Below are positions 1 to 64,000 of a stretch of DNA of 64,000 bases, piece after piece. Where the stretch lies: positions 1-64,000 of the forward strand of contig CAMCWC010000012.1 of assembly GCA_945882415.1 (NCBI GenBank). The letters run 5' to 3'. The stretch is from Chthonomonas calidirosea (GTDB lineage Bacteria; Armatimonadota; Fimbriimonadia; Fimbriimonadales; Fimbriimonadaceae). Position numbers and translations under genes: made by a program. How positions within the stretch are numbered: position 1 is the first letter of the stretch; the number at the start of each line of letters is the position of its first letter. Under the pieces are notes generated by a model that did no database searches, was not told the origin of the DNA, and worked only from the letters and a program-made list of their open reading frames with translations.

Positions 1-2
1 GG

Positions 3-131
3 CTCATTGCTCAGCGGAAAGCGAAACGTTCAGCGCTGGTTGCCGTGATGCACAAACTGATCCGGGTCGCCTATGGGGTGCTCAAAGGAGGTGCGCCGTT
101 CGACCGTCAGCAGGGCTTGACACCCAATTGA
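3..131 (+). CDS. IS110-family transposase, C-terminal fragment (runs off the left edge)
   Basis: The first 43 codons read in frame 3 from the window edge to a TGA at 129-131. The peptide (reading LVAVMHKLIRVAYGVLKGGAPFD near its end) matches the usual C-terminus of IS110/IS1111 (Transposase_20) recombinases, which end in a conserved ALVAVMRKL-type helix followed by a short basic tail. The upstream catalytic parts lie outside the window, so intactness cannot be judged. No terminal inverted repeat is visible just downstream, which is normal for IS110 elements. Its presence marks this edge as a mobile or accessory boundary. Family assignment rests on the C-terminal motif only. Confidence 0.7.
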   Translation, partial: LIAQRKAKRSALVAVMHKLIRVAYGVLKGGAPFDRQQGLTPN

Positions 132-141
132 CAACACGGTA

Positions 142-179
142 TCTCTCCATTCCGATGGAGAGGGGGCAGGGGGTGAGGA
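142..179. repeat. Dispersed repeat copy A (CTCTCCAT...ATGGAGAGGGGG)
   Basis: An imperfect palindrome CTCTCCAT-tccg-ATGGAGAG is followed by a G-rich GGGGCAGGGGGTGAGG tail. The same architecture (palindromic pyrimidine/purine arms plus a GGGGGTG tail) recurs at 191-237 and 43661-43708. Intergenic repeats of this general form are common in many bacterial genomes; their role is not established. Confidence 0.6.
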
Positions 180-190
180 CGCGCCAGCCT

Positions 191-237
191 GCTCCTTTCG
201 TTTCTTTATGAGAGGAGGTGTTGGGGGTGGCGAGCCG
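191..237. repeat. Dispersed repeat copy B
   Basis: This copy starts GCTCCTTTC and contains ATGAGAGGAGG and GGGGGTGGCGAGCCG. It aligns without gaps to 43662-43708 at about 39 of 47 positions, counted by eye. Both copies lie between genes, one beside an IS110 fragment and one beside a restriction-modification island. Confidence 0.65.
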
Positions 238-294
238 AGCAGCTAACACTTTCGCCGAAGCCACGCAAAGCCATCCAAGGTGCCCGTCCCGTAG

Positions 295-313
295 CTCACT
301 CGTCCCGAGTGAG
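295..313. repeat. 8-bp perfect inverted repeat, 3-base loop
   Basis: CTCACTCG (295-302), loop TCC, CGAGTGAG (306-313). There is no T-tract on either side, so it is not an obvious intrinsic terminator. It may belong to another REP-like intergenic repeat. Confidence 0.4.
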
Positions 314-564
314 TTCGCGTAGCCGCAATCCGGAACCCAGCCAAAACCCGTTCGCTACAACTTTCCGAACGCAGGCGGGACGCCCACGCTACTTTTCAAA
401 CGGCGCCAGTCACCTAGCACATTCGACATTCAGCGCATCAAAAATTTGCACCTAAGACCTCATCCATATACCAACCAGTGAACACCGAAACATAAGAAAA
501 AGAAGCACCACGAGCCAGAACCTTAAAGCGTGCTTGTTCTTCATGTCATAGCCAAACGCCACCT

Positions 565-1068
565 TCAACCTCCCTTCTTTTCTTGCCAAACCTTCTGAAG
601 CAATTCCATCAACTCTCGAATCTGATTCCGACCGTCCACGTCTCCCTCTCCCGCCCGAGCAAAAATGCCCTCATCGCCCGTGGCAACCAAGGTCCGGGTC
701 TTGTCCTGGCTATCAACCAAAATAGCGTGCACCGATGCCATCGCAAACTGCAGAAAATCGATGACAAGATCGGGCGGACTATCCTCAAACTCGATCACGT
801 ACCCGTCCGTCAAACCACCCAACTCCGGGCATCGGTCCGAAACGATCTTCTCTAGATCATGCTTACGCGAGCTTTCCCAGATCAGTGTTTCATGCAGAAA
901 TACCGTCGGGGCTGGGCCGACGAAAGCAGCCGTTCGGACCGCAATCTCACGCACCGAAGAATGCTCAGGCCAGAAGATGCAGAAGTCGTCGCAATCATAC
1001 ATCTCGTTGTATTTGGACTCGAAAGCCTTTACAACCGGTCCTTCAAAGTCGTGCAATGTGATTATCAT
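565..1068 (-). CDS. Unknown acidic protein, last gene of a three-gene cluster
   Basis: This is a 167-residue protein starting MIITLHDFEG. The ATG at 1068 overlaps the stop of the upstream ankyrin gene in the 4-base form ATGA, which decides the start against a longer in-frame extension. I do not recognise a family. It is acidic and probably cytoplasmic, with no signal peptide or membrane segment. It has a well-formed alternating hydrophobic pattern and a Lys-rich C-terminus. Coupling to an ankyrin protein and a DUF4375 protein next to a mobile element suggests an accessory or immunity-type role, which is inference from context only. Confidence 0.65.
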   Translation of the reverse strand: MIITLHDFEGPVVKAFESKYNEMYDCDDFCIFWPEHSSVREIAVRTAAFVGPAPTVFLHETLIWESSRKHDLEKIVSDRCPELGGLTDGYVIEFEDSPPDLVIDFLQFAMASVHAILVDSQDKTRTLVATGDEGIFARAGEGDVDGRNQIRELMELLQKVWQEKKGG

Positions 1069-1640
1069 AAGTGCTGCACCATCCCTGGACCTTCCAGAGC
1101 TGGCACACCATACGATGTAATCCGAGGAATGCCCAACAACGGCCCAAACGCTGGCTCCCAAACCTTCCAGTGGTCCTCATCATCGAACTGACAACGACAA
1201 TGATCGATCGGCAAGTACCCGTCCCGATCCTCCTCGTCAATCCGGGATCCGAGCGCTAGGAGCACCCCAACCGTTCCCAGGTTAAGCGCGTGTGCCGCTG
1301 AGTGCATCGGAGACCAGCTATTCCGATCCTTAACATTCGGATCAATCCCGCGAGCAACAAAGAGCGCGGCAATTTCGGGCGATTCCTCAACCCGTCCCGC
1401 TACATAGTGAAGACTGGTCGAGCGTCTGAAGTCCGTCACGTTCACCGGATGGCCGTACTCCAGAAGATCATAAACGAGCCCGTAGTCCCCAAAAGTCGCC
1501 GCCGCATGCAATATCGTCCGCCCACCCTCGGCGTTGACTAGGACCGGATTGGACAACGCCTTCAGATACTTCGCGCGTACCACCTCGGATCGAGCCCGGA
1601 GCAGCTTGTTAGACCGGTCAAAAAAAGGCCGAGTTCTCAA
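1065..1640 (-). CDS. Ankyrin-repeat protein, start uncertain
   Basis: The ORF carries three to four ankyrin-type repeats. Recognisable cores are GGRTILHAAATFGDYGLVYDLLEY, then TSLHYVAGR with ALFVARGIDPNVKD, and SWSPMHSAAHALNLGTVGVLLALG. Such repeats are protein-interaction scaffolds and occur in bacterial immunity and effector proteins. A TTG at 1640 is proposed as the start because the upstream DUF4375 gene ends at 1669. The natural-looking ATG at 1656 is in another frame and would join this frame only if the A7 run at 1620-1626 lost one base. The 3' end overlaps the next gene by 4 bases. Confidence 0.7.
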   Translation of the reverse strand: MRTRPFFDRSNKLLRARSEVVRAKYLKALSNPVLVNAEGGRTILHAAATFGDYGLVYDLLEYGHPVNVTDFRRSTSLHYVAGRVEESPEIAALFVARGIDPNVKDRNSWSPMHSAAHALNLGTVGVLLALGSRIDEEDRDGYLPIDHCRCQFDDEDHWKVWEPAFGPLLGIPRITSYGVPALEGPGMVQHL

Positions 1641-1668
1641 CCTTGACTTTCTGCATCTCTCAGACAGC

Positions 1669-2124
1669 CTACTCGTCCTTGAAATACTCATCAAAGTAGA
1701 AATCCAAGTGCTGTCGAACGTAGCGCTGAATCGATTCTTCGAGCGTTTCTGGCAACGCAAAATACCGATCATCCAGATCATAAAAGGCCTTCGTTCCACC
1801 AATCAGCTCCGCAACAGCTTCGTGATGCTCATCTGGATCTTCGTCCGTTCGTATCGGCTGAGTTCCGCCAGGAAATCTTGCCAGACTCTGACGAATAATT
1901 TCTGCATGCTCATTTGCACCAATAAGCTCTAAGAACTTGATGTGCTGCTCCGCTTCAAAGGATCCGTTCCCGTAGTACTGAAACAAGCCGCCATTCTTGA
2001 TCTCAGCATCAGCATAAGGAATAACGTCAATCAAGTCCTCGTCCATGGTGTACTGCTGTAGCCAGTACACCAAGGCTTCGTCATCCAAACTCGAACACTT
2101 CTGATCAAACTCTTCTCGATCCAT
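1669..2124 (-). CDS. DUF4375 (DMP19-like) protein
   Basis: This 151-residue protein starts MDREEFDQKC. It shows the features of DUF4375/DMP19-type proteins: an Asn-Gly-Gly-Leu-Phe-Gln-Tyr-Tyr motif near residues 44-51 (NGGLFQYYGNGS), then an ANEHAEIIRQSLARFP helix. The family has no proven enzymatic role, but members recur in polymorphic-toxin and immunity neighbourhoods. The ATG at 2124 has a GGAG about 10 bases upstream. A longer in-frame extension antisense to the GH29 gene end is rejected as a start. It is first gene of the cluster with the ankyrin and unknown genes. Confidence 0.75.
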   Translation of the reverse strand: MDREEFDQKCSSLDDEALVYWLQQYTMDEDLIDVIPYADAEIKNGGLFQYYGNGSFEAEQHIKFLELIGANEHAEIIRQSLARFPGGTQPIRTDEDPDEHHEAVAELIGGTKAFYDLDDRYFALPETLEESIQRYVRQHLDFYFDEYFKDE

Positions 2125-2270
2125 TTTCTTTCTCCACGTCATTCGAGCAGCAGAATTCTGTTGTCTGGTAACGCTTTCGGGTCCGCGTGATTCTGTCCGC
2201 CTTTCCGGAGCAACGCAGAGCAATACAAAGCCACTCAAGGCCACCCAAAGCGCCGCCCCGACAGCGGCCT

Positions 2271-5252
2271 TCACCCCAGCCGCACCGACCGCAGATTCAT
2301 CACCGCCCCGTTCGGCATCGACTTCGCCTTCACCCGGACCGTTGCGCGGCCCGTCGTCACCAGCGAAACCTCGCCGAGTTCGACCGTCTCGAACGCCGAC
2401 CAGCTCCCCGTCGATTTCACCGTGAACGACTTCGTCTCGCCGCCGACCTGAACCTCGACGACGCTTCCGGCAAAGCTTGGCTCGCAAGCATACGAAAGCG
2501 ACAACCGATAAGTCCCCGTTCGGGTCACATTGAACTCCCACTGAACGGAGTCCTCCGCATCGGTCCAAAAACCGAGAGCATCCTTATCCGCTTCATAGCC
2601 AATCCGCCCGGTTGGCACCGCATCCGAAGCCGCAAAGACCGCGGAACCATCCGCCGCCTGTCCAGCCAAAGGCGTCTCAACTCGAACGTCACCCGCAATC
2701 GAAAGCGCTACGACCCGAACCCCGGAACCCGCCGGGACCGAGAGCACCCACTCGCCGTCGCGCTTCGAAACCGGAACCGAAGCCCCCGTCGAAACCAGCT
2801 TCGCCGACCGAATATCAGTTCGAAGGCCCGACAAAACGACCTCGGTCGAACCATCAAACATGTGGGCAAAAAGCGTGTTGCCCTTCCGCGTCATTCGCCC
2901 CCACTTCGGCGCTCGAACATACGGCCCCGCCGTCGTGCCATAAACCGCCGATCCATTCAGCTTCAGCCAAGACCCGACGCCCAAAAGCCGATCGACCGAA
3001 GCCGGAGGAATCTCGCCCAATCCGGTCGGACCGACGTTCAGCAAGTAGTTACCGCCCTTGGACGCGCAATCGATCAGGTTCCGAATCAGCATCTCCGTCG
3101 ATTTCCAGTTCTCGTCCTTCGCATGGAAGCCCCAAGAACCGTTCATTGTCATGCAGCTTTCCCAATCGACCCCCGGCAGCCCGTTCCCCGGAATCTCCTG
3201 CTCCGGCGTTCCAAAGTCCCCGGCAAACGAGCCCGCCGCATTGAAGCCCTGCATCCCGTTCCGCCCCTTGTCCACGCGGTTGTTGACAATGATGTTCGGC
3301 TGCAAACCGCGCACGTACTTGTAAAGGTCCAGCCCATCATCGTGGGTCCAAGTGCCGTCCCACTCGCCGTCAAACCAAAGCACCGCGACGTCGCCGTACT
3401 CGGTCAGCAACTCCTTAAGCTGCGCCTTCATGTACTTCACGTACCGGGCATAGTTGGTCTTAACTTCCGGCCGCAAATCCCAAGAAACGCGTGGCGCATA
3501 GTCGGGATGCTGCCAGTCGAGAATCGAGTGGTAGAAGCCGAGCTTAATGCCCGCCTTTCGGCACTCCTCCGCCAACGGCTTCAGCAAATCCTTTCGGTAC
3601 GGCGTGTTGCCGACGTTAAATGTCCCCTGCTTACTCGGCCAAAGGGCAAATCCTTCGTGATGCTTGCTGGTAATCACGATGTACTTCATCCCCGCCGCCT
3701 TCGCAGTGGCGACCCAAGCCTTCGGGTCGTACTTCACCGGGTTGAACGTATCCCGCAAAGGCGCCCAATCCGCCGCCGGAATCCGCGCCGTGTTCATCAG
3801 CCACTCGCTTGCTCCGCCGTAGTTCTTGCCGCGCCACTCACCTGCCGGCTGCGCATAAAGCCCCCAGTGAATGAACATGCCAAACCGCGCCTCGCGCCAC
3901 CAAGCCATGCGCCGATCCTTCTCCGCCTGGCTCTCAATCACCTGCTTCTTCAAACCGGGAGTCGCATAAACAGCCAACGAGTTGAGCCGAGACCCATCTC
4001 GACCGTAGTGATAAACCTCAATCTCGTCTGCCGAAGTCGGCGGAACCGTGATGATCCTCTTCGGCCCAATCGTGGTGCCCTGAGCAAGCCGAGACCACTC
4101 TTTCCCACGACGAACGTTGATCGAGAATTCTTCGACTTTCTGCCCATTCCGCAGGTCCTCGGCAATCACGACTCGATCAAAAGGTCCAGAAACCGCGACC
4201 TTGGTCGATTGGAAAGCCCGCGTCAACTTCCCGTTCGAGTTAGCACGACCATAAGTGGCGTTGAGCAACTTGCGCCAACCAAGCAGCGACTTCTCATCAT
4301 TCTCGTGCACTAACCCGCGCCGATCGACTGGCAGATTCAGCAACAAGTTCGCCCCGCGCCCAACCGACTTCTCGTACAGTTCGACCAAATTCTCCGGCGA
4401 GCGAACCTTGTCGTCCTGCTCAGGATGATAGAACCAGCCCGGCCGAATCGACACATCGGCCTCAGCCGGAACGTAAAACTTCCCGTCTGGATGCCCCACC
4501 GGGAGCTCCTTGTATCGCGAAGTCCCGGGAGTCAGCTCATCCGCCTTCAAAGTCGTCCAGTTGGTCTCGGAGGCGACTCCGTCCTCGTTGCCCACCCAGC
4601 GAATATCTGGCCCGGCATCGCTGAAGATCACCGCGTTCGGCTGGTGCTTTCGAACGGTGCTTACGAATAACTTCCAGTCGTAAACCTGCTTCTTTCCATT
4701 CGGTCCCTCGCCATTCGCCCCGTCAAACCAAACCTCAAACACGGGACCGTACTGAGTCAAAACCTCGGTCAGAGTGTTGGCAAAAATCTGGTTGTATTCC
4801 GGCGTTCCGTATGCCGGATGATTTCTGTCCCAAGGCGATAGATAAACGCCGAGCTTCAGTCCGTACTCTTTGCAAGCCTCCGAAAGCTCTCGCAGAACAT
4901 CGCCCTTTCCGCCCTTCCAGCCGCTCTCCCGCACGGTGTGCTTGCTGAACTTGCTCGGCCAAAGGCAGAAGCCATCGTGATGCTTCGCGGTGAGAATGAT
5001 CCCCTTCATCCCGGCAGCTTTCGCCACCCGCGCCCACTGCCGCGTGTCGAGCTGAGTCGGCGCGAACACCTTAGGATCTTCCTTCCCCTCGCCCCACTCC
5101 CGATTAGTAAACGTATTCGGGCCAAAATGCACGAATGCATACGTTTCCAGCTTGTGCCACGCCAGTTGGGCTTTCGATGGTTTCGGAATGTCGAAAGATA
5201 CTGGTCGCAGGGGAGTCATGCCTATGGTTACCATCAGCGCGAGCGAAATCAC
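2271..5252 (-). CDS. Tandem GH29 alpha-L-fucosidase, two catalytic domains in one chain
   Basis: This 993-residue predicted secreted glycoside hydrolase should release alpha-linked L-fucose from glycans. Domain 1 (about residues 20-330) has VHFGPNTFT, TAKHHDGFCLWPS and EVWFDGANGEG. Domain 2 (about 445-770) has GMFIHWGLYAQ, TSKHHEGFALWPS and AVLWFDGEWDG. The Asp of WFDG, the GH29 nucleophile, is present in both (D177 and D628). A linker/beta segment (340-435) separates them, and a carbohydrate-binding-like beta domain fills about 860-993. Single GH29 enzymes are usually 400-600 residues, so this is a real two-domain fusion without an internal stop. The N-terminus (GTG start; a later ATG is possible) is hydrophobic but lacks a strongly basic n-region. 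Confidence 0.9.
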   Translation of the reverse strand: MISLALMVTIGMTPLRPVSFDIPKPSKAQLAWHKLETYAFVHFGPNTFTNREWGEGKEDPKVFAPTQLDTRQWARVAKAAGMKGIILTAKHHDGFCLWPSKFSKHTVRESGWKGGKGDVLRELSEACKEYGLKLGVYLSPWDRNHPAYGTPEYNQIFANTLTEVLTQYGPVFEVWFDGANGEGPNGKKQVYDWKLFVSTVRKHQPNAVIFSDAGPDIRWVGNEDGVASETNWTTLKADELTPGTSRYKELPVGHPDGKFYVPAEADVSIRPGWFYHPEQDDKVRSPENLVELYEKSVGRGANLLLNLPVDRRGLVHENDEKSLLGWRKLLNATYGRANSNGKLTRAFQSTKVAVSGPFDRVVIAEDLRNGQKVEEFSINVRRGKEWSRLAQGTTIGPKRIITVPPTSADEIEVYHYGRDGSRLNSLAVYATPGLKKQVIESQAEKDRRMAWWREARFGMFIHWGLYAQPAGEWRGKNYGGASEWLMNTARIPAADWAPLRDTFNPVKYDPKAWVATAKAAGMKYIVITSKHHEGFALWPSKQGTFNVGNTPYRKDLLKPLAEECRKAGIKLGFYHSILDWQHPDYAPRVSWDLRPEVKTNYARYVKYMKAQLKELLTEYGDVAVLWFDGEWDGTWTHDDGLDLYKYVRGLQPNIIVNNRVDKGRNGMQGFNAAGSFAGDFGTPEQEIPGNGLPGVDWESCMTMNGSWGFHAKDENWKSTEMLIRNLIDCASKGGNYLLNVGPTGLGEIPPASVDRLLGVGSWLKLNGSAVYGTTAGPYVRAPKWGRMTRKGNTLFAHMFDGSTEVVLSGLRTDIRSAKLVSTGASVPVSKRDGEWVLSVPAGSGVRVVALSIAGDVRVETPLAGQAADGSAVFAASDAVPTGRIGYEADKDALGFWTDAEDSVQWEFNVTRTGTYRLSLSYACEPSFAGSVVEVQVGGETKSFTVKSTGSWSAFETVELGEVSLVTTGRATVRVKAKSMPNGAVMNLRSVRLG

Positions 5253-5312
5253 GTTTGCAGTCTAACAATTTTCTGGCCGTTGGGCGAGACTGATTTCTTA
5301 ACATTCGCCTGC

Positions 5313-5318
5313 TATAAC
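5313..5318 (+). promoter_or_regulatory. Putative -10 element (TATAAC) for the phn operon
   Basis: TATAAC lies 10 bases before the ATG of phnD, which would give a leader of only a few bases. No convincing -35 is seen at standard spacing. Confidence 0.35.
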
Positions 5319-5328
5319 GCTTCGAACT

Positions 5329-6261
5329 ATGAAAACCGGAAAACTGATTTGCGCCCTCGTTCTAGGCGCGGCTACCATCGCCGCCCTTTTCGGCTGCGCG
5401 TCCGGTAGCTCCGAAAATGGAAAGGCTGCCGAAGGCGATAAGCCAACGGCCACCCAAACCGAGCTCAACTTCGCCCTGGTTCCTTCGGAAGACGCCGAAG
5501 CCATGGCCGAAGGATTCGAACCGATCCGAGCCCAAATGGAAAAGGACCTCGGAATGAAGGTGAACCTACTCCGCCTGACGGACTACACCAGCGCGATCGA
5601 ATCCATGCGCGCCGGAAAGGTCGACATCGCCTGGTACGGCCCGCTCTCCATGGTTCTCGCCAAGCAACAAGCGGAAGCAACTGCCTTCGCCATTCCGATG
5701 GTCAAGGGCAAAGGCGAAAGCTATAAATCGATGATCCTGGTTAAGGCCGATTCCCCTGTCACTTCGGTCGACGGCCTCGAAGGTAAGAAACTGGCTCTGG
5801 TCGACCCGGGCTCCACGAGCGGCAATCTCCTTCCCCGTTTTGCGATTCTTAAAGCGACGAAGCGGAAGGCAGAAGATGTCCTCGGAGAAGTCACGTACGC
5901 TGGCTCCCACGATGCGGCTCTGCTCGCCCTGCAGGGAGGAAGCGTCGATGCCTGCGGCATCCAAGACATCACCTACGACTCGTTCATCCAAAAGGGTCAG
6001 CTCAAAGCTGCGGATGTTCGCATAATCTGGACCAGCGACCCGATCCCGGCATCACCTTTTGGAATGCGAAAAGGGCTCGATGCGACTCTCGCAAAGAAGG
6101 TCACCGAAAGCCTCCTCGGCATGCACGAAAAGGGCGTGATGATGAACGTTCCCGGCCAAGGTGAAATCGTCAAGTTCGTCCCCATCACCCAGGCCGCCTA
6201 CGAACCCATCGAAAAACTCGCCAACACGCTTGGCCTCAGCGCCAAAGAAATGGCGAAGTAG
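5329..6261 (+). CDS. phnD: Phosphonate/phosphate/phosphite ABC transporter substrate-binding lipoprotein
   Basis: A 310-residue PhnD-family binding protein. The N-terminus is a lipoprotein signal with lipobox LFGC and Cys23 as the lipidation site, so it is membrane-anchored at the cell surface or in the periplasm. The body has the PhnD pattern: FALVPSEDAEAMAEGFEP, the MRAGKVDIAWYGPLS segment and GSTSGNLLPRFA, where the ligand-binding Ser/Thr cluster lies. It starts the operon with ATPase and two permeases following. Whether it binds phosphonate, phosphite or phosphate cannot be told from sequence reading. The ATG at 5329 is the only start that places the signal peptide properly. Confidence 0.9.
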   Translation: MKTGKLICALVLGAATIAALFGCASGSSENGKAAEGDKPTATQTELNFALVPSEDAEAMAEGFEPIRAQMEKDLGMKVNLLRLTDYTSAIESMRAGKVDIAWYGPLSMVLAKQQAEATAFAIPMVKGKGESYKSMILVKADSPVTSVDGLEGKKLALVDPGSTSGNLLPRFAILKATKRKAEDVLGEVTYAGSHDAALLALQGGSVDACGIQDITYDSFIQKGQLKAADVRIIWTSDPIPASPFGMRKGLDATLAKKVTESLLGMHEKGVMMNVPGQGEIVKFVPITQAAYEPIEKLANTLGLSAKEMAK

Positions 6262-6263
6262 AA

Positions 6264-6998
6264 ATGCAGCCTATTGTCCGGTTCGGAAACGTCACAAAGC
6301 GCTTTCCGAACGGCGTTACCGCCCTAAACGAGGTCAACCTTGAGTTCTTTCCCGGCCAAGTAGCCGTCGTCCTCGGCCCCAGCGGCGCGGGAAAGAGCAC
6401 GCTCCTGCGCATCATCAACGGCTTAGAATCACCCACAACCGGCACCGTCAGCGTCGGTGATCTCGCCGTAACCCCCGCCAACCACCGCGCGGTTCGAAAA
6501 CGCGTCGGCATGGTGTTTCAACAGTTCAATCTCGTACCGCGTTTGTCGGTGATGGCAAATGTCCTCTGTGGTCGGCTTGCCTACCGAAACATCTGGACGA
6601 GCCTCTTTTTCACCTTTCCCGCCAGCGATTTCGAACTCGCCGAGAAAGCCCTGGCGGCGGTGGGTTTGGGCGATCGGGCCTGGGACCGGGTGGACAAGCT
6701 AAGCGGTGGTCAGCAGCAGCGAGTCGCGATTGCCCGCACCGTCGTGCAGCAAGGCGCGGTGATCCTCGCCGATGAACCCGTGGCCTCCCTCGACCCGGCA
6801 ACTAGCATCGAGATCATGGACATCCTCGTCAAGATCGCGAAAGAGACGGGCTGCGGTCTGATCTTAAATCTTCACCAGGTGGACCTCGCGCTGAAGTACG
6901 GCGAGCGCATCATCGGCATCAAACGCGGGGTGGTTCAGTTCGATTCGAAGCCATCTGACTTGGGAGAGGACCAAATCGCGGCCCTGTATGCCGCGTGA
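6264..6998 (+). CDS. phnC: Phosphonate-type ABC transporter ATP-binding protein
   Basis: A 244-residue cytoplasmic ATPase that powers import. Walker A GPSGAGKST is at residues 38-46, the Q-loop is in MVFQQFNL, the ABC signature LSGGQQQRV starts at about 146, Walker B ILADEP is at about 167-172 and the switch His is in LNLHQVDLA. The insert LAYRNIWTSLFFTFPASDF is typical of PhnC. It starts 2 bases after phnD, and its stop overlaps the GTG of the first permease (GTGA at 6995-6998), indicating translational coupling. Confidence 0.93.
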   Translation: MQPIVRFGNVTKRFPNGVTALNEVNLEFFPGQVAVVLGPSGAGKSTLLRIINGLESPTTGTVSVGDLAVTPANHRAVRKRVGMVFQQFNLVPRLSVMANVLCGRLAYRNIWTSLFFTFPASDFELAEKALAAVGLGDRAWDRVDKLSGGQQQRVAIARTVVQQGAVILADEPVASLDPATSIEIMDILVKIAKETGCGLILNLHQVDLALKYGERIIGIKRGVVQFDSKPSDLGEDQIAALYAA

Positions 6999-7768
6999 GG
7001 TGCGTCACCCCGAACCGCGCACCGCGGGTCGGCACCATTGCTGGCACTTCGCTGGTGGTCGTCTTCCTAGCCGCAACCTATCCGCTAATCCAGCTGGACC
7101 CCGGCCGAAACCTCGGAAACCTGTTTTCATTCCTCGGTCGCTTCGCGGTCGCCCCGAACTGGGAATACGCACCAAAGCTCGGACCAAGACTTTGGGAAAC
7201 CGTCCTCATGGCGTTCGTCGCCACCTTTTGGGCGATCCTGATCTCGTTCCCCGTCTGCTTTTTCGCTTCCCAAAGGTTCACATCGAACAAGATTCTCGGA
7301 GCCGGGATTCGTGGAATCGTCGCCGTTCTGCGGGCGTTCCCCGAGCTGATGTTGGCCCTACTTCTGGCGTCATCCATCGGCCTCGGACCCATTGCCGGCG
7401 TGGTGGCCTTGTTCCTAACGACGGTGGGCTTCCTGGTGAAGACCTTCGCCGAAAGCCTCGACGTTGTTGATCGCAAACCGGTTGAAGGAATCACCGCCGC
7501 CGGCGCCGACTGGACGGGAATCCGCAGCATCGGCGCGGTCCCGCAGGCGTTGCCCGATTTTGTGGGCCTGTCGCTCTACTCGTTCGACGTCAACATCCGC
7601 GCCTCGGCGATTATTGGTGCGCTTGGGGCTGGAGGGATCGGCTACGACATCAGCCAAGCGGTCAAGCTCTTCCAGTTCGACCGCCTGGGCCTACTCATCG
7701 TCTCAATCTATCTCATCGTCGCGGCGATCGATGTCGCCTCAAGCCAGATCCGCCGGAGGCTCCATTGA
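6995..7768 (+). CDS. phnE: Phosphonate-type ABC transporter permease 1
   Basis: A 257-residue inner-membrane permease of the PhnE family with about six hydrophobic segments. The EAA-like loop VEGITAAGADWTGIRSIGAVPQALPDF contacts PhnC. The GTG start overlaps the phnC stop. The C-terminal pattern SAIIGALGAGGIGYDISQAV is diagnostic of PhnE. It pairs with a second, diverged permease directly downstream, so the channel is probably a heterodimer. Confidence 0.9.
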   Translation: MRCVTPNRAPRVGTIAGTSLVVVFLAATYPLIQLDPGRNLGNLFSFLGRFAVAPNWEYAPKLGPRLWETVLMAFVATFWAILISFPVCFFASQRFTSNKILGAGIRGIVAVLRAFPELMLALLLASSIGLGPIAGVVALFLTTVGFLVKTFAESLDVVDRKPVEGITAAGADWTGIRSIGAVPQALPDFVGLSLYSFDVNIRASAIIGALGAGGIGYDISQAVKLFQFDRLGLLIVSIYLIVAAIDVASSQIRRRLH

Positions 7769-8529
7769 AACCACGGCCGAAGTCCCATGTTTGGTGGATC
7801 ACCGGCCTCATCGCGCTGGCCGGAGTTCTCGGCTCGGCCAGTTTGGGCCTAAACCTCGGCACCCTGAACTCGATCCTCAACGAAGGCGGCCCGGCGCTGA
7901 GTCGGTACTCCCAACCCGACTGGCAAGACCTCCCACGCCTCATCGGCCGACTCGGTGAAACCTTGGTCGTCGGAATCTGGGGCACCGTCATCAATCTCTT
8001 CCTCGCCGTTCCACTCACCATCTTCGCCGCGCGAAATCTGGCTCCAAACCGCTTCGCATTTCGCGGCTCGCGAGAGCTTCTGAACGTTTTCCGCGCCCTT
8101 CCCGATGCTCTCATTGCATTGCTGTTCACCCAAGGAATCGGCCTCGGTCCCATGGCCGGTGCGCTCGCCATCGGCATCCATAGCACCGGCTTCGTTGCCA
8201 AGGCTCTCGCCGACGCGATGGAGAGAGTGCCGGAAGGAACCTACGAAGGCGTCCGAGCCTGCGGCGCCACGCGGTTCCAGGTCATCCGCTTCGCCGCCTG
8301 GCCCAGCATCGGACGCGAGTTCGCAAGCACGACGCTCTACATCGCCGACCGCAACATCCGCGTCGCAACCACCCTCGGCGTCGTCGGCGCGGGCGGCATC
8401 GGCGTCGATCTGCTCACGAGTCTTCGAACTTTCAACACCGGTCGAGCCGCCACTATAATGGTGCTCATCGTGGGTCTGATCCTCATCGTGGATGTCATTT
8501 CAAACCAGATCCAGCGGAGGTTGCAATGA
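7765..8529 (+). CDS. phnE: Phosphonate-type ABC transporter permease 2
   Basis: A 254-residue second PhnE-family permease. The TTG start at 7765 overlaps the preceding stop as TTGA, with a GGAGG just upstream inside the previous gene. Typical PhnE elements are ETLVVGIWGTVINLFLAVPLTIFAARNLAPN, VPEGTYEGVRACGATRFQVIRFAAWP and VATTLGVVGAGGIGVDLL. Two adjacent phnE genes occur in several phosphonate and phosphite systems. The final codons overlap the dehydrogenase start (ATGA at 8526-8529). Confidence 0.9.
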   Translation: MKPRPKSHVWWITGLIALAGVLGSASLGLNLGTLNSILNEGGPALSRYSQPDWQDLPRLIGRLGETLVVGIWGTVINLFLAVPLTIFAARNLAPNRFAFRGSRELLNVFRALPDALIALLFTQGIGLGPMAGALAIGIHSTGFVAKALADAMERVPEGTYEGVRACGATRFQVIRFAAWPSIGREFASTTLYIADRNIRVATTLGVVGAGGIGVDLLTSLRTFNTGRAATIMVLIVGLILIVDVISNQIQRRLQ

Positions 8530-9602
8530 CGGCAATCTGCGCTCAATATATGGGTCCGCGCCTACCGCTGCACCTAACTGAAGTACCGTTGCCCAGCAAG
8601 TTGGACGATGGCGAAGTTCTTGTTTTTATCGAACTTGCGGCGATCTGCGGCAGCGACTTGCACACCCTTAGCGGCACGCGGTCAGAAAGGATCCACACCA
8701 CGATGGGGCATGAAGGAGTGGGTCGCGTTGCTCAGTCCGCCCGCAACACAGTGCGCGTCGGCGACCGCGTCACCTGGAGCCTGGTGGACATCTGCGGAAC
8801 TTGCCCGGCATGTGACGTTTACGATCTTCCCCAAAAGTGCCAAAACGTCCGAAAGTACGGCCACGATGGACCCGGGCCAAGCGGCACCTATGGGACTCAT
8901 ATTCTCTTGCAAAAGGGAACGATGATCCAGTCGGTCCCAATCAAGCTACACCCCCAACTTGCGGCAACCGCAAACTGCGCTCTGGCAACCGCGTGTCAAC
9001 TCACCGCTGATCTCCCCAGGCCCGAGCGCGCCCTCGTTTTGGGAGCTGGCCTGCTCGGGCTGTACTGCGCACACCTACTTGAATCCATCGGTTGGGAGGT
9101 CGAAATTCTTGAAAAGTCCGATGCTCGGCTCCGCACCGCACTATCGGCCGGGTTCAAACTTTTGAGTTCCACCACCGATGCGGTGGGACTTATCGTCGAG
9201 GCCGCCGGTTCATCGGAACTTCTGCAGTGCACTTATCCTTTGCTGCGCCCCGGAGGAGAACTGCGGCTCGCTGGGCTAGTCCACCCAGAATCACAACTCG
9301 GCCTGTCCGCCGAGGACATCATCCGCCGATGCTGGACCATTCGCGGCTACCACAACTACCATCCGATCTACCTAGAAACGGCACTTCAAACCGCGCCGTC
9401 ATTTCAGGCGCGATTCCCAAAACCGTTCGAACTCGGCCCCGTTTTCTCTTTGCTGGAAATCAATGAGGCCATCGAAGCCGCTAACTCTCGGAGTCATCTC
9501 CGCGTTTTCGTCACCCCGGAAACAAAAGTCGGGGTCCCGAGCGTAATGCTCGGAACCCCGAAAGTACTGGGAGCGCTTAATTCACTCGAATCGACGCCTT
9601 AG
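8526..9602 (+). CDS. Zinc alcohol dehydrogenase of the phosphonate-associated type (TIGR03366-like)
   Basis: A 358-residue medium-chain dehydrogenase. Catalytic zinc motifs ICGSDLHTLSG and TMGHEGVGRV, structural zinc cysteines in ICGTCPACDVYDLPQKC, and a Rossmann GAGLLG motif are all visible. Translational overlap with phnE fits the family annotated as phosphonate-catabolism-associated alcohol dehydrogenase. The substrate is unknown. No phosphonatase, C-P lyase or phnW is present in the window, so the link to phosphonate breakdown rests on the operon alone. The last about 25 residues extend beyond the usual fold and are encoded across a terminator-like hairpin, and the gene end overlaps the convergent gene by 26 bases. 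Confidence 0.82.
   Translation: MTAICAQYMGPRLPLHLTEVPLPSKLDDGEVLVFIELAAICGSDLHTLSGTRSERIHTTMGHEGVGRVAQSARNTVRVGDRVTWSLVDICGTCPACDVYDLPQKCQNVRKYGHDGPGPSGTYGTHILLQKGTMIQSVPIKLHPQLAATANCALATACQLTADLPRPERALVLGAGLLGLYCAHLLESIGWEVEILEKSDARLRTALSAGFKLLSSTTDAVGLIVEAAGSSELLQCTYPLLRPGGELRLAGLVHPESQLGLSAEDIIRRCWTIRGYHNYHPIYLETALQTAPSFQARFPKPFELGPVFSLLEINEAIEAANSRSHLRVFVTPETKVGVPSVMLGTPKVLGALNSLESTP
9530..9560 (-). terminator. Terminator-like hairpin inside the 3' end of the dehydrogenase gene
   Basis: CGGGGTCCCGAGC (9530-9542), loop GTAAT, GCTCGGAACCCCG (9548-9560): 12 of 13 positions pair. On the minus strand the hairpin is followed by ACTTTTGTTTCC, so it best serves the HAF-repeat gene that ends at 9577. 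On the plus strand it is followed by only a few A bases. Confidence 0.6.
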
Positions 9603-11166
9603 CGGCGGCTGCCTTGTGATTCACGTTTCCGGCGTACTTCACTTCAACCGACAACGTCGTTCCCGAGGCAACGGCGGCTGGCACCGTGAACGGAATCGAG
9701 TAGCTACCGGTAGCCGTCGTTCGGGCAGCGTATGTCTTGCCGTTGTGGACAAACTTCACGACCTGTCCAGCGACCGGCTGCTTCGTGGTCGAGTTGAGCA
9801 AAGTTCCAGTGATCGATACCTGAGCGTTCTTGTTTCCGGAAGTCGAGTGCGCCGCGACCACTGTGGTCACCCAGTTCACCGTCAGCGGAGCAAGCGAGTA
9901 GCGACCGCCACCGAGGCTAGCCATCACTTCCCGCGTTCCAGGAGCCGCATCGGCTGGGATCACGTACTTGATTTTCGCTTTGCCCGTCGTGCTCGATGTC
10001 CCGTTTCCGATGTCCTTTCGGTTGACCTGGAACTGCACACGTCGGCCCGAAACGTTGCCCTTTCCTCGCTTAACCGTAGCGGTGAAGACAACTTCCGTTC
10101 CTGGCATACCGGTGCTTGGGGTGAGGGTCACCACCTCGCCATCGCCCGCTAGGCTCCAATATCCCGGAATCGAGTTTCCGCTGACGCCATCCGAAACGTA
10201 TCCAACTGCCGTTCCTTCGTCCGTGACGTTCAACGGGAACGCCCACATTGCGCCAGCTGGCAATTCAAGCGGCTCGATGACGCCATTTCGATACGCGATA
10301 GGTCTAAGCGGCGCTACGCCCGAAATCGCTTCGCGATAGAAGCCAACGACCACGCCGTTCGATGAAAAACCGGTTCCCCAAAGCGTGGAGTATTCGGAGG
10401 GAAGAGGCAGCGTCGTCGGCTGGCCAGAAGCGGAGTACGTTGCCAAAGCAAACGAACCGTTTGGTCCGAAGTATCCGTTGATGAGGGTATCGCCTGCAGC
10501 GTTAACCTTGACTCCGCGAGTCTCGATCCAGTCGGTAAGTCCCGTCAGGCTGACTTGCTTATTCACCCACTTCAGAGCGAGCGAATCGGAGCCGAAGGCA
10601 ACCTTGACCGTTCCAACAACGTGGCCGAGAGCATTAATGCTGTTCGCCGATCCGTTGAGAATGTCGCCTGCCGAACCGATTGGCAAAGTTGGCAAAACGC
10701 TCAGCTTTCCGCCTTCCCAGATCGCGGGCAAAGTGCCGCCCGCGGCGTTCACATAGCCAACAACCTGACCGGCGTCGTTGACGTCGAGAGCACCGCCGCC
10801 CTCACCTAGCGTTTCCAGTTCTTGGTAACTACCGTTTAGCCAAAGAACCGGAACCGTTCCAGCTCCCGCTTCTACATATCGGCTGCCAACAACAATTCCG
10901 CTCTCGCTAACTGCCGTCGCAAATCCGCCAAACCCTCGGGTTGGCAAAGTCGTTGGGGCGGCCAGCTTGCTGTTCCAAACCGCTGGTTCAAGCCGATGAC
11001 TTGCGTCAATAACGGCGAGACCGACGATCGTTCCGGCTTCATTCGCGTCGTAGGCAACTCCACCAAATCCAAAATCTGGAAGAGTGTTGAACTTCACTTG
11101 GGCCACGGCAGTGTGGCTAAGCGTAAAAATTGATATGAGGGCAACGAGTTGCGTTTGCGTTTTCAT
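9577..11166 (-). CDS. Secreted HAF-repeat protein with C-terminal Ig-like domains
   Basis: This 529-residue protein has a clear signal peptide (MKTQTQLVALISIFTLSHTAVAQ). Residues about 30-340 contain repeated units such as GFGGVAYDANEAGTIVG, GFGGFATAVSESGIVVGSR and GEGGGALDVNDAGQVVGY, matching the HAF/extracellular-repeat family that forms beta-propeller-like folds. Residues about 345-529 form two bacterial Ig-like domains (VTLTPSTGMPGTEVVFTATV and VSITGTLLNSTTKQPVAGQVVKF). It is probably exported and structural or adhesive; no catalytic motif is seen. The ATG has an AAGGAAAAG ribosome-binding site directly upstream. Confidence 0.85.
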   Translation of the reverse strand: MKTQTQLVALISIFTLSHTAVAQVKFNTLPDFGFGGVAYDANEAGTIVGLAVIDASHRLEPAVWNSKLAAPTTLPTRGFGGFATAVSESGIVVGSRYVEAGAGTVPVLWLNGSYQELETLGEGGGALDVNDAGQVVGYVNAAGGTLPAIWEGGKLSVLPTLPIGSAGDILNGSANSINALGHVVGTVKVAFGSDSLALKWVNKQVSLTGLTDWIETRGVKVNAAGDTLINGYFGPNGSFALATYSASGQPTTLPLPSEYSTLWGTGFSSNGVVVGFYREAISGVAPLRPIAYRNGVIEPLELPAGAMWAFPLNVTDEGTAVGYVSDGVSGNSIPGYWSLAGDGEVVTLTPSTGMPGTEVVFTATVKRGKGNVSGRRVQFQVNRKDIGNGTSSTTGKAKIKYVIPADAAPGTREVMASLGGGRYSLAPLTVNWVTTVVAAHSTSGNKNAQVSITGTLLNSTTKQPVAGQVVKFVHNGKTYAARTTATGSYSIPFTVPAAVASGTTLSVEVKYAGNVNHKAAAAKASIRVN

Positions 11167-11284
11167 CTTTTCCTTTGGGAATTCTCCCTACGCCAGAGTT
11201 CTACATCGAAAAAAGCGCAAAATCTGCACCTCAAAACATCATCGGGACTTCAACATGGGACAGAAAATTAACCTTGTCCCATTA

Positions 11285-12022
11285 TTAGTGAGGATCGTTC
11301 TCGCATTCCTCATCCGGCCGGACCGAGAAGGCTTGCTCGTTCCCTTCGTACCAAACCATGAGGGAACGCGTAACTTCGGTCGCATCGAGTGGCTGGCCCG
11401 ATTCGTACCGGTGTCGATAGCTCGAATCAAACATCGCGGAGTCACCGGGATAGAGCATGTAGGTCTCCTCAGCAACCGTTAGCTTCAAGATTCCGGACAT
11501 GCAAAAGATGAACTCCTCTCCGCTGTGTCGAAAGCCCGGCTCCTCCTGATCCCCAAACAAGTCCAAGGTCGCTGCTTGTAGCCGACCATTCGGAAGCGCG
11601 GAGTCGTGGGTGTGCACAAACCCCGAAACGAACCCAACAGAGCCCAACCGCCGTCGCTCCTGTGGGTCTGCGACCTGGTCAAAATCTTTGATCGCTTTCG
11701 GGGCTCGCATGCGACGAAACGCAATGTGCCACTTGGCTGGATCGTTCCGGTGGATGCAAACAATCGCGCTCTCAACTTCCTCTGGAGCGGAAAGTAGGTT
11801 CGGAAGAATGGTCTGTAGCTTGTTGCAGATCCGGGTGAGCAAAATTTCGGCAATCGGCTCGCCTTGCTCAATCTTGAGAACGGTGTTTTTACTGACCCCA
11901 GCTCGTTCGGCAAGCTCTCGAATGGTCAGCCCACGGTTGGTTCGCAGTTGCCTGAGCCGCGGCCCAACAAGCTTGGCCGCAGATTCTATATCGGGAACCC
12001 CTGTCCAACTGATTACCGGCAT
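11285..12022 (-). CDS. XRE-type transcriptional regulator with C-terminal cupin domain
   Basis: A 245-residue cytoplasmic regulator. An HTH_XRE domain covers about residues 15-75 (LRQLRTNRGLTIRELAERAGVSKNTVLKIEQGE). A cupin fold covers about 150-235 (FRHSGEEFIFCMSGILKLTVAEETYMLYPGDSAMFDSSYRHRY). Members of this class sense small ligands and often control nearby metabolic or transport genes. The neighbours do not make the target obvious. The middle segment (80-150) is longer than in the standard 180-190 residue family. Confidence 0.87.
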   Translation of the reverse strand: MPVISWTGVPDIESAAKLVGPRLRQLRTNRGLTIRELAERAGVSKNTVLKIEQGEPIAEILLTRICNKLQTILPNLLSAPEEVESAIVCIHRNDPAKWHIAFRRMRAPKAIKDFDQVADPQERRRLGSVGFVSGFVHTHDSALPNGRLQAATLDLFGDQEEPGFRHSGEEFIFCMSGILKLTVAEETYMLYPGDSAMFDSSYRHRYESGQPLDATEVTRSLMVWYEGNEQAFSVRPDEECENDPH

Positions 12023-12066
12023 CTTCGCTTGTCCGTACGAGGATCAAGCGTAAAAATGCGGCAAGC

Positions 12067-15000
12067 TCATTCCAATATCGGGTCCGAAGCCGTATTGTCG
12101 CGCTCGTTCAGATAATGAACCATGATCTCGCGAATCTTGTCCGGACGGTAAGGCTTGCTCACACGATCGTCCATTCCCGAATCCAAAATTTCTTGGAGAT
12201 CCTTCGGCGTGGCGCCCGCTGTGACCGCGATAATCGGCGTTCGATAATCCTTATCCGCCTCAAACTCGCGAATCGCGCGGGCCGCAGTCAGGCCATCGAC
12301 CTGCGGCATCTGAACGTCCATCAGAATCACGTCAAACCGTCTCGAAGTGGCCGCCTTGATTGCCGCCGCACCGTCACGAACTGTCACGTACTGCGCTCCC
12401 GCGGTATCAAGAATGTGGGTGAGCATCAGCTCGTTGATCGGATTGTCTTCGCAAACGAGTACGCAAACCGATCCGAGATCGCCACCCCAAATTGCCGGTT
12501 CCTTGACCTTCTGCGCTTCTGGCGATTTCACTTCAACCAGCGGCAACGAGACGGTAAAGATCGTGCCCTGACCAATATTGCTGCGGACGGAGATATCTCC
12601 GTGCATAAGATCCACGAGTCGTTTGGTGATTGTCAAACCAAGTCCCGTGCCGCCATAGACGCGCGTCGTCGAGTTGTCACCCTGATTGAAGCTGTCAAAA
12701 ATCTGCTCCAATCGGTCTTCAGGAATTCCGATCCCGGTGTCCTCGACGCGCAACACCAAGTTGCCTTCAATCTTACGGAGGGCAACCGAAACCTGCCCTT
12801 GCTCCGTAAACTTCATCGCGTTACCAAGAAGGTTCGTGAGAATCTGACGGAAGCGAACCGGGTCACCCAACCAAGTTCCTTGCGTCGGATCAGAGGCTTC
12901 AAACTTGAGCTTGATGCCCCGATGAATGGACTCGGGTTCCATGAGTCCAACCACCTCTTTCGCGACCTTGCTTGGCTGGAATTCAACTTGCTCAATCGTG
13001 AGCTTGCCCGCTTCAATCTTCGAGAAGTCGAGGATGTCGTTAATGATGGTCAGCAACGCATCACCCGAATGCCGGATACCAAGCGCGTACTTCATCTGTT
13101 TGCTCGTTAAACCGGTTTCGATGAGCAAGTCGATAAGACCCAATACGCCGTTCATCGGCGTGCGAACTTCATGGCTCATGTTTGCGACGAAGTCGCTCTT
13201 CGCCTTGTTTGCCGCCGTCGCCGCGACCGCCAAATCTTCTGCCGTCTCGAGCGCTTCCTGAAGTTGGCGCGCTTTTTCGAGGATCATCTCGCGACTTCGC
13301 TGCTGCTCAACGGCTAGCCCGATCGAAGTCGCGGCGGATTGGAGTAGCGAGATTTCGGCTTGTCCAAGTGGTCGGGCAGAACTACGGTCCTCAAACACCA
13401 TCACGCCCCAAACGACCTTGTTAGAAACAATTGGGACGCCCTTCAGCTTCTTGACGTCCAGCTCACGGAGCAACTCAAGCATCGCCGGAGAACCCGGAGC
13501 GATCTCGGAAACGATCACGATCTCGCCATGCATGATGCGGTGCTTGTTTTCAGCATCGATGCTCGACATCACACGTAAACCGTCTTCGGCTTTCATCGCC
13601 TCGGCGCTACCAAACAGCCATTGCGGAGTGCAAACCTTATCTTCCGAAATGTGTATTCGGTACAAGCTAACTCCCTTCATCTCAAGGGAACTCGCAATTT
13701 CGGTCGCGATTTCGCTGAGGACCAAATCGACGGATTCGGGGCTCAACAACTTTCGGTTAGCGTTTGCCGTCGCTTCGAGCAAGCGCTGAACGCGCATGGA
13801 ATCCGTAATGTCGGTGTGGGTGCCAACAAACCGAATTGCCGCTCCTTTCGCATCTCGGGTTGCCTTTCCACGCGCCATGAGCCAGCGATACGATCCATCG
13901 TTGTGTCGAACGCGGAATTGCGAAGTGTAAATCGGGCTCTTGTTCTGCAGATGTGATTCGTACGCGGTGAGGTACCGATCTCGGTCCTCCGGATGGACTC
14001 GCTCCATCAACATTTCTAGCGGCACAACATCCTCGTCCCGCTCGGCGCCAAACATTTCAAACCAGCGGTCAGAAGCATAAGACCACCGCGTGACCAAGTC
14101 ATGGTCCCAAATGCCGTCCTGGCTTCCTTCGATGGCCATCTGCCATCGCTCTTCGCTCTGGCGCAGGGCCGAGAGCAAGCGGTGACGTACCGTCGCATCG
14201 CGAATAACGAGTGCAACCGCGTTTCCAACCCGGTAGAGCTGGAACTCCGCCCATTCCGGTTGGAATGTCGAAAGCGGCAACGTCCCTTCCTCGGCGTGCG
14301 GGCGACCGGTTTCCAGAACCTTCTTGAAGTACTCGCGACTCCGCTTCCAAAAGTCTCGTGTAAGGTGCTTTCGAATCAGCTGACCCGGCTTGAGATTGCC
14401 CTCTGCCGCCACCATTTCGGCACCGCGGCGATTTATTTCCGCAATCGCCATATCCGCTAGGTCGCCGGAAGCATTCCATACCGGTTCCAGCAAAATGAAG
14501 CCATCAAACCCAGCTTCGATCGCTTCATGGAATCGAGCCTGGGTTTGTCGAAGGGCGTCGCGCGTGGCTCGCTCTCGGGTGACGTCAGTAAGAATTCCCT
14601 GCAGCAGCAAGGCGCCGCTGCTCTCAAAGGCAATACGAGCGTCGGTTCGAACCCAAACCGTTCGGCCGCTCGGAAGGATGTAGCGGCACTCGACGCTTAG
14701 GTTAAGCGCGCCTCGCATCGCCTCTTCCAAGGCCGCTTCGTAGCGCGGATAATCCTCTGGATGGAACTTGAGAGACCGAGGGTTCTCACCGAGTTGCTCC
14801 GGCGAAAGCTCCAGCACATCCACCGATCGAGGTGAAACGTAAAGATATTCCTCAAGGCCGCTCGGCATGCGCCGCCATCGGAAAAGTACGCCGGGAACGC
14901 TCGAAGTCAGTTCGCGAAGGAATCGGTCTTGGTCTTCGCGCGCTTCCTCTTTGAACTGCTCAAAGCGCTTGTTCCAAATGGCCAAGCGCCGGCGAAGGTG

Positions 15001-15996
15001 AAATTCGTTGGTGTGCTGCTCAAGGCCGCGGGCCTCCTGGTGCTTCGCTAACGCCTTCTGGAAATCTCCAAGAGCTTCAAATAGCTTGGACTCCGTGTCC
15101 AGAATTCGCTGCCGAATGCGATCGCTGTTGATGCGCTCCGCAATAAGCGACGCTTCTTCCAGCATCTGCACCATTCTGGGCTCTGCTCGGCCGAGGGCAA
15201 TTTGGCAACGGATGTAGTCGGTTTTACAAAGCGCCTCTCCGTTGGCATCTTGTGATTTAATGCACTTTGCAAGTGCCTTCTGAAGCGTCTCGGCCGCTTC
15301 TTCATAGCGGCCCGTCTCCAGCAAAGTCTCGCCATAGCTGTGCCATAACGTTGACTCGAAGCTGACCGGGGAATTCGGGTCGTGTACTTCGATCGCTTCC
15401 CGAATTGCCTGAAGCGCACCTTCTGGATGCTTCTTCTTCAGGTGCACGTAAGCGAGGTTGTTAAGCGCCGTCGCAATCTTGGTCCGATCCTGAAGTACCC
15501 GCGCACGACCAAGTGCCGACTCCAACATTCGCTGGGCTTCGTCGACTTCATCGTTGAGAATGTAAATCAGTGCGATACCGATTTCGATTCGTCGAATCAA
15601 ATCGATGTCGGCCGTCGGGGTTAGCATCGACAGCGCGGACTCATAAGCCGTCAGCGCCTCGGCGCTTTCGGACTGCATGTTGTAAGTTCGCCCGAGCTCA
15701 ACAAGTGCCTCCGCACGACCGTGGCTATCGTTCAGCGAGGTGAAGACGCCGATCGCCTGCTTGAGAATCGGGATCGACCGGACCGGATCGGAGATCTCAC
15801 GGTGGAGCTTGCCCAACTCCACCAGCGCGCGACCCCGACCTTCGTGGTGGCCCATCGCTTCTGCGTGCAGCGCGGCAAGCTCAAGGCTTTGAATGCCCGC
15901 TTCGCTGGGCTTGCGGGTGAGGCTGAAGTCCTTAAGCCACGCGTCAAAGCCCGCCTTATCCCTTGGTAGGGTGTTTGGGCTTTGAGACATGATCAT
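12067..15996 (-). CDS. TPR-PAS-GAF hybrid sensor histidine kinase with receiver domain
   Basis: A 1309-residue cytoplasmic hybrid kinase; no membrane segment is seen. In order: a TPR array (about 20-330), three PAS-type domains (about 375-490, 495-620 and 625-745, the last with the PAC motif), a GAF domain (about 750-905), a HisKA with the phosphoacceptor His in SHEVRTPMNG near residue 942, a HATPase_c with LTNLLGNAMKFT, EDTGIGIP and GGTGLGLTI, and a receiver domain with Asp in LMDVQMP near 1227. No cognate output regulator is adjacent. The start is either the ATG at 15996 or the one at 15990. Confidence 0.92.
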   Translation of the reverse strand: MIMSQSPNTLPRDKAGFDAWLKDFSLTRKPSEAGIQSLELAALHAEAMGHHEGRGRALVELGKLHREISDPVRSIPILKQAIGVFTSLNDSHGRAEALVELGRTYNMQSESAEALTAYESALSMLTPTADIDLIRRIEIGIALIYILNDEVDEAQRMLESALGRARVLQDRTKIATALNNLAYVHLKKKHPEGALQAIREAIEVHDPNSPVSFESTLWHSYGETLLETGRYEEAAETLQKALAKCIKSQDANGEALCKTDYIRCQIALGRAEPRMVQMLEEASLIAERINSDRIRQRILDTESKLFEALGDFQKALAKHQEARGLEQHTNEFHLRRRLAIWNKRFEQFKEEAREDQDRFLRELTSSVPGVLFRWRRMPSGLEEYLYVSPRSVDVLELSPEQLGENPRSLKFHPEDYPRYEAALEEAMRGALNLSVECRYILPSGRTVWVRTDARIAFESSGALLLQGILTDVTRERATRDALRQTQARFHEAIEAGFDGFILLEPVWNASGDLADMAIAEINRRGAEMVAAEGNLKPGQLIRKHLTRDFWKRSREYFKKVLETGRPHAEEGTLPLSTFQPEWAEFQLYRVGNAVALVIRDATVRHRLLSALRQSEERWQMAIEGSQDGIWDHDLVTRWSYASDRWFEMFGAERDEDVVPLEMLMERVHPEDRDRYLTAYESHLQNKSPIYTSQFRVRHNDGSYRWLMARGKATRDAKGAAIRFVGTHTDITDSMRVQRLLEATANANRKLLSPESVDLVLSEIATEIASSLEMKGVSLYRIHISEDKVCTPQWLFGSAEAMKAEDGLRVMSSIDAENKHRIMHGEIVIVSEIAPGSPAMLELLRELDVKKLKGVPIVSNKVVWGVMVFEDRSSARPLGQAEISLLQSAATSIGLAVEQQRSREMILEKARQLQEALETAEDLAVAATAANKAKSDFVANMSHEVRTPMNGVLGLIDLLIETGLTSKQMKYALGIRHSGDALLTIINDILDFSKIEAGKLTIEQVEFQPSKVAKEVVGLMEPESIHRGIKLKFEASDPTQGTWLGDPVRFRQILTNLLGNAMKFTEQGQVSVALRKIEGNLVLRVEDTGIGIPEDRLEQIFDSFNQGDNSTTRVYGGTGLGLTITKRLVDLMHGDISVRSNIGQGTIFTVSLPLVEVKSPEAQKVKEPAIWGGDLGSVCVLVCEDNPINELMLTHILDTAGAQYVTVRDGAAAIKAATSRRFDVILMDVQMPQVDGLTAARAIREFEADKDYRTPIIAVTAGATPKDLQEILDSGMDDRVSKPYRPDKIREIMVHYLNERDNTASDPILE

Positions 15997-16060
15997 AACA
16001 AGCGGACCTCGCTTCCGCGATAAGGGTTCGAAGAGAACGGCTTAGGCAGATACGGTCACT

Positions 16061-17170
16061 TCAGATTGTAGGCAGAAGGTGTTCAGAAACCAACTTGCCA
16101 ACCTGCCGAAAACCGGAAATGTCCCCCGAAAACGGCACATGCGGCCCTATTGCAACGCATGGAACGTATTCCCGACTGTGATCAGTAGAGATCGTTGTAG
16201 GATCGTTACCATGGTCTGCCGTAAGAATTAAGAGATCGTCATCCTTGAGCGCAGCAAGTATGCGTTCAAGCGTGTGGTCAAAGGCCTCCAAGCAACGGGC
16301 GAAACCTGGGACGTCGTTTCGATGCCCATACCGCATGTCGAAGTCTTCGAAATTCGCAAAAATGAACCGAGCATCGGACTCTAGCGCAGTAAGCAGCGAC
16401 TTCTCGTGCTCCGCATTCGATTGCGTTCTTGGAATGTCTCGGAAGCCTCGATGTCCAAATAACTCAGGCACGACCCCAATGCCATAGACATCCCCTAGGT
16501 CGTCAACTAAGTTGTGCGCCGGGGCAAGTGGATAGTCACGCCGACGCTCCGTGCGATCGTATTTTCCGTTAGCTCCTACAAACGGCCTGGCAATCACTCG
16601 CTGAACTTCAAAGTCTCCGCGACACAAATCACGCGCTGCCTCGCAGATTTGGTAAAGCTCTTCAACAGGTATCACCGCCTCATTTGCGGCAACTTGGAAG
16701 ACGCTATCCGCGCTGGTGTACACGATTGGCGAGCCCGTCTGTGCGTGCGTGTCTGCGAGTTCCTGGATGATCTGCGTTCCAGAAGCAGGTCGATTTCCAA
16801 TGACCTTTCGTCCGATCCGAGCCTCAAACTCGTTGATTAGCTCCGGTGGAAAACCATGGGGAAAAGTGGGAAACGCATGTTCTAGCTCAATTCCCATCAT
16901 CTCCCAATGCCCAACTACGCTGTCTTTCCCGCCCTTGCTCAAGGGCTGTAACCGCGCGTATGAGTGCGGTTTGCCAATATCGGCGAGGTCAAATGGACCG
17001 ATGCCGCAGGCAGCTAAGAACCCAACATTAGCGAGATTCGGAGCGTGGAAGCCGCCAGTGGCTTCCCACACGTGGTGAATTGTCGAAGCGGGTTCTCGAT
17101 CTCCAAACTCCGCCGCATCCGGTGCGGCACCGGCGCCACAACCGTCGAGCACTAAAACAATCGCTCTCAT
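16061..17170 (-). CDS. deoB: Phosphopentomutase
   Basis: A 369-residue DeoB that interconverts (deoxy)ribose 1-phosphate and 5-phosphate in nucleoside salvage. Metal-binding motifs of the alkaline phosphatase superfamily are present: VLDGCGAGAAPDA at the N-terminus, GNRPASGT, YTSADSVFQVAANE, TADHGNDPT and DHSREYVP. The phosphoacceptor loop, usually GKDTxTGHWE, reads GKDSVVGHWE, so the expected Thr is Ser. It lies upstream of purK's 3' end with a 62-base gap, in a group of nucleotide and one-carbon genes. Confidence 0.93.
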   Translation of the reverse strand: MRAIVLVLDGCGAGAAPDAAEFGDREPASTIHHVWEATGGFHAPNLANVGFLAACGIGPFDLADIGKPHSYARLQPLSKGGKDSVVGHWEMMGIELEHAFPTFPHGFPPELINEFEARIGRKVIGNRPASGTQIIQELADTHAQTGSPIVYTSADSVFQVAANEAVIPVEELYQICEAARDLCRGDFEVQRVIARPFVGANGKYDRTERRRDYPLAPAHNLVDDLGDVYGIGVVPELFGHRGFRDIPRTQSNAEHEKSLLTALESDARFIFANFEDFDMRYGHRNDVPGFARCLEAFDHTLERILAALKDDDLLILTADHGNDPTTISTDHSREYVPCVAIGPHVPFSGDISGFRQVGKLVSEHLLPTI

Positions 17171-17232
17171 TAACGGGTGTTACCCGGAAGCAATGGTTCC
17201 CCGTGGGCCACCGCGTGGGTTATACGGAGTGG

Positions 17233-18366
17233 CTAGGACACGTAACCGGACCAAAACGCGTCCCGCACGCCTTTCAATCTTCCTAGTAGCCGTTCTTCAT
17301 TGTCATCCGGTGGAAGATTAATGTGCCCAACTTTTCGGCCCGGCTTCACCTCCTTGTCGTACCAATGAATGCGTGCCGAAGGGTCAACTTCGTAGGTGCG
17401 TCTTCGAGCGCCGTCCAGGTTCGACGAGCCGTTGCTTGCCGGCCCGAGCAGGTTTGCCATTCCCGAAGGCGTCTCGGTGAACCGTGGCAATGGCATTCCC
17501 GTCACCACGCGAATGTGCGCCTCAAACTGGCTGATGTCCGCCCAGTCCAGGGAGTAGTGGCCCGTGTTGTGCGGGCGCGGCGCGATTTCATTCATCCACA
17601 TCTCGACGCCGTAAGGCGCGGGCATTTCGAACATCTCGACCCCAAACAACCCGACACCGCCAATGGCTCGAACCGCTTCGAGCGCGGTCTCCGCAGCAAG
17701 GACCATGCCCATTGGATCCTTGTACGGAATCGTGAACTCGCACACCGCCTTGGGCTGCAGCGTAACCACCGGCGGAAAGACCTGAGTTTCGCCGCTCCGC
17801 GACACCAAAACCATCGTCGCAACTTCTCGCCGAAACGGCGCGAAGGATTCCATCATCCACCCGCCCTGCGACACCGTCGGCCAGACCTTTTCAAGCTCAC
17901 CTGCCGTCCGGACCACATGGGTGCCTTTGCCGTCGTAGCCGCCGTAGCGTGACTTAAACACAACCGGCAGGGCAACTAAGGAGGAATCACTCGGGACCTC
18001 GCCAAAACTAGGCCCCTTCAATCCTGCGGCAGCAAAGCTCTGGCGCTGCAAGAGCTTGTCTTGAATAATTCGCAACACGCCAGGTCCCGGGATGACTTGG
18101 TTCAGATCGAACCCAATCTCAGCCGCCGCTTCCTCAATCACATTCGCAGGGACAAATTCGTTTTCGAGGGTGATGAACTTCGAGACCTTCATCAATTCGG
18201 CCACGTTTCCGACCGACCGCCAATCACCGTTCACGTTTTCCGCGACCCGCGACGCAGAAGTGTTCTCCCCTGTTTCCAAGGAAAGGCAACGCAGGCCCAT
18301 TTTTTGCGCCGCCATGATGCTCATTCGCGCGAGCTGTCCGCCGCCAAGAAATCCGATATCAAACAT
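17233..18366 (-). CDS. purK: N5-carboxyaminoimidazole ribonucleotide synthase
   Basis: A 377-residue ATP-grasp enzyme converting AIR, ATP and bicarbonate to N5-CAIR in purine synthesis. Family features are IGFLGGGQLARMSIMAAQKMG at the N-terminus, the ATP-grasp core KSRYGGYDGKGTHVV and the metal-binding NEIAPRPHNTGHYSLDWADISQFEAHIR. The start at 18366 overlaps the end of the upstream formiminotransferase-like gene by 8 bases, so the two are probably co-transcribed. purE is not in the window. Confidence 0.94.
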   Translation of the reverse strand: MFDIGFLGGGQLARMSIMAAQKMGLRCLSLETGENTSASRVAENVNGDWRSVGNVAELMKVSKFITLENEFVPANVIEEAAAEIGFDLNQVIPGPGVLRIIQDKLLQRQSFAAAGLKGPSFGEVPSDSSLVALPVVFKSRYGGYDGKGTHVVRTAGELEKVWPTVSQGGWMMESFAPFRREVATMVLVSRSGETQVFPPVVTLQPKAVCEFTIPYKDPMGMVLAAETALEAVRAIGGVGLFGVEMFEMPAPYGVEMWMNEIAPRPHNTGHYSLDWADISQFEAHIRVVTGMPLPRFTETPSGMANLLGPASNGSSNLDGARRRTYEVDPSARIHWYDKEVKPGRKVGHINLPPDDNEERLLGRLKGVRDAFWSGYVS

Positions 18367-19159
18367 AAACCACCTGCTCTGTCCGAACTTGGAGCCTGGT
18401 CGAAGTCGCCAAGTCCCGCTCGCGAATCACCCCGATCAACTCGGTCTCGCCTCGACTTCCGGCCTGCGTCTCGATGTACTCCACGACATCATCCACCGAA
18501 GTTGAATCTGGCTGAGTGAAATTCATGCTCACCTGAGCTTGCCCGCGTGAAGCAAGCGATAAACCTAGTGCTCGCACTCCGGTAAATCTCGGTTCTCCCG
18601 CATCTCGGCCCTCGCGGATCTTCGCCGCAATCTCGCGAGCTTTTGTTAAAGTTAAGTCCAAAAAATTAACGTTAATCGCCAACAAGAACCCCCGAACCCC
18701 CATCACCGTCACTCCCCATTTCGGATGCCGATCCTGCTGTGCGTCAACTCCGCCGCGCCGCAAATCCGGCAACGCCGTACCGTCTCCAGAGCGTTCATAG
18801 AACCGGACTGGAATCTCGAATCGCTCTGAAAATCCGCGACCAAACTCACCAACCGCCTCAATGAGTTTCGTCTCCTCGCCTTCAAGCAGAACAAACGGGC
18901 ACACATCAAGGGCCCCAACTTTCGGGTGCACACCCGAGGCTTCTGCGCTAAGGTCGATCAAAGGAAACCATGCCGAACAAAGGTGCTCAACTCCCCTTGC
19001 CACATCTTCCCAGGCTCCTGAAAAAGCCGTCACCGTGCGCCGGTGGTCAATATCTCCGGCGCAGTAATGCACGGTGAGCCCTGAACTACAGAGATCGTTG
19101 GCGATCGAGGCCAGATTGTCCGGTACCAACGACCAGTTCGGAACGGCAAGCACCGTCAC
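18359..19159 (-). CDS. Glutamate formiminotransferase-like protein
   Basis: A protein of about 266 residues resembling the N-terminal transferase part of FTCD/glutamate formimidoyltransferase, which moves a formimino group between formiminoglutamate and tetrahydrofolate. Typical segments are AVPNWS, the EASGVHPKVGALDVCPFV loop and GVTVMGVRGFLLAINVNF. There is no cyclodeaminase domain. The GTG at 19159 (or 19153) is chosen because the fabI stop lies at 19167; the longer frame upstream runs antiparallel through fabI and is rejected. The 3' end overlaps purK, consistent with a one-carbon/purine operon. No histidine degradation genes are nearby, so the physiological substrate is uncertain. Confidence 0.8.
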   Translation of the reverse strand: MTVLAVPNWSLVPDNLASIANDLCSSGLTVHYCAGDIDHRRTVTAFSGAWEDVARGVEHLCSAWFPLIDLSAEASGVHPKVGALDVCPFVLLEGEETKLIEAVGEFGRGFSERFEIPVRFYERSGDGTALPDLRRGGVDAQQDRHPKWGVTVMGVRGFLLAINVNFLDLTLTKAREIAAKIREGRDAGEPRFTGVRALGLSLASRGQAQVSMNFTQPDSTSVDDVVEYIETQAGSRGETELIGVIRERDLATSTRLQVRTEQVVYV

Positions 19160-19166
19160 CCGTGGC

Positions 19167-19931
19167 TCACATCGCCATGACGGAGTAGCCAGAATCCACG
19201 AAGAGCAACTGGCCCGAAACGCCCTTACTGAGATCCGAGAGCAAGTAGAGGGCTGTCGTCGCCACTTCTGCCTGTGCATAAGGCCGCTTCAGCGGCGCGA
19301 TCTCGTGAACGTTCTTGATCATGTCGCCCAAGCCCTTTACGCCTCGTCCAGAAATCGTGTTGACCGGACCAGGAGACACCGTGTTCACCCTAATTCCGCG
19401 ATCACCCAAATCGAGCGCAAGATAGCGAACGCTGGATTCCAACGCGGCTTTGCACAAGCCCATCACGTTGTAGTTCGGCATCGCTCGCGTGCTGCCGAGA
19501 TAGCTCAGCGTAATGATGCTCGCGTCCTCGTTCATCAGGTCTTCCATCTCTCGACAGATTCGAATCATCGAATAAGCGCTGGCATTCATCGCCACCTGGA
19601 AATCTTCGAGCGAAGTCTCGATGAAGCGATTCTCGAGGGCCGCTTTCGGCGCGTAGCCGACGCTGTGGACGAGAAAGTCCAACTTTCCGATCTGACTCTT
19701 GACTTGCTCTTTCAACAGCGCGTATTGCTCTTCAAAGGCAAAGTCGATGGTCAGAGGAACAAAGTTCTCTCGGTCGGCGGTGAGCTTGCTCACCCCTTCC
19801 AGCAGCCGCTCGTTCTGTGCGCCAATTCCAACAATCGCGCCGTGCTGATTGGCGAGGTCTGCAATGCCCCAGCCCAGCGAGTTTTTGTTCGTAACGTTAA
19901 GGACAATGCCCTTTTTGCCTTCGAGCAACAT
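19167..19931 (-). CDS. fabI: Enoyl-[acyl-carrier-protein] reductase (NADH)
   Basis: A 254-residue short-chain dehydrogenase fold catalysing the last step of each fatty acid elongation cycle. FabI signs are the start MLLEGKKGIVLNVTNKNSLGWGIA, DFLVHSVGYAPK, the Y-x6-K catalytic pair in YNVMGLCK, and SPGPVNTISGRGVKG. The ATG at 19931 matches the conserved FabI N-terminus; the ORF extends 11 codons further upstream, but that part is not conserved in the family as I know it. It is cytoplasmic and part of a minus-strand group. Confidence 0.94.
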   Translation of the reverse strand: MLLEGKKGIVLNVTNKNSLGWGIADLANQHGAIVGIGAQNERLLEGVSKLTADRENFVPLTIDFAFEEQYALLKEQVKSQIGKLDFLVHSVGYAPKAALENRFIETSLEDFQVAMNASAYSMIRICREMEDLMNEDASIITLSYLGSTRAMPNYNVMGLCKAALESSVRYLALDLGDRGIRVNTVSPGPVNTISGRGVKGLGDMIKNVHEIAPLKRPYAQAEVATTALYLLSDLSKGVSGQLLFVDSGYSVMAM

Positions 19932-19983
19932 GAAGGGGACTTTACCCGCCACTACAAATTGCACTACGGACCGAACTGGACTC

Positions 19984-20406
19984 TCAGCCCCGACGCGTTG
20001 GCGCGGTAACGCCGAAGTTCGACAGATTCGCCTCGGGCTGCAATCGGGAAGAGAACTCGGAAAGCATCAACTCAGCATCGGAAAGAAAGGCAAACGAACC
20101 CGTAATCTCGCCTTCCCAAATCTGCTCCACCACCCATGCTGGAACCGGAAGCCAAACCACCCGCTCTGGAGTCGGAACTCGCACTTCGAGCACCGTCGCG
20201 TTGGTTCGAGAGTCCGGATAGATGAACTCTAGAACCACCGCATGTGGCTCATATCGCGTGGCTCCAACCTGTGGTTCACCCTTCGCGCGGGCTTCTTTCA
20301 GCCGATCTTCATCGTAAGTTCCTTCGGCCGGAGCTTGCCCCGACTTCAATGCTTGATAGATCGACATCCGCTTCTCGGCGGCAAATGTGTTTAGGCTCAT
20401 GGTCAA
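19984..20406 (-). CDS. Conserved-looking protein of unknown function
   Basis: A 140-residue protein with no signal peptide or membrane segment, not recognised. It has a regular alpha/beta pattern (ATRYEPHAVVLEFIYP, NATVLEVRVPTPERVVWLPVPAWVVEQIWEGEITGSF). It sits 2 bases after the membrane protein gene at 20409-21044 and upstream of fabI, so an operon is likely. Coding character is supported by the tight spacing and balanced composition. Confidence 0.65.
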   Translation of the reverse strand: MTMSLNTFAAEKRMSIYQALKSGQAPAEGTYDEDRLKEARAKGEPQVGATRYEPHAVVLEFIYPDSRTNATVLEVRVPTPERVVWLPVPAWVVEQIWEGEITGSFAFLSDAELMLSEFSSRLQPEANLSNFGVTAPTRRG

Positions 20407-20408
20407 TG

Positions 20409-21044
20409 TTACGTTCGCTTTTGGACGTTTGCCCGCATCGGTTTGGTCTTAACAACTTCGGTCAACCGCTTTCGAATGGATCGTGATAACCCAAAATTCA
20501 TCAACATTTGACCATAAACCCGCGGCTCGACCAAGAGCCGAAACGGCACGTCACCCGAATGCCCCTCGATGCTGATCCAGCCCCCCAAGCCAAGCATCGT
20601 GTGCACGTTTGGCCGAAACTTAACTCGTTCAACATCCGCGCGCAGCACGCGAATCTTGCGGGTGTCGCTGATGAACCGAATCTCATCTTGATCCACCACC
20701 AAGAAACCAACATCCTCGTGAGCATCCAAAACCCCCGCGAACTTGGGCGAGGCGAAACCGACAAACCATCGCTCCGCGCCAAGGCTTTCCCGCCGAAACT
20801 CGAGCCGTTTCCGCAACTCGGCCTCCATATGACGGTTCACCTGAACCCCAGATAAATTCACCCCAAGCCAGCCACAAAACAGCCCGGCAAGCATCCACCA
20901 AAGACCCTCACCAAGATAATCCTGTTTCTGAAGAATCTGAACAAATCCGTAGGCGGTTGGGGGGAGCCAAAACAGAAACGGAATCAGGTTCCCCATCAGA
21001 CGACGCTGACGAGTCCAAATTTTCGTTTCCGGTTCTTGACTCAC
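20409..21044 (-). CDS. Two-helix membrane protein of unknown function
   Basis: A 211-residue protein (GTG start at 21044, reading VSQEPETKIW) with two adjacent membrane helices (MGNLIPFLFWLPPTAYGFVQIL and GEGLWWMLAGLFCGWLGVNL). They are followed by a soluble domain of about 130 residues with PH-like beta strands (FLVVDQDEIRFISDTRKIRVLRADVERVKFRPN). It is transcribed divergently from the AddB-like gene with only 22 bases between starts. The longer frame upstream would overlap that gene and is rejected. Function unknown. Confidence 0.65.
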   Translation of the reverse strand: MSQEPETKIWTRQRRLMGNLIPFLFWLPPTAYGFVQILQKQDYLGEGLWWMLAGLFCGWLGVNLSGVQVNRHMEAELRKRLEFRRESLGAERWFVGFASPKFAGVLDAHEDVGFLVVDQDEIRFISDTRKIRVLRADVERVKFRPNVHTMLGLGGWISIEGHSGDVPFRLLVEPRVYGQMLMNFGLSRSIRKRLTEVVKTKPMRANVQKRT

Positions 21045-21049
21045 AGCGG

Positions 21050-21055
21050 CATAAT
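21050..21055 (+). promoter_or_regulatory. Putative -10 element (CATAAT) for the addB-addA operon
   Basis: CATAAT lies 11 bases before the addB-like ATG at 21067, inside the short divergent gap. This would give an almost leaderless mRNA. No clear -35 is seen. Confidence 0.35.
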
Positions 21056-21066
21056 ACAACCACCTT

Positions 21067-23916
21067 ATGGGCAATGGCAGGCTACGGGTCATCCGCATCG
21101 TTCCCGGCCCCAATCAGGTCTCGGCGGTCGTGCGCCAATTCTGCCAAGTACCGGAGGGCGTCATCACCGCTTTCTCGGACGGCATCCTCACCTTTGTTAG
21201 ATCCGTCGTGCCCGAGTACACCGCTGAAGTGAAGGCATTCGGCGAGGTCAGTCGCAAGATGCTGTTGCTCTGCGGACAAGACCCACCCAAAATTGCCGCC
21301 GCTCCGTACATCCAAGCCGCCGTTGCCCGCGCGTGCACCGACCTCGATGACGATTCCCCGTTCCACGGCTCGCGGAACTTTGTCGGCACCCACATCGCCA
21401 TCGCCGACGCGCTCCACGAACTTCACGCCTGGGGCCTCGACGCTGATCGACTCGACGCCATCGCCGTCCAAACCACCGACCCGCTCCGCGCAAAGAAACT
21501 TGAGTCACTTTCCCAAATCGATCGCGCCGTCACCACCCGGCTCGAATCGCTAAACCTCTGCCGAAACTCCGTGCATTTGCAAGCGAGCTTTGGCGAAATC
21601 CCAGAGTTCGACGGCGACTCGAAGCGCTTACTCGTCATCGTCGGCAGCGAGTTTTCCCCGCTCCGCCTGAAGTGGATCCAGTGGGCCGCCGAAGCGGGGA
21701 TGGAGATCACTGCCGTCTTCTATCGGCACTCCGGCACGGCCGACCTCTTTGCCGGCGCAAACCGAGCCATCGAACTCCTTGACCAGCCGGTTGAAGACAT
21801 TGGCGATGGAAACGCCTTCATCCGGCAGCTCTTCGCCGAAGACTTCGAACCAACCGCCGACATCGCGGTGCAGCTTCGCAGCGCGCCGGACCCGCTCGCC
21901 GAATGCGAATGGGCGATCCGCGCCGTTCTGGATCACGGAAGTCCCGAGGATGCGGCTATCTATGTTCGCGACCTCGAGCCGTACGCCTCGATCCTGAAGG
22001 CCACCGCCCTGCGCTTCGGGGTTCCCCTCTCCATCGCCCATCGCGTGCCTCTGCTCACCAACGCCGCCGCCCGCGCTAGCGTCCGCCTGCTCAAATCGCT
22101 CTGCGGCACGGACGTCCGCCAGCTGCGGTTTATCCCGAACCTCTCCTACTTGCGACTCTCACGAGACGACCAAAACCGCCTCAGCCAGATCATCGAAGAC
22201 GCCCACCGAAAGCGGCAAAACGCCTGGGACGAACTTGAGTACGTTCTGAAAACCGAAGGTGAGCGGTTCGCTTGGCTTGCCACTGTCCTCGATTGGCGAC
22301 GCCGCGCCTTCGCGCAGCCCGCCACCAGCGTCGAGTGGCACGAGCGACTCAAGGAACTCCTGCCCACCCTTCCTTGGTTCGACGCTGCCGACACCCGGCA
22401 GCCCGAGCTGAACCTCCGCGACCTCAGCGCCATGCCCGCGCTCCTACGAGGGATCGCCGCTTATGCCAGCGTCGACCAGGTCGGTGAACCCCAAGCCATC
22501 GGGTTCGATTCCTTCGTGAAGCTCGCCGAAACCCTCTGGGATCCGATGCAGATCACCCTTCCTAGATCGCCGAACGGACTTAAGGTTTGCAGCAACCCAG
22601 AGCAGATGCCCAACGTTTCGTTCGTCGCCGTGTTGGGAATGTTGGAAGGCGTCTTCCCCAAGCGTCGCTCCGAAAACGCCGTGCTCGATGACGCCGACCG
22701 CGAGGAGATTTCCCACTTCGCTCCCGACCTCCCGCGGCTCGCAAATTCCCACGATAAGGCCCGCGAAGAGCGAGACCTGTTCTATCAGGTCTGCGCTACC
22801 GCTAACGCCAAGCTCTACTTGAGCTATCCCCGAACCGTCGGCGACAAAGACAACATTCCCGCTTACTATCTCGAAGTCGTGAAGCGCCTCATCCGCGAGC
22901 CCGATGAGGAAAACTTCCGCCGCCGGAACGTCGTACCCAGCACCCCCACTTTGGCCCCTGATATCGCGCTAGCCCAATCTCTTGGCGTTCGGACGACCAA
23001 GAGAAGGGTCTTCGATCTCGCAACGTCGCAGGCAAAAGCCGTGATCCCTGGCAACGTGCCAACCGCATTCCGGATCAACGAACTCGCCGACGCCCTCGAG
23101 TGTCCGTTCCGCTACACGTTCGAACGACGTCTTCGCATTCAAGCCCGGTCGAAAGGTGCACGCTGGTACCAACTCACCCAGCTACCGAACAACTCGACGC
23201 TAGCAAGCCAAGCAACCCGTTCCGAAGCCGAAGCTGCCCTCATCACGACCCTGGAGGCCCTCCTCGAGGAGCAATACGCTCATGTCCCTGACTACGAATT
23301 GCGACTCATGCGCGCCGGCGGGGAGCGCGTGATCCAGGAATGGGTCACCCGTGAGTTCGATGCCCGCGAGCACTGGAACCGCGGCGAAACCCAAGTCAAT
23401 GTCGGCTTTGACCGTTTCAACGACCGACCGAACCGAACCGGCGACATTCGCCTTGTCGGCACCGTGCCCGCCGTCTCGGAATCCGGGCTAATCGACGTTG
23501 TCCATTTGTACAAGTTCAGTACCAAAGAGATTAGCGAAATCTCCCCGAAGCACCGATTCGAACTCGGACTCTACATGCTCGCCTTCTGGCATCCTGGCCG
23601 GTTTGTCTTTGTGGAAGTCGATGCGATGAACGGCAAGCGGATCCGCTATGGAATCTCCAGCGACTACGTCCCTGGGCAATCGCAGAACGTTTCCCGTAAT
23701 CTGCGCATGGAGTACCTAGAAGCCTCAAAATCCGGGGCCGACGCTTGCAAGGCCGTTTTGCGAGAGACCAAGGAAACCTTGTTAACCGTCCTCCAGAACA
23801 TTCGCCAAGGCTCAATCGCGGCCATCCCCGGAAGCTACTGCACATTCTGCGACCACGCCGAACTATGCCGCGTCTCCGGCGACTACGCCCCCGCCGATGA
23901 GGAGGCCGGAGAATGA
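21067..23916 (+). CDS. AddB-like recombination subunit with degenerate active sites
   Basis: A 949-residue protein. Four cysteines (C679, then C925, C928, C934 in YCTFCDHAELC) match in spacing the iron-sulfur staple of AddB-type nuclease domains. The partner helicase follows with a 4-base overlap, which supports AddB. Two features are odd. The expected Walker A near the N-terminus reads VPGPNQVSAVVRQF with no GK(S/T). In the nuclease region, the place where GxIDRxD and DYK are expected reads VGTVPAVSESGLIDVVHLYKFS, so both catalytic acids appear lost. It may be a structural or recognition subunit for double-strand-break processing. Confidence 0.78.
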   Translation: MGNGRLRVIRIVPGPNQVSAVVRQFCQVPEGVITAFSDGILTFVRSVVPEYTAEVKAFGEVSRKMLLLCGQDPPKIAAAPYIQAAVARACTDLDDDSPFHGSRNFVGTHIAIADALHELHAWGLDADRLDAIAVQTTDPLRAKKLESLSQIDRAVTTRLESLNLCRNSVHLQASFGEIPEFDGDSKRLLVIVGSEFSPLRLKWIQWAAEAGMEITAVFYRHSGTADLFAGANRAIELLDQPVEDIGDGNAFIRQLFAEDFEPTADIAVQLRSAPDPLAECEWAIRAVLDHGSPEDAAIYVRDLEPYASILKATALRFGVPLSIAHRVPLLTNAAARASVRLLKSLCGTDVRQLRFIPNLSYLRLSRDDQNRLSQIIEDAHRKRQNAWDELEYVLKTEGERFAWLATVLDWRRRAFAQPATSVEWHERLKELLPTLPWFDAADTRQPELNLRDLSAMPALLRGIAAYASVDQVGEPQAIGFDSFVKLAETLWDPMQITLPRSPNGLKVCSNPEQMPNVSFVAVLGMLEGVFPKRRSENAVLDDADREEISHFAPDLPRLANSHDKAREERDLFYQVCATANAKLYLSYPRTVGDKDNIPAYYLEVVKRLIREPDEENFRRRNVVPSTPTLAPDIALAQSLGVRTTKRRVFDLATSQAKAVIPGNVPTAFRINELADALECPFRYTFERRLRIQARSKGARWYQLTQLPNNSTLASQATRSEAEAALITTLEALLEEQYAHVPDYELRLMRAGGERVIQEWVTREFDAREHWNRGETQVNVGFDRFNDRPNRTGDIRLVGTVPAVSESGLIDVVHLYKFSTKEISEISPKHRFELGLYMLAFWHPGRFVFVEVDAMNGKRIRYGISSDYVPGQSQNVSRNLRMEYLEASKSGADACKAVLRETKETLLTVLQNIRQGSIAAIPGSYCTFCDHAELCRVSGDYAPADEEAGE

Positions 23917-26270
23917 GATTCACCACCGAGCAACGCGCGGTTATCGAAAACGATCAGTCCAGCTTTGTGGTCGTTGCCGCCGCCGGATCGGGCAAAACCT
24001 CCGTCCTTGCCGAGCGCTACCTGCGCCTCGTCCAACAAGGCCATTCGCCCGATTCCATCCTGACCATCACCTTCACCAACAAGGCCGCCGCCGATATGAA
24101 GCGTCGAATTGTCGATCGTCTGCGGCGAGAACGCCTGTACGACGAAGCGCAAATCGCCGAAACCGGCCCGATCCAAACCTTCCATGCCTTCTGCGAGCGC
24201 ATCCTTCGAGAAAACGCCCTCGTCGCTGGCCTAGACCCCCAGTTCAACATCTTGAGCCCCGGTGATGCGTCCCAGCTGAGACGCCAATGCATTCGAGACG
24301 TCCTCGCCACGGACTTGCGAGAGTTCCCCGAGGCCGCCGACCTAGTACGAACCGCTGCCGGAAAGCAAGGCTTCCAAGCCAGTTCGCCCTACCAACAACT
24401 TGAAGACACCGTCATTGGCGTGCTGGAAGGGATGCATAGCAGCACCTTCTCGGACGACCATTACCAGCAGAAATTTGGAACTCTCGAAGCCGCTCTGGCA
24501 TCATTCGGACGCTTCGTCCAAGCACAACTCGACCCTGATCTCGACGTCGATCTTTCAGACATCTCAATCGAGAACTGGAATGAAGCCATTACTTCCGCCT
24601 ATGCCGCCGCAAAAAAGACCGATCGCATCCGATTCGCCAAGCCAGCCTGGGTCAACAAATCGAACGGAAAGGATCAGTCCACATACCTTCGCCACACCGT
24701 TGGCGTGGTGCAGCTCGCTCTCGACGCCTCGTGGCGAATCCGCGTGCAGATGCGGCGATCTCAGCAGTTCGATTTCAGCGCCCTTGAGCACCTCACAGTG
24801 GGCTTACTAAAAGACCGCGTGGAAGCCCGAACCCGCCTCCAGCGCCAGTATCGATACGTCATGGTCGACGAATCGCAGGACATGAACCCGATCCAGGACG
24901 AGCTGGTCAGCCTTCTCGGCGTTCGAGAAGTGATGCAAGTCGGCGATCCTCAGCAAAGTATCTACGGCTTCCGCATGGCCGATGTTGAGCGGTTTCAGTC
25001 CAAAGCATCTGAAACCAGCACCCTCCGGCTCGGGTTCAATTTCCGCTCCGAACCCGGGATCATCAACTTCGTCAACGAGTTCTTCCGCGATCAATGGCCC
25101 GACAACTATTCGCCGATGCAGAAGCTCGGTCAAGTATCGGAAGTCCCTGAGGACGACCCGTTCGCAGAACCTTCGCTGGACTTCAGCGGCGTTGAACACT
25201 GGCCGATCGGCGATACAAATTACGCACTGATCGCAACAAGAATTCAAGAGCTGATCCGAGACGGAACCGCCCCCGGAAAGATCACCGTTCTCGTGCGAAG
25301 CACGAAGTTTGCGGTGAATATTCAGGAAGCGTTGGACAAAACTGGCATCCCCGCCGCGATTGTAGGCGGCTCCTCCAAGTTCTACGCCCGCATGGAAGTC
25401 CGCGACCTTGCGAACATGCTCACCGCCCTGGCCAACCCGTACGACGACTTCGCCTTGCTGGCGACCCTCGGCGGACCCGCCGCCCAGCTTTCCCTCGACG
25501 CTCTAGTTGCCCTCAGTGCCGTCACGCCGGTGTCGGAGCAGCTTTCCAGCATCCAACTAGAATTGCCCGAGGATCAGGCGAAGCTCAACGCCTTCCGCAC
25601 CTGGTTCGAACCCCTTCGCGAAGGCGCCGACCGCATGTCCGCCGCTGAAGTACTGGCGGAAGTCTTCCGCTCAAGCCCCCTCCTCGTCCACGTTGCGAAG
25701 GGACCGGGCGGAGAGCAAGCTCTAGCAAACGTTCGCAAGCTCCTGATGATGGCCAGCGATCAGCCCGACCTTGGCCCGCTCGACTTCGCCGAACAAATGC
25801 GGACCATCAGCGAGCTAAAGGAGCAAGAAGGCGACGCCCCGGTTCATGAAGACGAAAGCGTCGGCGAGTCCGAGCGTCCGGTCCAAATCATGACCATCCA
25901 CAAGGCCAAGGGGCTGGAATTCCACACTGTCGTTCTGCCCGACACGCAAGGCGCGTTCAAAAAAAAGATTCAATCAGTGATATTCGATCAGCGCTTGCCA
26001 CTTTTATCCGTAAAGCTCGAATCGGGCGAAGGGCTTATCCACCGGCTGCTTCACCATTTGATCTCCGAGCGATCTCTCGCCGAAGAGCTCCGCGTGCTGT
26101 ACGTCGCCCTCACCCGCGCTAAGCACCGACTTTGCATTGTGAGTGTGAACACGAAAACAGACTCTGCGACCCAGCGCTTGCAAAGAACCTTCAGCCGCCT
26201 AGGTGACAAGATCACCACGCGTGGCGCGGTAAGCCCACCCGACGAGAACTCGGTACCCTCTGACGAATGA
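23913..26270 (+). CDS. AddA/UvrD-like SF1A helicase without nuclease domain
   Basis: A 785-residue DNA helicase. Motifs: Q-motif TEQRAVIEN, Walker A AAAGSGKTS (about residues 27-35), TFTNKAA, IQTFHAFC, VDESQDMNPIQDELV, GDPQQSIYGFR, LGFNFRS, TIHKAKGLEFHTVVLP and LRVLYVALTRAKHRL. It ends about 45 residues after the last motif. Classical AddA (about 1200 residues) carries a C-terminal RecB-type nuclease, which is absent here. The start overlaps the AddB-like stop (ATGA at 23913). It is presumed to unwind DNA with its partner; where the nuclease activity comes from is unclear. Confidence 0.88.
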   Translation: MRFTTEQRAVIENDQSSFVVVAAAGSGKTSVLAERYLRLVQQGHSPDSILTITFTNKAAADMKRRIVDRLRRERLYDEAQIAETGPIQTFHAFCERILRENALVAGLDPQFNILSPGDASQLRRQCIRDVLATDLREFPEAADLVRTAAGKQGFQASSPYQQLEDTVIGVLEGMHSSTFSDDHYQQKFGTLEAALASFGRFVQAQLDPDLDVDLSDISIENWNEAITSAYAAAKKTDRIRFAKPAWVNKSNGKDQSTYLRHTVGVVQLALDASWRIRVQMRRSQQFDFSALEHLTVGLLKDRVEARTRLQRQYRYVMVDESQDMNPIQDELVSLLGVREVMQVGDPQQSIYGFRMADVERFQSKASETSTLRLGFNFRSEPGIINFVNEFFRDQWPDNYSPMQKLGQVSEVPEDDPFAEPSLDFSGVEHWPIGDTNYALIATRIQELIRDGTAPGKITVLVRSTKFAVNIQEALDKTGIPAAIVGGSSKFYARMEVRDLANMLTALANPYDDFALLATLGGPAAQLSLDALVALSAVTPVSEQLSSIQLELPEDQAKLNAFRTWFEPLREGADRMSAAEVLAEVFRSSPLLVHVAKGPGGEQALANVRKLLMMASDQPDLGPLDFAEQMRTISELKEQEGDAPVHEDESVGESERPVQIMTIHKAKGLEFHTVVLPDTQGAFKKKIQSVIFDQRLPLLSVKLESGEGLIHRLLHHLISERSLAEELRVLYVALTRAKHRLCIVSVNTKTDSATQRLQRTFSRLGDKITTRGAVSPPDENSVPSDE

Positions 26271-27487
26271 CGCGCATCGCGGTCGTGGGCGGAGGGTTAG
26301 CTGGCCTAACCTGCGCCAAGACCCTCGAAAACTCTGGATTCGCAGTCGATCTCTTTGAGCAATCCGACCGCGTCGGCGGTAAGTTGAGAACCGATACGGT
26401 CCGAGGATTCCGAGTCGACCGGGGCTTCCAGGTGTACTTCCCCGCCTACCTAAACGCCAAAGAACTCCTCGATCACAAACAGCTTGATCTGAAGTTCTGG
26501 AAGAACGGAGCGCGAGTCTGGACGGGCGATGCCTGGAACCTGATTGACGCCGACCGACCGCTTTCGACGGCAATTTCCCCTCTCTTGGGCCTAAAAGACA
26601 AGTTGCTCACTCTCCGCCTAAGGCAATTTGCCCTCGGCCTTGAAGAAGCCGACCGAAACAAACTCAAAGACGAAACCGCCGAAACGTTCCTTCGCGGGTT
26701 CGGACTGTCCGATGCTTATCTCGACCGGTTCGCGCGGCCGTTCTTCGGCGGCATCTTCCTCGACCGATCGTTGAGTGTTTCTGCGAGGCAATTCCTGTTC
26801 GTCTTCGCGTTCGTGGCGAGAGGCGGCGCGGCTACCCCGGCGAAGGGAATCGAAGCCATCCCTCAGCAATTGGCGGACGGTCTCAAAAACACCCGAATCC
26901 GAACCGCTTGCGATGTTGTAGAGGTCACTGGAGCCTCTATCCGCGTCCTTGGCGAAAGCGCCAAAACCTACGCCGCAACCATCGTCTGCGCTGGCCACAC
27001 CGGAACGGAAAACCTAATCAACAATCCGGTCGTCACCGGCATAAAGTCCTCTGTCTGTCTCACTTATGCCGTTCAAGATCCGCTCGTGATCGAGCCGTAT
27101 CTGCTCCTCAATGGCAGCGGTCAAGGCCTTATCAACGAGGTCGCTCCCCTGAGCATCGTTTCGCCCGCGCTCGCGCCGAACGGCGGACATCTATTCAGCG
27201 CGACCGTTCTCGGCCAAACCGAGGTCGATCCCGACGCGATTGAGGCCGAACTCCGAACTTGGTTCCCCGCCCACTCCTTCCGAGGTCTGACTCTTCTCAA
27301 AGTCGACGAAATCCGCGATGCCCAGTTCGCCCAACCTCCCGGATTCCAAGACAGCCGACCACCTTACGAAACCGCCACGCCGAACCTGTGGCTCGCCGGA
27401 GATTTCAGCCAAAACTGTAGCATCGATGGCGCAATGAACGCGGGCCACCAATGCGCACAGGCCGTTGCACGTAGGTACTCAGCATGA
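26267..27487 (+). CDS. FAD-dependent amine-oxidase/phytoene-desaturase-like oxidoreductase
   Basis: A 406-residue flavoprotein with a Rossmann ADP-binding start (IAVVGGGLAGLTCAKTLENSGFAVDLFEQSDRVGGKLRT) and a C-terminal FAD motif (LWLAGDFSQNCSIDGAMNAGHQCAQAV). The middle (GFRVDRGFQVYFPAYLNAKELL) matches the superfamily of protoporphyrinogen oxidase, phytoene desaturase and amine oxidase. The substrate cannot be assigned. The start overlaps the helicase stop (ATGA), and the end overlaps the next flavoprotein gene. Confidence 0.83.
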   Translation: MTRIAVVGGGLAGLTCAKTLENSGFAVDLFEQSDRVGGKLRTDTVRGFRVDRGFQVYFPAYLNAKELLDHKQLDLKFWKNGARVWTGDAWNLIDADRPLSTAISPLLGLKDKLLTLRLRQFALGLEEADRNKLKDETAETFLRGFGLSDAYLDRFARPFFGGIFLDRSLSVSARQFLFVFAFVARGGAATPAKGIEAIPQQLADGLKNTRIRTACDVVEVTGASIRVLGESAKTYAATIVCAGHTGTENLINNPVVTGIKSSVCLTYAVQDPLVIEPYLLLNGSGQGLINEVAPLSIVSPALAPNGGHLFSATVLGQTEVDPDAIEAELRTWFPAHSFRGLTLLKVDEIRDAQFAQPPGFQDSRPPYETATPNLWLAGDFSQNCSIDGAMNAGHQCAQAVARRYSA

Positions 27488-28443
27488 AAGTAGGGATTGT
27501 AGGAGCAGGGATTGCTGGTCTTTCCGCCGGACGAGAACTCCAAAAGCAGGGCCACCAAGCGGTGCTGTTCGAGAAAAGCCGCGGACCAGGCGGCAGGTGC
27601 GCCACCCGCCGACGAGGCGATTTCTTCTGGGATTCTGGCGCGACAAGCATCCTCCCGCGCGGAAAAGCCCTTGAACAGGTGATCCTAGAGGAACTCCCCA
27701 CCGACGAGCTCACAAGAATCACCTTGCCCGTAGCGACGCACGAGAACTTGCGGGTGCGACCTGGCGACCCGCGCCGCGGCGGCACGCGCTACTGCTACCA
27801 AAACGGCATGAACACCTTGGCTAAGCTGCTGGCTACCGGGTTGGACATCCGCCCCGAAGTCAGCGTAGACGCCATCGAAAAGTTGGGCGAGAGTTTCAAG
27901 ATCGCGGGAGAGATTTTCGATGCCGTCATCCTCACCTGCCCGATCCCACAAACGAGCCTGCTGCTTTGGGGCATGAACGAATCAAGACCGATTGGAAATG
28001 TCCGATACCGCCCGTGCATCAGCGTCCTGCTCGGCTACGAAACTCCGCTTCCCGAAACCCACTACTTCGCTGTTCTTGATCCCGAACAATCGCACCCGCT
28101 GACTTGGCTGAGTTTGGAGAGCAACAAAGTCCCCGGCCGCCCGCCAACCCTCGTGGCTCAGATGAATCGGACTTTCAGCGCCAGAGAGTACGACCGCGCC
28201 GATGCTGACCTTGTCAGTTCGGTTTCGACCTACATTGCGTCGCTGATAGGTAACGCGCACGCTGTGCCAGCCGTCAGCGATGTAATGCGCTGGAAATATT
28301 CCCAACCCGAAAGCTTCGCCGATTTCGGCCAGGTGAACCCGCCTGGAAGCAAGATCATCTTGGCGTCCGATGGCCTCCTCGGCGGTCATTTGGAAGATGC
28401 CTATGAAGTCGGACTAAAAGCCGCTAGAATGTTGGCACTATGA
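27484..28443 (+). CDS. Renalase-like NAD(P)/FAD-dependent oxidoreductase
   Basis: A 319-residue flavoprotein with KVGIVGAGIAGLSAGRELQKQGHQAVLFEKSRGPGGRCATRR at the N-terminus and a closing FAD motif (IILASDGLLGGHLEDAYEVGLKAARML). The GGRCATRR motif and length fit the renalase-like group that oxidises small aberrant nicotinamides or related compounds. It is coupled by a 4-base overlap on both sides. Two related flavoproteins in a row suggest consecutive or redundant redox steps; the link to the helicase genes is only positional. Confidence 0.82.
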   Translation: MKVGIVGAGIAGLSAGRELQKQGHQAVLFEKSRGPGGRCATRRRGDFFWDSGATSILPRGKALEQVILEELPTDELTRITLPVATHENLRVRPGDPRRGGTRYCYQNGMNTLAKLLATGLDIRPEVSVDAIEKLGESFKIAGEIFDAVILTCPIPQTSLLLWGMNESRPIGNVRYRPCISVLLGYETPLPETHYFAVLDPEQSHPLTWLSLESNKVPGRPPTLVAQMNRTFSAREYDRADADLVSSVSTYIASLIGNAHAVPAVSDVMRWKYSQPESFADFGQVNPPGSKIILASDGLLGGHLEDAYEVGLKAARMLAL

Positions 28444-29108
28444 GACCCAAGTCTCTTTTCATGGCTTTAGGCTTTTCGGGTTTTGTTGCGTTAAGTTTCG
28501 CCCAAAGCGGTTTTGCTCAGGGTGGTTCTGTTGAGTTGCTTGTCAAGCAGAAGTCAGAAGAAGGCGTTTGGACCGACTTGGGCAAAGCGGTCGTTAGCCA
28601 GAAGCTCCTGACCCAAGGCGGCAAGAGCGTCGAGGTCCGGCTAGAGAATGGCGATTTCACCACTCGACAGCAAAGCATCTACGACATCAAAGGTCAGATG
28701 ATCCGGCGATATGTGCAGAGTTTAGAAAAGGGCCGCCCGAAGGATTCGAAGATCGTAACTTTTGATGCCAAAGGGGCGAATGTCGTGATCGACCGTTCCG
28801 GAACGCGCGAAACCCGCAACGTTCCGTTTCTCAAAGACATCCCGATTGCCAACCCCAGTGAGTTCTGGTTCATTCGAGAAAAGCCGAAAGCCGGACAAAC
28901 CGTTACATGGCAACAATTCACGGAAGCCGACGTTTGGACCACGGCAAAAGCGATCTACAAGGGCCGCGTGCCCCTTCCCGGCAAAAACGTCCAGGCCGAG
29001 TTGGTCGTGACCGAATACTCGAACCGCAAAGTGGAATCGTTCTTTGATGACAAAGGGCAAATCCTGCTGGTGCGCGACAGCATCGGCATCCAGATGGAAC
29101 GCCAGTAA
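28440..29108 (+). CDS. Secreted protein of unknown function
   Basis: A 222-residue protein with a signal peptide (MRPKSLFMALGFSGFVALSFAQSGFAQ) and no later membrane segment, so probably periplasmic. The mature part is beta-rich with repeated charged strands; no family is recognised. The start overlaps the renalase-like gene stop (ATGA). It ends 9 bases before dapB. Confidence 0.7.
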   Translation: MRPKSLFMALGFSGFVALSFAQSGFAQGGSVELLVKQKSEEGVWTDLGKAVVSQKLLTQGGKSVEVRLENGDFTTRQQSIYDIKGQMIRRYVQSLEKGRPKDSKIVTFDAKGANVVIDRSGTRETRNVPFLKDIPIANPSEFWFIREKPKAGQTVTWQQFTEADVWTTAKAIYKGRVPLPGKNVQAELVVTEYSNRKVESFFDDKGQILLVRDSIGIQMERQ

Positions 29109-29117
29109 ACTAGCGGA

Positions 29118-29912
29118 ATGTCAAACCTGCGGGTTGGAATTGTCGGCGCCACCGGACGAATGGGCACCGAGATCGCGGCTGGGCTAGATGCGGATTCCGG
29201 CTATGAACTCGCTTTTGGAATCTCCCGAACCAACGGCCCCGCACACCCAACGGTGCCACTACTTCCGATGTTCACTGACCTTTCGGATGCCCTAGTGGCG
29301 CATCCGATCGACGCTCTTCTCGACCTCTCGCACCGCGAAGTAGCTGTGCAGAACGCTCTCACCGCCGCTAAACAGAGGGTGCCTTCCGTCATCGGCGCCA
29401 CCGGGCTCGCTCAAGCTGACCTCGACCGACTGGCCGAAATCGCCGCGGAAAACCAAGTGGCCGTCCTGTACATCCCGAATTTCGCGATCGGCGCCGTCCT
29501 GATGATGAAGTTCTCCGAGCTCGCTGCCCAATGGCTTCCCGATGCAGAAATCATCGAAATGCACCACGAGCGAAAAGAAGACGCTCCGAGCGGGACCGCG
29601 ATGCTCACCGCCGAACTCATCCAACGCGGACGCACCCAGGCTCCAATGCCGCTACCAAAGCCGTTCTTAAAGGCGGAAGGCGCACGGGGCGCGACCGTTG
29701 CCGAAGTGCCAGTGCATAGCGTTCGATTGCCCGGCATGCTGGCCCACCAACAAGTCATCTTTGGCGGACTCGGGGAAACCCTCACCTTGCGCCACGATAG
29801 CCTGAGCCGAAGCTCGTTCCTTGCCGGAGTGAAGCTTTGCTGCCAAGCTGCGCAAACGCGTACGGGACTCACCGTGGGCCTGGATCAGATATTGTTCCCC
29901 TCTGCCAGCTAA
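29118..29912 (+). CDS. dapB: 4-hydroxy-tetrahydrodipicolinate reductase
   Basis: A 264-residue DapB of lysine/diaminopimelate synthesis, using NAD(P)H. The Rossmann start RVGIVGATGRMG, the catalytic segment EIIEMHHERKEDAPSGTAM (with the His pair and Lys) and VPVHSVRLPGMLAHQQVIFGG are diagnostic. The ATG at 29118 is 9 bases after the previous stop. No other lysine gene lies beside it, so it appears to be carried along in a mixed operon. Confidence 0.95.
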   Translation: MSNLRVGIVGATGRMGTEIAAGLDADSGYELAFGISRTNGPAHPTVPLLPMFTDLSDALVAHPIDALLDLSHREVAVQNALTAAKQRVPSVIGATGLAQADLDRLAEIAAENQVAVLYIPNFAIGAVLMMKFSELAAQWLPDAEIIEMHHERKEDAPSGTAMLTAELIQRGRTQAPMPLPKPFLKAEGARGATVAEVPVHSVRLPGMLAHQQVIFGGLGETLTLRHDSLSRSSFLAGVKLCCQAAQTRTGLTVGLDQILFPSAS

Positions 29913-29932
29913 GGTCCGGTACAGTTTCACCT

Positions 29933-30454
29933 ATGGCATTACCCGCCGCTGGCGAAGAAATCGCGGTTCTTCATACGAACCTTGGCATTATCAAACTTCG
30001 ATTCCTGGAAGACAAAGCTCCAAAGCATGTCGCTGCCTTTAAGAAGCTCGTAACCGACGGCTACTACGACGGCATCCACTTCCACCGCGTAATCCCCGGC
30101 TTCATGATTCAGGGCGGCTGTCCGAACACCAAGCCCGGCGCTTCAGGCCCTGCCGGCACCGGCGGCCCCGGCTATACCATCCCTGCCGAGTTTAACGACG
30201 TGAAGCACGAGCGCGGAATTCTCAGCGCCGCTCGCACCGCCGATCCAAACTCCGCCGGAAGCCAGTTCTTCCTCATGGTGAAATACTCGCCGCACCTCGA
30301 CCGTCAGTACTCCGCATACGGCGAAGTGTTTGAAGGCATGGACGTCGTTGATGCAATCGTGAACCTTCCTCGCGATCGCTCGGATCGACCACTCCCGGCC
30401 AATCCCGCTATCATTGAGAAAGCAACTCTCGAAACGTACGGAGCCACTGAATGA
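29933..30454 (+). CDS. Peptidyl-prolyl cis-trans isomerase (cyclophilin), cytoplasmic
   Basis: A 173-residue cyclophilin catalysing proline isomerisation during folding. Core motifs are FHRVIPGFMIQGGCPNTKPG, GPGYTIPAEF, ILSAARTADPNSAGSQFFLMV and YSAYGEVFEGMDVVDAI. The ATG at 29933 (MALPAAGEE) is preferred; the frame is open 32 codons upstream, but that part overlaps dapB. There is no signal peptide. The stop overlaps the start of the lipoprotein cyclophilin by 4 bases. Confidence 0.92.
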   Translation: MALPAAGEEIAVLHTNLGIIKLRFLEDKAPKHVAAFKKLVTDGYYDGIHFHRVIPGFMIQGGCPNTKPGASGPAGTGGPGYTIPAEFNDVKHERGILSAARTADPNSAGSQFFLMVKYSPHLDRQYSAYGEVFEGMDVVDAIVNLPRDRSDRPLPANPAIIEKATLETYGATE

Positions 30455-31188
30455 TTACCCGCATCTTGCCCTTTATCCTCGGAATCAGCCTTCTCGGCTT
30501 TGGATGTGATCCAAAGCCAGCGGAAACGGCCAGCCTCGATTCAAGCACCTCGACTGCCGGCACCACAACTGCTGGCTCATCGACGCCAGCTGAAACCCCG
30601 GCAGAAACTCCGGCCGAGCCCGCGAAGGCAGAGCCAACGCCGGCCGATCAGACAAAGGCCACCGACAAGCCGCCATACGCCGACACGGTTGTCTTGCCAA
30701 CGGACGTCGTGGTTCTCGAAACCAGCATGGGCACCATGAAGGCAAAGTTCTTCCTGGATAAAGCACCAAACCACGCCAAGAACTTTGTTTACTTGGCCAA
30801 GAAGGGCTTCTACGACGGCACGCGATTCCACCGCGTCATCAAGGGCTTCATGATTCAGGGCGGCGACCCGAACACCAAGCCTGGCGGCGAAAAGAACGGC
30901 CCTCCGGGAACTGGCGGACCAGGCTACAACGTCAAGAACGAGTTCAACGATACGGCGCACTTGGGAGGCATTCTCAGCATGGCCCGGTCCCAGGATCCAG
31001 ACTCGGCCGGAAGTCAGTTCTTCGTGGTCCACAAGACTGCTCCGCACCTCGACGGTCAATACACTGCCTTTGGCAAGCTCATCTCAGGCATGGACGTGCT
31101 TGAGAAGATTGCCAACGTGAAAACCCAACCAGGCGATGCCCCGGTTGAGCCCGTGATCCTCAAGTCCGTGAAGATCGTCAAAGGCTGA
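30451..31188 (+). CDS. Lipoprotein peptidyl-prolyl cis-trans isomerase (cyclophilin)
   Basis: A 245-residue exported cyclophilin. The lipobox LGFGC places the lipidated Cys at about residue 19. A Thr/Ala/Pro/Glu-rich linker (about 25-75) leads to a cyclophilin domain with FHRVIKGFMIQGGDPNTKPGG, GPGYNVKNEF and MARSQDPDSAGSQFFVV. It is likely a folding helper for secreted proteins at the membrane surface. Being coupled to a cytoplasmic paralogue suggests a tandem duplication that gained an export signal. Confidence 0.92.
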   Translation: MITRILPFILGISLLGFGCDPKPAETASLDSSTSTAGTTTAGSSTPAETPAETPAEPAKAEPTPADQTKATDKPPYADTVVLPTDVVVLETSMGTMKAKFFLDKAPNHAKNFVYLAKKGFYDGTRFHRVIKGFMIQGGDPNTKPGGEKNGPPGTGGPGYNVKNEFNDTAHLGGILSMARSQDPDSAGSQFFVVHKTAPHLDGQYTAFGKLISGMDVLEKIANVKTQPGDAPVEPVILKSVKIVKG

Positions 31189-31193
31189 TCTTA

Positions 31194-32063
31194 ATGCGCT
31201 GGCCCTCTTTTCGTAGATTCAATCTGCCGAAGAGGAGACTCAGCCAAACGATCGTGATTGCCGCCGGAACCTACGCCCAAGGCGTGGCCGGCGGCTTAAT
31301 GTTTGGTCTGCCGCTTCTCTTCACCATGGAGATGTGGCAACACGGCGCAACTATTCCCTCGGCTCATCTTCTCCTGAGCATCGCGCTCACGTTTGGCATC
31401 CTCTTGCTCTTTAACCGCACCGTCGGAACGCATCCCGACGCGTCTTTTCGGGATGTCGTCATGGAATCGGTCGAAGAGCTCGGCCTGGGATTTATTGTCG
31501 CCGCTACCGTTCTTCACCTCATCGGGCGGATTCACGTCAACATGCCTTTCGCCGAACTCGCGGGCAAAGTGACCATGGAAGCGCTCGTCACGAGCATCGG
31601 AGTGAGTATCGGCACGGTTCAATTCGGTGCCAGCGCAAACGGCGCAAGCACCAACGGTAAGCGTGAAGTCCCCATTCTCGGACAGATCGCCGTTGCCTTT
31701 TGCGGCGCCATTTTTGTTGCCGCCAGCGTGGCTCCGACCGAAGAAGTGCTGCTCATCGCGGTGGAATCGTCGCCGGTGAAGGCATTTCGAATGCTCATCG
31801 CGTGCCTCATCCTCACCGCGCTCATTCTCGGGTTTACCGACCTCCGGCGAAGTCGCGATTTCCGTACCCAGTGCTGGATTCCGCGCTCAATCTTCGGGCC
31901 CGTGGTCACGGTTGGCGTAGCCCTCACCACCGCCACCATGCTTCTCTGGTTCTTCCGTCACCTCGACGACCGCTCTTTCGCCGTCAATCTTCGCCAAATC
32001 GTGACCCTGGCCGTACCTGGAGCCCTCGGTGCTTCGGCGGGCCGAATCCTCTTTAAAGCATGA
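31194..32063 (+). CDS. TIGR02587-type (DUF2391) integral membrane protein
   Basis: A 289-residue protein with about seven hydrophobic helices. Segments such as GVAGGLMFGLPLLFTMEMW and VTMEALVTSIGVSIGTVQFG resemble the DUF2391/TIGR02587 family. That family is described as always lying next to a TIGR02588 member, and a matching small protein follows with a 4-base overlap. Function is unknown. It starts 5 bases after the lipoprotein cyclophilin, so it is probably in the same transcript. Confidence 0.72.
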   Translation: MRWPSFRRFNLPKRRLSQTIVIAAGTYAQGVAGGLMFGLPLLFTMEMWQHGATIPSAHLLLSIALTFGILLLFNRTVGTHPDASFRDVVMESVEELGLGFIVAATVLHLIGRIHVNMPFAELAGKVTMEALVTSIGVSIGTVQFGASANGASTNGKREVPILGQIAVAFCGAIFVAASVAPTEEVLLIAVESSPVKAFRMLIACLILTALILGFTDLRRSRDFRTQCWIPRSIFGPVVTVGVALTTATMLLWFFRHLDDRSFAVNLRQIVTLAVPGALGASAGRILFKA

Positions 32064-32419
32064 AACGAACCATTCTGGAAGTATCGGTTTTCACGATCAG
32101 CCTGGTCATCATCCTGATCGTTTCGATCGGACTGATCATGGACATCAACCAAGGGCGCGACCGGTCGGTGAACTTCAAGATCGCGATCACCAGTGTCCGA
32201 AAGATCAATGACAGTTACGATGTCGCGATCAAACTGACAAACTTGGGCCGCCAAACCGCCGAGCAAGTGACGGTGGAAGGGATTGTGAATGACGAGTCGT
32301 CTTCGATCACGTTCGACTACTTGCCGAACGACTCGTCGGATCGTGGTGTTTTACGATTTACCGCAGATCCGGAGCAGTTTCCGCTCCGGACCCGCGTAAT
32401 CAGTTACCGCTTACCGTGA
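32060..32419 (+). CDS. TIGR02588-type small membrane-anchored protein
   Basis: A 119-residue protein with one N-terminal helix (VFTISLVIILIVSIGLIMDI) and a beta-rich outer domain (FKIAITSVRKINDSYDVAIKLTNLGRQTAEQVTVEGIV). It pairs with the preceding multi-helix protein (ATGA at 32060-32063), the two-gene arrangement described for TIGR02587/TIGR02588. It ends 9 bases inside the convergent TPR gene. Function unknown. Confidence 0.72.
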   Translation: MKRTILEVSVFTISLVIILIVSIGLIMDINQGRDRSVNFKIAITSVRKINDSYDVAIKLTNLGRQTAEQVTVEGIVNDESSSITFDYLPNDSSDRGVLRFTADPEQFPLRTRVISYRLP

Positions 32420-34117
32420 TGGTGCGGAGAGGACTGGGCTTCGGCCCGCTTCAGTCAGATACTTCAGCACGTCAGCTTCCTTCGGAATGGTGCGACCTTC
32501 CAGGAACTTCGTATCCAACGTGCCCGCCTTTCGGTTTGCCGCTGCGGCAAGACCGTTGAATCGAGAAACCTCGTCGGAGATTCGGCCACCCGCCTGCTTC
32601 GACAGGAACGAAGCCTGTTCTGCATAAGCCGCGGCCGCTGCATAGTGAGCAATCGCACTGTTTGGGCTGGCCTTAATTGCCGCCTCACCGTAAGCGACCG
32701 CTTCCGATGGCTTGTTCTGATACAGAAGCACGGTGAGCACGCCGGCAAGCGCTTCTGCCGATTCTGGGCGAGCAACCAGCGCCGTGTCATAGAAGGCACG
32801 TGCGGTGTCGTACAGATAGTCGAGTTCCTTTTGCTCGAGCTTGCTGCTAGTGACGACGCCCATGGACTCGTTTCCACGCTCGATGTAGGCATCAACGTTG
32901 GTTGGCTCAGACAAAACGGATCGCTCGAAACCACGTCGTCCTTCCTGGAAGCGTCGAAGTCGGTTGTTAACCGCCGCGAAGTAGTACCAAGTCTCGGTCC
33001 GCTGGGCTCGATCATTCACGAGGCGGTTCGAGAGATTCGCAAGAACGTTTGTTCGGTTGAATTTCAGGGCGATGAATGCCTGCGCCGTAAGAACCCCGAG
33101 GTCTCCTTCGTTAGACAACAACGCTTCTTTGATCGCTTCGTCCGAGTTCACCGTGTCGCCCAGCTGAGCGTTGGCGACGGCGGCGGCGGCAAACGAATAG
33201 GCATCCAGCTTTCCGTAGCGCTTCAGCGTTCCGAGCACCTTGAGCGCTTCGGCATATCGGCCGGTTCGGATGTAGGCGTACGAGAGGCGATTCGCCAAGT
33301 CGGTGCGCGACGTATCCCGGTCGAAGGCTGGAGCGACCGCGTTAACGACCAGCGAATAGCGCTGGGCCCGAATGGCCGAATCAGCGTAAGCAACGAGGTT
33401 GATGTCGGTCGGAGCACCGAGCTGATCAAGCGTCGCATCGAGAATTCGCTTTCGCGCTTCTACCGCTTGCTTGAAGGCGGACCGAATGCTTGCCAAGGTT
33501 CCGGCGCGGTCATTGTCGCGGCTAACCGTGTTAAAGGCGCGGCGGAGATTGACGCCCGAGAGAACTTCGGAAGCCGCAACGTTTACGGGATCGATCGCAA
33601 GCGCATCTTCGGCGAACTTCTGCGCCGTATCAAAAATGCCGAGGGCAAAGTTGGCGCGGGCGAGCAAGACTCGAGCCGGTACCGATTTCTCCTCAATCTT
33701 CAGTGCGATTCGACCGCTGACGATCGCCTCGCGATACTTTCCGTCAGAGTAAGAGACCGTTCCCTGTTCGATGTGGAAACCGGCTCCCTTCGAAAGGCCG
33801 TTATCAATTCGGACCGTGATCGACTTCTCGGCCGACTGGCCTTCGGCGGTAAACGCCTTGAATCGCAGCTTCAGCGGGCCCTCTTCTTCGGCAAGCGAGT
33901 CGATGCGGAACTCGTACGGAGTGCTTGTGTCGCTGTCCCGAAGCTCCGCCCCAACGTAAAACTCCACCTGGTTCACGTTGTCGTCTGGATTGGTGTTCGT
34001 TACGGTGACGCGAAACTTCCGCTCGCCCGTGACGACTTGCCCTTCTGGGCAGTCGACGGTGACCTCCACCTTTGGTGCGAGGGCGATTGCCCAGAATGCC
34101 GAAGTTAGTGCGATCAT
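32411..34117 (-). CDS. Secreted TPR-repeat protein with N-terminal Ig-like domain
   Basis: A protein of about 568 residues. A short hydrophobic signal (MIALTSAFWAIALA) is followed by an Ig-like beta domain (about 15-95, PDDNVNQVEFYVGAELRDSDTSTPYEFRID) and then a long array of TPR-like helix pairs (about 105-560, for example FALGIFDTAQKFAEDALAIDPVNVAASEVL and LAGVLTVLLYQNKPSEAVAYGEAAIKASPNSAIAHYAAAAAY). It is probably an exported scaffold for protein interactions. The ATG at 34117 lies 9 bases after a TATTTT element; the ATG at 34123 is an alternative. Confidence 0.82.
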   Translation of the reverse strand: MIALTSAFWAIALAPKVEVTVDCPEGQVVTGERKFRVTVTNTNPDDNVNQVEFYVGAELRDSDTSTPYEFRIDSLAEEEGPLKLRFKAFTAEGQSAEKSITVRIDNGLSKGAGFHIEQGTVSYSDGKYREAIVSGRIALKIEEKSVPARVLLARANFALGIFDTAQKFAEDALAIDPVNVAASEVLSGVNLRRAFNTVSRDNDRAGTLASIRSAFKQAVEARKRILDATLDQLGAPTDINLVAYADSAIRAQRYSLVVNAVAPAFDRDTSRTDLANRLSYAYIRTGRYAEALKVLGTLKRYGKLDAYSFAAAAVANAQLGDTVNSDEAIKEALLSNEGDLGVLTAQAFIALKFNRTNVLANLSNRLVNDRAQRTETWYYFAAVNNRLRRFQEGRRGFERSVLSEPTNVDAYIERGNESMGVVTSSKLEQKELDYLYDTARAFYDTALVARPESAEALAGVLTVLLYQNKPSEAVAYGEAAIKASPNSAIAHYAAAAAYAEQASFLSKQAGGRISDEVSRFNGLAAAANRKAGTLDTKFLEGRTIPKEADVLKYLTEAGRSPVLSAPSR

Positions 34118-34126
34118 GCTCATCGT

Positions 34127-34132
34127 AAAATA
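34127..34132 (-). promoter_or_regulatory. Putative -10 element (TATTTT) for the TPR gene
   Basis: On the minus strand TATTTT lies 9 bases before the ATG at 34117, the same distance as in several other genes of the window. No -35 was identified. Confidence 0.3.
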
Positions 34133-34175
34133 ACCTGTCGCAAGTATGACGAAACTAAGGCCTCAGTAATTCAGC

Positions 34176-34514
34176 CTAAACCGCAATTTCTCCGCGTTCG
34201 TGCGTTCGAATGCGATATGCGTCGGCGACATCCTCGATGAATATTTTGCCGTCGTCTGCCTCGCCGGTCCGTGCATTCCGCAGAATGGACTCAACGATCT
34301 CCTCGACTTGGGCATCGGCGACGACAACTTCGATCTTGGCTTGAATGGGCATCGGCACCACGCCAACAAGGTTCGAGTACCTTTGCTCTCGCACCGGAGA
34401 GACTCCAACGCCTCGGACGTCGCTCACCGTCATACCATTGACTTCGGCGGCGGCAATCGCCGATTTCACCATTTCCACCCGGTGCGGGCGCACGTAGCAA
34501 GTAATTCTCTTCAT
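34176..34514 (-). CDS. PII-family signalling protein with non-canonical T-loop
   Basis: A 112-residue protein aligning without gaps to GlnB/GlnK over its whole length. The start MKRITCYVRPHRVEMVKSAI, GMTVSDVRG, KIEVVV and the B-loop TGEADDGKIFIEDV (GDGKIFV-like) are conserved. The T-loop differs: residues 37-55 read GVSPVREQRYSNLVGVVPM, so the usual Gln39 and uridylylated Tyr51 are absent, though Tyr46 remains. It probably still forms a trimer and binds an adenine nucleotide; 2-oxoglutarate sensing may be altered. There is no amtB or glnA beside it. The start sits 2 bases after a terminator-like hairpin and T-run. Confidence 0.85.
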   Translation of the reverse strand: MKRITCYVRPHRVEMVKSAIAAAEVNGMTVSDVRGVGVSPVREQRYSNLVGVVPMPIQAKIEVVVADAQVEEIVESILRNARTGEADDGKIFIEDVADAYRIRTHERGEIAV

Positions 34515-34516
34515 TG

Positions 34517-34551
34517 AAAAAAATTGCGCGGCGAGATAATTCGCCGCGCAA
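34517..34551 (-). terminator. Intrinsic terminator between erpA and the PII gene, ending at the PII start codon
   Basis: A perfect 11-bp stem TTGCGCGGCGA / TCGCCGCGCAA (34524-34534 and 34541-34551) with a 6-base loop. On the minus strand it is followed by seven T (34523-34517), then CA and the ATG of the PII gene. It has textbook intrinsic terminator form for erpA and may also act as an attenuator or translational block for the PII gene. Confidence 0.85.
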
Positions 34552-34615
34552 AAGTAAGGTGTCTTCGCTACAACTGAATCATTGGCACGTTGGCCAAAAA
34601 TTCAACCGCAAGGAT

Positions 34616-34999
34616 TTAGCCGCGCGAACTGCAGGAACCGCATCCGCCGCCGCCAGCGACGGCACCTTCGCCTTCCGCCTTAAAGCTCGATCCGCAACCG
34701 CAGCTCGAAGTTGCGTTTGGATTCTCAATCTTGAAGCCGCCACCGAGAACGTCATCTACGTAATCCACGTGGCTACCTTCCATGTAGCTGAGGCTGATGG
34801 CATCGACCAAAATTTTGATGCCGTTCTGCTCGAACAACTTGTCGTCTTCTTCCGGCGAGTTGTCGTCAAGGGCCATGCCGTACTGAAGTCCGGAGCAACC
34901 GCCGCCGGCCACCCAGACACGAAGGGCCGCGTTGTCTTTGCCCTGGCTCTTGATTAGGTCAGCCAATTCGACTTCTGCGCGCTCAGTTAAGGTGATCAT
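34616..34999 (-). CDS. erpA: Iron-sulfur cluster insertion protein, HesB/IscA/ErpA type
   Basis: A 127-residue A-type carrier that delivers iron-sulfur clusters to apoproteins. The three conserved cysteines are seen in GGGCSGLQYGM and SSCGCGSSF. The ATG at 34999 has a GGAGA site. After the usual end (CGCGSSF) there is an extra tail of about 20 residues rich in Gly and Cys (KAEGEGAVAGGGGCGSCSSRG), unusual for the family. It is divergent from the ferredoxin gene at 35131. The choice among erpA, iscA and sufA is tentative. Confidence 0.88.
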   Translation of the reverse strand: MITLTERAEVELADLIKSQGKDNAALRVWVAGGGCSGLQYGMALDDNSPEEDDKLFEQNGIKILVDAISLSYMEGSHVDYVDDVLGGGFKIENPNATSSCGCGSSFKAEGEGAVAGGGGCGSCSSRG

Positions 35000-35130
35000 T
35001 AATTCTCCATACGTCCTGAAACGAACGATTGATGGCCTTATTATTGCTCAACTTCTCGCCACCACCCCGAGGCCAGAGCACAAATTGGGCTTTTCGAACC
35101 TAGTAGACTGTAGGACGGAGTTATTGAAGA

Positions 35131-35382
35131 GTGCCATACGTTGTCGCTGAACCCTGTATCGGAGTTAAAGATAAGTCGTGCATGACCGTTTGCCCGGTCG
35201 ACTGCATTTATGAGGCAGATGACCAGGTTTTCATCAACCCGGATGAATGCATCGACTGTGGCCTTTGCGAGCCAGAGTGCCCAGTCAACGCCATCTTCGT
35301 GGACAGCGAAGTGCCCGCAAACTGGAAAGACTTCATTGAGCTGAACGCGAAAGAAGGTCGTCGCCTCGCTGAAGAGCGATAA
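35131..35382 (+). CDS. fdxA: Ferredoxin, seven-iron FdxA type
   Basis: An 83-residue electron carrier. Cysteine pattern C-x7-C-x3-CP (CIGVKDKSCMTVCP) followed by CIDCGLCEPECP fits a 3Fe-4S plus 4Fe-4S ferredoxin. The GTG start at 35131 has GGAG about 12 bases upstream. A GbsR-like regulator follows after 5 bases. Divergence from an iron-sulfur carrier gene gives a small iron-sulfur neighbourhood. Confidence 0.92.
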   Translation: MPYVVAEPCIGVKDKSCMTVCPVDCIYEADDQVFINPDECIDCGLCEPECPVNAIFVDSEVPANWKDFIELNAKEGRRLAEER

Positions 35383-35387
35383 ACCCA

Positions 35388-36005
35388 ATGCAACCCCCCA
35401 TTGAGGACGGTTTTGACGAGCCGGCGGAATTCGAAGAGACCGAGGCCCATCCGCGCCCGGGTCGAGCCGAATCCGTCTTAGGCGGTGCCCAAGACCAATT
35501 CATCCTCGAATGGGGACGCATGAGTTCGAGTTGGGGAATCAACCGAACGATGGCGCAAATTCACGCGCTGTTGTTCGTCACCGGAATTCCCCTCGAAGTC
35601 AACGAGATCATGGACCGCCTCCAGATCAGCCGCGGCAACGCGAGCATGAATCTGCGCGAGCTCATGGACTGGGGCGTCGTGCGGCGATTTCGACAACCTG
35701 GCGACCGAAAAGATACCTATATCACCGAGACTGATCCTTACCAAATGATCATCCGGATCGTAAAGGAACGGAAGCGTCGAGAGATTGACCCGACGGCCGA
35801 GGCCATCGAAGAGATCCTTTCTCGACTCCCTGAAGGCGACCCCGACGAAGCCACGCAATCGCTCCGAAAACGCCTTACCGCATTGCTTGAGATTTTCGGC
35901 CTTGCCGACGTGGTCTACAAGCAACTCTTCATCAACGAACTCACCTTCGATGAGCTCCGTGACGCCGTCAAAACCAGCCGTCTCCCCGGCGACACCGGGC
36001 CCTAA
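35388..36005 (+). CDS. GbsR/MarR-family transcriptional regulator
   Basis: A 205-residue winged-helix regulator. The core LEWGRMSSSWGINRTMAQIHALLFVTGIPLEVNEIMDRLQISRGNASMNLRELMDWGVVRR is characteristic of the GbsR subgroup. It follows fdxA by 5 bases and is likely co-transcribed. An acidic extension of about 35 residues precedes the domain. Its target is not evident. The stop overlaps the convergent nadA end by 4 bases. Confidence 0.85.
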   Translation: MQPPIEDGFDEPAEFEETEAHPRPGRAESVLGGAQDQFILEWGRMSSSWGINRTMAQIHALLFVTGIPLEVNEIMDRLQISRGNASMNLRELMDWGVVRRFRQPGDRKDTYITETDPYQMIIRIVKERKRREIDPTAEAIEEILSRLPEGDPDEATQSLRKRLTALLEIFGLADVVYKQLFINELTFDELRDAVKTSRLPGDTGP

Positions 36006-37099
36006 GCGCAGACGGTAAGCATGCGGTCAAGCGCGATCTTTGCGTAGTGCTTGACCTTGTCCGGCACCACGATCTGGTTGACCACAACCCCGTTCACGAG
36101 ATTCTCCAGCGTCCAGAGCAGGAAGCTCGGATGAACTCGGTACATCGTTGAGCAAGGGCAAATCTGCGGGTCCAAGCAGAAGATCAGCCGGTCCGGCATT
36201 TCTTTTGCGAGGCGATTGACGAGGTTAATCTCCGTGCCCACCGCCCACTTGCTGCCCGGCTCCGCCGCCTCAACCGTCTTGATGATGTACTCCGTCGAGC
36301 CGTTAAAGTCCGCCGCGTTCACCACCTCAAGCTCGCACTCCGGGTGAACCAAAATGTTGATGCCAGGATGCTCCTCCCGCGCCTTCGCTATCTGCTCTAG
36401 GGTGAAGCGCTTGTGGACCGAGCAGTGGCCCTTCCACAAAATGAACTTTGCCGACCGAATCGCTTCTTCGCTGTTCCCGCCCAGCGGCTTGAAAGGATCC
36501 CAAACCACCATCTCGGTCTCGGGGTCGTAGCCGAGCTTCGCACCGGTGTTTCGCCCCAAGTGCTGGTCCGGGAAGAACAAGACTTTCTCGCCCTGAGTGA
36601 GCGCCCAAGCGACGGCCGTCGGGGCATTTGTGCTCGTGCAAACCGTGCCACCGTTCTCACCGACAAACCCCTTAAGGTTCGCCGCAGAGTTGATGTAGGT
36701 CACCGGCACCACACTCATCGCGTCGCCCAAAACCCGCTGCAACTCTTGCCAGCACTTGCGAACCTGGAAGATGTTCGCCATATCCGCCATGCTGCACCCC
36801 GCCGCAAGGTTCGGAAGAATCACCTTCACGTGATCCGGCGTCAGGATGTCCGCGCTTTCGGCCATGAAGTGCACACCACAGAAAACGATCGTGTGCGCCT
36901 CCGGGTGAAGGTTCGCATCCTTCGCGAGTTTGTAGCTGTCTCCCCGGTGATCGGCGTGCTCAATGATCTCGTCGCGCTGATAGTGGTGACCGAGAATCAC
37001 CGTGCCAGAACCAAGCTTCGCCTTGGCCGCATGAATCCGGCTACGAATCTCCTCCGCACTCAGATCGGTGTACTCCGGCGGCAACGGGACTTGGTACAT
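36002..37099 (-). CDS. nadA: Quinolinate synthase
   Basis: A 365-residue NadA that condenses iminoaspartate with dihydroxyacetone phosphate in NAD synthesis, using a 4Fe-4S cluster. Features are ILGHHYQRDEIIEHADHRGDSYKLAKDA, FCGVHFMAESADIL, AAGCSMADM, the central NGGTVCTSTNA, HPECELEVV and PQICPCSTMYR. The ATG at 37099 (MYQVPLPPEY) fits the family N-terminus; a TTG-initiated extension to 37165 is rejected. nadB and nadC are not in the window. Confidence 0.95.
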   Translation of the reverse strand: MYQVPLPPEYTDLSAEEIRSRIHAAKAKLGSGTVILGHHYQRDEIIEHADHRGDSYKLAKDANLHPEAHTIVFCGVHFMAESADILTPDHVKVILPNLAAGCSMADMANIFQVRKCWQELQRVLGDAMSVVPVTYINSAANLKGFVGENGGTVCTSTNAPTAVAWALTQGEKVLFFPDQHLGRNTGAKLGYDPETEMVVWDPFKPLGGNSEEAIRSAKFILWKGHCSVHKRFTLEQIAKAREEHPGINILVHPECELEVVNAADFNGSTEYIIKTVEAAEPGSKWAVGTEINLVNRLAKEMPDRLIFCLDPQICPCSTMYRVHPSFLLWTLENLVNGVVVNQIVVPDKVKHYAKIALDRMLTVCA

Positions 37100-37110
37100 A
37101 GGCCTATCTA

Positions 37111-37116
37111 AGTATA
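37111..37116 (-). promoter_or_regulatory. Putative -10 element (TATACT) for nadA
   Basis: TATACT on the minus strand, 11 bases before the nadA ATG at 37099, gives a very short predicted leader. No -35 of good quality was found. Confidence 0.4.
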
Positions 37117-37218
37117 CGTTCCGAACCACGCCCCCCTTTTCCCGGGTCCCAGGGATCCGATCCAACTAATCTTAGCAATTAGTGGAATTCAAGGGATAAA
37201 CATCACCTATTCTTCACA

Positions 37219-38082
37219 ATGTCCGAGCACACTAAACCTATGCGAAAGTCACCCCTCGTCGCCGGATTAGCCATGGCCGCCGGAATCACCATCCTCGCCT
37301 GCGGCGGAACCGGTGACCAAATCACCACAGCCGACTTTCAAGCCGCGGTGCGTCGACTCCGAAGCCTCTCAACCGCGGCCGACCTCTACATGGGCGACAA
37401 CGACGATATGACCCCGCTCGCGAACAGCTGGATGGACGGCATGGAGCCATATACGGCCGACCCAAACATCTTCGTCTCTCCCGCCGTTGACCCGGCCGAC
37501 TACGGATTCGCCCTCAACGCCGCTGCCGCAGGTAGAAACCGATCCACCTTGGACGCCATCGCCACCGTGCTCATCTTCGACTCGAACGTCCTCGGAAGAA
37601 ACGCAACTGCCGCAACGAGCACTCAGCCCAACCCTGGCCGTTACAACGGTAGCAACGGTCTGCTCTATCTCGATGGCTATGTTCCTGGCTATAACGACAC
37701 TTCCCCGCTCATCGATCAGTCCCTGACCCGTGTCCGCGCGCTCGCCGTAGCGACCAGCGTATACAGTGCCGACTATGACGATGTGCTGCCCCGAAGCAAC
37801 TGGGTTGACTCCACCACTCCGTACGTCAAGCGGGTCGAGTACTACCGCTCACCCGTCTTCGACTACCAACCCAATCAGTACGGCTACGCCTACAACATCC
37901 TCGTCGTCGGCGGCAACATCACCACCATCGAAAACCCCGCCGCAACCTTGATGTACTTCGACGCTAACAAGAACCAGCGAAATGCTGTTGATGTCGCCAC
38001 CAACCGACCGACACCCGGCCGATACAACGGGGAAAACGCCGTCAGCTACGTAGACGGCCACACCGGACGACTCTCGCCGTAG
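37219..38082 (+). CDS. Lipoprotein with two tandem pseudopilin-head-like domains
   Basis: A 287-residue protein. The N-terminus is a lipoprotein signal with lipobox ILAC and Cys28, instead of a prepilin peptide. The mature part is two similar halves (about 42-155 and 165-285). Each has an LR-type helix (RRLRSLSTAADLYMGDNDDMTPLAN and TRVRALAVATSVYSADYDDVLPRSN), then PYTADPNIF or PYVKRVEYYRSP, an NPGRYNGSNGLLYLDGYV or TPGRYNGENAVSYVDGH end, and an aspartate-rich loop. This matches the globular end of type II secretion/pilus G-like proteins of the H-X9-DG class. It is presumably a surface-exposed scaffold. It is divergent from nadA. Confidence 0.75.
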   Translation: MSEHTKPMRKSPLVAGLAMAAGITILACGGTGDQITTADFQAAVRRLRSLSTAADLYMGDNDDMTPLANSWMDGMEPYTADPNIFVSPAVDPADYGFALNAAAAGRNRSTLDAIATVLIFDSNVLGRNATAATSTQPNPGRYNGSNGLLYLDGYVPGYNDTSPLIDQSLTRVRALAVATSVYSADYDDVLPRSNWVDSTTPYVKRVEYYRSPVFDYQPNQYGYAYNILVVGGNITTIENPAATLMYFDANKNQRNAVDVATNRPTPGRYNGENAVSYVDGHTGRLSP

Positions 38083-38085
38083 GCC

Positions 38086-39141
38086 TTACTCTTCGGCCAA
38101 ACGGCGCGCTTGCTCTTCTTGAATGAGCGCGTCGATCATCGGCTGAACATCGCCTTCCAAAAAGCCCGAAAGGTTGTGCAAAGTCACCTTGATCCGGTGA
38201 TCCGTCACGCGGCTCTCGGGGAAGTTGTAGGTTCGAATCTTTTCCGATCGGTCGCCGCTGCCAATCTGGCCCTTGCGAATCCCCGCCCGCTCCGCGTCCG
38301 CCCGATCGCGCTCCATCTGCAAAATCTTCGACTTGAGAACCGCCATTGCCTTCAGCTTGTTCTGCTGCTGGCTTCGCTCGTCCTGACACGTGCTCACCAA
38401 GCCCGTCGGTCGATGCACGATCCGGATCGCGGTTTCGTTCTTCTGCATGTGCTGACCACCCGCCGAGCTTGATCGGAAGGTCGAAATCTCCAGATCTTTG
38501 GCATCAATATCAACTTCCACGTCCTCCGCCTCCGGCAGAACCGCCACCGTCACCGTGCTCGTGTGAATCCGGCCCTGGCTCTCGGTCGCCGGCACTCGTT
38601 GCACGCGGTGAACGCCGCTCTCATGCTTCAGCTGAGAAAACGCGCCCTCGGCCTGGATGTTGAAAATCACTCGATCGAGTCCGCCGATGCCGGATTCCTC
38701 GTGCTCGACAATGTCCACTTTCCACCGCCGCCGCTCGGCATAGCGTGTGTACATTCGGAACAGCTCGTTCGCAAACAGCGCCGCCTCGTCTCCACCCGCC
38801 GCCGGGCGAATTTCGATGATCACTGGCTTCTCGTCTAGCGGATCTCGCGGGAGCATCATCAGCCGCAGCCGATCCTCAAGTTCCGTACTTCGGGCGCGCA
38901 ATGGCTCAATCTCCGCAAGTGCCATCTCCTTCATTTCCGGATCGCTGAGCATCTCCTCGGCATCGCTCAGCTCGGTTCGAACCCGGTGGTACTCCCGAAT
39001 CGCCGCGACGATCGGCTCAAGCTCCGAACGTTGCTTGCCCAAACGCTGCATTTCCCCTGGTTTGGAAACGATGGCGGGGTTACTGTAGTCAGCTTCAACC
39101 GCTTCAAAGCGACGTTCAATTTCGAGCAACTTTTCGAGCAT
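38086..39141 (-). CDS. prfA: Peptide chain release factor 1
   Basis: A 351-residue RF1 recognising UAA and UAG. The stop-codon reading motif PAT is in RVPATESQGRIHTSTVTVAVLPE, and the catalytic GGQ is in SSAGGQHMQKNETAIRIVHRPTG. Length and the C-terminal LNNLSGFL-like segment are standard. It ends 4 bases before the end of the convergent lipoprotein gene. No prmC follows directly; an M48 protease lies upstream. Confidence 0.96.
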   Translation of the reverse strand: MLEKLLEIERRFEAVEADYSNPAIVSKPGEMQRLGKQRSELEPIVAAIREYHRVRTELSDAEEMLSDPEMKEMALAEIEPLRARSTELEDRLRLMMLPRDPLDEKPVIIEIRPAAGGDEAALFANELFRMYTRYAERRRWKVDIVEHEESGIGGLDRVIFNIQAEGAFSQLKHESGVHRVQRVPATESQGRIHTSTVTVAVLPEAEDVEVDIDAKDLEISTFRSSSAGGQHMQKNETAIRIVHRPTGLVSTCQDERSQQQNKLKAMAVLKSKILQMERDRADAERAGIRKGQIGSGDRSEKIRTYNFPESRVTDHRIKVTLHNLSGFLEGDVQPMIDALIQEEQARRLAEE

Positions 39142-39171
39142 CGACGGAGTGCAGATTGTACCGGGGACCGG

Positions 39172-40362
39172 TTACTGCCGATTCCAAGTCTTAAACGCGA
39201 GGCCGTACATCGCCTCTTTGATGCTCTTCAGCGTCGATTTTCGGAACTCGTCAAACGGTACTTTCGCGTGCTCGGCATCTTCCGGCGTCACCTGGAACAA
39301 CGGCCGCCGCCGCCCAATCACGGTGCCGTCCGTTCCAATGGCCACCTCAAAAAGCTGCGGGTTCTCGTCAAAAAATGCGTTCAGCTTTTCGACCGCATCA
39401 TCTGCCCGGTCCAAAGCTGCGTCGCCGGCGAACGCCACCAGCGGCTTTTTCCCAAACTTCAGCTGAACCACGTCGCCCTCACCCGGCTCCACCGTCGTGC
39501 GATAAGTCGTGGTCACCAAGCTGCGCCGAATCGGCACGCCGGCCGCTTCCATGTAAGACGTCACCGCTTCCGCACGCTGTCGTCCGGGTGGGTGAGTTCG
39601 ATAGATGCCCCAGTCCACCGCCGCCGTGCTGCGCTCATCCCGCGCTAGCCGCTCCATAAAAGTCAGCAGCCCGGTCGGGTTGTAAGTCGCGCGGTTCATG
39701 TACTGAAACGCCGCAAAGTCCGCCGACTTCTCGGCGTCGACCGTCCAGCCATTCGCCAAAGCCGTCGTCGTCAAGCTTCCAAGCTGAAGCAACTCTCCCC
39801 GGCCGGTCAAAATCGTCGCGAGAATCAGCGGGATCGTCAGAATGTCGAACTTGCTCGTCTTGCGCCGCAGATACACCACGTGGCGTTGCGCGGCATGCGA
39901 AATCTCGTGCGCCAAAACGCCCGCCACTTCCGCATCCGACTCCGCATATTTCAGCAGCCCTTCGAAGATGTAGATGTAGCCGCCGGGCAGCGAAAACGCG
40001 TTCACGTCCTCACCCTCAATCACCTTAAAGGTGTAGGTAAACCGGTTGAGTTGCTTGTCGCCCCAGGTCACGTTCACCGGCGAAACGTTCGCAATCGTCG
40101 CCAGGTCTTGGCCGATCTTCTCGACCCGCTTCAGCATCTCCGCATTTGTGCTGAGCTTGTACTCCTTCTCCGCCTCAAGGCTGTACTTCTTGCCGAGTTC
40201 CTCGTCTTCGGCGAGTTCTTTCTTCCGCTTCTCATCCGGCTCGTTGGCCACCTGAACGGCGGCTTCTTGCCAGGCTCGTTCGGCAAATGCCTCTGGGTCC
40301 ATGGCGGGCCGCGGTGCGGGCACCGTCGCGGTAACCATGAGGGCAGTGAGAAGAATGTTCAT
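39172..40362 (-). CDS. M48-family zinc metalloprotease
   Basis: A 396-residue protein with a short N-terminal hydrophobic segment (MNILLTALMVTATVPAPRPA) that is probably a signal peptide. The zinc-binding HEISH is at residues 152-156 and the third ligand is in EKSADFAAFQYM. The fold (NAFSLPGGYIYIFEGLL before HEISH) matches BepA/YfgC-like M48 enzymes acting on envelope proteins. The C-terminal domain of about 110 residues (from about 290) is not assigned. Confidence 0.87.
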   Translation of the reverse strand: MNILLTALMVTATVPAPRPAMDPEAFAERAWQEAAVQVANEPDEKRKKELAEDEELGKKYSLEAEKEYKLSTNAEMLKRVEKIGQDLATIANVSPVNVTWGDKQLNRFTYTFKVIEGEDVNAFSLPGGYIYIFEGLLKYAESDAEVAGVLAHEISHAAQRHVVYLRRKTSKFDILTIPLILATILTGRGELLQLGSLTTTALANGWTVDAEKSADFAAFQYMNRATYNPTGLLTFMERLARDERSTAAVDWGIYRTHPPGRQRAEAVTSYMEAAGVPIRRSLVTTTYRTTVEPGEGDVVQLKFGKKPLVAFAGDAALDRADDAVEKLNAFFDENPQLFEVAIGTDGTVIGRRRPLFQVTPEDAEHAKVPFDEFRKSTLKSIKEAMYGLAFKTWNRQ

Positions 40363-40443
40363 TACGGAGAATTGCCGGGCCTTATGTTATCACTTGATGG
40401 ATTCAGTGGCCACAAACTATTTAACGTTCGGCAACATGCGCCA

Positions 40444-41397
40444 TCACGGTATCAGGACCATGGGCTTCAGAATTTCTCCGGCTTTCATTTGCTGATAGGC
40501 CTTCGGAAGCTCGTCTAGGCCGATGAAATGAGAGACGACCTGATCCGCCGAAAGTTTGCCGGCCCGAATAACTTCCAGCGCGTCCTGCGTATCGTTCGGC
40601 CCCGCGCTGTAGGCGTTTCGGATCGTGATATCCCGAAAATACGCGGCCTGAGGAACCCGTAGATCCTCCCCTGGCGCCAGCGGCGCGAACATCACAATCG
40701 TCCCACCCGGATTCACCATCGAAAGCGCAAAGTCGAAAGCTCCCTGCGAGCCCGGACAAACGAATACCGTCTCCACCATCTCCGGCTTTGCCGCACCGCC
40801 AACTCGCAAGCCCTTTCCTCGCGCCCAATCTACTCGACCCGCGTTCAGGTCATAACTCACCGGATCATCTAGCGCGAACATGTGCAGCAGCCCCATAAAC
40901 CCGAGGCCCACCACCGCCGCCCGATCCCGCGATCCTGCCAATCGAATGGCCTTCATCACGCACCCCAGCGGCTCCAGCAGCGCCGCGTCCTGCGGCCGCA
41001 AATCGTCGCATCGCACCGTGTCCGTTAGGTTCTCCGGCGCGACCACAAACCGCTCCGCCATCCCGCCCGGCACCAGCTTCGTCGACTTCCACTGCGGACA
41101 GTGAACAAACTTCCCTTCCAGGCAAAGCGCACACCGAAGGCACGGCGCGTGATGGTGCGGAAAAACCCGCGAGCCCACCGGGAACCGGTCGTCTTCGCTC
41201 ACTTCCACAATCCCCGCGACCTCATGCCCCAAAACGTGCGGCAACTTGCGGTCCATGTACCAACTCATCAGCTCACCGCTGCAGAGTCCGCAAGCCTCCG
41301 TCCGAACCAGCAACCCGCCCGCGGGAACGGCAGGAACCGGCTCCGAAACGATCTCCACGTTCCCGTTCCCGATGTATCGCGCAAGTCGGTTCATCAT
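40444..41397 (-). CDS. Zinc-dependent medium-chain dehydrogenase 1
   Basis: A 317-residue medium-chain dehydrogenase. It has the catalytic zinc region ACGLCSGELMSWYMDRKLPHVLGHEVAG, structural-zinc cysteines PCLRCALCLEGKFVHC, and nucleotide-binding GLGFMG. It is slightly shorter than typical (340-350) because the Rossmann domain is compact. The start overlaps the stop of the upstream dehydrogenase (41394-41397), so the two are probably co-expressed. Sorbitol or threonine dehydrogenase-like; substrate unknown. Confidence 0.85.
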   Translation of the reverse strand: MMNRLARYIGNGNVEIVSEPVPAVPAGGLLVRTEACGLCSGELMSWYMDRKLPHVLGHEVAGIVEVSEDDRFPVGSRVFPHHHAPCLRCALCLEGKFVHCPQWKSTKLVPGGMAERFVVAPENLTDTVRCDDLRPQDAALLEPLGCVMKAIRLAGSRDRAAVVGLGFMGLLHMFALDDPVSYDLNAGRVDWARGKGLRVGGAAKPEMVETVFVCPGSQGAFDFALSMVNPGGTIVMFAPLAPGEDLRVPQAAYFRDITIRNAYSAGPNDTQDALEVIRAGKLSADQVVSHFIGLDELPKAYQQMKAGEILKPMVLIP

Positions 41398-42401
41398 GGC
41401 CGTATCACGTACTTGAGCCCATTGCCCGCCTGTAAATCTTCAAAAATGGCATTGGCCTCTTCCAACGTTCGCGAAGCTGTGATGATCGGTTCAAACCGCT
41501 CAGGGTCAGCAATCAGCCACTGCCGCGCCTGCTTCACCGCGTGCGTTCCAAAGTGGAACGGACTCAGCAAAGTGATCTGATCGTAATGAATTCGGCCCGT
41601 ATCCAAGGTCACCGTAGAACCCGAAGCGCATCCGCCGAACCACATCACCGTTCCGCCCCGACGCGGCAACTGCACCGACCGCTCCCAAACTTCCGGCATC
41701 CCGGTGCACTCAATCACGACATCGTAATCGCTCGGAACCAACTCCGAATACGGAACCGTTGTTGCCCCGAGCCCTGCGCCAATTGCCAACCGCTCCGCGT
41801 TCCGCCCCGCCAATGTGATGTCCGTCACCCCTTCCGACCGCAGCGCCGCCACGAACATCAGCCCAATCGCCCCTGGACCGATCACCAGCACCTTCGTCTC
41901 CGCCGGAACCCGCAACGCCTGCGCTTTCTTCAACTCCCGCCCCCCCTGCGCCACGCAAGCCAGCGGCTCCAGCAAACTTGCGATCGAAAAATCCAACTCC
42001 CGCGGCTTCAGAAAAACGTTCAGCGCCGCGATCCGCGCCGGGATGAGCAAGTACTCCGCATAAGCCCCCAAAACCTTGGTGGCCATGATGCTTTCGCACA
42101 AGTTTTCTTGGTCATTCTTACACCAAACGCATGCTTGGCAAGGGGCAGAATGGACCCCCATCACCTCATCTCCCACTCGGAACGGCGCTCCATCTCCAAC
42201 CGCCGTAACCACCCCGCTATATTCATGCCCAAACGGCCCCGGCATCGGAATCTGAGGATGTCCCCTTCGCCAAGCTTTAAGGTCGGTTCCGCAAGTCGTG
42301 GCGGCCATCACCCGGATGACAATCTCGCCCGCTTCGGGCTCGGGAATCGGCAAATCGGCCAGCACAAGCTGACCAGGGGCGTTGAGAATAAGGGCTCGCA
42401 T
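41394..42401 (-). CDS. Zinc-dependent medium-chain dehydrogenase 2
   Basis: A 335-residue medium-chain dehydrogenase. Catalytic zinc motifs TTCGTDLKAWRRGH and GHEYSGVV, structural-zinc PCQACVWCKNDQENLC, and a Rossmann VIGPGAIGLMF are present. It is the first gene of a two-gene operon divergent from the SRPBCC/PhyH pair, with starts about 40 bases apart. A sugar-alcohol or related substrate is plausible but unproven. Confidence 0.87.
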   Translation of the reverse strand: MRALILNAPGQLVLADLPIPEPEAGEIVIRVMAATTCGTDLKAWRRGHPQIPMPGPFGHEYSGVVTAVGDGAPFRVGDEVMGVHSAPCQACVWCKNDQENLCESIMATKVLGAYAEYLLIPARIAALNVFLKPRELDFSIASLLEPLACVAQGGRELKKAQALRVPAETKVLVIGPGAIGLMFVAALRSEGVTDITLAGRNAERLAIGAGLGATTVPYSELVPSDYDVVIECTGMPEVWERSVQLPRRGGTVMWFGGCASGSTVTLDTGRIHYDQITLLSPFHFGTHAVKQARQWLIADPERFEPIITASRTLEEANAIFEDLQAGNGLKYVIRP

Positions 42402-42441
42402 AGAACGGCTGACCGTTCCTAAAGGGTACCGTCAACCTAGC

Positions 42442-42882
42442 ATGCCGATCGTTGAAACCACCGTTTGGATCAACGCCCCGCTCGACCGCGTCTATGCCAT
42501 TGCGAAGGACACCGAGCGATATCCCGAGTACATGAAGGAGGTCCAAAGCATCACCCCCGTCGAGCGCGACGGCGAGCGATTCATCGCCGATTGGATCGGC
42601 CTCGTCCCCACCTTTGGCCTCAAGGTCCGCTGGCGACAAGAAGAACTCTGGAACGACGCCGAAACCTCTTCCCAGTTCCGCCAAGTCTCCGGCGACTATG
42701 ACCGCTTCGAAGGCACCTGGAAGTTCACTGCCGAAAACGGTGGTACCCGGTTTGACCAGTACCTCGACTACGAATACAACGTGCCCACCCTCGCCGCCCT
42801 CGTAAAGCGGGTCATCCACACCATCGTCGTCAAGAACCTCGAATCCATCAACGCTGCCTTCAAGTCGCAAGCCGAAAACTGA
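42442..42882 (+). CDS. SRPBCC/START-fold (polyketide cyclase-like) protein
   Basis: A 146-residue protein beginning MPIVETTVWINAPLDRVYAIAKDTERYPEYMKEVQ, the classic start of the polyketide cyclase/aromatase and coenzyme Q-binding (COQ10-like) group. This fold makes a hydrophobic pocket for a lipid or aromatic ligand. The ATG at 42442 gives the family N-terminus; a longer frame would overlap the divergent gene. It is followed after 5 bases by a PhyH-type dioxygenase. Confidence 0.83.
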   Translation: MPIVETTVWINAPLDRVYAIAKDTERYPEYMKEVQSITPVERDGERFIADWIGLVPTFGLKVRWRQEELWNDAETSSQFRQVSGDYDRFEGTWKFTAENGGTRFDQYLDYEYNVPTLAALVKRVIHTIVVKNLESINAAFKSQAEN

Positions 42883-42887
42883 CAATC

Positions 42888-43649
42888 ATGGCCATGACCG
42901 TCGCCCAGCGAGTGAGTTACGAAACCAACGGTTTCCTCGTGATTCCAAACGCCCTCTCACCGGAGGAGCTCGCCGCGACGCGCGAAGCCGCTAACCGCGC
43001 TGAAGCCCTTTGGCGCGCCGAACCGCACCGCCGCGGAATCCGCAGCGAGGTCCTCGACCAAGTTCAGGCCCCCATCGAATACGACCCGCAACTTCTCTCC
43101 CTGCTCTGGCACCCGACCGTGTTCCCCTTGGTTCGAGACGCGGTAGGCGATGACGTGATGATGATCGACAACGATTACTTCATCACCCCGCCCAACACCC
43201 CCCGCACCCACGCCGGCTGGCATCACGACGTCGGCATGCGCGGCGTCTACCACCCGAAATCCACGATGATGGTGAAGGTGTTCTATCTGCTGTCGGATGT
43301 CGATGCCTCCAGCGGCGGCACCGCCATGATCCCCGGCTCGCACAAATTCCCGATGAAGTGGCAGTTTCCGGAGGTCGAAGAACCGAAAGACATGCCCGGC
43401 GCCATCCAAATGACCGGCCAAGCCGGAACCGCCTACCTCTTCAACGGCCGCACCTACCACTGCGCCGTAAACAACGAAAGCCCCACCCCCCGCCGCGTCC
43501 TCATCTACAACTACGGCCACTTCTGGATGAAAATGTGGACTGGCTACGAACCCTCAGAACGCCTCCTAGCCGAAGCCCACGCCAGCAACGACCCCATCCA
43601 AAAACAACTCCTCGGCATCGGCGACGCCTACGGCACCGCATTGTCGTAA
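42888..43649 (+). CDS. Phytanoyl-CoA dioxygenase (PhyH) family protein
   Basis: A 253-residue non-heme iron, 2-oxoglutarate-type oxygenase. The iron ligands fit HHD in GWHHDVG (HxD) and the distal His in TYHCAVNNES; an Arg in PTPRRVLIYNY follows as expected for 2-oxoglutarate binding. The family hydroxylates small molecules. The substrate is not apparent, but the SRPBCC gene upstream and two dehydrogenases opposite suggest a small catabolic or secondary-metabolite module. Confidence 0.85.
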   Translation: MAMTVAQRVSYETNGFLVIPNALSPEELAATREAANRAEALWRAEPHRRGIRSEVLDQVQAPIEYDPQLLSLLWHPTVFPLVRDAVGDDVMMIDNDYFITPPNTPRTHAGWHHDVGMRGVYHPKSTMMVKVFYLLSDVDASSGGTAMIPGSHKFPMKWQFPEVEEPKDMPGAIQMTGQAGTAYLFNGRTYHCAVNNESPTPRRVLIYNYGHFWMKMWTGYEPSERLLAEAHASNDPIQKQLLGIGDAYGTALS

Positions 43650-43660
43650 AGCGTCCAAAT

Positions 43661-43708
43661 CCCTCCTTTCATTTCCCAATGAGAGGAGGGGTAGGGGGTG
43701 GAGAGCCG
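43661..43708. repeat. Dispersed repeat copy C
   Basis: CCCTCCTTTC, then ATGAGAGGAGGGG, then GGGGGTGGAGAGCCG. It matches the copy at 191-237 at about 39 of 47 positions. It lies directly after the PhyH gene, just before the restriction-modification island. Confidence 0.65.
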
Positions 43709-43789
43709 CCCCGCCAAATTTGTCTACTTAGGCCCAACCATGGCCACGATCCGGCCCAACCTGGCCTACAATTGAGACCAACAACGACC

Positions 43790-44086
43790 ATGGCTCACAC
43801 AATCAAAATCTCCGGCGTCTCCGACGAACTCCTCCGCCGCGTTGACGAACGTTGGAAAGGACGCCACTACGCCGACCGATCCGAATACGTCCGAGACCTG
43901 ATCCGCAAAGACGTCCTCGGCGAACAAGGAAGCACGCCCCCTACCTTTTCGGAAGGCATCCGAAGTCTATTCGGCGCGTTGCACACCCGTGCGAACCAAG
44001 AAGGTTGGACCAACGAGGAAATCGCTGAGGACGTCGAGAATGCCCTTGCCGAAGTGCGACAGGATAGAAAGAAGGTCTCCAAGTAA
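43790..44086 (+). CDS. Ribbon-helix-helix (ParD/CopG-like) protein
   Basis: A 98-residue protein with an N-terminal RHH DNA-binding fold (TIKISGVSDELLRRVDERWKGRHYADRSEYVRDLIRKDVL), the form seen in ParD-type antitoxins and small regulators, then a C-terminal acidic tail. The ATG at 43790 is preferred; the open frame continues upstream antisense to PhyH. No intact toxin gene follows. It could be an orphan antitoxin or a regulator of the neighbouring restriction system. A TACAAT -10-like element lies at 43767-43772. Confidence 0.75.
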   Translation: MAHTIKISGVSDELLRRVDERWKGRHYADRSEYVRDLIRKDVLGEQGSTPPTFSEGIRSLFGALHTRANQEGWTNEEIAEDVENALAEVRQDRKKVSK

Positions 44087-44260
44087 GTGGCACGTTCAGG
44101 CCCTTTCTGGAAATCCGCAAATTCACTGCTGCTCGTGCCGCCCAAAGGTGCAGCACTGCGCAGGCCGTCGGTAGAGTCATTTTTGCGCACTCACTCCGCA
44201 CGCCTTCAGAACACAAATATTCGTCTCTACCAACTTGCGTGCGAAATGGGTATTCTTTAG
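44087..44260 (+). CDS. Possible 57-residue ORF after the RHH gene
   Basis: A GTG at 44087, immediately after the RHH stop, opens a 57-codon frame ending CEMGIL at TAG 44258-44260. It could be a toxin remnant or simply non-coding sequence. No family is recognised and no ribosome-binding site is visible. It is listed because of its position between an antitoxin-like gene and the restriction operon. Confidence 0.2.
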   Translation: MARSGPFWKSANSLLLVPPKGAALRRPSVESFLRTHSARLQNTNIRLYQLACEMGIL

Positions 44261-44322
44261 AGTAGACAAGCATCTACTCATTTTTCGACTTGACACAGAC
44301 GACCACGGGTCCAACGCGCACG

Positions 44323-45267
44323 ATGCCTATCAACGCTGACAAACCACACCAATGGAAAGAAGATGTCTCTGCCTCGGTTGACATGTTCAACACTTGGTTC
44401 ATGCATGCGGCCCCTGCCGCCTTCCGCGAAACCCGCATGAAAGTGACGGGAGAAGTAGAACAGCACCTACTTTCAAGCTCAGATGGAAGAGCCATTTCAG
44501 CGAGCTATCTTCGGGCGAACCCACAAGCGTTGGCTACACTCCGTATGGCAACCTGCCCCCCGTTAGCCAGAGAACGCTTGAGTGGCCTTGCAGGTGTTTC
44601 AAAGACAGTTGTTGAATCCCTAGAAGCTGGGAAAATACCACGCATCCAAGAGACGGCATTGCACACTCAACTTGAAAAGGTTGCAGGGATTCTCGTGAAG
44701 CTCATGGACGATGACTTGTTCCCATGGTTAACAGACGGCTCTACTCCATCCGAGACCCAGCGATACCGCGCTGCGACAATTCTCGCCGATAGATGCTGTA
44801 CAGCGGTTGCTAATCCAATCGTCAAAAACGCACAGGAAGCACGACAACTTCGCCTGGTGAAGGACTACCTGGAAGTTCGCGGATACAAACATTCCGAAAG
44901 TGTCTCTGATCCCAAATCAATGGTGGCCGGGACATTCAGTTTTCGAATGAACGTCCCAGCGACGAATCAAAACGGGCAGGTCAACATTCCAGTAGACATA
45001 GTTATCCAGCCAAAGTCCATCCAGCCTGATCGAATGCCGATCCTCATCGAGGCGAAGAGTGCCGGAGACTTCACTAATGTGAACAAGCGGCGGAAAGAAG
45101 AAGCACAAAAAGTGCACCAAATCAGGGCAACGTACGGCCCTGAAGTTCCGTTCTATCTGTTCCTGTGCGGTTACTTTGACGCAGGATACTTAGGATATTC
45201 CGCTTCAGAAGGCATTGACTGGATATGGGAGCACCGCCTAACTGATCTTGATGGAGTGGGACTATGA
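44323..45267 (+). CDS. XamI-type restriction endonuclease
   Basis: A 314-residue type II restriction enzyme (ATG at 44323; a TTG at 44290 would add 11 residues). MPINADKPHQWKEDVSASVDMFNTWF and the later body match the RE_XamI family. A PD-(D/E)xK site is visible in IPVDIVIQPKSIQPDRMPILIEAKSAGDF (Asp...EAK). The XamI prototype cuts GTCGAC, and the same site here is inferred. The stop overlaps the methyltransferase start (ATGA at 45264). Codon and base use look AT-richer than the flanks, consistent with transfer. Confidence 0.85.
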   Translation: MPINADKPHQWKEDVSASVDMFNTWFMHAAPAAFRETRMKVTGEVEQHLLSSSDGRAISASYLRANPQALATLRMATCPPLARERLSGLAGVSKTVVESLEAGKIPRIQETALHTQLEKVAGILVKLMDDDLFPWLTDGSTPSETQRYRAATILADRCCTAVANPIVKNAQEARQLRLVKDYLEVRGYKHSESVSDPKSMVAGTFSFRMNVPATNQNGQVNIPVDIVIQPKSIQPDRMPILIEAKSAGDFTNVNKRRKEEAQKVHQIRATYGPEVPFYLFLCGYFDAGYLGYSASEGIDWIWEHRLTDLDGVGL

Positions 45268-46871
45268 GCATTGCCGAAGAAAGACTACGGATTCAAGTCG
45301 AGCTGGACGCCAGGAAGACCCAACTCGAGCGAAATATGCTCGGGCAGTTTGCTACCCCGCCAGCCCTCGCAGAACAAATCGTTAGAGCCACTCTCCCGTT
45401 TCTTCCCGAGAGTGGACCGATACGATTTTTGGAGCCAGCCCTTGGGACTGGCTCATTCTTCCAAGCCGTGCACAGCCTTGCCGGTAATAGAATTGAAAAG
45501 GCGGTTGGAGTGGAAATTGACCATGCGTTTGCGAGAGCCTCTAGCCGAATGTGGTCAGGATATCCGTTGAGTGTTATTGAAGCAGACTTCACTTTGATTG
45601 ACCCAATCGCGATAGGCTACACATCAAACCTCCTCATCACCAACCCTCCTTACGTTCGTCATCATCATATTGAGGCTGAGCAGAAGCGGAATCTCGTCAA
45701 GCTTTCCGGCAGAGTTTCTGGTATTCAGCCAAGTGGGCTTGCTGGTCTCTATATTCATTTTATGCTCATCGCCCATCGGTGGCTTACACCCGGAGCGGTG
45801 AGTGCATGGCTCATTCCATCCGAGTTCATGGATGTGAATTACGGTGCAGAACTCAAGAAATACTTGACTGAGAAGGTTGAGCTACTTCGCATTCATAGGT
45901 TCGCTCCAGAGGACGTCCAGTTCGATGATGCGCTCGTGACTTCGACTGTAGTGATCTTCCGAAATAGGGCTCCTCATTTGGGAACTGCGGTTAGCTACAC
46001 GATTGGCGGAAGCATGGACCAGCCACGAGAAGTGTCTGACATTACCATTGAAACGCTCCGAGCATTACGCAAGTGGAGCACGCTTCCCGAACTCGGATAT
46101 TCGGATCAAAAGCCAAACCTGACTCTCGGCGACGCCTTTTCAATCCGGCGCGGAATTGCCACCGGAGACAACAAGTTCTTCATTCGACCATTATCAGAAT
46201 TTCAAACTTTAGGCATTCCAAACGAGTTTCTGAAGCCGATTCTTCCTTCACCCAGAAACGTGCGTGAACTTGTTGTCGAAGCGGGTGAGAGCGGATACCC
46301 GGTTCTCCATGAGCAACTAGCACTATTTGATTGCTCCTTTCCAGAATTAGAACTTCAAAGACTATTTCCTCTTGTCTATACGCTAGTGCAAGAAGGTAAG
46401 GATTCTGGGGTGGATGAGGGATATTTGTGTAAAGGAAGGAGCCCGTGGTACAGCCATGAGAGGCGGGAGCCGCCTCCGCTGCTTTGTACCTATATGGGGC
46501 GCCCCAAGCACGGTGAGCCACCATTCAGAATTATCCGCAACAAGAGTCGGGCGATTGCCACCAACGTCTACCTGCTGCTCTATCCCAAACCATGGGTCAC
46601 GAAGGCTGACCTCGATGGCAAGCTTTTAGACCGGGTAGCAGAGCAATTGCGTAAGCTTGGTGCAACTGAATTCACTTCCGAAGGAAGAGTTTACGGCGGC
46701 GGACTACACAAAATGGAGCCCAAAGAACTGGCACGGCTTCCACTTTGCCTTGCCGAGCTGGAAACGGCCAATCGAGGGTTTGTCCAAAATGTACTGTTCG
46801 AGCGCAGATCACCATACGATGGAAACCCGCTCGCTCAATCATTGCTCTCCGCGGGTGAAAATTTGCGTTGA
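45264..46871 (+). CDS. Type II N6-adenine DNA methyltransferase (XamI-system type)
   Basis: A 535-residue methyltransferase that protects host sites. AdoMet motif I is in LEPALGTGSFFQAVHSL; catalytic motif IV is NPPYVRHHH. The C-terminal target recognition region is long (about 270-535). It starts inside the endonuclease stop and ends overlapping the third gene (TTGA at 46868-46871). The pair is the core of a type II restriction-modification system. Confidence 0.9.
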   Translation: MSIAEERLRIQVELDARKTQLERNMLGQFATPPALAEQIVRATLPFLPESGPIRFLEPALGTGSFFQAVHSLAGNRIEKAVGVEIDHAFARASSRMWSGYPLSVIEADFTLIDPIAIGYTSNLLITNPPYVRHHHIEAEQKRNLVKLSGRVSGIQPSGLAGLYIHFMLIAHRWLTPGAVSAWLIPSEFMDVNYGAELKKYLTEKVELLRIHRFAPEDVQFDDALVTSTVVIFRNRAPHLGTAVSYTIGGSMDQPREVSDITIETLRALRKWSTLPELGYSDQKPNLTLGDAFSIRRGIATGDNKFFIRPLSEFQTLGIPNEFLKPILPSPRNVRELVVEAGESGYPVLHEQLALFDCSFPELELQRLFPLVYTLVQEGKDSGVDEGYLCKGRSPWYSHERREPPPLLCTYMGRPKHGEPPFRIIRNKSRAIATNVYLLLYPKPWVTKADLDGKLLDRVAEQLRKLGATEFTSEGRVYGGGLHKMEPKELARLPLCLAELETANRGFVQNVLFERRSPYDGNPLAQSLLSAGENLR

Positions 46872-47524
46872 ACGAGTTTGTAAGCCTTGAAATCGATTTT
46901 GGGATAACGGGCATCCCGTACCGCCGAAGTGATGAGGGCAGTCACAGCTGGGTGAACCTCGTGGAGCAACCAGAATTTCTAGACCTTCTTCCAGAACCGA
47001 ATCGCGAGCCCATCCTAAGACAGGCGCTGATTGAACTTAATGGTTCAGGCTCAATCCTTTCGACAATTGGTTGTGAATGCTGGGAGTCAAGTCAATCGTA
47101 TGGCGATTTTGAGCACCATCGGTTTGGAGCATATGTTGCTACGCACTTTCGAGAAGATAAGTTAGGAAAGGTAGCAGAAGACTGTTTCGTAGTCTTCTTT
47201 CGACTGGCACAAGCACTCGGGGAAATAGCTTCACCCGAGCCTGGTTCGGTGAAGGTTCTACTTACTCTGAAACAGTTTGGCTACCTTGAATCAAATCGAC
47301 ACGGGTGGCAAATGGAACTTACTACCGTTTGCACATGGAACAATCCTGTATCGGCGAAGACTCTTTGGGACTATTGGTTCCCAACCGCCGTGAGATGTCT
47401 CATGGACGCAAGTCTCGAAGTTGAACACTTCGAGGAAACAATTGATCGAGAGACTTCTGCTCCAACCGAGAAGTCTAGCTCTGGCGAGCCTGCACGTTCG
47501 AAAAGAGCCAAAGGAAGTACATGA
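46868..47524 (+). CDS. Third gene of the XamI-type operon, unknown function
   Basis: A 218-residue protein started by TTG overlapping the methyltransferase stop. No signal peptide or membrane helix is seen. Residues about 1-185 form a compact acidic alpha/beta domain with several aromatic and cysteine residues (IGCECWESSQSYGDFEHHRFGAYVATHF, MELTTVCTWNNPVSAKTLWDYWFPTAVRCLMDA). The last about 30 residues are Ser/Glu/Lys-rich and probably disordered. No family is recognised. Translational coupling implies a role tied to the restriction system, such as a regulator, immunity factor or additional effector. Confidence 0.7.
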   Translation: MNEFVSLEIDFGITGIPYRRSDEGSHSWVNLVEQPEFLDLLPEPNREPILRQALIELNGSGSILSTIGCECWESSQSYGDFEHHRFGAYVATHFREDKLGKVAEDCFVVFFRLAQALGEIASPEPGSVKVLLTLKQFGYLESNRHGWQMELTTVCTWNNPVSAKTLWDYWFPTAVRCLMDASLEVEHFEETIDRETSAPTEKSSSGEPARSKRAKGST

Positions 47525-47737
47525 GCCGCCATCGAATCTTTATCAGCCACACGATCCACATCCCGAAGGCAAGAAATGCCAGGACCAAAACTCCGAGTTC
47601 ACGAAGGCGACGACCAAGTCGCTGATCAAAGGTCGGTTCCAATCGCATAGACTTGATTCCAACGAAAGAGGTGCAAGCCCCTGTTCTCGATTACCGGGCT
47701 TAAGACTCGGAGTTAGGATCCTTAAGGGATCATGGGT

Positions 47738-47980
47738 TTACGCCTCTTTCCTGGTTTGACGCCGCTTCCAGGCATTAAATGTCACAACCAACACAATCCC
47801 TCCAATCAAGCCGCCACAGCAGCTATAGCCAGACCCGGCAATGCCGTCGCCCGTATCGACCGCCGAAAATTCTCCGTTGTACTCAGACAAGTATCGCTCG
47901 TTGTAATCAGCCTGAAACCAGCCCATGGAAAAAACTCCACAGGCAAGAACAAATAAAGAAGCAAGAATCTTTCTTGTCAT
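47738..47980 (-). CDS. Small two-helix membrane protein
   Basis: An 80-residue protein with an N-terminal hydrophobic segment (ILASLFVLACGVFSMGWF) and a second near the C-terminus (GGLIGGIVLVVTFNAW) ending in a basic tail (KRRQTRKEA). Topology suggests one signal-like and one anchoring helix, with a short acidic loop between. No family recognised. It is the downstream neighbour of the 48005-48565 gene, 24 bases away. Confidence 0.55.
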   Translation of the reverse strand: MTRKILASLFVLACGVFSMGWFQADYNERYLSEYNGEFSAVDTGDGIAGSGYSCCGGLIGGIVLVVTFNAWKRRQTRKEA

Positions 47981-48004
47981 AAGGTCACGACCGGCACTCG
48001 ATTT

Positions 48005-48565
48005 CTAGGACGCCAAGACGGCCACCTGAAGAACCACAAACGGAGCATGTTCCGTCACCTCATCATCCAGAACTTCCGCGAACTCGATCGCGAGCCTTGG
48101 ATCATCGAAAAGGTGATTCTCGTTCAATACCGAAACAAATTGCGGCCACGCAACACGATCTTCCTCTGAGTACACGATATTCATCACCCCGCTCAAAAGC
48201 CAGATATCCGCCACTTCATAGCCGAGGATGATCACCTCTTCCTCGCCACCTGAAGCGGGATAAAACCGCTCCGGATCGATCTCCGTTTGACTCGCGAGGC
48301 AGCTGATTCGAACTGCCGTGGTCGAGGGCAGTTCAGAAACGACTGAGGAGTGAGGATAAAGATTGAGCGTCCAGTTCCGGCCGAGGTCCTCGTTCGTCTT
48401 CAACAGCTGCAAGAAAGCCGCCGATCTCGGCCAGATCATCTTGTCGACGGAAAGCATCCGCTTCGCCGTCATCGATAGCCGAATGTCGACAGGATAGTCG
48501 CTCACATAATCTGCGACCCGACCATCCCAGCCAAGGTGAATCCAACTTAAATCCGAGCGCTCCAC
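48005..48565 (-). CDS. Unknown soluble protein
   Basis: A 186-residue protein with a GTG start at 48565, without signal peptide. A regular pattern and the acidic end (DDPRLAIEFAEVLDDEVTEHAPFVVLQVAVLAS) suggest a folded cytoplasmic domain, but no family is recognised. It is next to a small membrane protein and downstream of the restriction island, so it is probably accessory cargo. Confidence 0.55.
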   Translation of the reverse strand: MERSDLSWIHLGWDGRVADYVSDYPVDIRLSMTAKRMLSVDKMIWPRSAAFLQLLKTNEDLGRNWTLNLYPHSSVVSELPSTTAVRISCLASQTEIDPERFYPASGGEEEVIILGYEVADIWLLSGVMNIVYSEEDRVAWPQFVSVLNENHLFDDPRLAIEFAEVLDDEVTEHAPFVVLQVAVLAS

Positions 48566-48662
48566 AACAGATGCAACCTACCACTTAAATCTAAACAGGT
48601 TTACAAATCCCTCGCTCGCCAACTAGAGAGAGAATTCATGACGAGCCAAAACAAACCCGAAC

Positions 48663-48690
48663 ATCCGAACGAATCCGAACGAATCCGAAC
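48663..48690. repeat. Short tandem repeat, unit ATCCGAACGA, about 2.8 copies
   Basis: Three successive ATCCGAACGA-type units lie in the spacer between the accessory genes and the terminator of the histidine kinase gene. There are too few copies, and too short, for a CRISPR. Confidence 0.5.
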
Positions 48691-48712
48691 CTGGACCGCC
48701 CTGTAATTAATT

Positions 48713-48758
48713 AAAAAGCCTGGGGGGGAACGTTAATTAATTACGCTCCCACCCAGGC
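48713..48758 (-). terminator. Intrinsic terminator of the GAF-PAS kinase gene
   Basis: A stem of 15 positions (48718-48732 with 48744-48758, 13 pairing) around the loop TTAATTAATTA. On the minus strand it is followed by TTTTT at 48717-48713 and AT-rich sequence. It lies about 25 bases downstream of the kinase stop at 48785. Confidence 0.85.
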
Positions 48759-48784
48759 AAACGAGGCCACGAAGGCACCCCGCC

Positions 48785-50497
48785 TTACTGCTGTTCCAGC
48801 TTCATTTTCTCGATATCGAGCTTCGCCGGAATGCGGAACAGGAAGGTCGAGCCCTTGCCGACTTCCGAGTCCGCCCAGATTTTGCCGCCGTGCACTTCTT
48901 CGACCAAGTGGCGGACCAAGAACAGGCCGAGGCCGGTTCCGTAGATCTTTCGGTTGTCGTCGTTGTTCACGCGGTGGAACTTCTCGAAGACCTTGCCCAG
49001 GTGCTCCTTCGGAATACCAAGGCCCTGGTCCTGAACGCCAAAGAGCAGCGTGTCGCCCTCGCTGGTCGCGTGGACAATCACGTCGCCGCCGTTCGGCGAG
49101 TACTTGATCGCGTTGTTCAACAGGTTCGTGAGAATCTGGTCGAACTTGTCTTCGTCGCCAACGATGATCTTCGGAAGCTCGTTGTGAACCTTGAGCGAGA
49201 CCACGTGCTTCGTGGTCGACTGCTGCTGCACGCGAACGACCTTGTCGAGAAGGACCGGAAGGTCAAACTCGGCATAGTTCGGGCTGAGCGATTCTCCGGC
49301 TTCGATTCGCGACGTGTTAAGCAAGTCGTCGATCAGGCGGCGAAGTCGGTCGCACTCCGAAACCACGATGCCGAGGAACTCGCGCTGGTCTTCCTTGGAG
49401 TACATGTCCTCGTCCAGACCTTCCAGCAAGGTGCTACTGAAGCCCTTAATCGCGGTAAGCGGCGTTCGAAGTTCGTGAGAGGCCATCGCGACGAAGCTCG
49501 ACTTCATGCGGTCGATGTTCTTCATGTCCGTGATGTCGTTGAGAATGGCGACGACGCCAAGGTCCTTGCCCTCCTCTCCCCGCACCGGCGCGGCCTGCAC
49601 TTCGTAAATGCGGTCCGAGCCGCCGATGATAACGTTGATCTCGCGCTTCGAGTTCTCGATGCCCTTGCTGGCGTCGGAAATAACCGCCCAAAGGTCCTCG
49701 TTCTTGAGCTGGTCCTTTGCGCTCTTGCCGATCACGTCGGCCGAAAGCTGGAACACCGCTCGGGCCGAGGAGTTGACCTGGCTGAGGCGACCTTCGGCCG
49801 AGACCAAGATGAGTCCCGCGCTGAGCGATTCAAACGTCTGCGCAAGCTCTTCTTTCTTCTCGACGACTTCGCGATAAAGCTGAATGTTCGCGATGATGGA
49901 GCCAACGTTCTTGGCCATTCGCTCGAGCAAGCGAACATCTTCGTCGTTGAAGTCGCTGCCGTCTCGCTTGTTGAAAGCGTGCAAAACGCCAATCGTGTTT
50001 CGCTCGACCACGCGATTCTGCTCGTCTCGCTTTTCGATGACCAGCGGAACCGTGACGCCGTTGGTCACGTGGAGCAGACCAAACGGGTCCTTCTGCGCTC
50101 GCGGATCGTTGATCGCGTCGTGAATGATCACCGATTCGCTTTCGCGGAAAACCTGACCGGAAATGCCCTGCGAAGCGCGCACGCGGAGGATTCGGAGTTG
50201 GTCGTCATCCACGCCAAGCGCCGGCGGAATGCCGTGCAGCTCGCCCGATTCTCGATCGTAAAACATGATGACGATCTTCTCGGCCTGCAGAATCATCGCG
50301 ATTCGCTGAACCAAGCGGCGCAGCGCCATATCGGCTTCGCTAATCGGGGCCATTTCGGACTCTTCCGTCCGCGCCGATGCCGAATTGTCATCGGTCTCTT
50401 GCCGTGACACGCGCCGTTGAAGCTCGTCGATTCGCTTCTGAAGCTCCTCGATCTGCCGTTGCTGTTGCTCCTTCTCTTGTTCTGGATTAAATTCCAT
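48785..50497 (-). CDS. GAF-PAS sensor histidine kinase
   Basis: A 570-residue cytoplasmic histidine kinase. The N-terminus (MEFNPEQEKEQQQRQIEELQKRIDELQRRV) is a coiled coil; then a GAF domain (about 60-215), a PAS domain (about 225-330) with the PAC motif, a HisKA with phosphoacceptor His in MASHELRTPLTAIKGF (about residue 340), and a HATPase_c with LTNLLNNAIKYS, DQGLGIPKEHLGKVFEKF and GTGLGLFLV. The ATG at 50497 gives the coiled-coil start; the frame extends upstream, but that region overlaps the divergent LON-domain gene. No response regulator is adjacent. Confidence 0.92.
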   Translation of the reverse strand: MEFNPEQEKEQQQRQIEELQKRIDELQRRVSRQETDDNSASARTEESEMAPISEADMALRRLVQRIAMILQAEKIVIMFYDRESGELHGIPPALGVDDDQLRILRVRASQGISGQVFRESESVIIHDAINDPRAQKDPFGLLHVTNGVTVPLVIEKRDEQNRVVERNTIGVLHAFNKRDGSDFNDEDVRLLERMAKNVGSIIANIQLYREVVEKKEELAQTFESLSAGLILVSAEGRLSQVNSSARAVFQLSADVIGKSAKDQLKNEDLWAVISDASKGIENSKREINVIIGGSDRIYEVQAAPVRGEEGKDLGVVAILNDITDMKNIDRMKSSFVAMASHELRTPLTAIKGFSSTLLEGLDEDMYSKEDQREFLGIVVSECDRLRRLIDDLLNTSRIEAGESLSPNYAEFDLPVLLDKVVRVQQQSTTKHVVSLKVHNELPKIIVGDEDKFDQILTNLLNNAIKYSPNGGDVIVHATSEGDTLLFGVQDQGLGIPKEHLGKVFEKFHRVNNDDNRKIYGTGLGLFLVRHLVEEVHGGKIWADSEVGKGSTFLFRIPAKLDIEKMKLEQQ

Positions 50498-50548
50498 ACT
50501 TACGTACCTGCGGTGCTGGGGGAACTTTACCCCTCTCTGGCTTCCCTG

Positions 50549-50577
50549 ATGCCATATTTGTCGTGGAGCGTTATACT
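50549..50577 (+). promoter_or_regulatory. Putative promoter (ATGCCA-N17-TATACT) for the LON-domain gene
   Basis: ATGCCA (50549-50554, four of six matches to the -35 consensus), a 17-base spacer and TATACT (50572-50577). The ATG at 50587 is 9 bases past the -10, implying an almost leaderless mRNA. Confidence 0.45.
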
Positions 50578-50586
50578 CATTTGACG

Positions 50587-51255
50587 ATGAATCCTGAGTT
50601 GGAGGAGCTTCCGCTATTTCCGCTAAACACGGTTCTGTTCCCGTACGCGTCCATCCAACTTCACGTGTTTGAGGACCGCTACCGCGAAATGGTTCGAATG
50701 TGCGTGCGAGAAGATCGCCCATTCGGCATCGTTCTCATCCGTTCCGGCGGAGAAGTTGGCGAAATCGCGGACCCTTACATGGTCGGCACCGCCGTCCGTG
50801 TCCGCGAAGTCCACACCTTCGAAGACGGCAGACTGGACATCTATGTTCAAGGCGAGCGCCGCTTCCGAATCCGCCAACTCGACGACTCCCGCCCGTATCT
50901 CGTCGGCTACGTCGAACCCGTTTTCGAAATCGGAATCTCCGACGATTCCCTCGCCGTCCAGCTCATGCTGCAAGCCCGCGAAGAATTCGAGCTCCTCGTC
51001 CAGCGCCTCTTCGAGCGCCAAGAGTTCGATGTCCAAGTCGTTTTCCCCTCCGATCCGATGGTCCTCTCCTTCACCATCGCCAACCTGCTGAGCATGGAAA
51101 ACATCCAAAAGCAGCGCCTCCTGGAAACCACGGACACCCTTGAGCGGGTTCAAGAACTGCTCCCGATCCTGCGAAACCACATCGTCGAGGCCAACCAGCC
51201 CAACTACTACCGAATCAACACCCAAGATCTTTCGGAGTGGGTTTCGCCAAACTGA
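50587..51255 (+). CDS. LON substrate-binding domain protein
   Basis: A 222-residue protein starting MNPELEELPLFPLNTVLFPYASIQLHVFEDRYREM, the ATP-dependent protease La (LON) N-terminal domain. There is no ATPase or protease domain, so it is a stand-alone LON domain of unknown function, possibly a protein-quality-control or adaptor factor. The ATG at 50587 is preferred over a GTG at 50563 because it aligns to the family start and fits the promoter. Confidence 0.88.
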   Translation: MNPELEELPLFPLNTVLFPYASIQLHVFEDRYREMVRMCVREDRPFGIVLIRSGGEVGEIADPYMVGTAVRVREVHTFEDGRLDIYVQGERRFRIRQLDDSRPYLVGYVEPVFEIGISDDSLAVQLMLQAREEFELLVQRLFERQEFDVQVVFPSDPMVLSFTIANLLSMENIQKQRLLETTDTLERVQELLPILRNHIVEANQPNYYRINTQDLSEWVSPN

Positions 51256-51261
51256 CCGAAT

Positions 51262-52128
51262 ATGCGACGCGGCATCATTCTCGCCGGAGGCTCCGGAACG
51301 CGCCTCTACCCCCTCACGATCAGCGTGAGCAAACAGCTCATGCCGGTTTACAACAAACCGATGATCTACTACCCGCTCACCACCCTGATGCTAGCGGGCA
51401 TGCGAGAAGTCCTCATCATCACCACTCCAGAGGACCAAGCCAACTTCCAACGCCTCCTCGGCAACGGCTCGCAATGGGGAATCGAGATTCAATACGCCGT
51501 CCAGCCCGAACCCAAAGGCCTCGCCCAAGCCTTCACCATCGGCGCTTCCTTCGTCGGTGACAAGCCGTCCTGTCTCATCCTCGGCGACAACATCTACTAC
51601 GGCCACGGCTTCACCAACCTGCTTGACCACGCCGACGCCCAAACCGAAGGTGCCACCGTCTTTGCCTACCGAGTCCAAGACGCCCGCTCCTACGGCGTCG
51701 TCTCCTTCGACGCCGACGGTCGCGCCGAGACGATCGAAGAAAAGCCCGCCGTTCCGAAGTCGAACTACGCGGTAACCGGCTTGTACTTTTACGATTCCCA
51801 AGTCGTCCAAATCGCCCGCGACCTAAAACCCAGCGCCAGGGGCGAGTTCGAAATCACCGACGTCAACCGCGCCTATCTCGACAAGGGCCAACTCAACGTC
51901 GAAACCATGGGCCGCGGCTACGCTTGGCTAGATACCGGAACCCACGAAAGCCTTCTCCAAGCCGCCAACTACGTCGAAACCATCGAAGCCCGCCAAGGCC
52001 TCATGATCGCGTGCCCCGAAGAGGTGGCGTATCTCAAGGGCTTCATCACCGCCGATGACGTGCTGAAACTGGCCGAGCCGCTGTCAAAAACCGGCTACGG
52101 CCAGTATCTCCAGCGGCTCGTGAGTTAG
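51262..52128 (+). CDS. rmlA: Glucose-1-phosphate thymidylyltransferase
   Basis: A 288-residue nucleotidyltransferase making dTDP-glucose, the entry to dTDP-rhamnose synthesis. The N-terminal [31 protein letters not shown] signature, [14 protein letters not shown] and [20 protein letters not shown] motifs are clear (here [18 protein letters not shown]). It follows the LON-domain gene by 6 bases. rmlB, rmlC and rmlD are not in the window. Confidence 0.95.
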
Positions 52129-52129
52129 C

Positions 52130-54052
52130 TTATTTCGAAGCGACGGCCTTGTCTTCCAGCATCTTCAAAAGCTGGAGCCCCATAAGGCCATTCACCCCGC
52201 CATCGGAGCCTTCCGATCCGGTGATGAGCAGCTCTGGAATGATCTTCACCTTTCCGCTCGCGATCTGTTCCGTCACCTTCAGCCGGGTGAAGTTCTCTTG
52301 TCCCATCGCTTCAACCTGAAGCTGGAACGAGTGCGCGGTGGATTGGCCCTTCGCCATGATCGCCTCGGCTTCGGCAACGCCGGTCTTCGAAATGCGCTCG
52401 GCTTCGGCACCGGCGGTGAACCGCGTCGCGTCGGCAGCGGCAGAACCCTTAGCTCGGGTCGCCTCGGCGTCCGCATTGGCCCGGAGCTTAGTCGCTTCCG
52501 ATTCCGCGCTGACTTGCAGCTTCAGACTAGTCGCGTCACCTTCCGCCTTCTTAACCGTGGCATCAGCCGTGCGCTGGGCGATCTCAACGCTTTGCTGCGC
52601 CTTCACAATCTCACGTTGCATGTCGGCAATGGCGGTTTCCTTTTCCATGCCCTGGCGCTGCTCTTGCGCCATTCGCTGGGTCTCGTAGGTCTTCTGCTCT
52701 TCCTGCGCGATCTTTCGGTCGGTCAGGGTCTTCATCAGCGCCTCCGGCGGCACGATGTCGCCAATCAGAGTGTCAACCGCGTTAACGTTGTATTCATCGA
52801 GCACCGCGCGAATGTGCTCCTTGGCCGACGCCTGACGCTCCTTTCGGGTGCTGAGGAAGCTAATGACATCGCTATCCTGCGCCGAGTTTCGGAAGTAGTT
52901 TCCAATCGTCGGCTCCAAGACCTGAGACACCAGGTTCACCATGCTGCCGAACCGTCCGATGACCTTAGGCGCTTCGGTCGCCGGCACGTGGATGATCTGC
53001 GACACGTCGAGGTTGTAGGGGAATCCGTCCTTACTGCGGACAGTGATCGTACAAAGGTGCTTGTCCAGCGCATGAGACTCCGTTCGAGCATTCGCCCAGT
53101 TCAGAACTAGGTTAGTCGTCGGGACCAGTTCCACCTTCATCGTGTACTTGTTGATCGGGTACTTGCCCGGACCAAGCGGCTCCACCCAGACGCCCCGGAA
53201 GCCCTTCTCCACGATGTTTCCGTGACGGAAGTGCTCGCCCGTCACGTCTTCGCCGTCTTCGCCGATGTACGAAATCACGACGCCGACGTAGCCGATGGGA
53301 ACGTCGGTCATCGGGATTTCTTCAATCTGAAGCCCCCAATGGTTGATGAAGTAGCTACCGGCCAGGATCACCTGAGGCTGCAAGCCACGGTTGCCGCCGA
53401 GGGCCAAGAATTTGTCGAAGTCTTGGAAGTTGTTGTGGCCGTCGATCTGCTCACCTGCAATCTGGCCCTTGCGAATCGGTGCACCGTCGAGAGCCGTCAC
53501 GATGCCGACCATGTTCTCGTTGATGACGGTGATGTTATGAAGCGATACCGTGAAGGCCAGGGTGTTGATTCGGTAGGTACCTGAAGTCAGCACGTGGGTT
53601 TGGCGCCCTTTTTGGCCACCGGCATCCAGGAACCGGACGGTGTCTTGGAAGTTGTCGCATTCGACTTTGCGAGCGAGGATGTTTCCGGTCGGCAACTCGT
53701 TTCCGTCATTGGCCAGAACGAGGCCGATCTTGCCCTCTGGAACCACGGTGAACGGCGCCATGGCAACGGAAAACTGCCAAGGCCACATCATCCAGTACAG
53801 ACCAGGTGCCAGGGTACGGGCTTGAATGCCCGCCTCGCCCTGGGTTGCGAGAATTCTGCCGTCCGGCAACTCGCGATGCGCCCCGCTTAGGGCGAACTTC
53901 TTGGTGACAATTCCAATGCGGTCTTCGGGGACGATAACCATCCCGAAGAGCACCCGCAGTACGGGTTTGAAGGCAAAGATAAGGATCGGGAAGATGAGAA
54001 TCCACCAGAAAGAGATCAGGGTTTCTGGGGCTATGGTTTGTGCAAAAAGCAT
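52130..54052 (-). CDS. SPFH/Band 7 protein with four N-terminal vault-like repeats
   Basis: A 640-residue protein. An N-terminal membrane helix (residues about 11-38) is followed by four related units of 40-65 residues (about 46-86, 109-163, 182-237, 254-301). They contain motifs such as VGIVTALDGAP...GQIAGEQIDGHNNFQDFDKFLALGG...GSYFIN. An SPFH/prohibitin domain covers about 300-470, then an Ala/Glu coiled coil (about 470-600). Flotillin-like proteins form membrane scaffolds; the repeats resemble units of major vault protein. It is separated from the ThuA-like gene by a hairpin-bearing gap. Confidence 0.82.
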   Translation of the reverse strand: MLFAQTIAPETLISFWWILIFPILIFAFKPVLRVLFGMVIVPEDRIGIVTKKFALSGAHRELPDGRILATQGEAGIQARTLAPGLYWMMWPWQFSVAMAPFTVVPEGKIGLVLANDGNELPTGNILARKVECDNFQDTVRFLDAGGQKGRQTHVLTSGTYRINTLAFTVSLHNITVINENMVGIVTALDGAPIRKGQIAGEQIDGHNNFQDFDKFLALGGNRGLQPQVILAGSYFINHWGLQIEEIPMTDVPIGYVGVVISYIGEDGEDVTGEHFRHGNIVEKGFRGVWVEPLGPGKYPINKYTMKVELVPTTNLVLNWANARTESHALDKHLCTITVRSKDGFPYNLDVSQIIHVPATEAPKVIGRFGSMVNLVSQVLEPTIGNYFRNSAQDSDVISFLSTRKERQASAKEHIRAVLDEYNVNAVDTLIGDIVPPEALMKTLTDRKIAQEEQKTYETQRMAQEQRQGMEKETAIADMQREIVKAQQSVEIAQRTADATVKKAEGDATSLKLQVSAESEATKLRANADAEATRAKGSAAADATRFTAGAEAERISKTGVAEAEAIMAKGQSTAHSFQLQVEAMGQENFTRLKVTEQIASGKVKIIPELLITGSEGSDGGVNGLMGLQLLKMLEDKAVASK

Positions 54053-54135
54053 ACGTGTGCGGCACCACCACCACCGGGGCGTCGTTCCGCATCGAACGGG
54101 TCTCGTTGGCGCGTTGCGCCTCCGAGATTAGAACG

Positions 54136-54166
54136 GGGACCTTCAATTTCGGGTTGCGAAGGTCCC
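54136..54166 (-). other. 9-bp perfect inverted repeat between ThuA-like and SPFH genes
   Basis: GGGACCTTC (54136-54144) and GAAGGTCCC (54158-54166) with a 13-base loop. There is no T-tract downstream on the minus strand, so it is an uncertain terminator or processing site in the 139-base gap. Confidence 0.4.
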
Positions 54167-54191
54167 GCGTTCCTTTAGGACTGATTCAGAT

Positions 54192-54857
54192 TTAGGAAGC
54201 CGCCCAGAGGAATCCGCGTCGCATCAGCTCCCGCGGGACTTCTGCCTCCAGAACAACTCGCTGGTGACCCAGAGCGTTGTAGAACACGCGACCTGCTCCG
54301 TACGACTTCGTGTAAACCTGCGGCATTCGGCAAGGGTTCTGAACGTGTCGTCCCGGCGCGCCTGGGGTCGGGAAATTGCAGTAGGCCAAGGTGTTCACGC
54401 CTGGATCGACGTGTAGATAGTACTGCTCGCTGACGACCTCAAAGTCCGGCAATCCCGCGGAAATTTCGTGAGGGTTGGTTCGGTCGAAGTGAACGTAGTA
54501 TCGGAGACCATCGTTGCCGGGGTGCGAAACCCACTGGCTACCGGTCATGAACTGCCATTCCGTGTCGTTGCGGAACGAGTCGCACATTCCGCCGTGGGCT
54601 CCGGCGATGCCGACGCCATGTTCGGCAACGGCGGAAGTGACCGAGGCGCTTTGCTCACCAGTAATCGAGCCCATCGTCCAAACCGGCACGATGAGATTCT
54701 GCGATTTGACAAAGTCAACATCCAAAAAGGCATCGAGCGTGTCGGAAACCTTTACTTCAAACTGCTCCGCTCGCAGGATCTCGGCGAACAGGTCTGCCAC
54801 CGCCTCCGGTTCGTGTCCATCCCATCCACCCCATACAATTAGCGCCTTCTTAGCCAT
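54192..54857 (-). CDS. ThuA-like (trehalose utilisation) domain protein
   Basis: A 221-residue ThuA-fold protein (a class I glutamine amidotransferase relative). VWGGWDGHEPEAVADLFAEILRAEQFEVKVSDTLDAF and the GIAGAHGGMCDSFRNDTEWQFMTGSQWVSHPG segment are typical. Catalysis is not established for the family. It lies upstream of the SPFH gene on the same strand, with an inverted repeat between them. Confidence 0.85.
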   Translation of the reverse strand: MAKKALIVWGGWDGHEPEAVADLFAEILRAEQFEVKVSDTLDAFLDVDFVKSQNLIVPVWTMGSITGEQSASVTSAVAEHGVGIAGAHGGMCDSFRNDTEWQFMTGSQWVSHPGNDGLRYYVHFDRTNPHEISAGLPDFEVVSEQYYLHVDPGVNTLAYCNFPTPGAPGRHVQNPCRMPQVYTKSYGAGRVFYNALGHQRVVLEAEVPRELMRRGFLWAAS

Positions 54858-54931
54858 GCCGAAAGGCTACCATTCGACTGCCACCAAAAAATCTATTGAA
54901 CACCGAAGCGGGATGTGGACACTTAACTGTT

Positions 54932-55642
54932 GTGAACTCAACGAGCAAAATCCTCGCCCTCCTCGCCGTGGGACTCTTGGTCCTGAACACGAAGGCGACC
55001 CCGACCATGCAGCAGAACCAACCGGAAGAGAAAAACATCATCATCGTTTCTGGCGACGGGCAAGCCAAGACTGACCCCGACATGGCGGTGGTCAGTGTTG
55101 GAATATCCAAACAAAGCGCGACCGCAAAGAATGCCCAAGAATCGGTCAACAAAACCGCCGCCGCGATTCGCGATGCCGTTCTGAAAGTTGTGGGCGACCG
55201 AAAGCTTATTCAAACTAGCGGGCTCTCGCTTTATCCGCAATCGAACCAAACCGGCAAGACCATCGGCTACCAGGCCAGCAACATGATCACGATCACGGTC
55301 AATGACATCGCGAAGGCTGGCGATGTAGTGGATGCGGCGACCGATGCTGGAGCCACCAATCTCAACGGCATCTCGTTCGGGCTAAAAGACCCGAAGAAAG
55401 CTCGTTCCGCCGCCCTTAAAGACGCTGTCGCGGACGCAAAGAGCAAGGCCGATTCGCTCGCCGAAGCACTCGGTGTCACCATCACGGAGATCGTGCAAGT
55501 CACAGAAGGTGGATCGAACTCGAACCCATATCCAATGCAGTTCAAGGCAGCGGCGATGGAAATGAGAGCCGGAGCCCCCATTGAAGCCGGTCAGGTTGAG
55601 CTTGGCGCGAGCGTGACGATCAAATACCGCTTCAGCCGCTGA
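54932..55642 (+). CDS. SIMPL/DUF541-domain secreted protein
   Basis: A 236-residue protein with a signal peptide (GTG start at 54932, VNSTSKILALLAVGLLVLNTKA). The SIMPL (DUF541) domain follows: IIIVSGDGQAKTDPDMAVVSVGISKQS, YQASNMITITVNDIAKAGDVVDAATDAGA and a conserved end with the VTIKYRF motif. It is periplasmic and of unclear function, sometimes linked to oxidative stress. A TTG at 54896 is an alternative start. The 3' end overlaps the convergent small membrane gene by 11 bases. Confidence 0.86.
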   Translation: MNSTSKILALLAVGLLVLNTKATPTMQQNQPEEKNIIIVSGDGQAKTDPDMAVVSVGISKQSATAKNAQESVNKTAAAIRDAVLKVVGDRKLIQTSGLSLYPQSNQTGKTIGYQASNMITITVNDIAKAGDVVDAATDAGATNLNGISFGLKDPKKARSAALKDAVADAKSKADSLAEALGVTITEIVQVTEGGSNSNPYPMQFKAAAMEMRAGAPIEAGQVELGASVTIKYRFSR

Positions 55643-56003
55643 CGATCTTGCTGTACAGATAGCCGTCCAGCACCAGCAGGTTCACTCCCTGAACAATTAC
55701 GGCGATCCCCGCCCCACGAACGCGGGGGTTGCCGAGCACCAACAAGCTGATGCCAACCGCGACATAGGCCACATTCAGTCCGAGATTGAACGCGAGCAGA
55801 TCATCAATTGTCATTGGATCAACTTTCGGATTCATTCGCCCCGGCAGGGCGATGAGGATATTCACCACGCTCCAGCCGATCGTCATCCATCCAAATGACC
55901 CGACGGGATCGGGCCGCCGCATCAGGAAAATCCCGAGGACGATAAATGCGATGGCCACGATGATCAGTCGATCACAGTGCGCGACCATCAGGCTTTCCAG
56001 CAC
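55632..56003 (-). CDS. Small four-helix membrane protein
   Basis: A 123-residue hydrophobic protein with about four membrane helices (LIIVAIAFIVLGIFLM, FGWMTIGWSVVNILIALPG, LAFNLGLNVAYVAVGISLLVL, GAGIAVIVQGVNLLVLDGYLY). The GTG at 56003 abuts the hisI stop; an internal ATG at 55988 is also possible. Resembles small membrane proteins of DUF6992-like type; no activity assigned. It is probably co-transcribed with hisI. Confidence 0.72.
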   Translation of the reverse strand: MLESLMVAHCDRLIIVAIAFIVLGIFLMRRPDPVGSFGWMTIGWSVVNILIALPGRMNPKVDPMTIDDLLAFNLGLNVAYVAVGISLLVLGNPRVRGAGIAVIVQGVNLLVLDGYLYSKIVSG

Positions 56004-56362
56004 TAAGCCACCCGTTCGGCATTGACGGCCAAGCCGTCATCCGAAACATCGCGATAGAAGCACGACCGGAAGTTCTCGTGGCACGCCGCGCCAACTTGCT
56101 CGACTTGGAGCAGCAGGGTGTCCTGATCACAGTCCACCGAGACGCGCTTTACGTGCTGGACGTGGCCGCTGGTTTCGCCCTTAATCCAGAAACTCTGGCG
56201 CGACCGGGACCAGAACGTTGCGCGTTTGGTTTCGATGGTTTTCTGGACCGCCTCGCGGTTCATCCAGGCCATCATGAGTACTTCTCCGTTCTCATGGTCC
56301 TGAACGATGGCGGGGATGAGGCCATTTGCGTCAAATTTGAGTCCGTTCAGGATGTCTTCCAT
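56003..56362 (-). CDS. hisI: Phosphoribosyl-AMP cyclohydrolase
   Basis: A 119-residue HisI catalysing the third step of histidine synthesis, a zinc/magnesium enzyme. Motifs: [45 protein letters not shown], the metal site [29 protein letters not shown]. It has no fused HisE domain. The ATG at 56362 ([11 protein letters not shown]) matches the family start; the frame extends 8 codons upstream. It stands alone, without other his genes. Confidence 0.93.
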
Positions 56363-56394
56363 CCCTTGAGGGTACCGCCGACCCAAATTCGGAA

Positions 56395-56400
56395 TATCCT
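56395..56400 (+). promoter_or_regulatory. Putative -10 element (TATCCT) for the glycosyltransferase
   Basis: TATCCT lies 10 bases before the TTG at 56411, matching the short-leader pattern of this window. No clear -35. Confidence 0.3.
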
Positions 56401-56410
56401 ATTGGGCACC

Positions 56411-57886
56411 TTGGCAAATCAATTCCGTGAGCGATGGGCGTACGTATTGCTCGCCCTTTTGCCCATGGCGGGCTTCTGGTTCACCGGGCTCTTCGACCTC
56501 GACGAAGGCTTTTACGGCGCGGTCGTCTCGGAAATGAATCGGCGCGGCGAGTGGATCACCCCTTACTATGCGGGGCAGCCATGGTTTGAAAAGCCGATCC
56601 TTCTCTACTGGCTCGCCAAACCCTCGCTGATGTTCTTCGGTGAGTTTGTGGGCCCTCGCCTGCCCAGCGTTTTTTGCAGCTTAGGCACGCTCTGGATCAT
56701 CCGGAAGTTTGCTGAGAAGCACTTCGGTGAGGACGCCGGCCAAGTTGCGCCACTGGTCCTGGGAAGCTGTCTCCTTTTCGCGATTCCCGGACAGTTGATG
56801 ATGACGGATCCGGTGTTGCTACTTTGCTTGACCGGGGCTTTTTTGGGATTCTGGGACTCGATGTCTGCCCCAAATCAGCGATGGAAGTTTGGGCTTTGGC
56901 TTGGACTGAGTGTTCTTGCGAAAGGGCCGGTTGGGGTCCTGCTTTGGATTCCGATCGCAATCTGGGTTTACGCTACGCTGCCAGAAAAGCGGGCTGGTTT
57001 CAAAGGTGGCTGGCTGCTTGCGCTCGTCGTCTTTTCGCTTGCGGTTGCGTCTTGGTACCTCCCTGCTTATCTGATCAATCGAGACCAGTTCGTCCAAAAG
57101 TTCTTGATCGAGCAGAACCTGCAACGGTTCACCGGCGGGGACGAAGCGCACACCTGGAAGAACCCGCTGGCTTACCTGTACTTCATCCCGGTGATCCTTC
57201 TTGGCGCGGGACCTTGGCTGTTCTATGCCTACCGAAAGCGCGGTGAATCGGATGAAACCGAGCGGTACCTGACGGCTTACGCAATCATCATTTTCGTTTT
57301 CTTCTCGCTCAGCGGGGCGAAGTTGGTGCACTACGTGATGCCTTGCTTGCCGCCGATTGCGATCCTCGCGGCGGTCCGACTCTCAAAATCGACCAAGTCC
57401 ATCAACCTTCCGGTGTTCGGAACCTTGACCGTCGTCACCTTAATTTCCTTGATCGGACTGCCGATCTACTACCGCCTCAGCGGCCAGCAGGAAGCGCACA
57501 CGCTGATCCGAAACTTCACTGGATCGCGCGATATTGTTGCTCTGTACCAAATCGGCCGCCGCGAGGCGAGCAAGGGAACCGGCGGAACCCAATTGAGGGA
57601 GACTTCTATGCCGTCGCTCCGCATGTATCTGAACGGTGACGCAAGAGACGTCGAGACCTTAGAGGACCTCTTACAGCTGCCCTCACCAATCCAGGTCTTC
57701 ACTCGCCGAAATCGGATCACTTCCGAGGATGAGGTGAAAATTCTGGACCGCGGATTCTTGCTTTCAGATTTGCCGACCCCAGACAACTCAAACTTCCGGG
57801 CCTTTACGCTGAGCAAACGAAACGCAATTCTTGATCTTGAATCAGCGAGAAAGACGTCACCCGTCTCGCCGGATCAGCCAAAATAG
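56411..57886 (+). CDS. ArnT-like glycosyltransferase (GT83/PMT family)
   Basis: A polytopic membrane glycosyltransferase of about 491 residues that transfers a lipid-linked sugar to lipid or protein at the outer face of the membrane. The catalytic acidic motif LFDLDEGFYGAVVSEM and the following RRGEWITPYYAGQPWFEKPILLYWL are characteristic of ArnT/PMT_2. About ten hydrophobic helices follow; the C-terminal about 130 residues are soluble. Start is a TTG at 56411 (56402 also possible); the upstream open frame overlaps hisI and is not used. Convergence and context do not name the sugar. Confidence 0.86.
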   Translation: MANQFRERWAYVLLALLPMAGFWFTGLFDLDEGFYGAVVSEMNRRGEWITPYYAGQPWFEKPILLYWLAKPSLMFFGEFVGPRLPSVFCSLGTLWIIRKFAEKHFGEDAGQVAPLVLGSCLLFAIPGQLMMTDPVLLLCLTGAFLGFWDSMSAPNQRWKFGLWLGLSVLAKGPVGVLLWIPIAIWVYATLPEKRAGFKGGWLLALVVFSLAVASWYLPAYLINRDQFVQKFLIEQNLQRFTGGDEAHTWKNPLAYLYFIPVILLGAGPWLFYAYRKRGESDETERYLTAYAIIIFVFFSLSGAKLVHYVMPCLPPIAILAAVRLSKSTKSINLPVFGTLTVVTLISLIGLPIYYRLSGQQEAHTLIRNFTGSRDIVALYQIGRREASKGTGGTQLRETSMPSLRMYLNGDARDVETLEDLLQLPSPIQVFTRRNRITSEDEVKILDRGFLLSDLPTPDNSNFRAFTLSKRNAILDLESARKTSPVSPDQPK

Positions 57887-57903
57887 TCTTCGGAGCTTCA
57901 ACG

Positions 57904-58722
57904 ATGAACCACCTCGAACTGCCGCCGCTCGATTCTGAATACATCCTTTCTCAGGCCCAACTGGATGAGTACGCCGAGAATGGTCACATCCTTTTGCGAG
58001 GTGTTTGCTCTCCAGAAGAGATTGCGGTTTATCGAGATGCGATCGTGTCCGCCGCGATGGCGCACAACCGCGAAACGCGCCCGATCGAAGAGCGAGACAC
58101 CTACGGCAAAGCCTTCCTTCAGGTGATGAATCTTTGGACAGTGGATGAGGCGGTGAAGCACTTTACGCTCTCGAAACGATTCGCTGGCATCGCCAAGCAG
58201 CTAATGCAAGCGGACGGAGTTCGCCTGTATCACGATCAGGCTCTGTTCAAAGAGCCGGGTGGTGGACACACCCCGTGGCACCAGGATCAGTTCTACTGGC
58301 CACTTGGCTCTGACCACACGGTCACGCTTTGGATGCCGCTTGTTAACGTGAGCGAAATCATGGGATCGATGACGTTTGCGTCCGGTTCGCAGCGAGAAGG
58401 GTTTGTCTCCCTGGGCGAGCAGATTTCTGACCAAAGTGAAGCGTTCTTCGATGCTCACGTGCAGGCGAAGGGATACGAACTGAAAACTGCTGGGGCCATG
58501 GCGGCGGGCGACGCCACCTTCCACTCCGGCTGGACCCTGCACCGAGCCCCCGGCAATGTCACCGAACAAGTTCGAGAAGTGATGACGGTGATCTACTACC
58601 CAGACGGCACCCGAGTCATCGAACCCCAGAACGACTTCCAACGAGCTGACCTTGCCACATGGCTCGATGGTCTTCCGGCGGGAGAATTGGCAAACGGCAA
58701 GTTGAACCCAAAACTTGCGTGA
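57904..58722 (+). CDS. Phytanoyl-CoA dioxygenase (PhyH) family protein, second copy
   Basis: A 272-residue 2-oxoglutarate-type oxygenase. The iron-binding HxD is in TPWHQDQFYWPLG and the distal His in TFHSGWTLHRAPGN, followed by the Arg in VREVMTVIYYP. It is only distantly similar to the copy at 42888 by eye. A GGAG site precedes the ATG at 57904. It is 17 bases downstream of the glycosyltransferase gene and probably co-transcribed; substrate unknown. Confidence 0.87.
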   Translation: MNHLELPPLDSEYILSQAQLDEYAENGHILLRGVCSPEEIAVYRDAIVSAAMAHNRETRPIEERDTYGKAFLQVMNLWTVDEAVKHFTLSKRFAGIAKQLMQADGVRLYHDQALFKEPGGGHTPWHQDQFYWPLGSDHTVTLWMPLVNVSEIMGSMTFASGSQREGFVSLGEQISDQSEAFFDAHVQAKGYELKTAGAMAAGDATFHSGWTLHRAPGNVTEQVREVMTVIYYPDGTRVIEPQNDFQRADLATWLDGLPAGELANGKLNPKLA

Positions 58723-58779
58723 AAGTGAAAAACATCACACTTTTACGAAAAAGTTCACCCAAATTTAACAGTCCCGTCT

Positions 58780-58785
58780 TACAAT
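58780..58785 (+). promoter_or_regulatory. Putative -10 element (TACAAT) for the DUF433 gene
   Basis: TACAAT is 9 bases before the ATG at 58795 in an AT-rich spacer. A TTCACC candidate -35 is spaced too far (20 bases). Confidence 0.4.
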
Positions 58786-58794
58786 CCTTGTGTG

Positions 58795-59016
58795 ATGCAC
58801 ATCGTCGTGTCGGACCCAGAAATACTGTGGGGTACGCCCGTTTTTTCCGGAACTAGAATTCCGACGGAAACCCTGTTTGATTACATCGAAGCGGGGGATA
58901 CGCTCGATTCTTTCCTTCGCGACTTCCCGTCGATCAGCCGAAACACGGCGATCGAAACCCTGCGGAATGCTCACCGAGCGTTCGTAGACACCGAGCTTCA
59001 AGCCGTCGCCGCTTAA
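58795..59016 (+). CDS. DUF433 protein (VapB45-like)
   Basis: A 73-residue protein (ATG at 58795, or GTG at 58792) with the DUF433 helix-turn-helix fold (DPEILWGTPVFSGTRIPTETLFDYIEAGDTLDSFLRDFPSISRNTAIETLRNA). DUF433 proteins often act as antitoxins next to a DUF5615 (PIN-like) toxin; no such toxin follows here, and the next gene is a GH172 protein. It is an orphan antitoxin or a regulator. Confidence 0.85.
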   Translation: MHIVVSDPEILWGTPVFSGTRIPTETLFDYIEAGDTLDSFLRDFPSISRNTAIETLRNAHRAFVDTELQAVAA

Positions 59017-59042
59017 AGCCGACCAAAGGGCAAAATAACGCC

Positions 59043-60191
59043 ATGAGCCAAGGTCCGCTGTCGAACCTCTCCCAAATCGTCCCTGCCCGAAGTAAGCGCA
59101 TTTCCAGCTACGACCGCGCCGGCGGGAATCACGATTCCATTAGTGTCGAACCCGGTGAGACGAAGGTCATCGCCGAAATCGAAGGCGCGGGAATCGTCAA
59201 ACACATTTGGGTAACGATGTCCAGCGGAGATCCGTTGTTACGCAAAAACCTGATCCTTCGCGCCTACTGGGACGGGCAAGAGCATCCAAGTATCGAAGCT
59301 CCCATTGGCGACTTTTTTGGCCAAGGCTGGGGGGAAAAGTACAACTTCATCTCTCTGCCACTTGCGGCTGCTCCAGCAAATGGAAATGCTCTCGTCTGCT
59401 ACTTCCCTATGCCTTTCGGGAAAGGTGCGCGGTTCACGGTTGAGAACCAGAGCGAAATCAAGACAGATAATTTCTATTACTACCTAGATTACGAGGAGCA
59501 CGAATCGATTGGAGATGACCAAGGGAGATTCCATGCTTGGTACAACCAAGAGCTCACCCAACCCGAAAGTGGTTCGGGAGATATTGAGAACGAATGGGCG
59601 GTTTTTGGAGAATTTGCCAACAACCCGAGCGATGCTCAGAACTACGTTTTTGCCGAGATTGAAGGTACCGGACACTTTGTCGGCGTGAACTATTACGTCA
59701 ACTCACCGAGCCCAATTTGGTACGGAGAAGGGGATGACATGTTCCTAGTAGATGGGGAAGCATGGCCCGGAAGTGCCCATGGAACTGGTACGGAGGACTA
59801 CTTCAACCAAAGCTGGTGCCCCGACGAGCACTACTGCCATCCGTACTTCGGAACGGCATACGCGCCTGGGCGGAATAACAATGATCCGCGATTCGGTTGG
59901 CTTGGACGAACGCATTGCTTCCGTTTCCATCTTGAAGACCCTATTCGCTTTACCCGGTCCCTCCGCGCCAGCATCGAACATGGACACGCGAACTGTCTGA
60001 CGTTAGATTTAGCCAGCGTGGCGTACTGGTACCAAACGCTTCCAAGCAAACCGTTTCCACAATTGCCGAATTCAGTTTCGCGAATACCAAGACGTCAAGT
60101 AGATGTCGTAGCTGTTCACCGATGGCGAAAAGAGTGGAGAGATGCCGCACCCGCTGGTGAAAAGTACGGAACCGAAAAGATCGAACCTTGA
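59043..60191 (+). CDS. DUF2961/GH172-family glycoside hydrolase
   Basis: A 382-residue protein of the DUF2961 family, now glycoside hydrolase family 172, active on fructofuranose or arabinofuranose links in characterised members. Family motifs are ISSYDRAGGNHDSI, GIVKHIWVT, NPSIWYGEGDDMFLVDGE and the catalytic region HGTGTEDYFNQSW with the conserved Glu. No signal peptide is visible, so it is likely cytoplasmic, unlike many GH172 enzymes. It follows the DUF433 gene by 26 bases. Confidence 0.86.
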   Translation: MSQGPLSNLSQIVPARSKRISSYDRAGGNHDSISVEPGETKVIAEIEGAGIVKHIWVTMSSGDPLLRKNLILRAYWDGQEHPSIEAPIGDFFGQGWGEKYNFISLPLAAAPANGNALVCYFPMPFGKGARFTVENQSEIKTDNFYYYLDYEEHESIGDDQGRFHAWYNQELTQPESGSGDIENEWAVFGEFANNPSDAQNYVFAEIEGTGHFVGVNYYVNSPSPIWYGEGDDMFLVDGEAWPGSAHGTGTEDYFNQSWCPDEHYCHPYFGTAYAPGRNNNDPRFGWLGRTHCFRFHLEDPIRFTRSLRASIEHGHANCLTLDLASVAYWYQTLPSKPFPQLPNSVSRIPRRQVDVVAVHRWRKEWRDAAPAGEKYGTEKIEP

Positions 60192-60258
60192 CGAAATTGC
60201 GCTTCTGGCCAAATAAATTCTCGTAGACGGATAAATCTCGGGCAATTCGCCGTAACTC

Positions 60259-60287
60259 TTGACAGGAATCAGTTTTCGTACGATACT
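60259..60287 (+). promoter_or_regulatory. Promoter (TTGACA-N17-GATACT) for the SulP/carbonic anhydrase operon
   Basis: A perfect TTGACA (60259-60264), exactly 17 bases, then GATACT (60282-60287). This is the best consensus promoter in the window. Predicted start near 60294, leaving a leader of about 120 bases. Confidence 0.7.
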
Positions 60288-60348
60288 TGCCTAAACATCA
60301 AGGGTAACTGATGCTTTAGGGAACTCATTACACTGGAAGTTCGTTAAT

Positions 60349-60364
60349 ACCCCTTCGTAGGGGT
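60349..60364 (+). other. Small stem-loop in the SulP leader
   Basis: ACCCC (60349-60353) pairs with GGGGT (60360-60364), loop TTCGTA, between promoter and start. No T-tract follows. It may be a leader structure; function unknown. Confidence 0.35.
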
Positions 60365-60386
60365 GAAGGCAGGTAACGTGGCCAGC

Positions 60387-60425
60387 ATGAGAATGAGGAT
60401 GAGAGGAAAGATTTGTCACAAGTAA
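60387..60425 (+). other. Possible 12-codon leader ORF overlapping the SulP start
   Basis: ATG at 60387 begins a short frame MRMRMRGKICHK ending TAA at 60423-60425; the SulP TTG start (60413) lies inside it in another frame. Three Arg codons of the AGA/AGG type are clustered in it. Could set up translational coupling, or be chance. Confidence 0.25.
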
Positions 60426-61960
60426 AAACGTGGATGACGACATGGCGATATGACGTGCCAGCATCGCTGGTTGTATTTCTTATCGCAGTTCCCCTCTCGT
60501 TGGGAATTGCCCTTGCATCCGGAGCGCCAATCTTTGCGGGCCTTGTGGCGGCGGCAGTTGGCGGCATCGTGGTTGGTCTTTTCGGTGGCGCACCTCTTCA
60601 GGTGAGTGGACCTGCAGCGGGCCTTACCGTCATCGTATTTGGCCTCACTCAACAGTTTAATGACTGGCGCGCAGTCGCTTTTGTCGTGATGATTGCCGGC
60701 ATTTTCCAGATCATATTCGGTCTGCTGAAGATTGCCAACGTTGCCCTCGCCATTTCGCCGGCCGTGGTCCATGGAATGCTGGCAGGCATCGGCGTCGTCA
60801 TCGTGCTTGCGCAGTTACACGTCGTTCTCGGTGGAGCGCCAGAAAGCAAAGCGATCAAGAACTTGACCGACCTTCCGGCCCAGATTGCCGACTTGCACGG
60901 GCCGGCGGCGATGATCGGTCTGCTAACCATCGGCATTTTAGTAGGTTGGAAATTCGTCCCACCCAAGCTGAAGGCCATTCCCGGTGCGCTTGTGGCTATT
61001 ACCGCCAGCACTCTCATCGCGATGTTCATGAAGCTGGAACTTGACCGGGTCAGCCTGAAAGGATCCGGCTCAGGATTCCAAGCTCCGATGATTCCAACGG
61101 ACAACTGGGGCGCGGTTCTAACCGGTGCGTTGGTTGTTGCAGTCGTTGCGAGCGTCGAATCTCTCCTCAGCGCCGTCGCAACGGACCGAATGCACACGGG
61201 TCCCCGTGCGGACCTTGATAAGGAACTCATCGGCCAAGGCATCGGCAACGCTGTTTCCGGATTACTTGGCGGCCTGCCAATCACCGGCGTTATTGTTCGA
61301 AGCTCGGCAAACGTAAACTCGGGAGCCAAGTCGAACTTGTCTGCCATTTTGCACGGCGTTCTCATCGTTCTCTGTGCGGCATTCCTTGGATTCGCTATGG
61401 AGCAGATTCCGCTTGCAGCGCTCGCTGGCCTTCTCTGCTTTGTTGGTTCGAACCTGATCAATAAGGAACACATTCGTGACTTGATGCGGCACAAAGAATT
61501 GCCCATCTACCTTGTCACCCTCTTCGGCGTTGTGACCACGAACTTGCTGGAGGGCGTCGCCTTTGGATTAGTCCTGGCCGTGATCCTGCTGGTTCGGCGC
61601 CTTGCTCACCTCGAAGTGAAGATCACCGATAAGGACGACATCCAAGTCGTTCAGATCGACGGTTCGCTCACCTTTGCCACCGTGCCGAAGCTCACCAAAG
61701 AGCTTTCCAAGGTGAAAGAAGGCACCGTTGTTCGAATTGAGCTTCACTCAGACTTTATGGACCATGCCGCCTTCGAGGCGATGCATGCATGGGAAGCCAG
61801 CCACCTACGGACGGGTGGCGAAGTGGTCATTGATGAGTTGCATCAAGACTGGTACCGCAGCGCTTCGGAGCAGCTGCCGCGCGTTCGTCGTTCATCGGTT
61901 CGTGCATCGAACAAACCGATCGCCGTTTTAGCTGGAACAGAAGAAAATGTCGAAAATTAA
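60413..61960 (+). CDS. SulP-family anion (bicarbonate-type) transporter with STAS domain
   Basis: A 515-residue membrane transporter with about ten helices and a C-terminal STAS domain (about 425-495). The TTG start is preceded by GAGAGGAAAG. Segments such as DVPASLVVFLIAVPLSLGIALASGAPIFAGLVAAAVGGIVVGLFGG, GPAAGLTVIVFG and SVESLLSAVATDRM fit SulP, especially the subgroup found beside carbonic anhydrase that is thought to move bicarbonate. The stop overlaps the carbonic anhydrase start by 14 bases. Confidence 0.92.
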   Translation: MSQVKTWMTTWRYDVPASLVVFLIAVPLSLGIALASGAPIFAGLVAAAVGGIVVGLFGGAPLQVSGPAAGLTVIVFGLTQQFNDWRAVAFVVMIAGIFQIIFGLLKIANVALAISPAVVHGMLAGIGVVIVLAQLHVVLGGAPESKAIKNLTDLPAQIADLHGPAAMIGLLTIGILVGWKFVPPKLKAIPGALVAITASTLIAMFMKLELDRVSLKGSGSGFQAPMIPTDNWGAVLTGALVVAVVASVESLLSAVATDRMHTGPRADLDKELIGQGIGNAVSGLLGGLPITGVIVRSSANVNSGAKSNLSAILHGVLIVLCAAFLGFAMEQIPLAALAGLLCFVGSNLINKEHIRDLMRHKELPIYLVTLFGVVTTNLLEGVAFGLVLAVILLVRRLAHLEVKITDKDDIQVVQIDGSLTFATVPKLTKELSKVKEGTVVRIELHSDFMDHAAFEAMHAWEASHLRTGGEVVIDELHQDWYRSASEQLPRVRRSSVRASNKPIAVLAGTEENVEN

Positions 61961-62648
61961 GCCTGCAGAGATCGTCAACAACGTGGTCAAGTACTACCAA
62001 ACCAAGTTCAACAAGGTACGACCACTCCTCAAACAGCTTGTGCAAGATGGCCAAAAGCCGCATGCATTCGTTATCACCTGCTCTGACTCGCGTGTCGTTC
62101 CCGACATGGTGATGGGAAGCGAGCCAGGCGAAATCTTTGTTGTCCGAAACATCGGCAACATCGTTCCGCCAAGCTACAGCAAGCCAATTGAGCAATCCGT
62201 TGGCGCCGCGCTGGAATATGCCGTTGAAGTGTTGAACGTGCCAAACATCGTGGTCATGGGCCACGGGGACTGCGGCGCAATGAAGGCCGTTCTAGCCGGT
62301 CAGACTGGGCTCCGACATGTGGACGGATGGCTGAAGTTCGCCGAATCTTCCCACATCCGATACAAGGTGGACGACGAATTTGGTGCGGGACTCGCCCCTC
62401 ACGATCGACTATCGCAGATCAACGTTCTCCAGCAGCTCGAATCGCTCCGAACGTATCCGCCAGTAGCCGACCGACTGGAAGCCATGTCGATCACGCTTCA
62501 CGCTTGGTGGTTCGACATCGAAACCGCCCGAGTGCTCACGTTCAATGTTCGAAAGAACCAGTTCGTGCCACTCGAAGAGGTTTATCCAGTTCTGGACCCA
62601 GAAACGGAGAAACTTGTGAAGCAGATCGAAGCCCAGTTCGTCAAATAA
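61947..62648 (+). CDS. Beta-class carbonic anhydrase
   Basis: A 233-residue enzyme hydrating CO2 to bicarbonate. Zinc-binding residues are visible: CSDSRVVPDM (Cys, with the Asp-Arg dyad) and GHGDCGAMKAVL (His and Cys). It is coupled by overlap to the SulP transporter, consistent with inorganic carbon uptake or pH balance. It ends about 40 bases before a strong terminator. Confidence 0.95.
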   Translation: MSKIKPAEIVNNVVKYYQTKFNKVRPLLKQLVQDGQKPHAFVITCSDSRVVPDMVMGSEPGEIFVVRNIGNIVPPSYSKPIEQSVGAALEYAVEVLNVPNIVVMGHGDCGAMKAVLAGQTGLRHVDGWLKFAESSHIRYKVDDEFGAGLAPHDRLSQINVLQQLESLRTYPPVADRLEAMSITLHAWWFDIETARVLTFNVRKNQFVPLEEVYPVLDPETEKLVKQIEAQFVK

Positions 62649-62688
62649 GGTTGCCCGGAACATCGGGCCAGTGAGTCCGCGTACCTAG

Positions 62689-62722
62689 AAGGCTGCCCGC
62701 TTATTGCGGGCAGCCTTTATAC
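62689..62722 (+). terminator. Intrinsic terminator of the SulP/carbonic anhydrase operon
   Basis: A perfect 12-bp stem AAGGCTGCCCGC (62689-62700), loop TTATT, GCGGGCAGCCTT (62706-62717) followed by TATACTT. Strong GC stem, modest T-run. Confidence 0.85.
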
Positions 62723-62782
62723 TTGGTCCCGTTGGAAGCTTCGCGAAGTAACCCATCGGGTTCAAGTCGCGAGTTTGCCAAT

Positions 62783-62787
62783 GGAGG
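62783..62787 (+). promoter_or_regulatory. Ribosome binding site deciding a TTG start
   Basis: GGAGG lies 7 bases before the TTG at 62795, the only good start for the Tricorn-like gene. The nearby ATG at 62781 runs into a stop after five codons. Confidence 0.6.
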
Positions 62788-62794
62788 AACGTTC

Positions 62795-64000
62795 TTGATC
62801 GCTTTATCCGCCGCAGCCCTAATTGTTGCATTCACCCCCTTGCAGTCTGAGGCCCCGCGCCTCATGCGCTTCCCCGATGTCCATGGGGATCGCGTTGTTT
62901 TCACCTACGCGGGAGACCTCTGGCTTTCTGGCCTTGATGGTGGAGCCGCACGCCGCCTTACCAGCAGCCCTGGGCTAGAAACCAACGCAAAGTTCAGCCC
63001 TGACGGATCACAGATCGCATTCACCGCCCAGTACGAAGGCGCGTCGGATGTTTACGTGATCGGCACCGAAGGCGGAGAGCCAAAGCGCCTCACCTTCGAT
63101 CCCGAACCCGATAACGTCATGGATTGGACTCCAGACGGCAAGATTGCCTATTCGAGCACGAACGGCAGCTTTGTAAACCGACAGCCTCGCCTTTGGTACG
63201 TAAACCCAGAAGGCGGACTGCCAATCCGAACCGTGATTGCCGAATGCGCTCAAGCTTCGTTCTTCGCCGACGGCAAGCGAATGGCCTTCAACCGCCAGAG
63301 CTCGAACGTGTTTAACTGGCGACGATATCGAGGCGGCACCCAGGGCCGAGTCAGCTTCTACAACTTTGAGACCAACCAATACAGTGAGCTGCCATCCGGA
63401 CGCGAACAGTCCCACAACCCGATGGTTGTCGGGAACACCGTATTCTTCATCAGCGACCGAAATCAGGGAACGCTGAACCTTTACCGATACGACCTCGACA
63501 CCAAGAAAGAAACCCAGATCACGAAGTACACCGATGCGGACATCAAGTGGCCCGCAACAGACGGCAAGAACATCGTCTTCGAGCGTGACGGTTACCTGTA
63601 TCGATACGACATCGCCGCTAACACGTTCACCACGGTTAAGCCGGACATCAAGGGTGAGAACCTGTGGTCCAGACCCTACGTTCGACCGGTCGCAAACCAA
63701 ATTGCCAACATGGCCCTTTCGCCAAGCGGGCAGCGATTGCTCGTTGAAGCCCGAGGCGAACTATTCTCCGTACCTGCGAAGAACGGCGACACCCGAAACG
63801 TCACCGGTACTTCGGGCACGCGAGAGCGATTCCCGGCATGGTCTCCAAACGGAAAGCACCTGGCCTACGTGAGCGACGCCTCTGGATATTACGAGGTTCA
63901 CCTCCAACCGCAGCTTGGCGGAGAGGCTCAGCAACTCACCACCGCGAAGCTCCCGATTTCGAGCATCGAGTTCAGCCCAGACAGCCAGCACCTGCTCCTG
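62795..64000 (+). CDS. Tricorn-like protease, N-terminal beta-propeller part (runs off the right edge)
   Basis: 402 codons open to the window end. It begins with a short hydrophobic signal (LIALSAAALIVAFTPLQSEA), then the Tricorn/S41 N-terminal propeller: APRLMRFPDVHGDRVVFTYAGDLWLSGLDGGAARRLTSSPGLETNAKFSPDGSQIAFTAQYEGASDVYVIGTEGGEPKRLTF. Repeated blades such as FPAWSPNGKHLAYVSD continue. The PDZ and catalytic S41 domains would lie to the right. It is predicted secreted, degrading peptides. Start decided by the GGAGG site. Confidence 0.86.
   Translation, partial: MIALSAAALIVAFTPLQSEAPRLMRFPDVHGDRVVFTYAGDLWLSGLDGGAARRLTSSPGLETNAKFSPDGSQIAFTAQYEGASDVYVIGTEGGEPKRLTFDPEPDNVMDWTPDGKIAYSSTNGSFVNRQPRLWYVNPEGGLPIRTVIAECAQASFFADGKRMAFNRQSSNVFNWRRYRGGTQGRVSFYNFETNQYSELPSGREQSHNPMVVGNTVFFISDRNQGTLNLYRYDLDTKKETQITKYTDADIKWPATDGKNIVFERDGYLYRYDIAANTFTTVKPDIKGENLWSRPYVRPVANQIANMALSPSGQRLLVEARGELFSVPAKNGDTRNVTGTSGTRERFPAWSPNGKHLAYVSDASGYYEVHLQPQLGGEAQQLTTAKLPISSIEFSPDSQHLLL

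Follow-up and report, generated by a model that had tools for sequence, protein, structure and literature searches.

An AddAB-type gene pair of Fimbriimonadaceae in which neither subunit retains a recognisable nuclease site

The gene pair and its flanking genes

The window (i.e. the whole stretch of DNA analysed, 64,000 nucleotides) belongs to a genome of 3.36 Mb whose near relatives are Fimbriimonadaceae (Armatimonadota). It carries two overlapping genes on the forward strand, encoding an AddB-like and an AddA-like protein, with the following features.

21067..23916, + strand: AddB-like subunit, 949 aa, its helicase-like and nuclease-like domains both apparently dead
21100..21123, + strand: former Walker A of AddB, reads VPGPNQVS
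23080..23913, + strand: nuclease-like domain of AddB, residues 672-949 (PF12705, 4e-10 at 672-935)
23101..23103, + strand: Fe-S cysteine C679 of AddB, invariant in the dead and active AddBs compared
23458..23478, + strand: lost GxxDRxD site of AddB, GTVPAVS at residues 798-804
23506..23514, + strand: lost D(Y)K site of AddB, LYK at residues 814-816
23839..23868, + strand: Fe-S cysteines C925, C928 and C934 of AddB, arranged as CxxCxxxxxC; all three in 82/82 readable family members
23913..23916, + strand: ATGA, 4-base overlap of the addB stop and the addA start
23913..26270, + strand: AddA-like helicase, 785 aa, without a C-terminal nuclease domain
23976..23999, + strand: intact Walker A of AddA, AAAGSGKT

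The letters and coordinates that the original prediction had given for both genes were right throughout. The features above also bear out what it had said of the 4-base overlap, of the lost Walker A, GxIDRxD and DYK sites of AddB and of the four retained Fe-S cysteines. The two genes adjoin one another at nearly all loci of the family.

Upstream of the pair, a divergent gene (20409-21044, - strand) adjoins addB in 32/33 Fimbriimonadaceae loci. Its product begins with two long helices (probably membrane) and continues into a PH-like fold (best Z 10.6, 3voq_A) with an invariant D, H, H, E and R; it matched no Pfam family, and the gene was not seen at the addAB loci of other families. The membrane-like helices and the PH-like fold ruled it out as the missing nuclease. 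Downstream of addA in the window lie two FAD oxidase genes, and no gene for a RecD helicase subunit stands beside the pair on either flank. A gene for a nitrilase-type carbon-nitrogen hydrolase follows addA in 21 of the 33 family loci (~14.1-15.1 kb in L135, L136, L138 and others) and is absent from this position in the window.

Fold and catalytic residues of the two subunits

AddA was predicted to stop soon after its helicase core, and domain matches agreed: the protein matched PF00580 (2.6e-56) and PF13361 (UvrD helicase), and a profile search of its 785 residues returned no match to PF12705. At most 44 residues followed the helicase profile (two families), and motifs I, II and III were intact in all 48 family AddAs scored. 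The nuclease domain of AddA is missing throughout the order and also in families f12, f13, f19 and f24, where the open frames run to ~860-1040; the AddAs of most other families have at least 1,200 aa.

In AddB, a weak PDDEXK_1 match covers residues 672-935. Modelling and superposition on B. subtilis AddB had been proposed as a check, and an AlphaFold model built with 28 relatives (mean pLDDT 86.6) was compared with known structures using VIA-align. It superposed on B. subtilis AddB (3u4q_B) with Z 29.7 and rmsd 4.8 over 903 of 949 residues, followed by RecC (1w36_F, Z 22.2) and AdnA (Z 21.4). The AddB fold is thus intact in the model: with 903/949 residues aligned, the nuclease-like domain is present as a fold and there is no extra domain that could hide a nuclease.

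Comparison of columns between active and dead AddBs separated the catalytic residues from this scaffold. Ten positions (H708, E778, D801, R802, D804, D814, Y815, K816, Q832 and Y836, window numbering) showed 95-100% conservation across 21 active AddBs and had lost it in the window AddB and its 90 dead relatives, while C679, C925, C928, C934 and R935 were 100% conserved in both the 91 dead and the 21 active proteins. A pattern in which ten catalytic columns are lost and the cysteine and R935 columns stay complete is not one of chance; as read from the alignment, the catalytic residues of AddB are lost and the scaffold is retained.

These properties place the pair among known systems as follows. 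With B. subtilis AddAB (PDB 3u4q, 3u44, 4ceh, 4cei, 4cej) it shares the gene pair, the SF1A motor of AddA, the modelled full-length AddB fold and the four Fe-S cysteines; in B. subtilis, however, both nuclease domains are active, whereas the window AddA has none and its AddB is dead and without a Walker A. E. coli RecC, the next-best family by fold, is likewise an AddB-type subunit whose inactivated helicase-like and nuclease-like domains are kept as structure (PMC1185551), but RecBCD has an active nuclease in RecB, plus RecD, and the window pair is without any nuclease; assignment to RecBCD also fails on fold, since RecC scores below AddB. AdnAB, with a motor and a nuclease in each subunit, was rejected too, as the window AddB has neither a Walker A nor a nuclease site and AdnA gave the lower score reported above. 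NCBIfam names alone would file the pair as the helicase-exonuclease AddAB, which is misleading given that the nuclease features are lost; neither equivalog cut-off was reached (TIGR02785, addA, 270.8 against 707.65 bits; TIGR02773, addB, 38.3 against 903.7 bits). We conclude that the pair derives from AddAB; it lacks the family-defining nuclease features, and its probable role is that of the helicase half.

Distribution of the losses and selection on the genes

Of 291 genomes of the phylum, 162 yielded an AddB. C-termini were aligned for AddBs of the window's family (f1), of f2-f5, which are four further families in its order, and of 20 other Armatimonadota. The intact D...D-Y-K set, and with it the complete DEK triad for which a comparison of orthologues had been suggested, was present in 0/83 AddBs of f1 and 0/8 of its sister family f2. 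The three C-terminal cysteines were nevertheless kept in all readable members of both families (82/82 and 7/7), and the Walker A was lost in 80/80 and 7/7, respectively; only some other AddBs have one. The nuclease motif was intact in f3 (7/7), f4 (1/1) and f5 (1/1), as it was in most other Armatimonadota. The AddABs of f3, f4 and f5 share with the window pair the order, a nuclease-free AddA and the Fe-S pattern but, unlike it, keep GxxDRxD, DYK and the Q and Y residues in AddB (9/9), so that one nuclease remains. In most f3 genomes addA and addB are on different contigs, and in G163 (f3, one contig; L104 and L113) AddA was present with no AddB match at 1e-5.

In a tree built from the non-nuclease part of AddB, f1 and f2 form one clade (SH-aLRT 100), and the nuclease state of AddB changes three times: at the base of f1 and f2, in G045 and in G047, the last two in f13. 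Because AddA in f13 is short and nuclease-free, G045 and G047 also have nuclease-free pairs; at their loci (L114 and L131) the AddB motif has degraded to DYT and HYR, in what appear to be separate losses. Judged from these sequences, the absence of nuclease sites in the window genome is no local defect and spans ~90 related species. The AddA nuclease was probably lost first, in the wider clade, and the AddB nuclease later, at the base of the two families.

Both addA and addB are under strong purifying selection. Relative to the closest relative (91% identical), AddA had a dN/dS of 0.072 and AddB one of 0.047, with 0.078 in the nuclease-like part of AddB; these ratios come from a single close pair and are rough because of high synonymous change (dS ~0.6-1.2, near saturation). 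The nuclease-like core of AddB gave 0.10, faster than the rest, as would be expected under relaxed constraint.

Two rival readings concern the state of the pair itself. In one, AddB still cuts, using a rearranged active site that motif comparison misses. Active-site residues are known to migrate in the PD-(D/E)xK superfamily, the first-position Asp persists in 22/83 AddBs of the family and 8/8 of the sister family, and the D or K of DYK persists in a few dead-family AddBs; moreover, because AddB identity between genera is low (~25-38%), some members may have a wholly new, rewired site. The original prediction had asked whether Asp/Glu-Lys residues stood elsewhere in the domain, but the column comparison revealed no new conserved acid and lysine set: the columns with D or E in at least 75% of dead AddBs (632, 744, 763, 852, 932 and 942) have no conserved Lys partner, and no Lys has become newly conserved. 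E763, the strongest remaining acid, and D852 are conserved in active AddBs too. We therefore regard a rearranged site as very improbable. The other reading, plain decay of addAB into pseudogenes, finds an example in G074 (Armatimonadetes bacterium 55-13; L019, L143), where the addB frame is broken near its Fe-S end, but it is already contradicted by the conservation data and seems to us next to impossible: the frames are uninterrupted in essentially every genome examined, dN/dS is 0.05-0.08, and neither the Fe-S cysteines of AddB (82/82) nor motifs I-III of the motor (48/48) have been lost. The lack of a DEK triad in orthologues, the intact AddB fold and the purifying selection together support the predicted maintained break-processing complex that would have lost its cutting ability.

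Candidate enzymes for strand trimming

With both cutting parts of AddAB lost, another enzyme probably trims the broken end. The reading we favour, with moderate confidence, is that AddAB is kept as an end-binding helicase, with RecJ trimming and RecFOR loading RecA. In B. subtilis the 3' strand is cut by the AddA nuclease and the 5' strand by the AddB nuclease (PMC4824097), and the nuclease-dead helicase RecB1080CD of E. coli repairs breaks together with RecJ, which acts on the 5' strand, and RecFOR (PMC3375238). By analogy, the Fe-S-latched AddB domain and AddA would grip the broken duplex end, AddA would unwind it without cutting, RecJ would degrade the 5'-ended strand that was formerly the target of AddB, and RecFOR would put RecA on the 3' strand. 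Nuclease-free AddAB would then be a natural counterpart of the recB1080 'hybrid' pathway, except that RecB1080CD is a laboratory point mutant of reduced fitness and the window state is natural and fixed across two bacterial families. Of all steps in this scheme, the identity of the nuclease that trims in vivo is the most uncertain. RecJ is the most likely candidate and was ranked foremost because its polarity fits the strand left open by the dead AddB. RecJ, RecO and RecQ are all present in the window genome; across the order, RecJ scored above its cut-off in 99/113 genomes, including essentially every near-complete one, and RecO was found in 108/113. Being near-universal in the order, RecJ and RecO do not by their presence separate dead from active AddAB.

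That the nuclease is borrowed from elsewhere, as the original prediction had offered, is plausible, and the genome search that it had called for did find a separate RecB-type enzyme. This stand-alone protein of 269 aa (G000:C23; PF12705, 1.3e-37) has intact motifs (GRIDRID...VVDYKSG) and the four cysteines, and occurs in almost every genome of the order. It could cut in trans, docked on or beside the nuclease-free AddAB. Its distribution by family follows AddA length (9/10 families with a short AddA, 2/16 with a long one; Fisher p 1.6e-4, from a hand tally by family that ignores kinship, so that relatedness inflates the association), and in two genomes its gene is close by, two genes away from addB (G177) or ~4 kb away from addA (G175). 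However, neither the window genome nor any of the 33 family loci has it close to addAB, and it is also present in f3-f5, where AddB is active, and in f10, f11, f14, f15, f26 and f27, where AddA matches are UvrD-size or missing. As the enzyme accompanies active AddBs and seems to occur even where AddAB is lacking, its tie to AddAB is loose, and its acting as the AddAB nuclease seems to us unlikely. We give rather less credence still to a complex that no longer resects at all and serves either as a helicase that binds ends or remodels forks or as a RecA loader, while RecQ and RecJ resect independently. The presence of RecQ, RecJ and RecO, the loss of both nucleases and the retention of the Fe-S end-binding element would suit this role; nevertheless, recB1080 is a nuclease-free complex that still feeds resection (PMC3375238), and the helicase motifs and the full AddB architecture have been retained.

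By definition, AddAB and RecBCD combine a helicase with a nuclease that Chi keeps in check. AddAB itself, the inactivated nuclease-like domain in RecC (PMC1185551) and the recB1080 pathway are already known; in the portion of the literature searched, no natural AddAB or RecBCD was described as having lost every nuclease. Tentatively, the pair may represent an Fe-S-anchored, possibly Chi-independent, end-unwinding motor of the AddAB/RecBCD class, which would have no nuclease of its own, use RecJ or the stand-alone RecB-type enzyme, and have been disarmed ~3 times in Armatimonadota. AddB identity of ~15% makes a map of Chi-contact residues unreliable. If this proposal is true, a machine that only unwinds DNA and grips its ends is worth keeping without any cutting site. 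The pair would also offer natural tests of whether the Fe-S nuclease fold exists to bind DNA ends and not for catalysis, and of the fate of Chi control once nothing remains to control, and its close relatives in the order with an active AddB nuclease make a stepwise study of the transition possible.

Two further observations concern RecB-type genes. Long open frames in G118 and G119 gave the appearance of a fused stand-alone nuclease; this was rejected, since the N-terminal extra is a frame opposite another gene. At L003 175-2763 (G000:C2), a gene for an XRE/ImmA-type regulator adjoins one for a TM0106/DUF2779 RecB-like protein of 498 aa.
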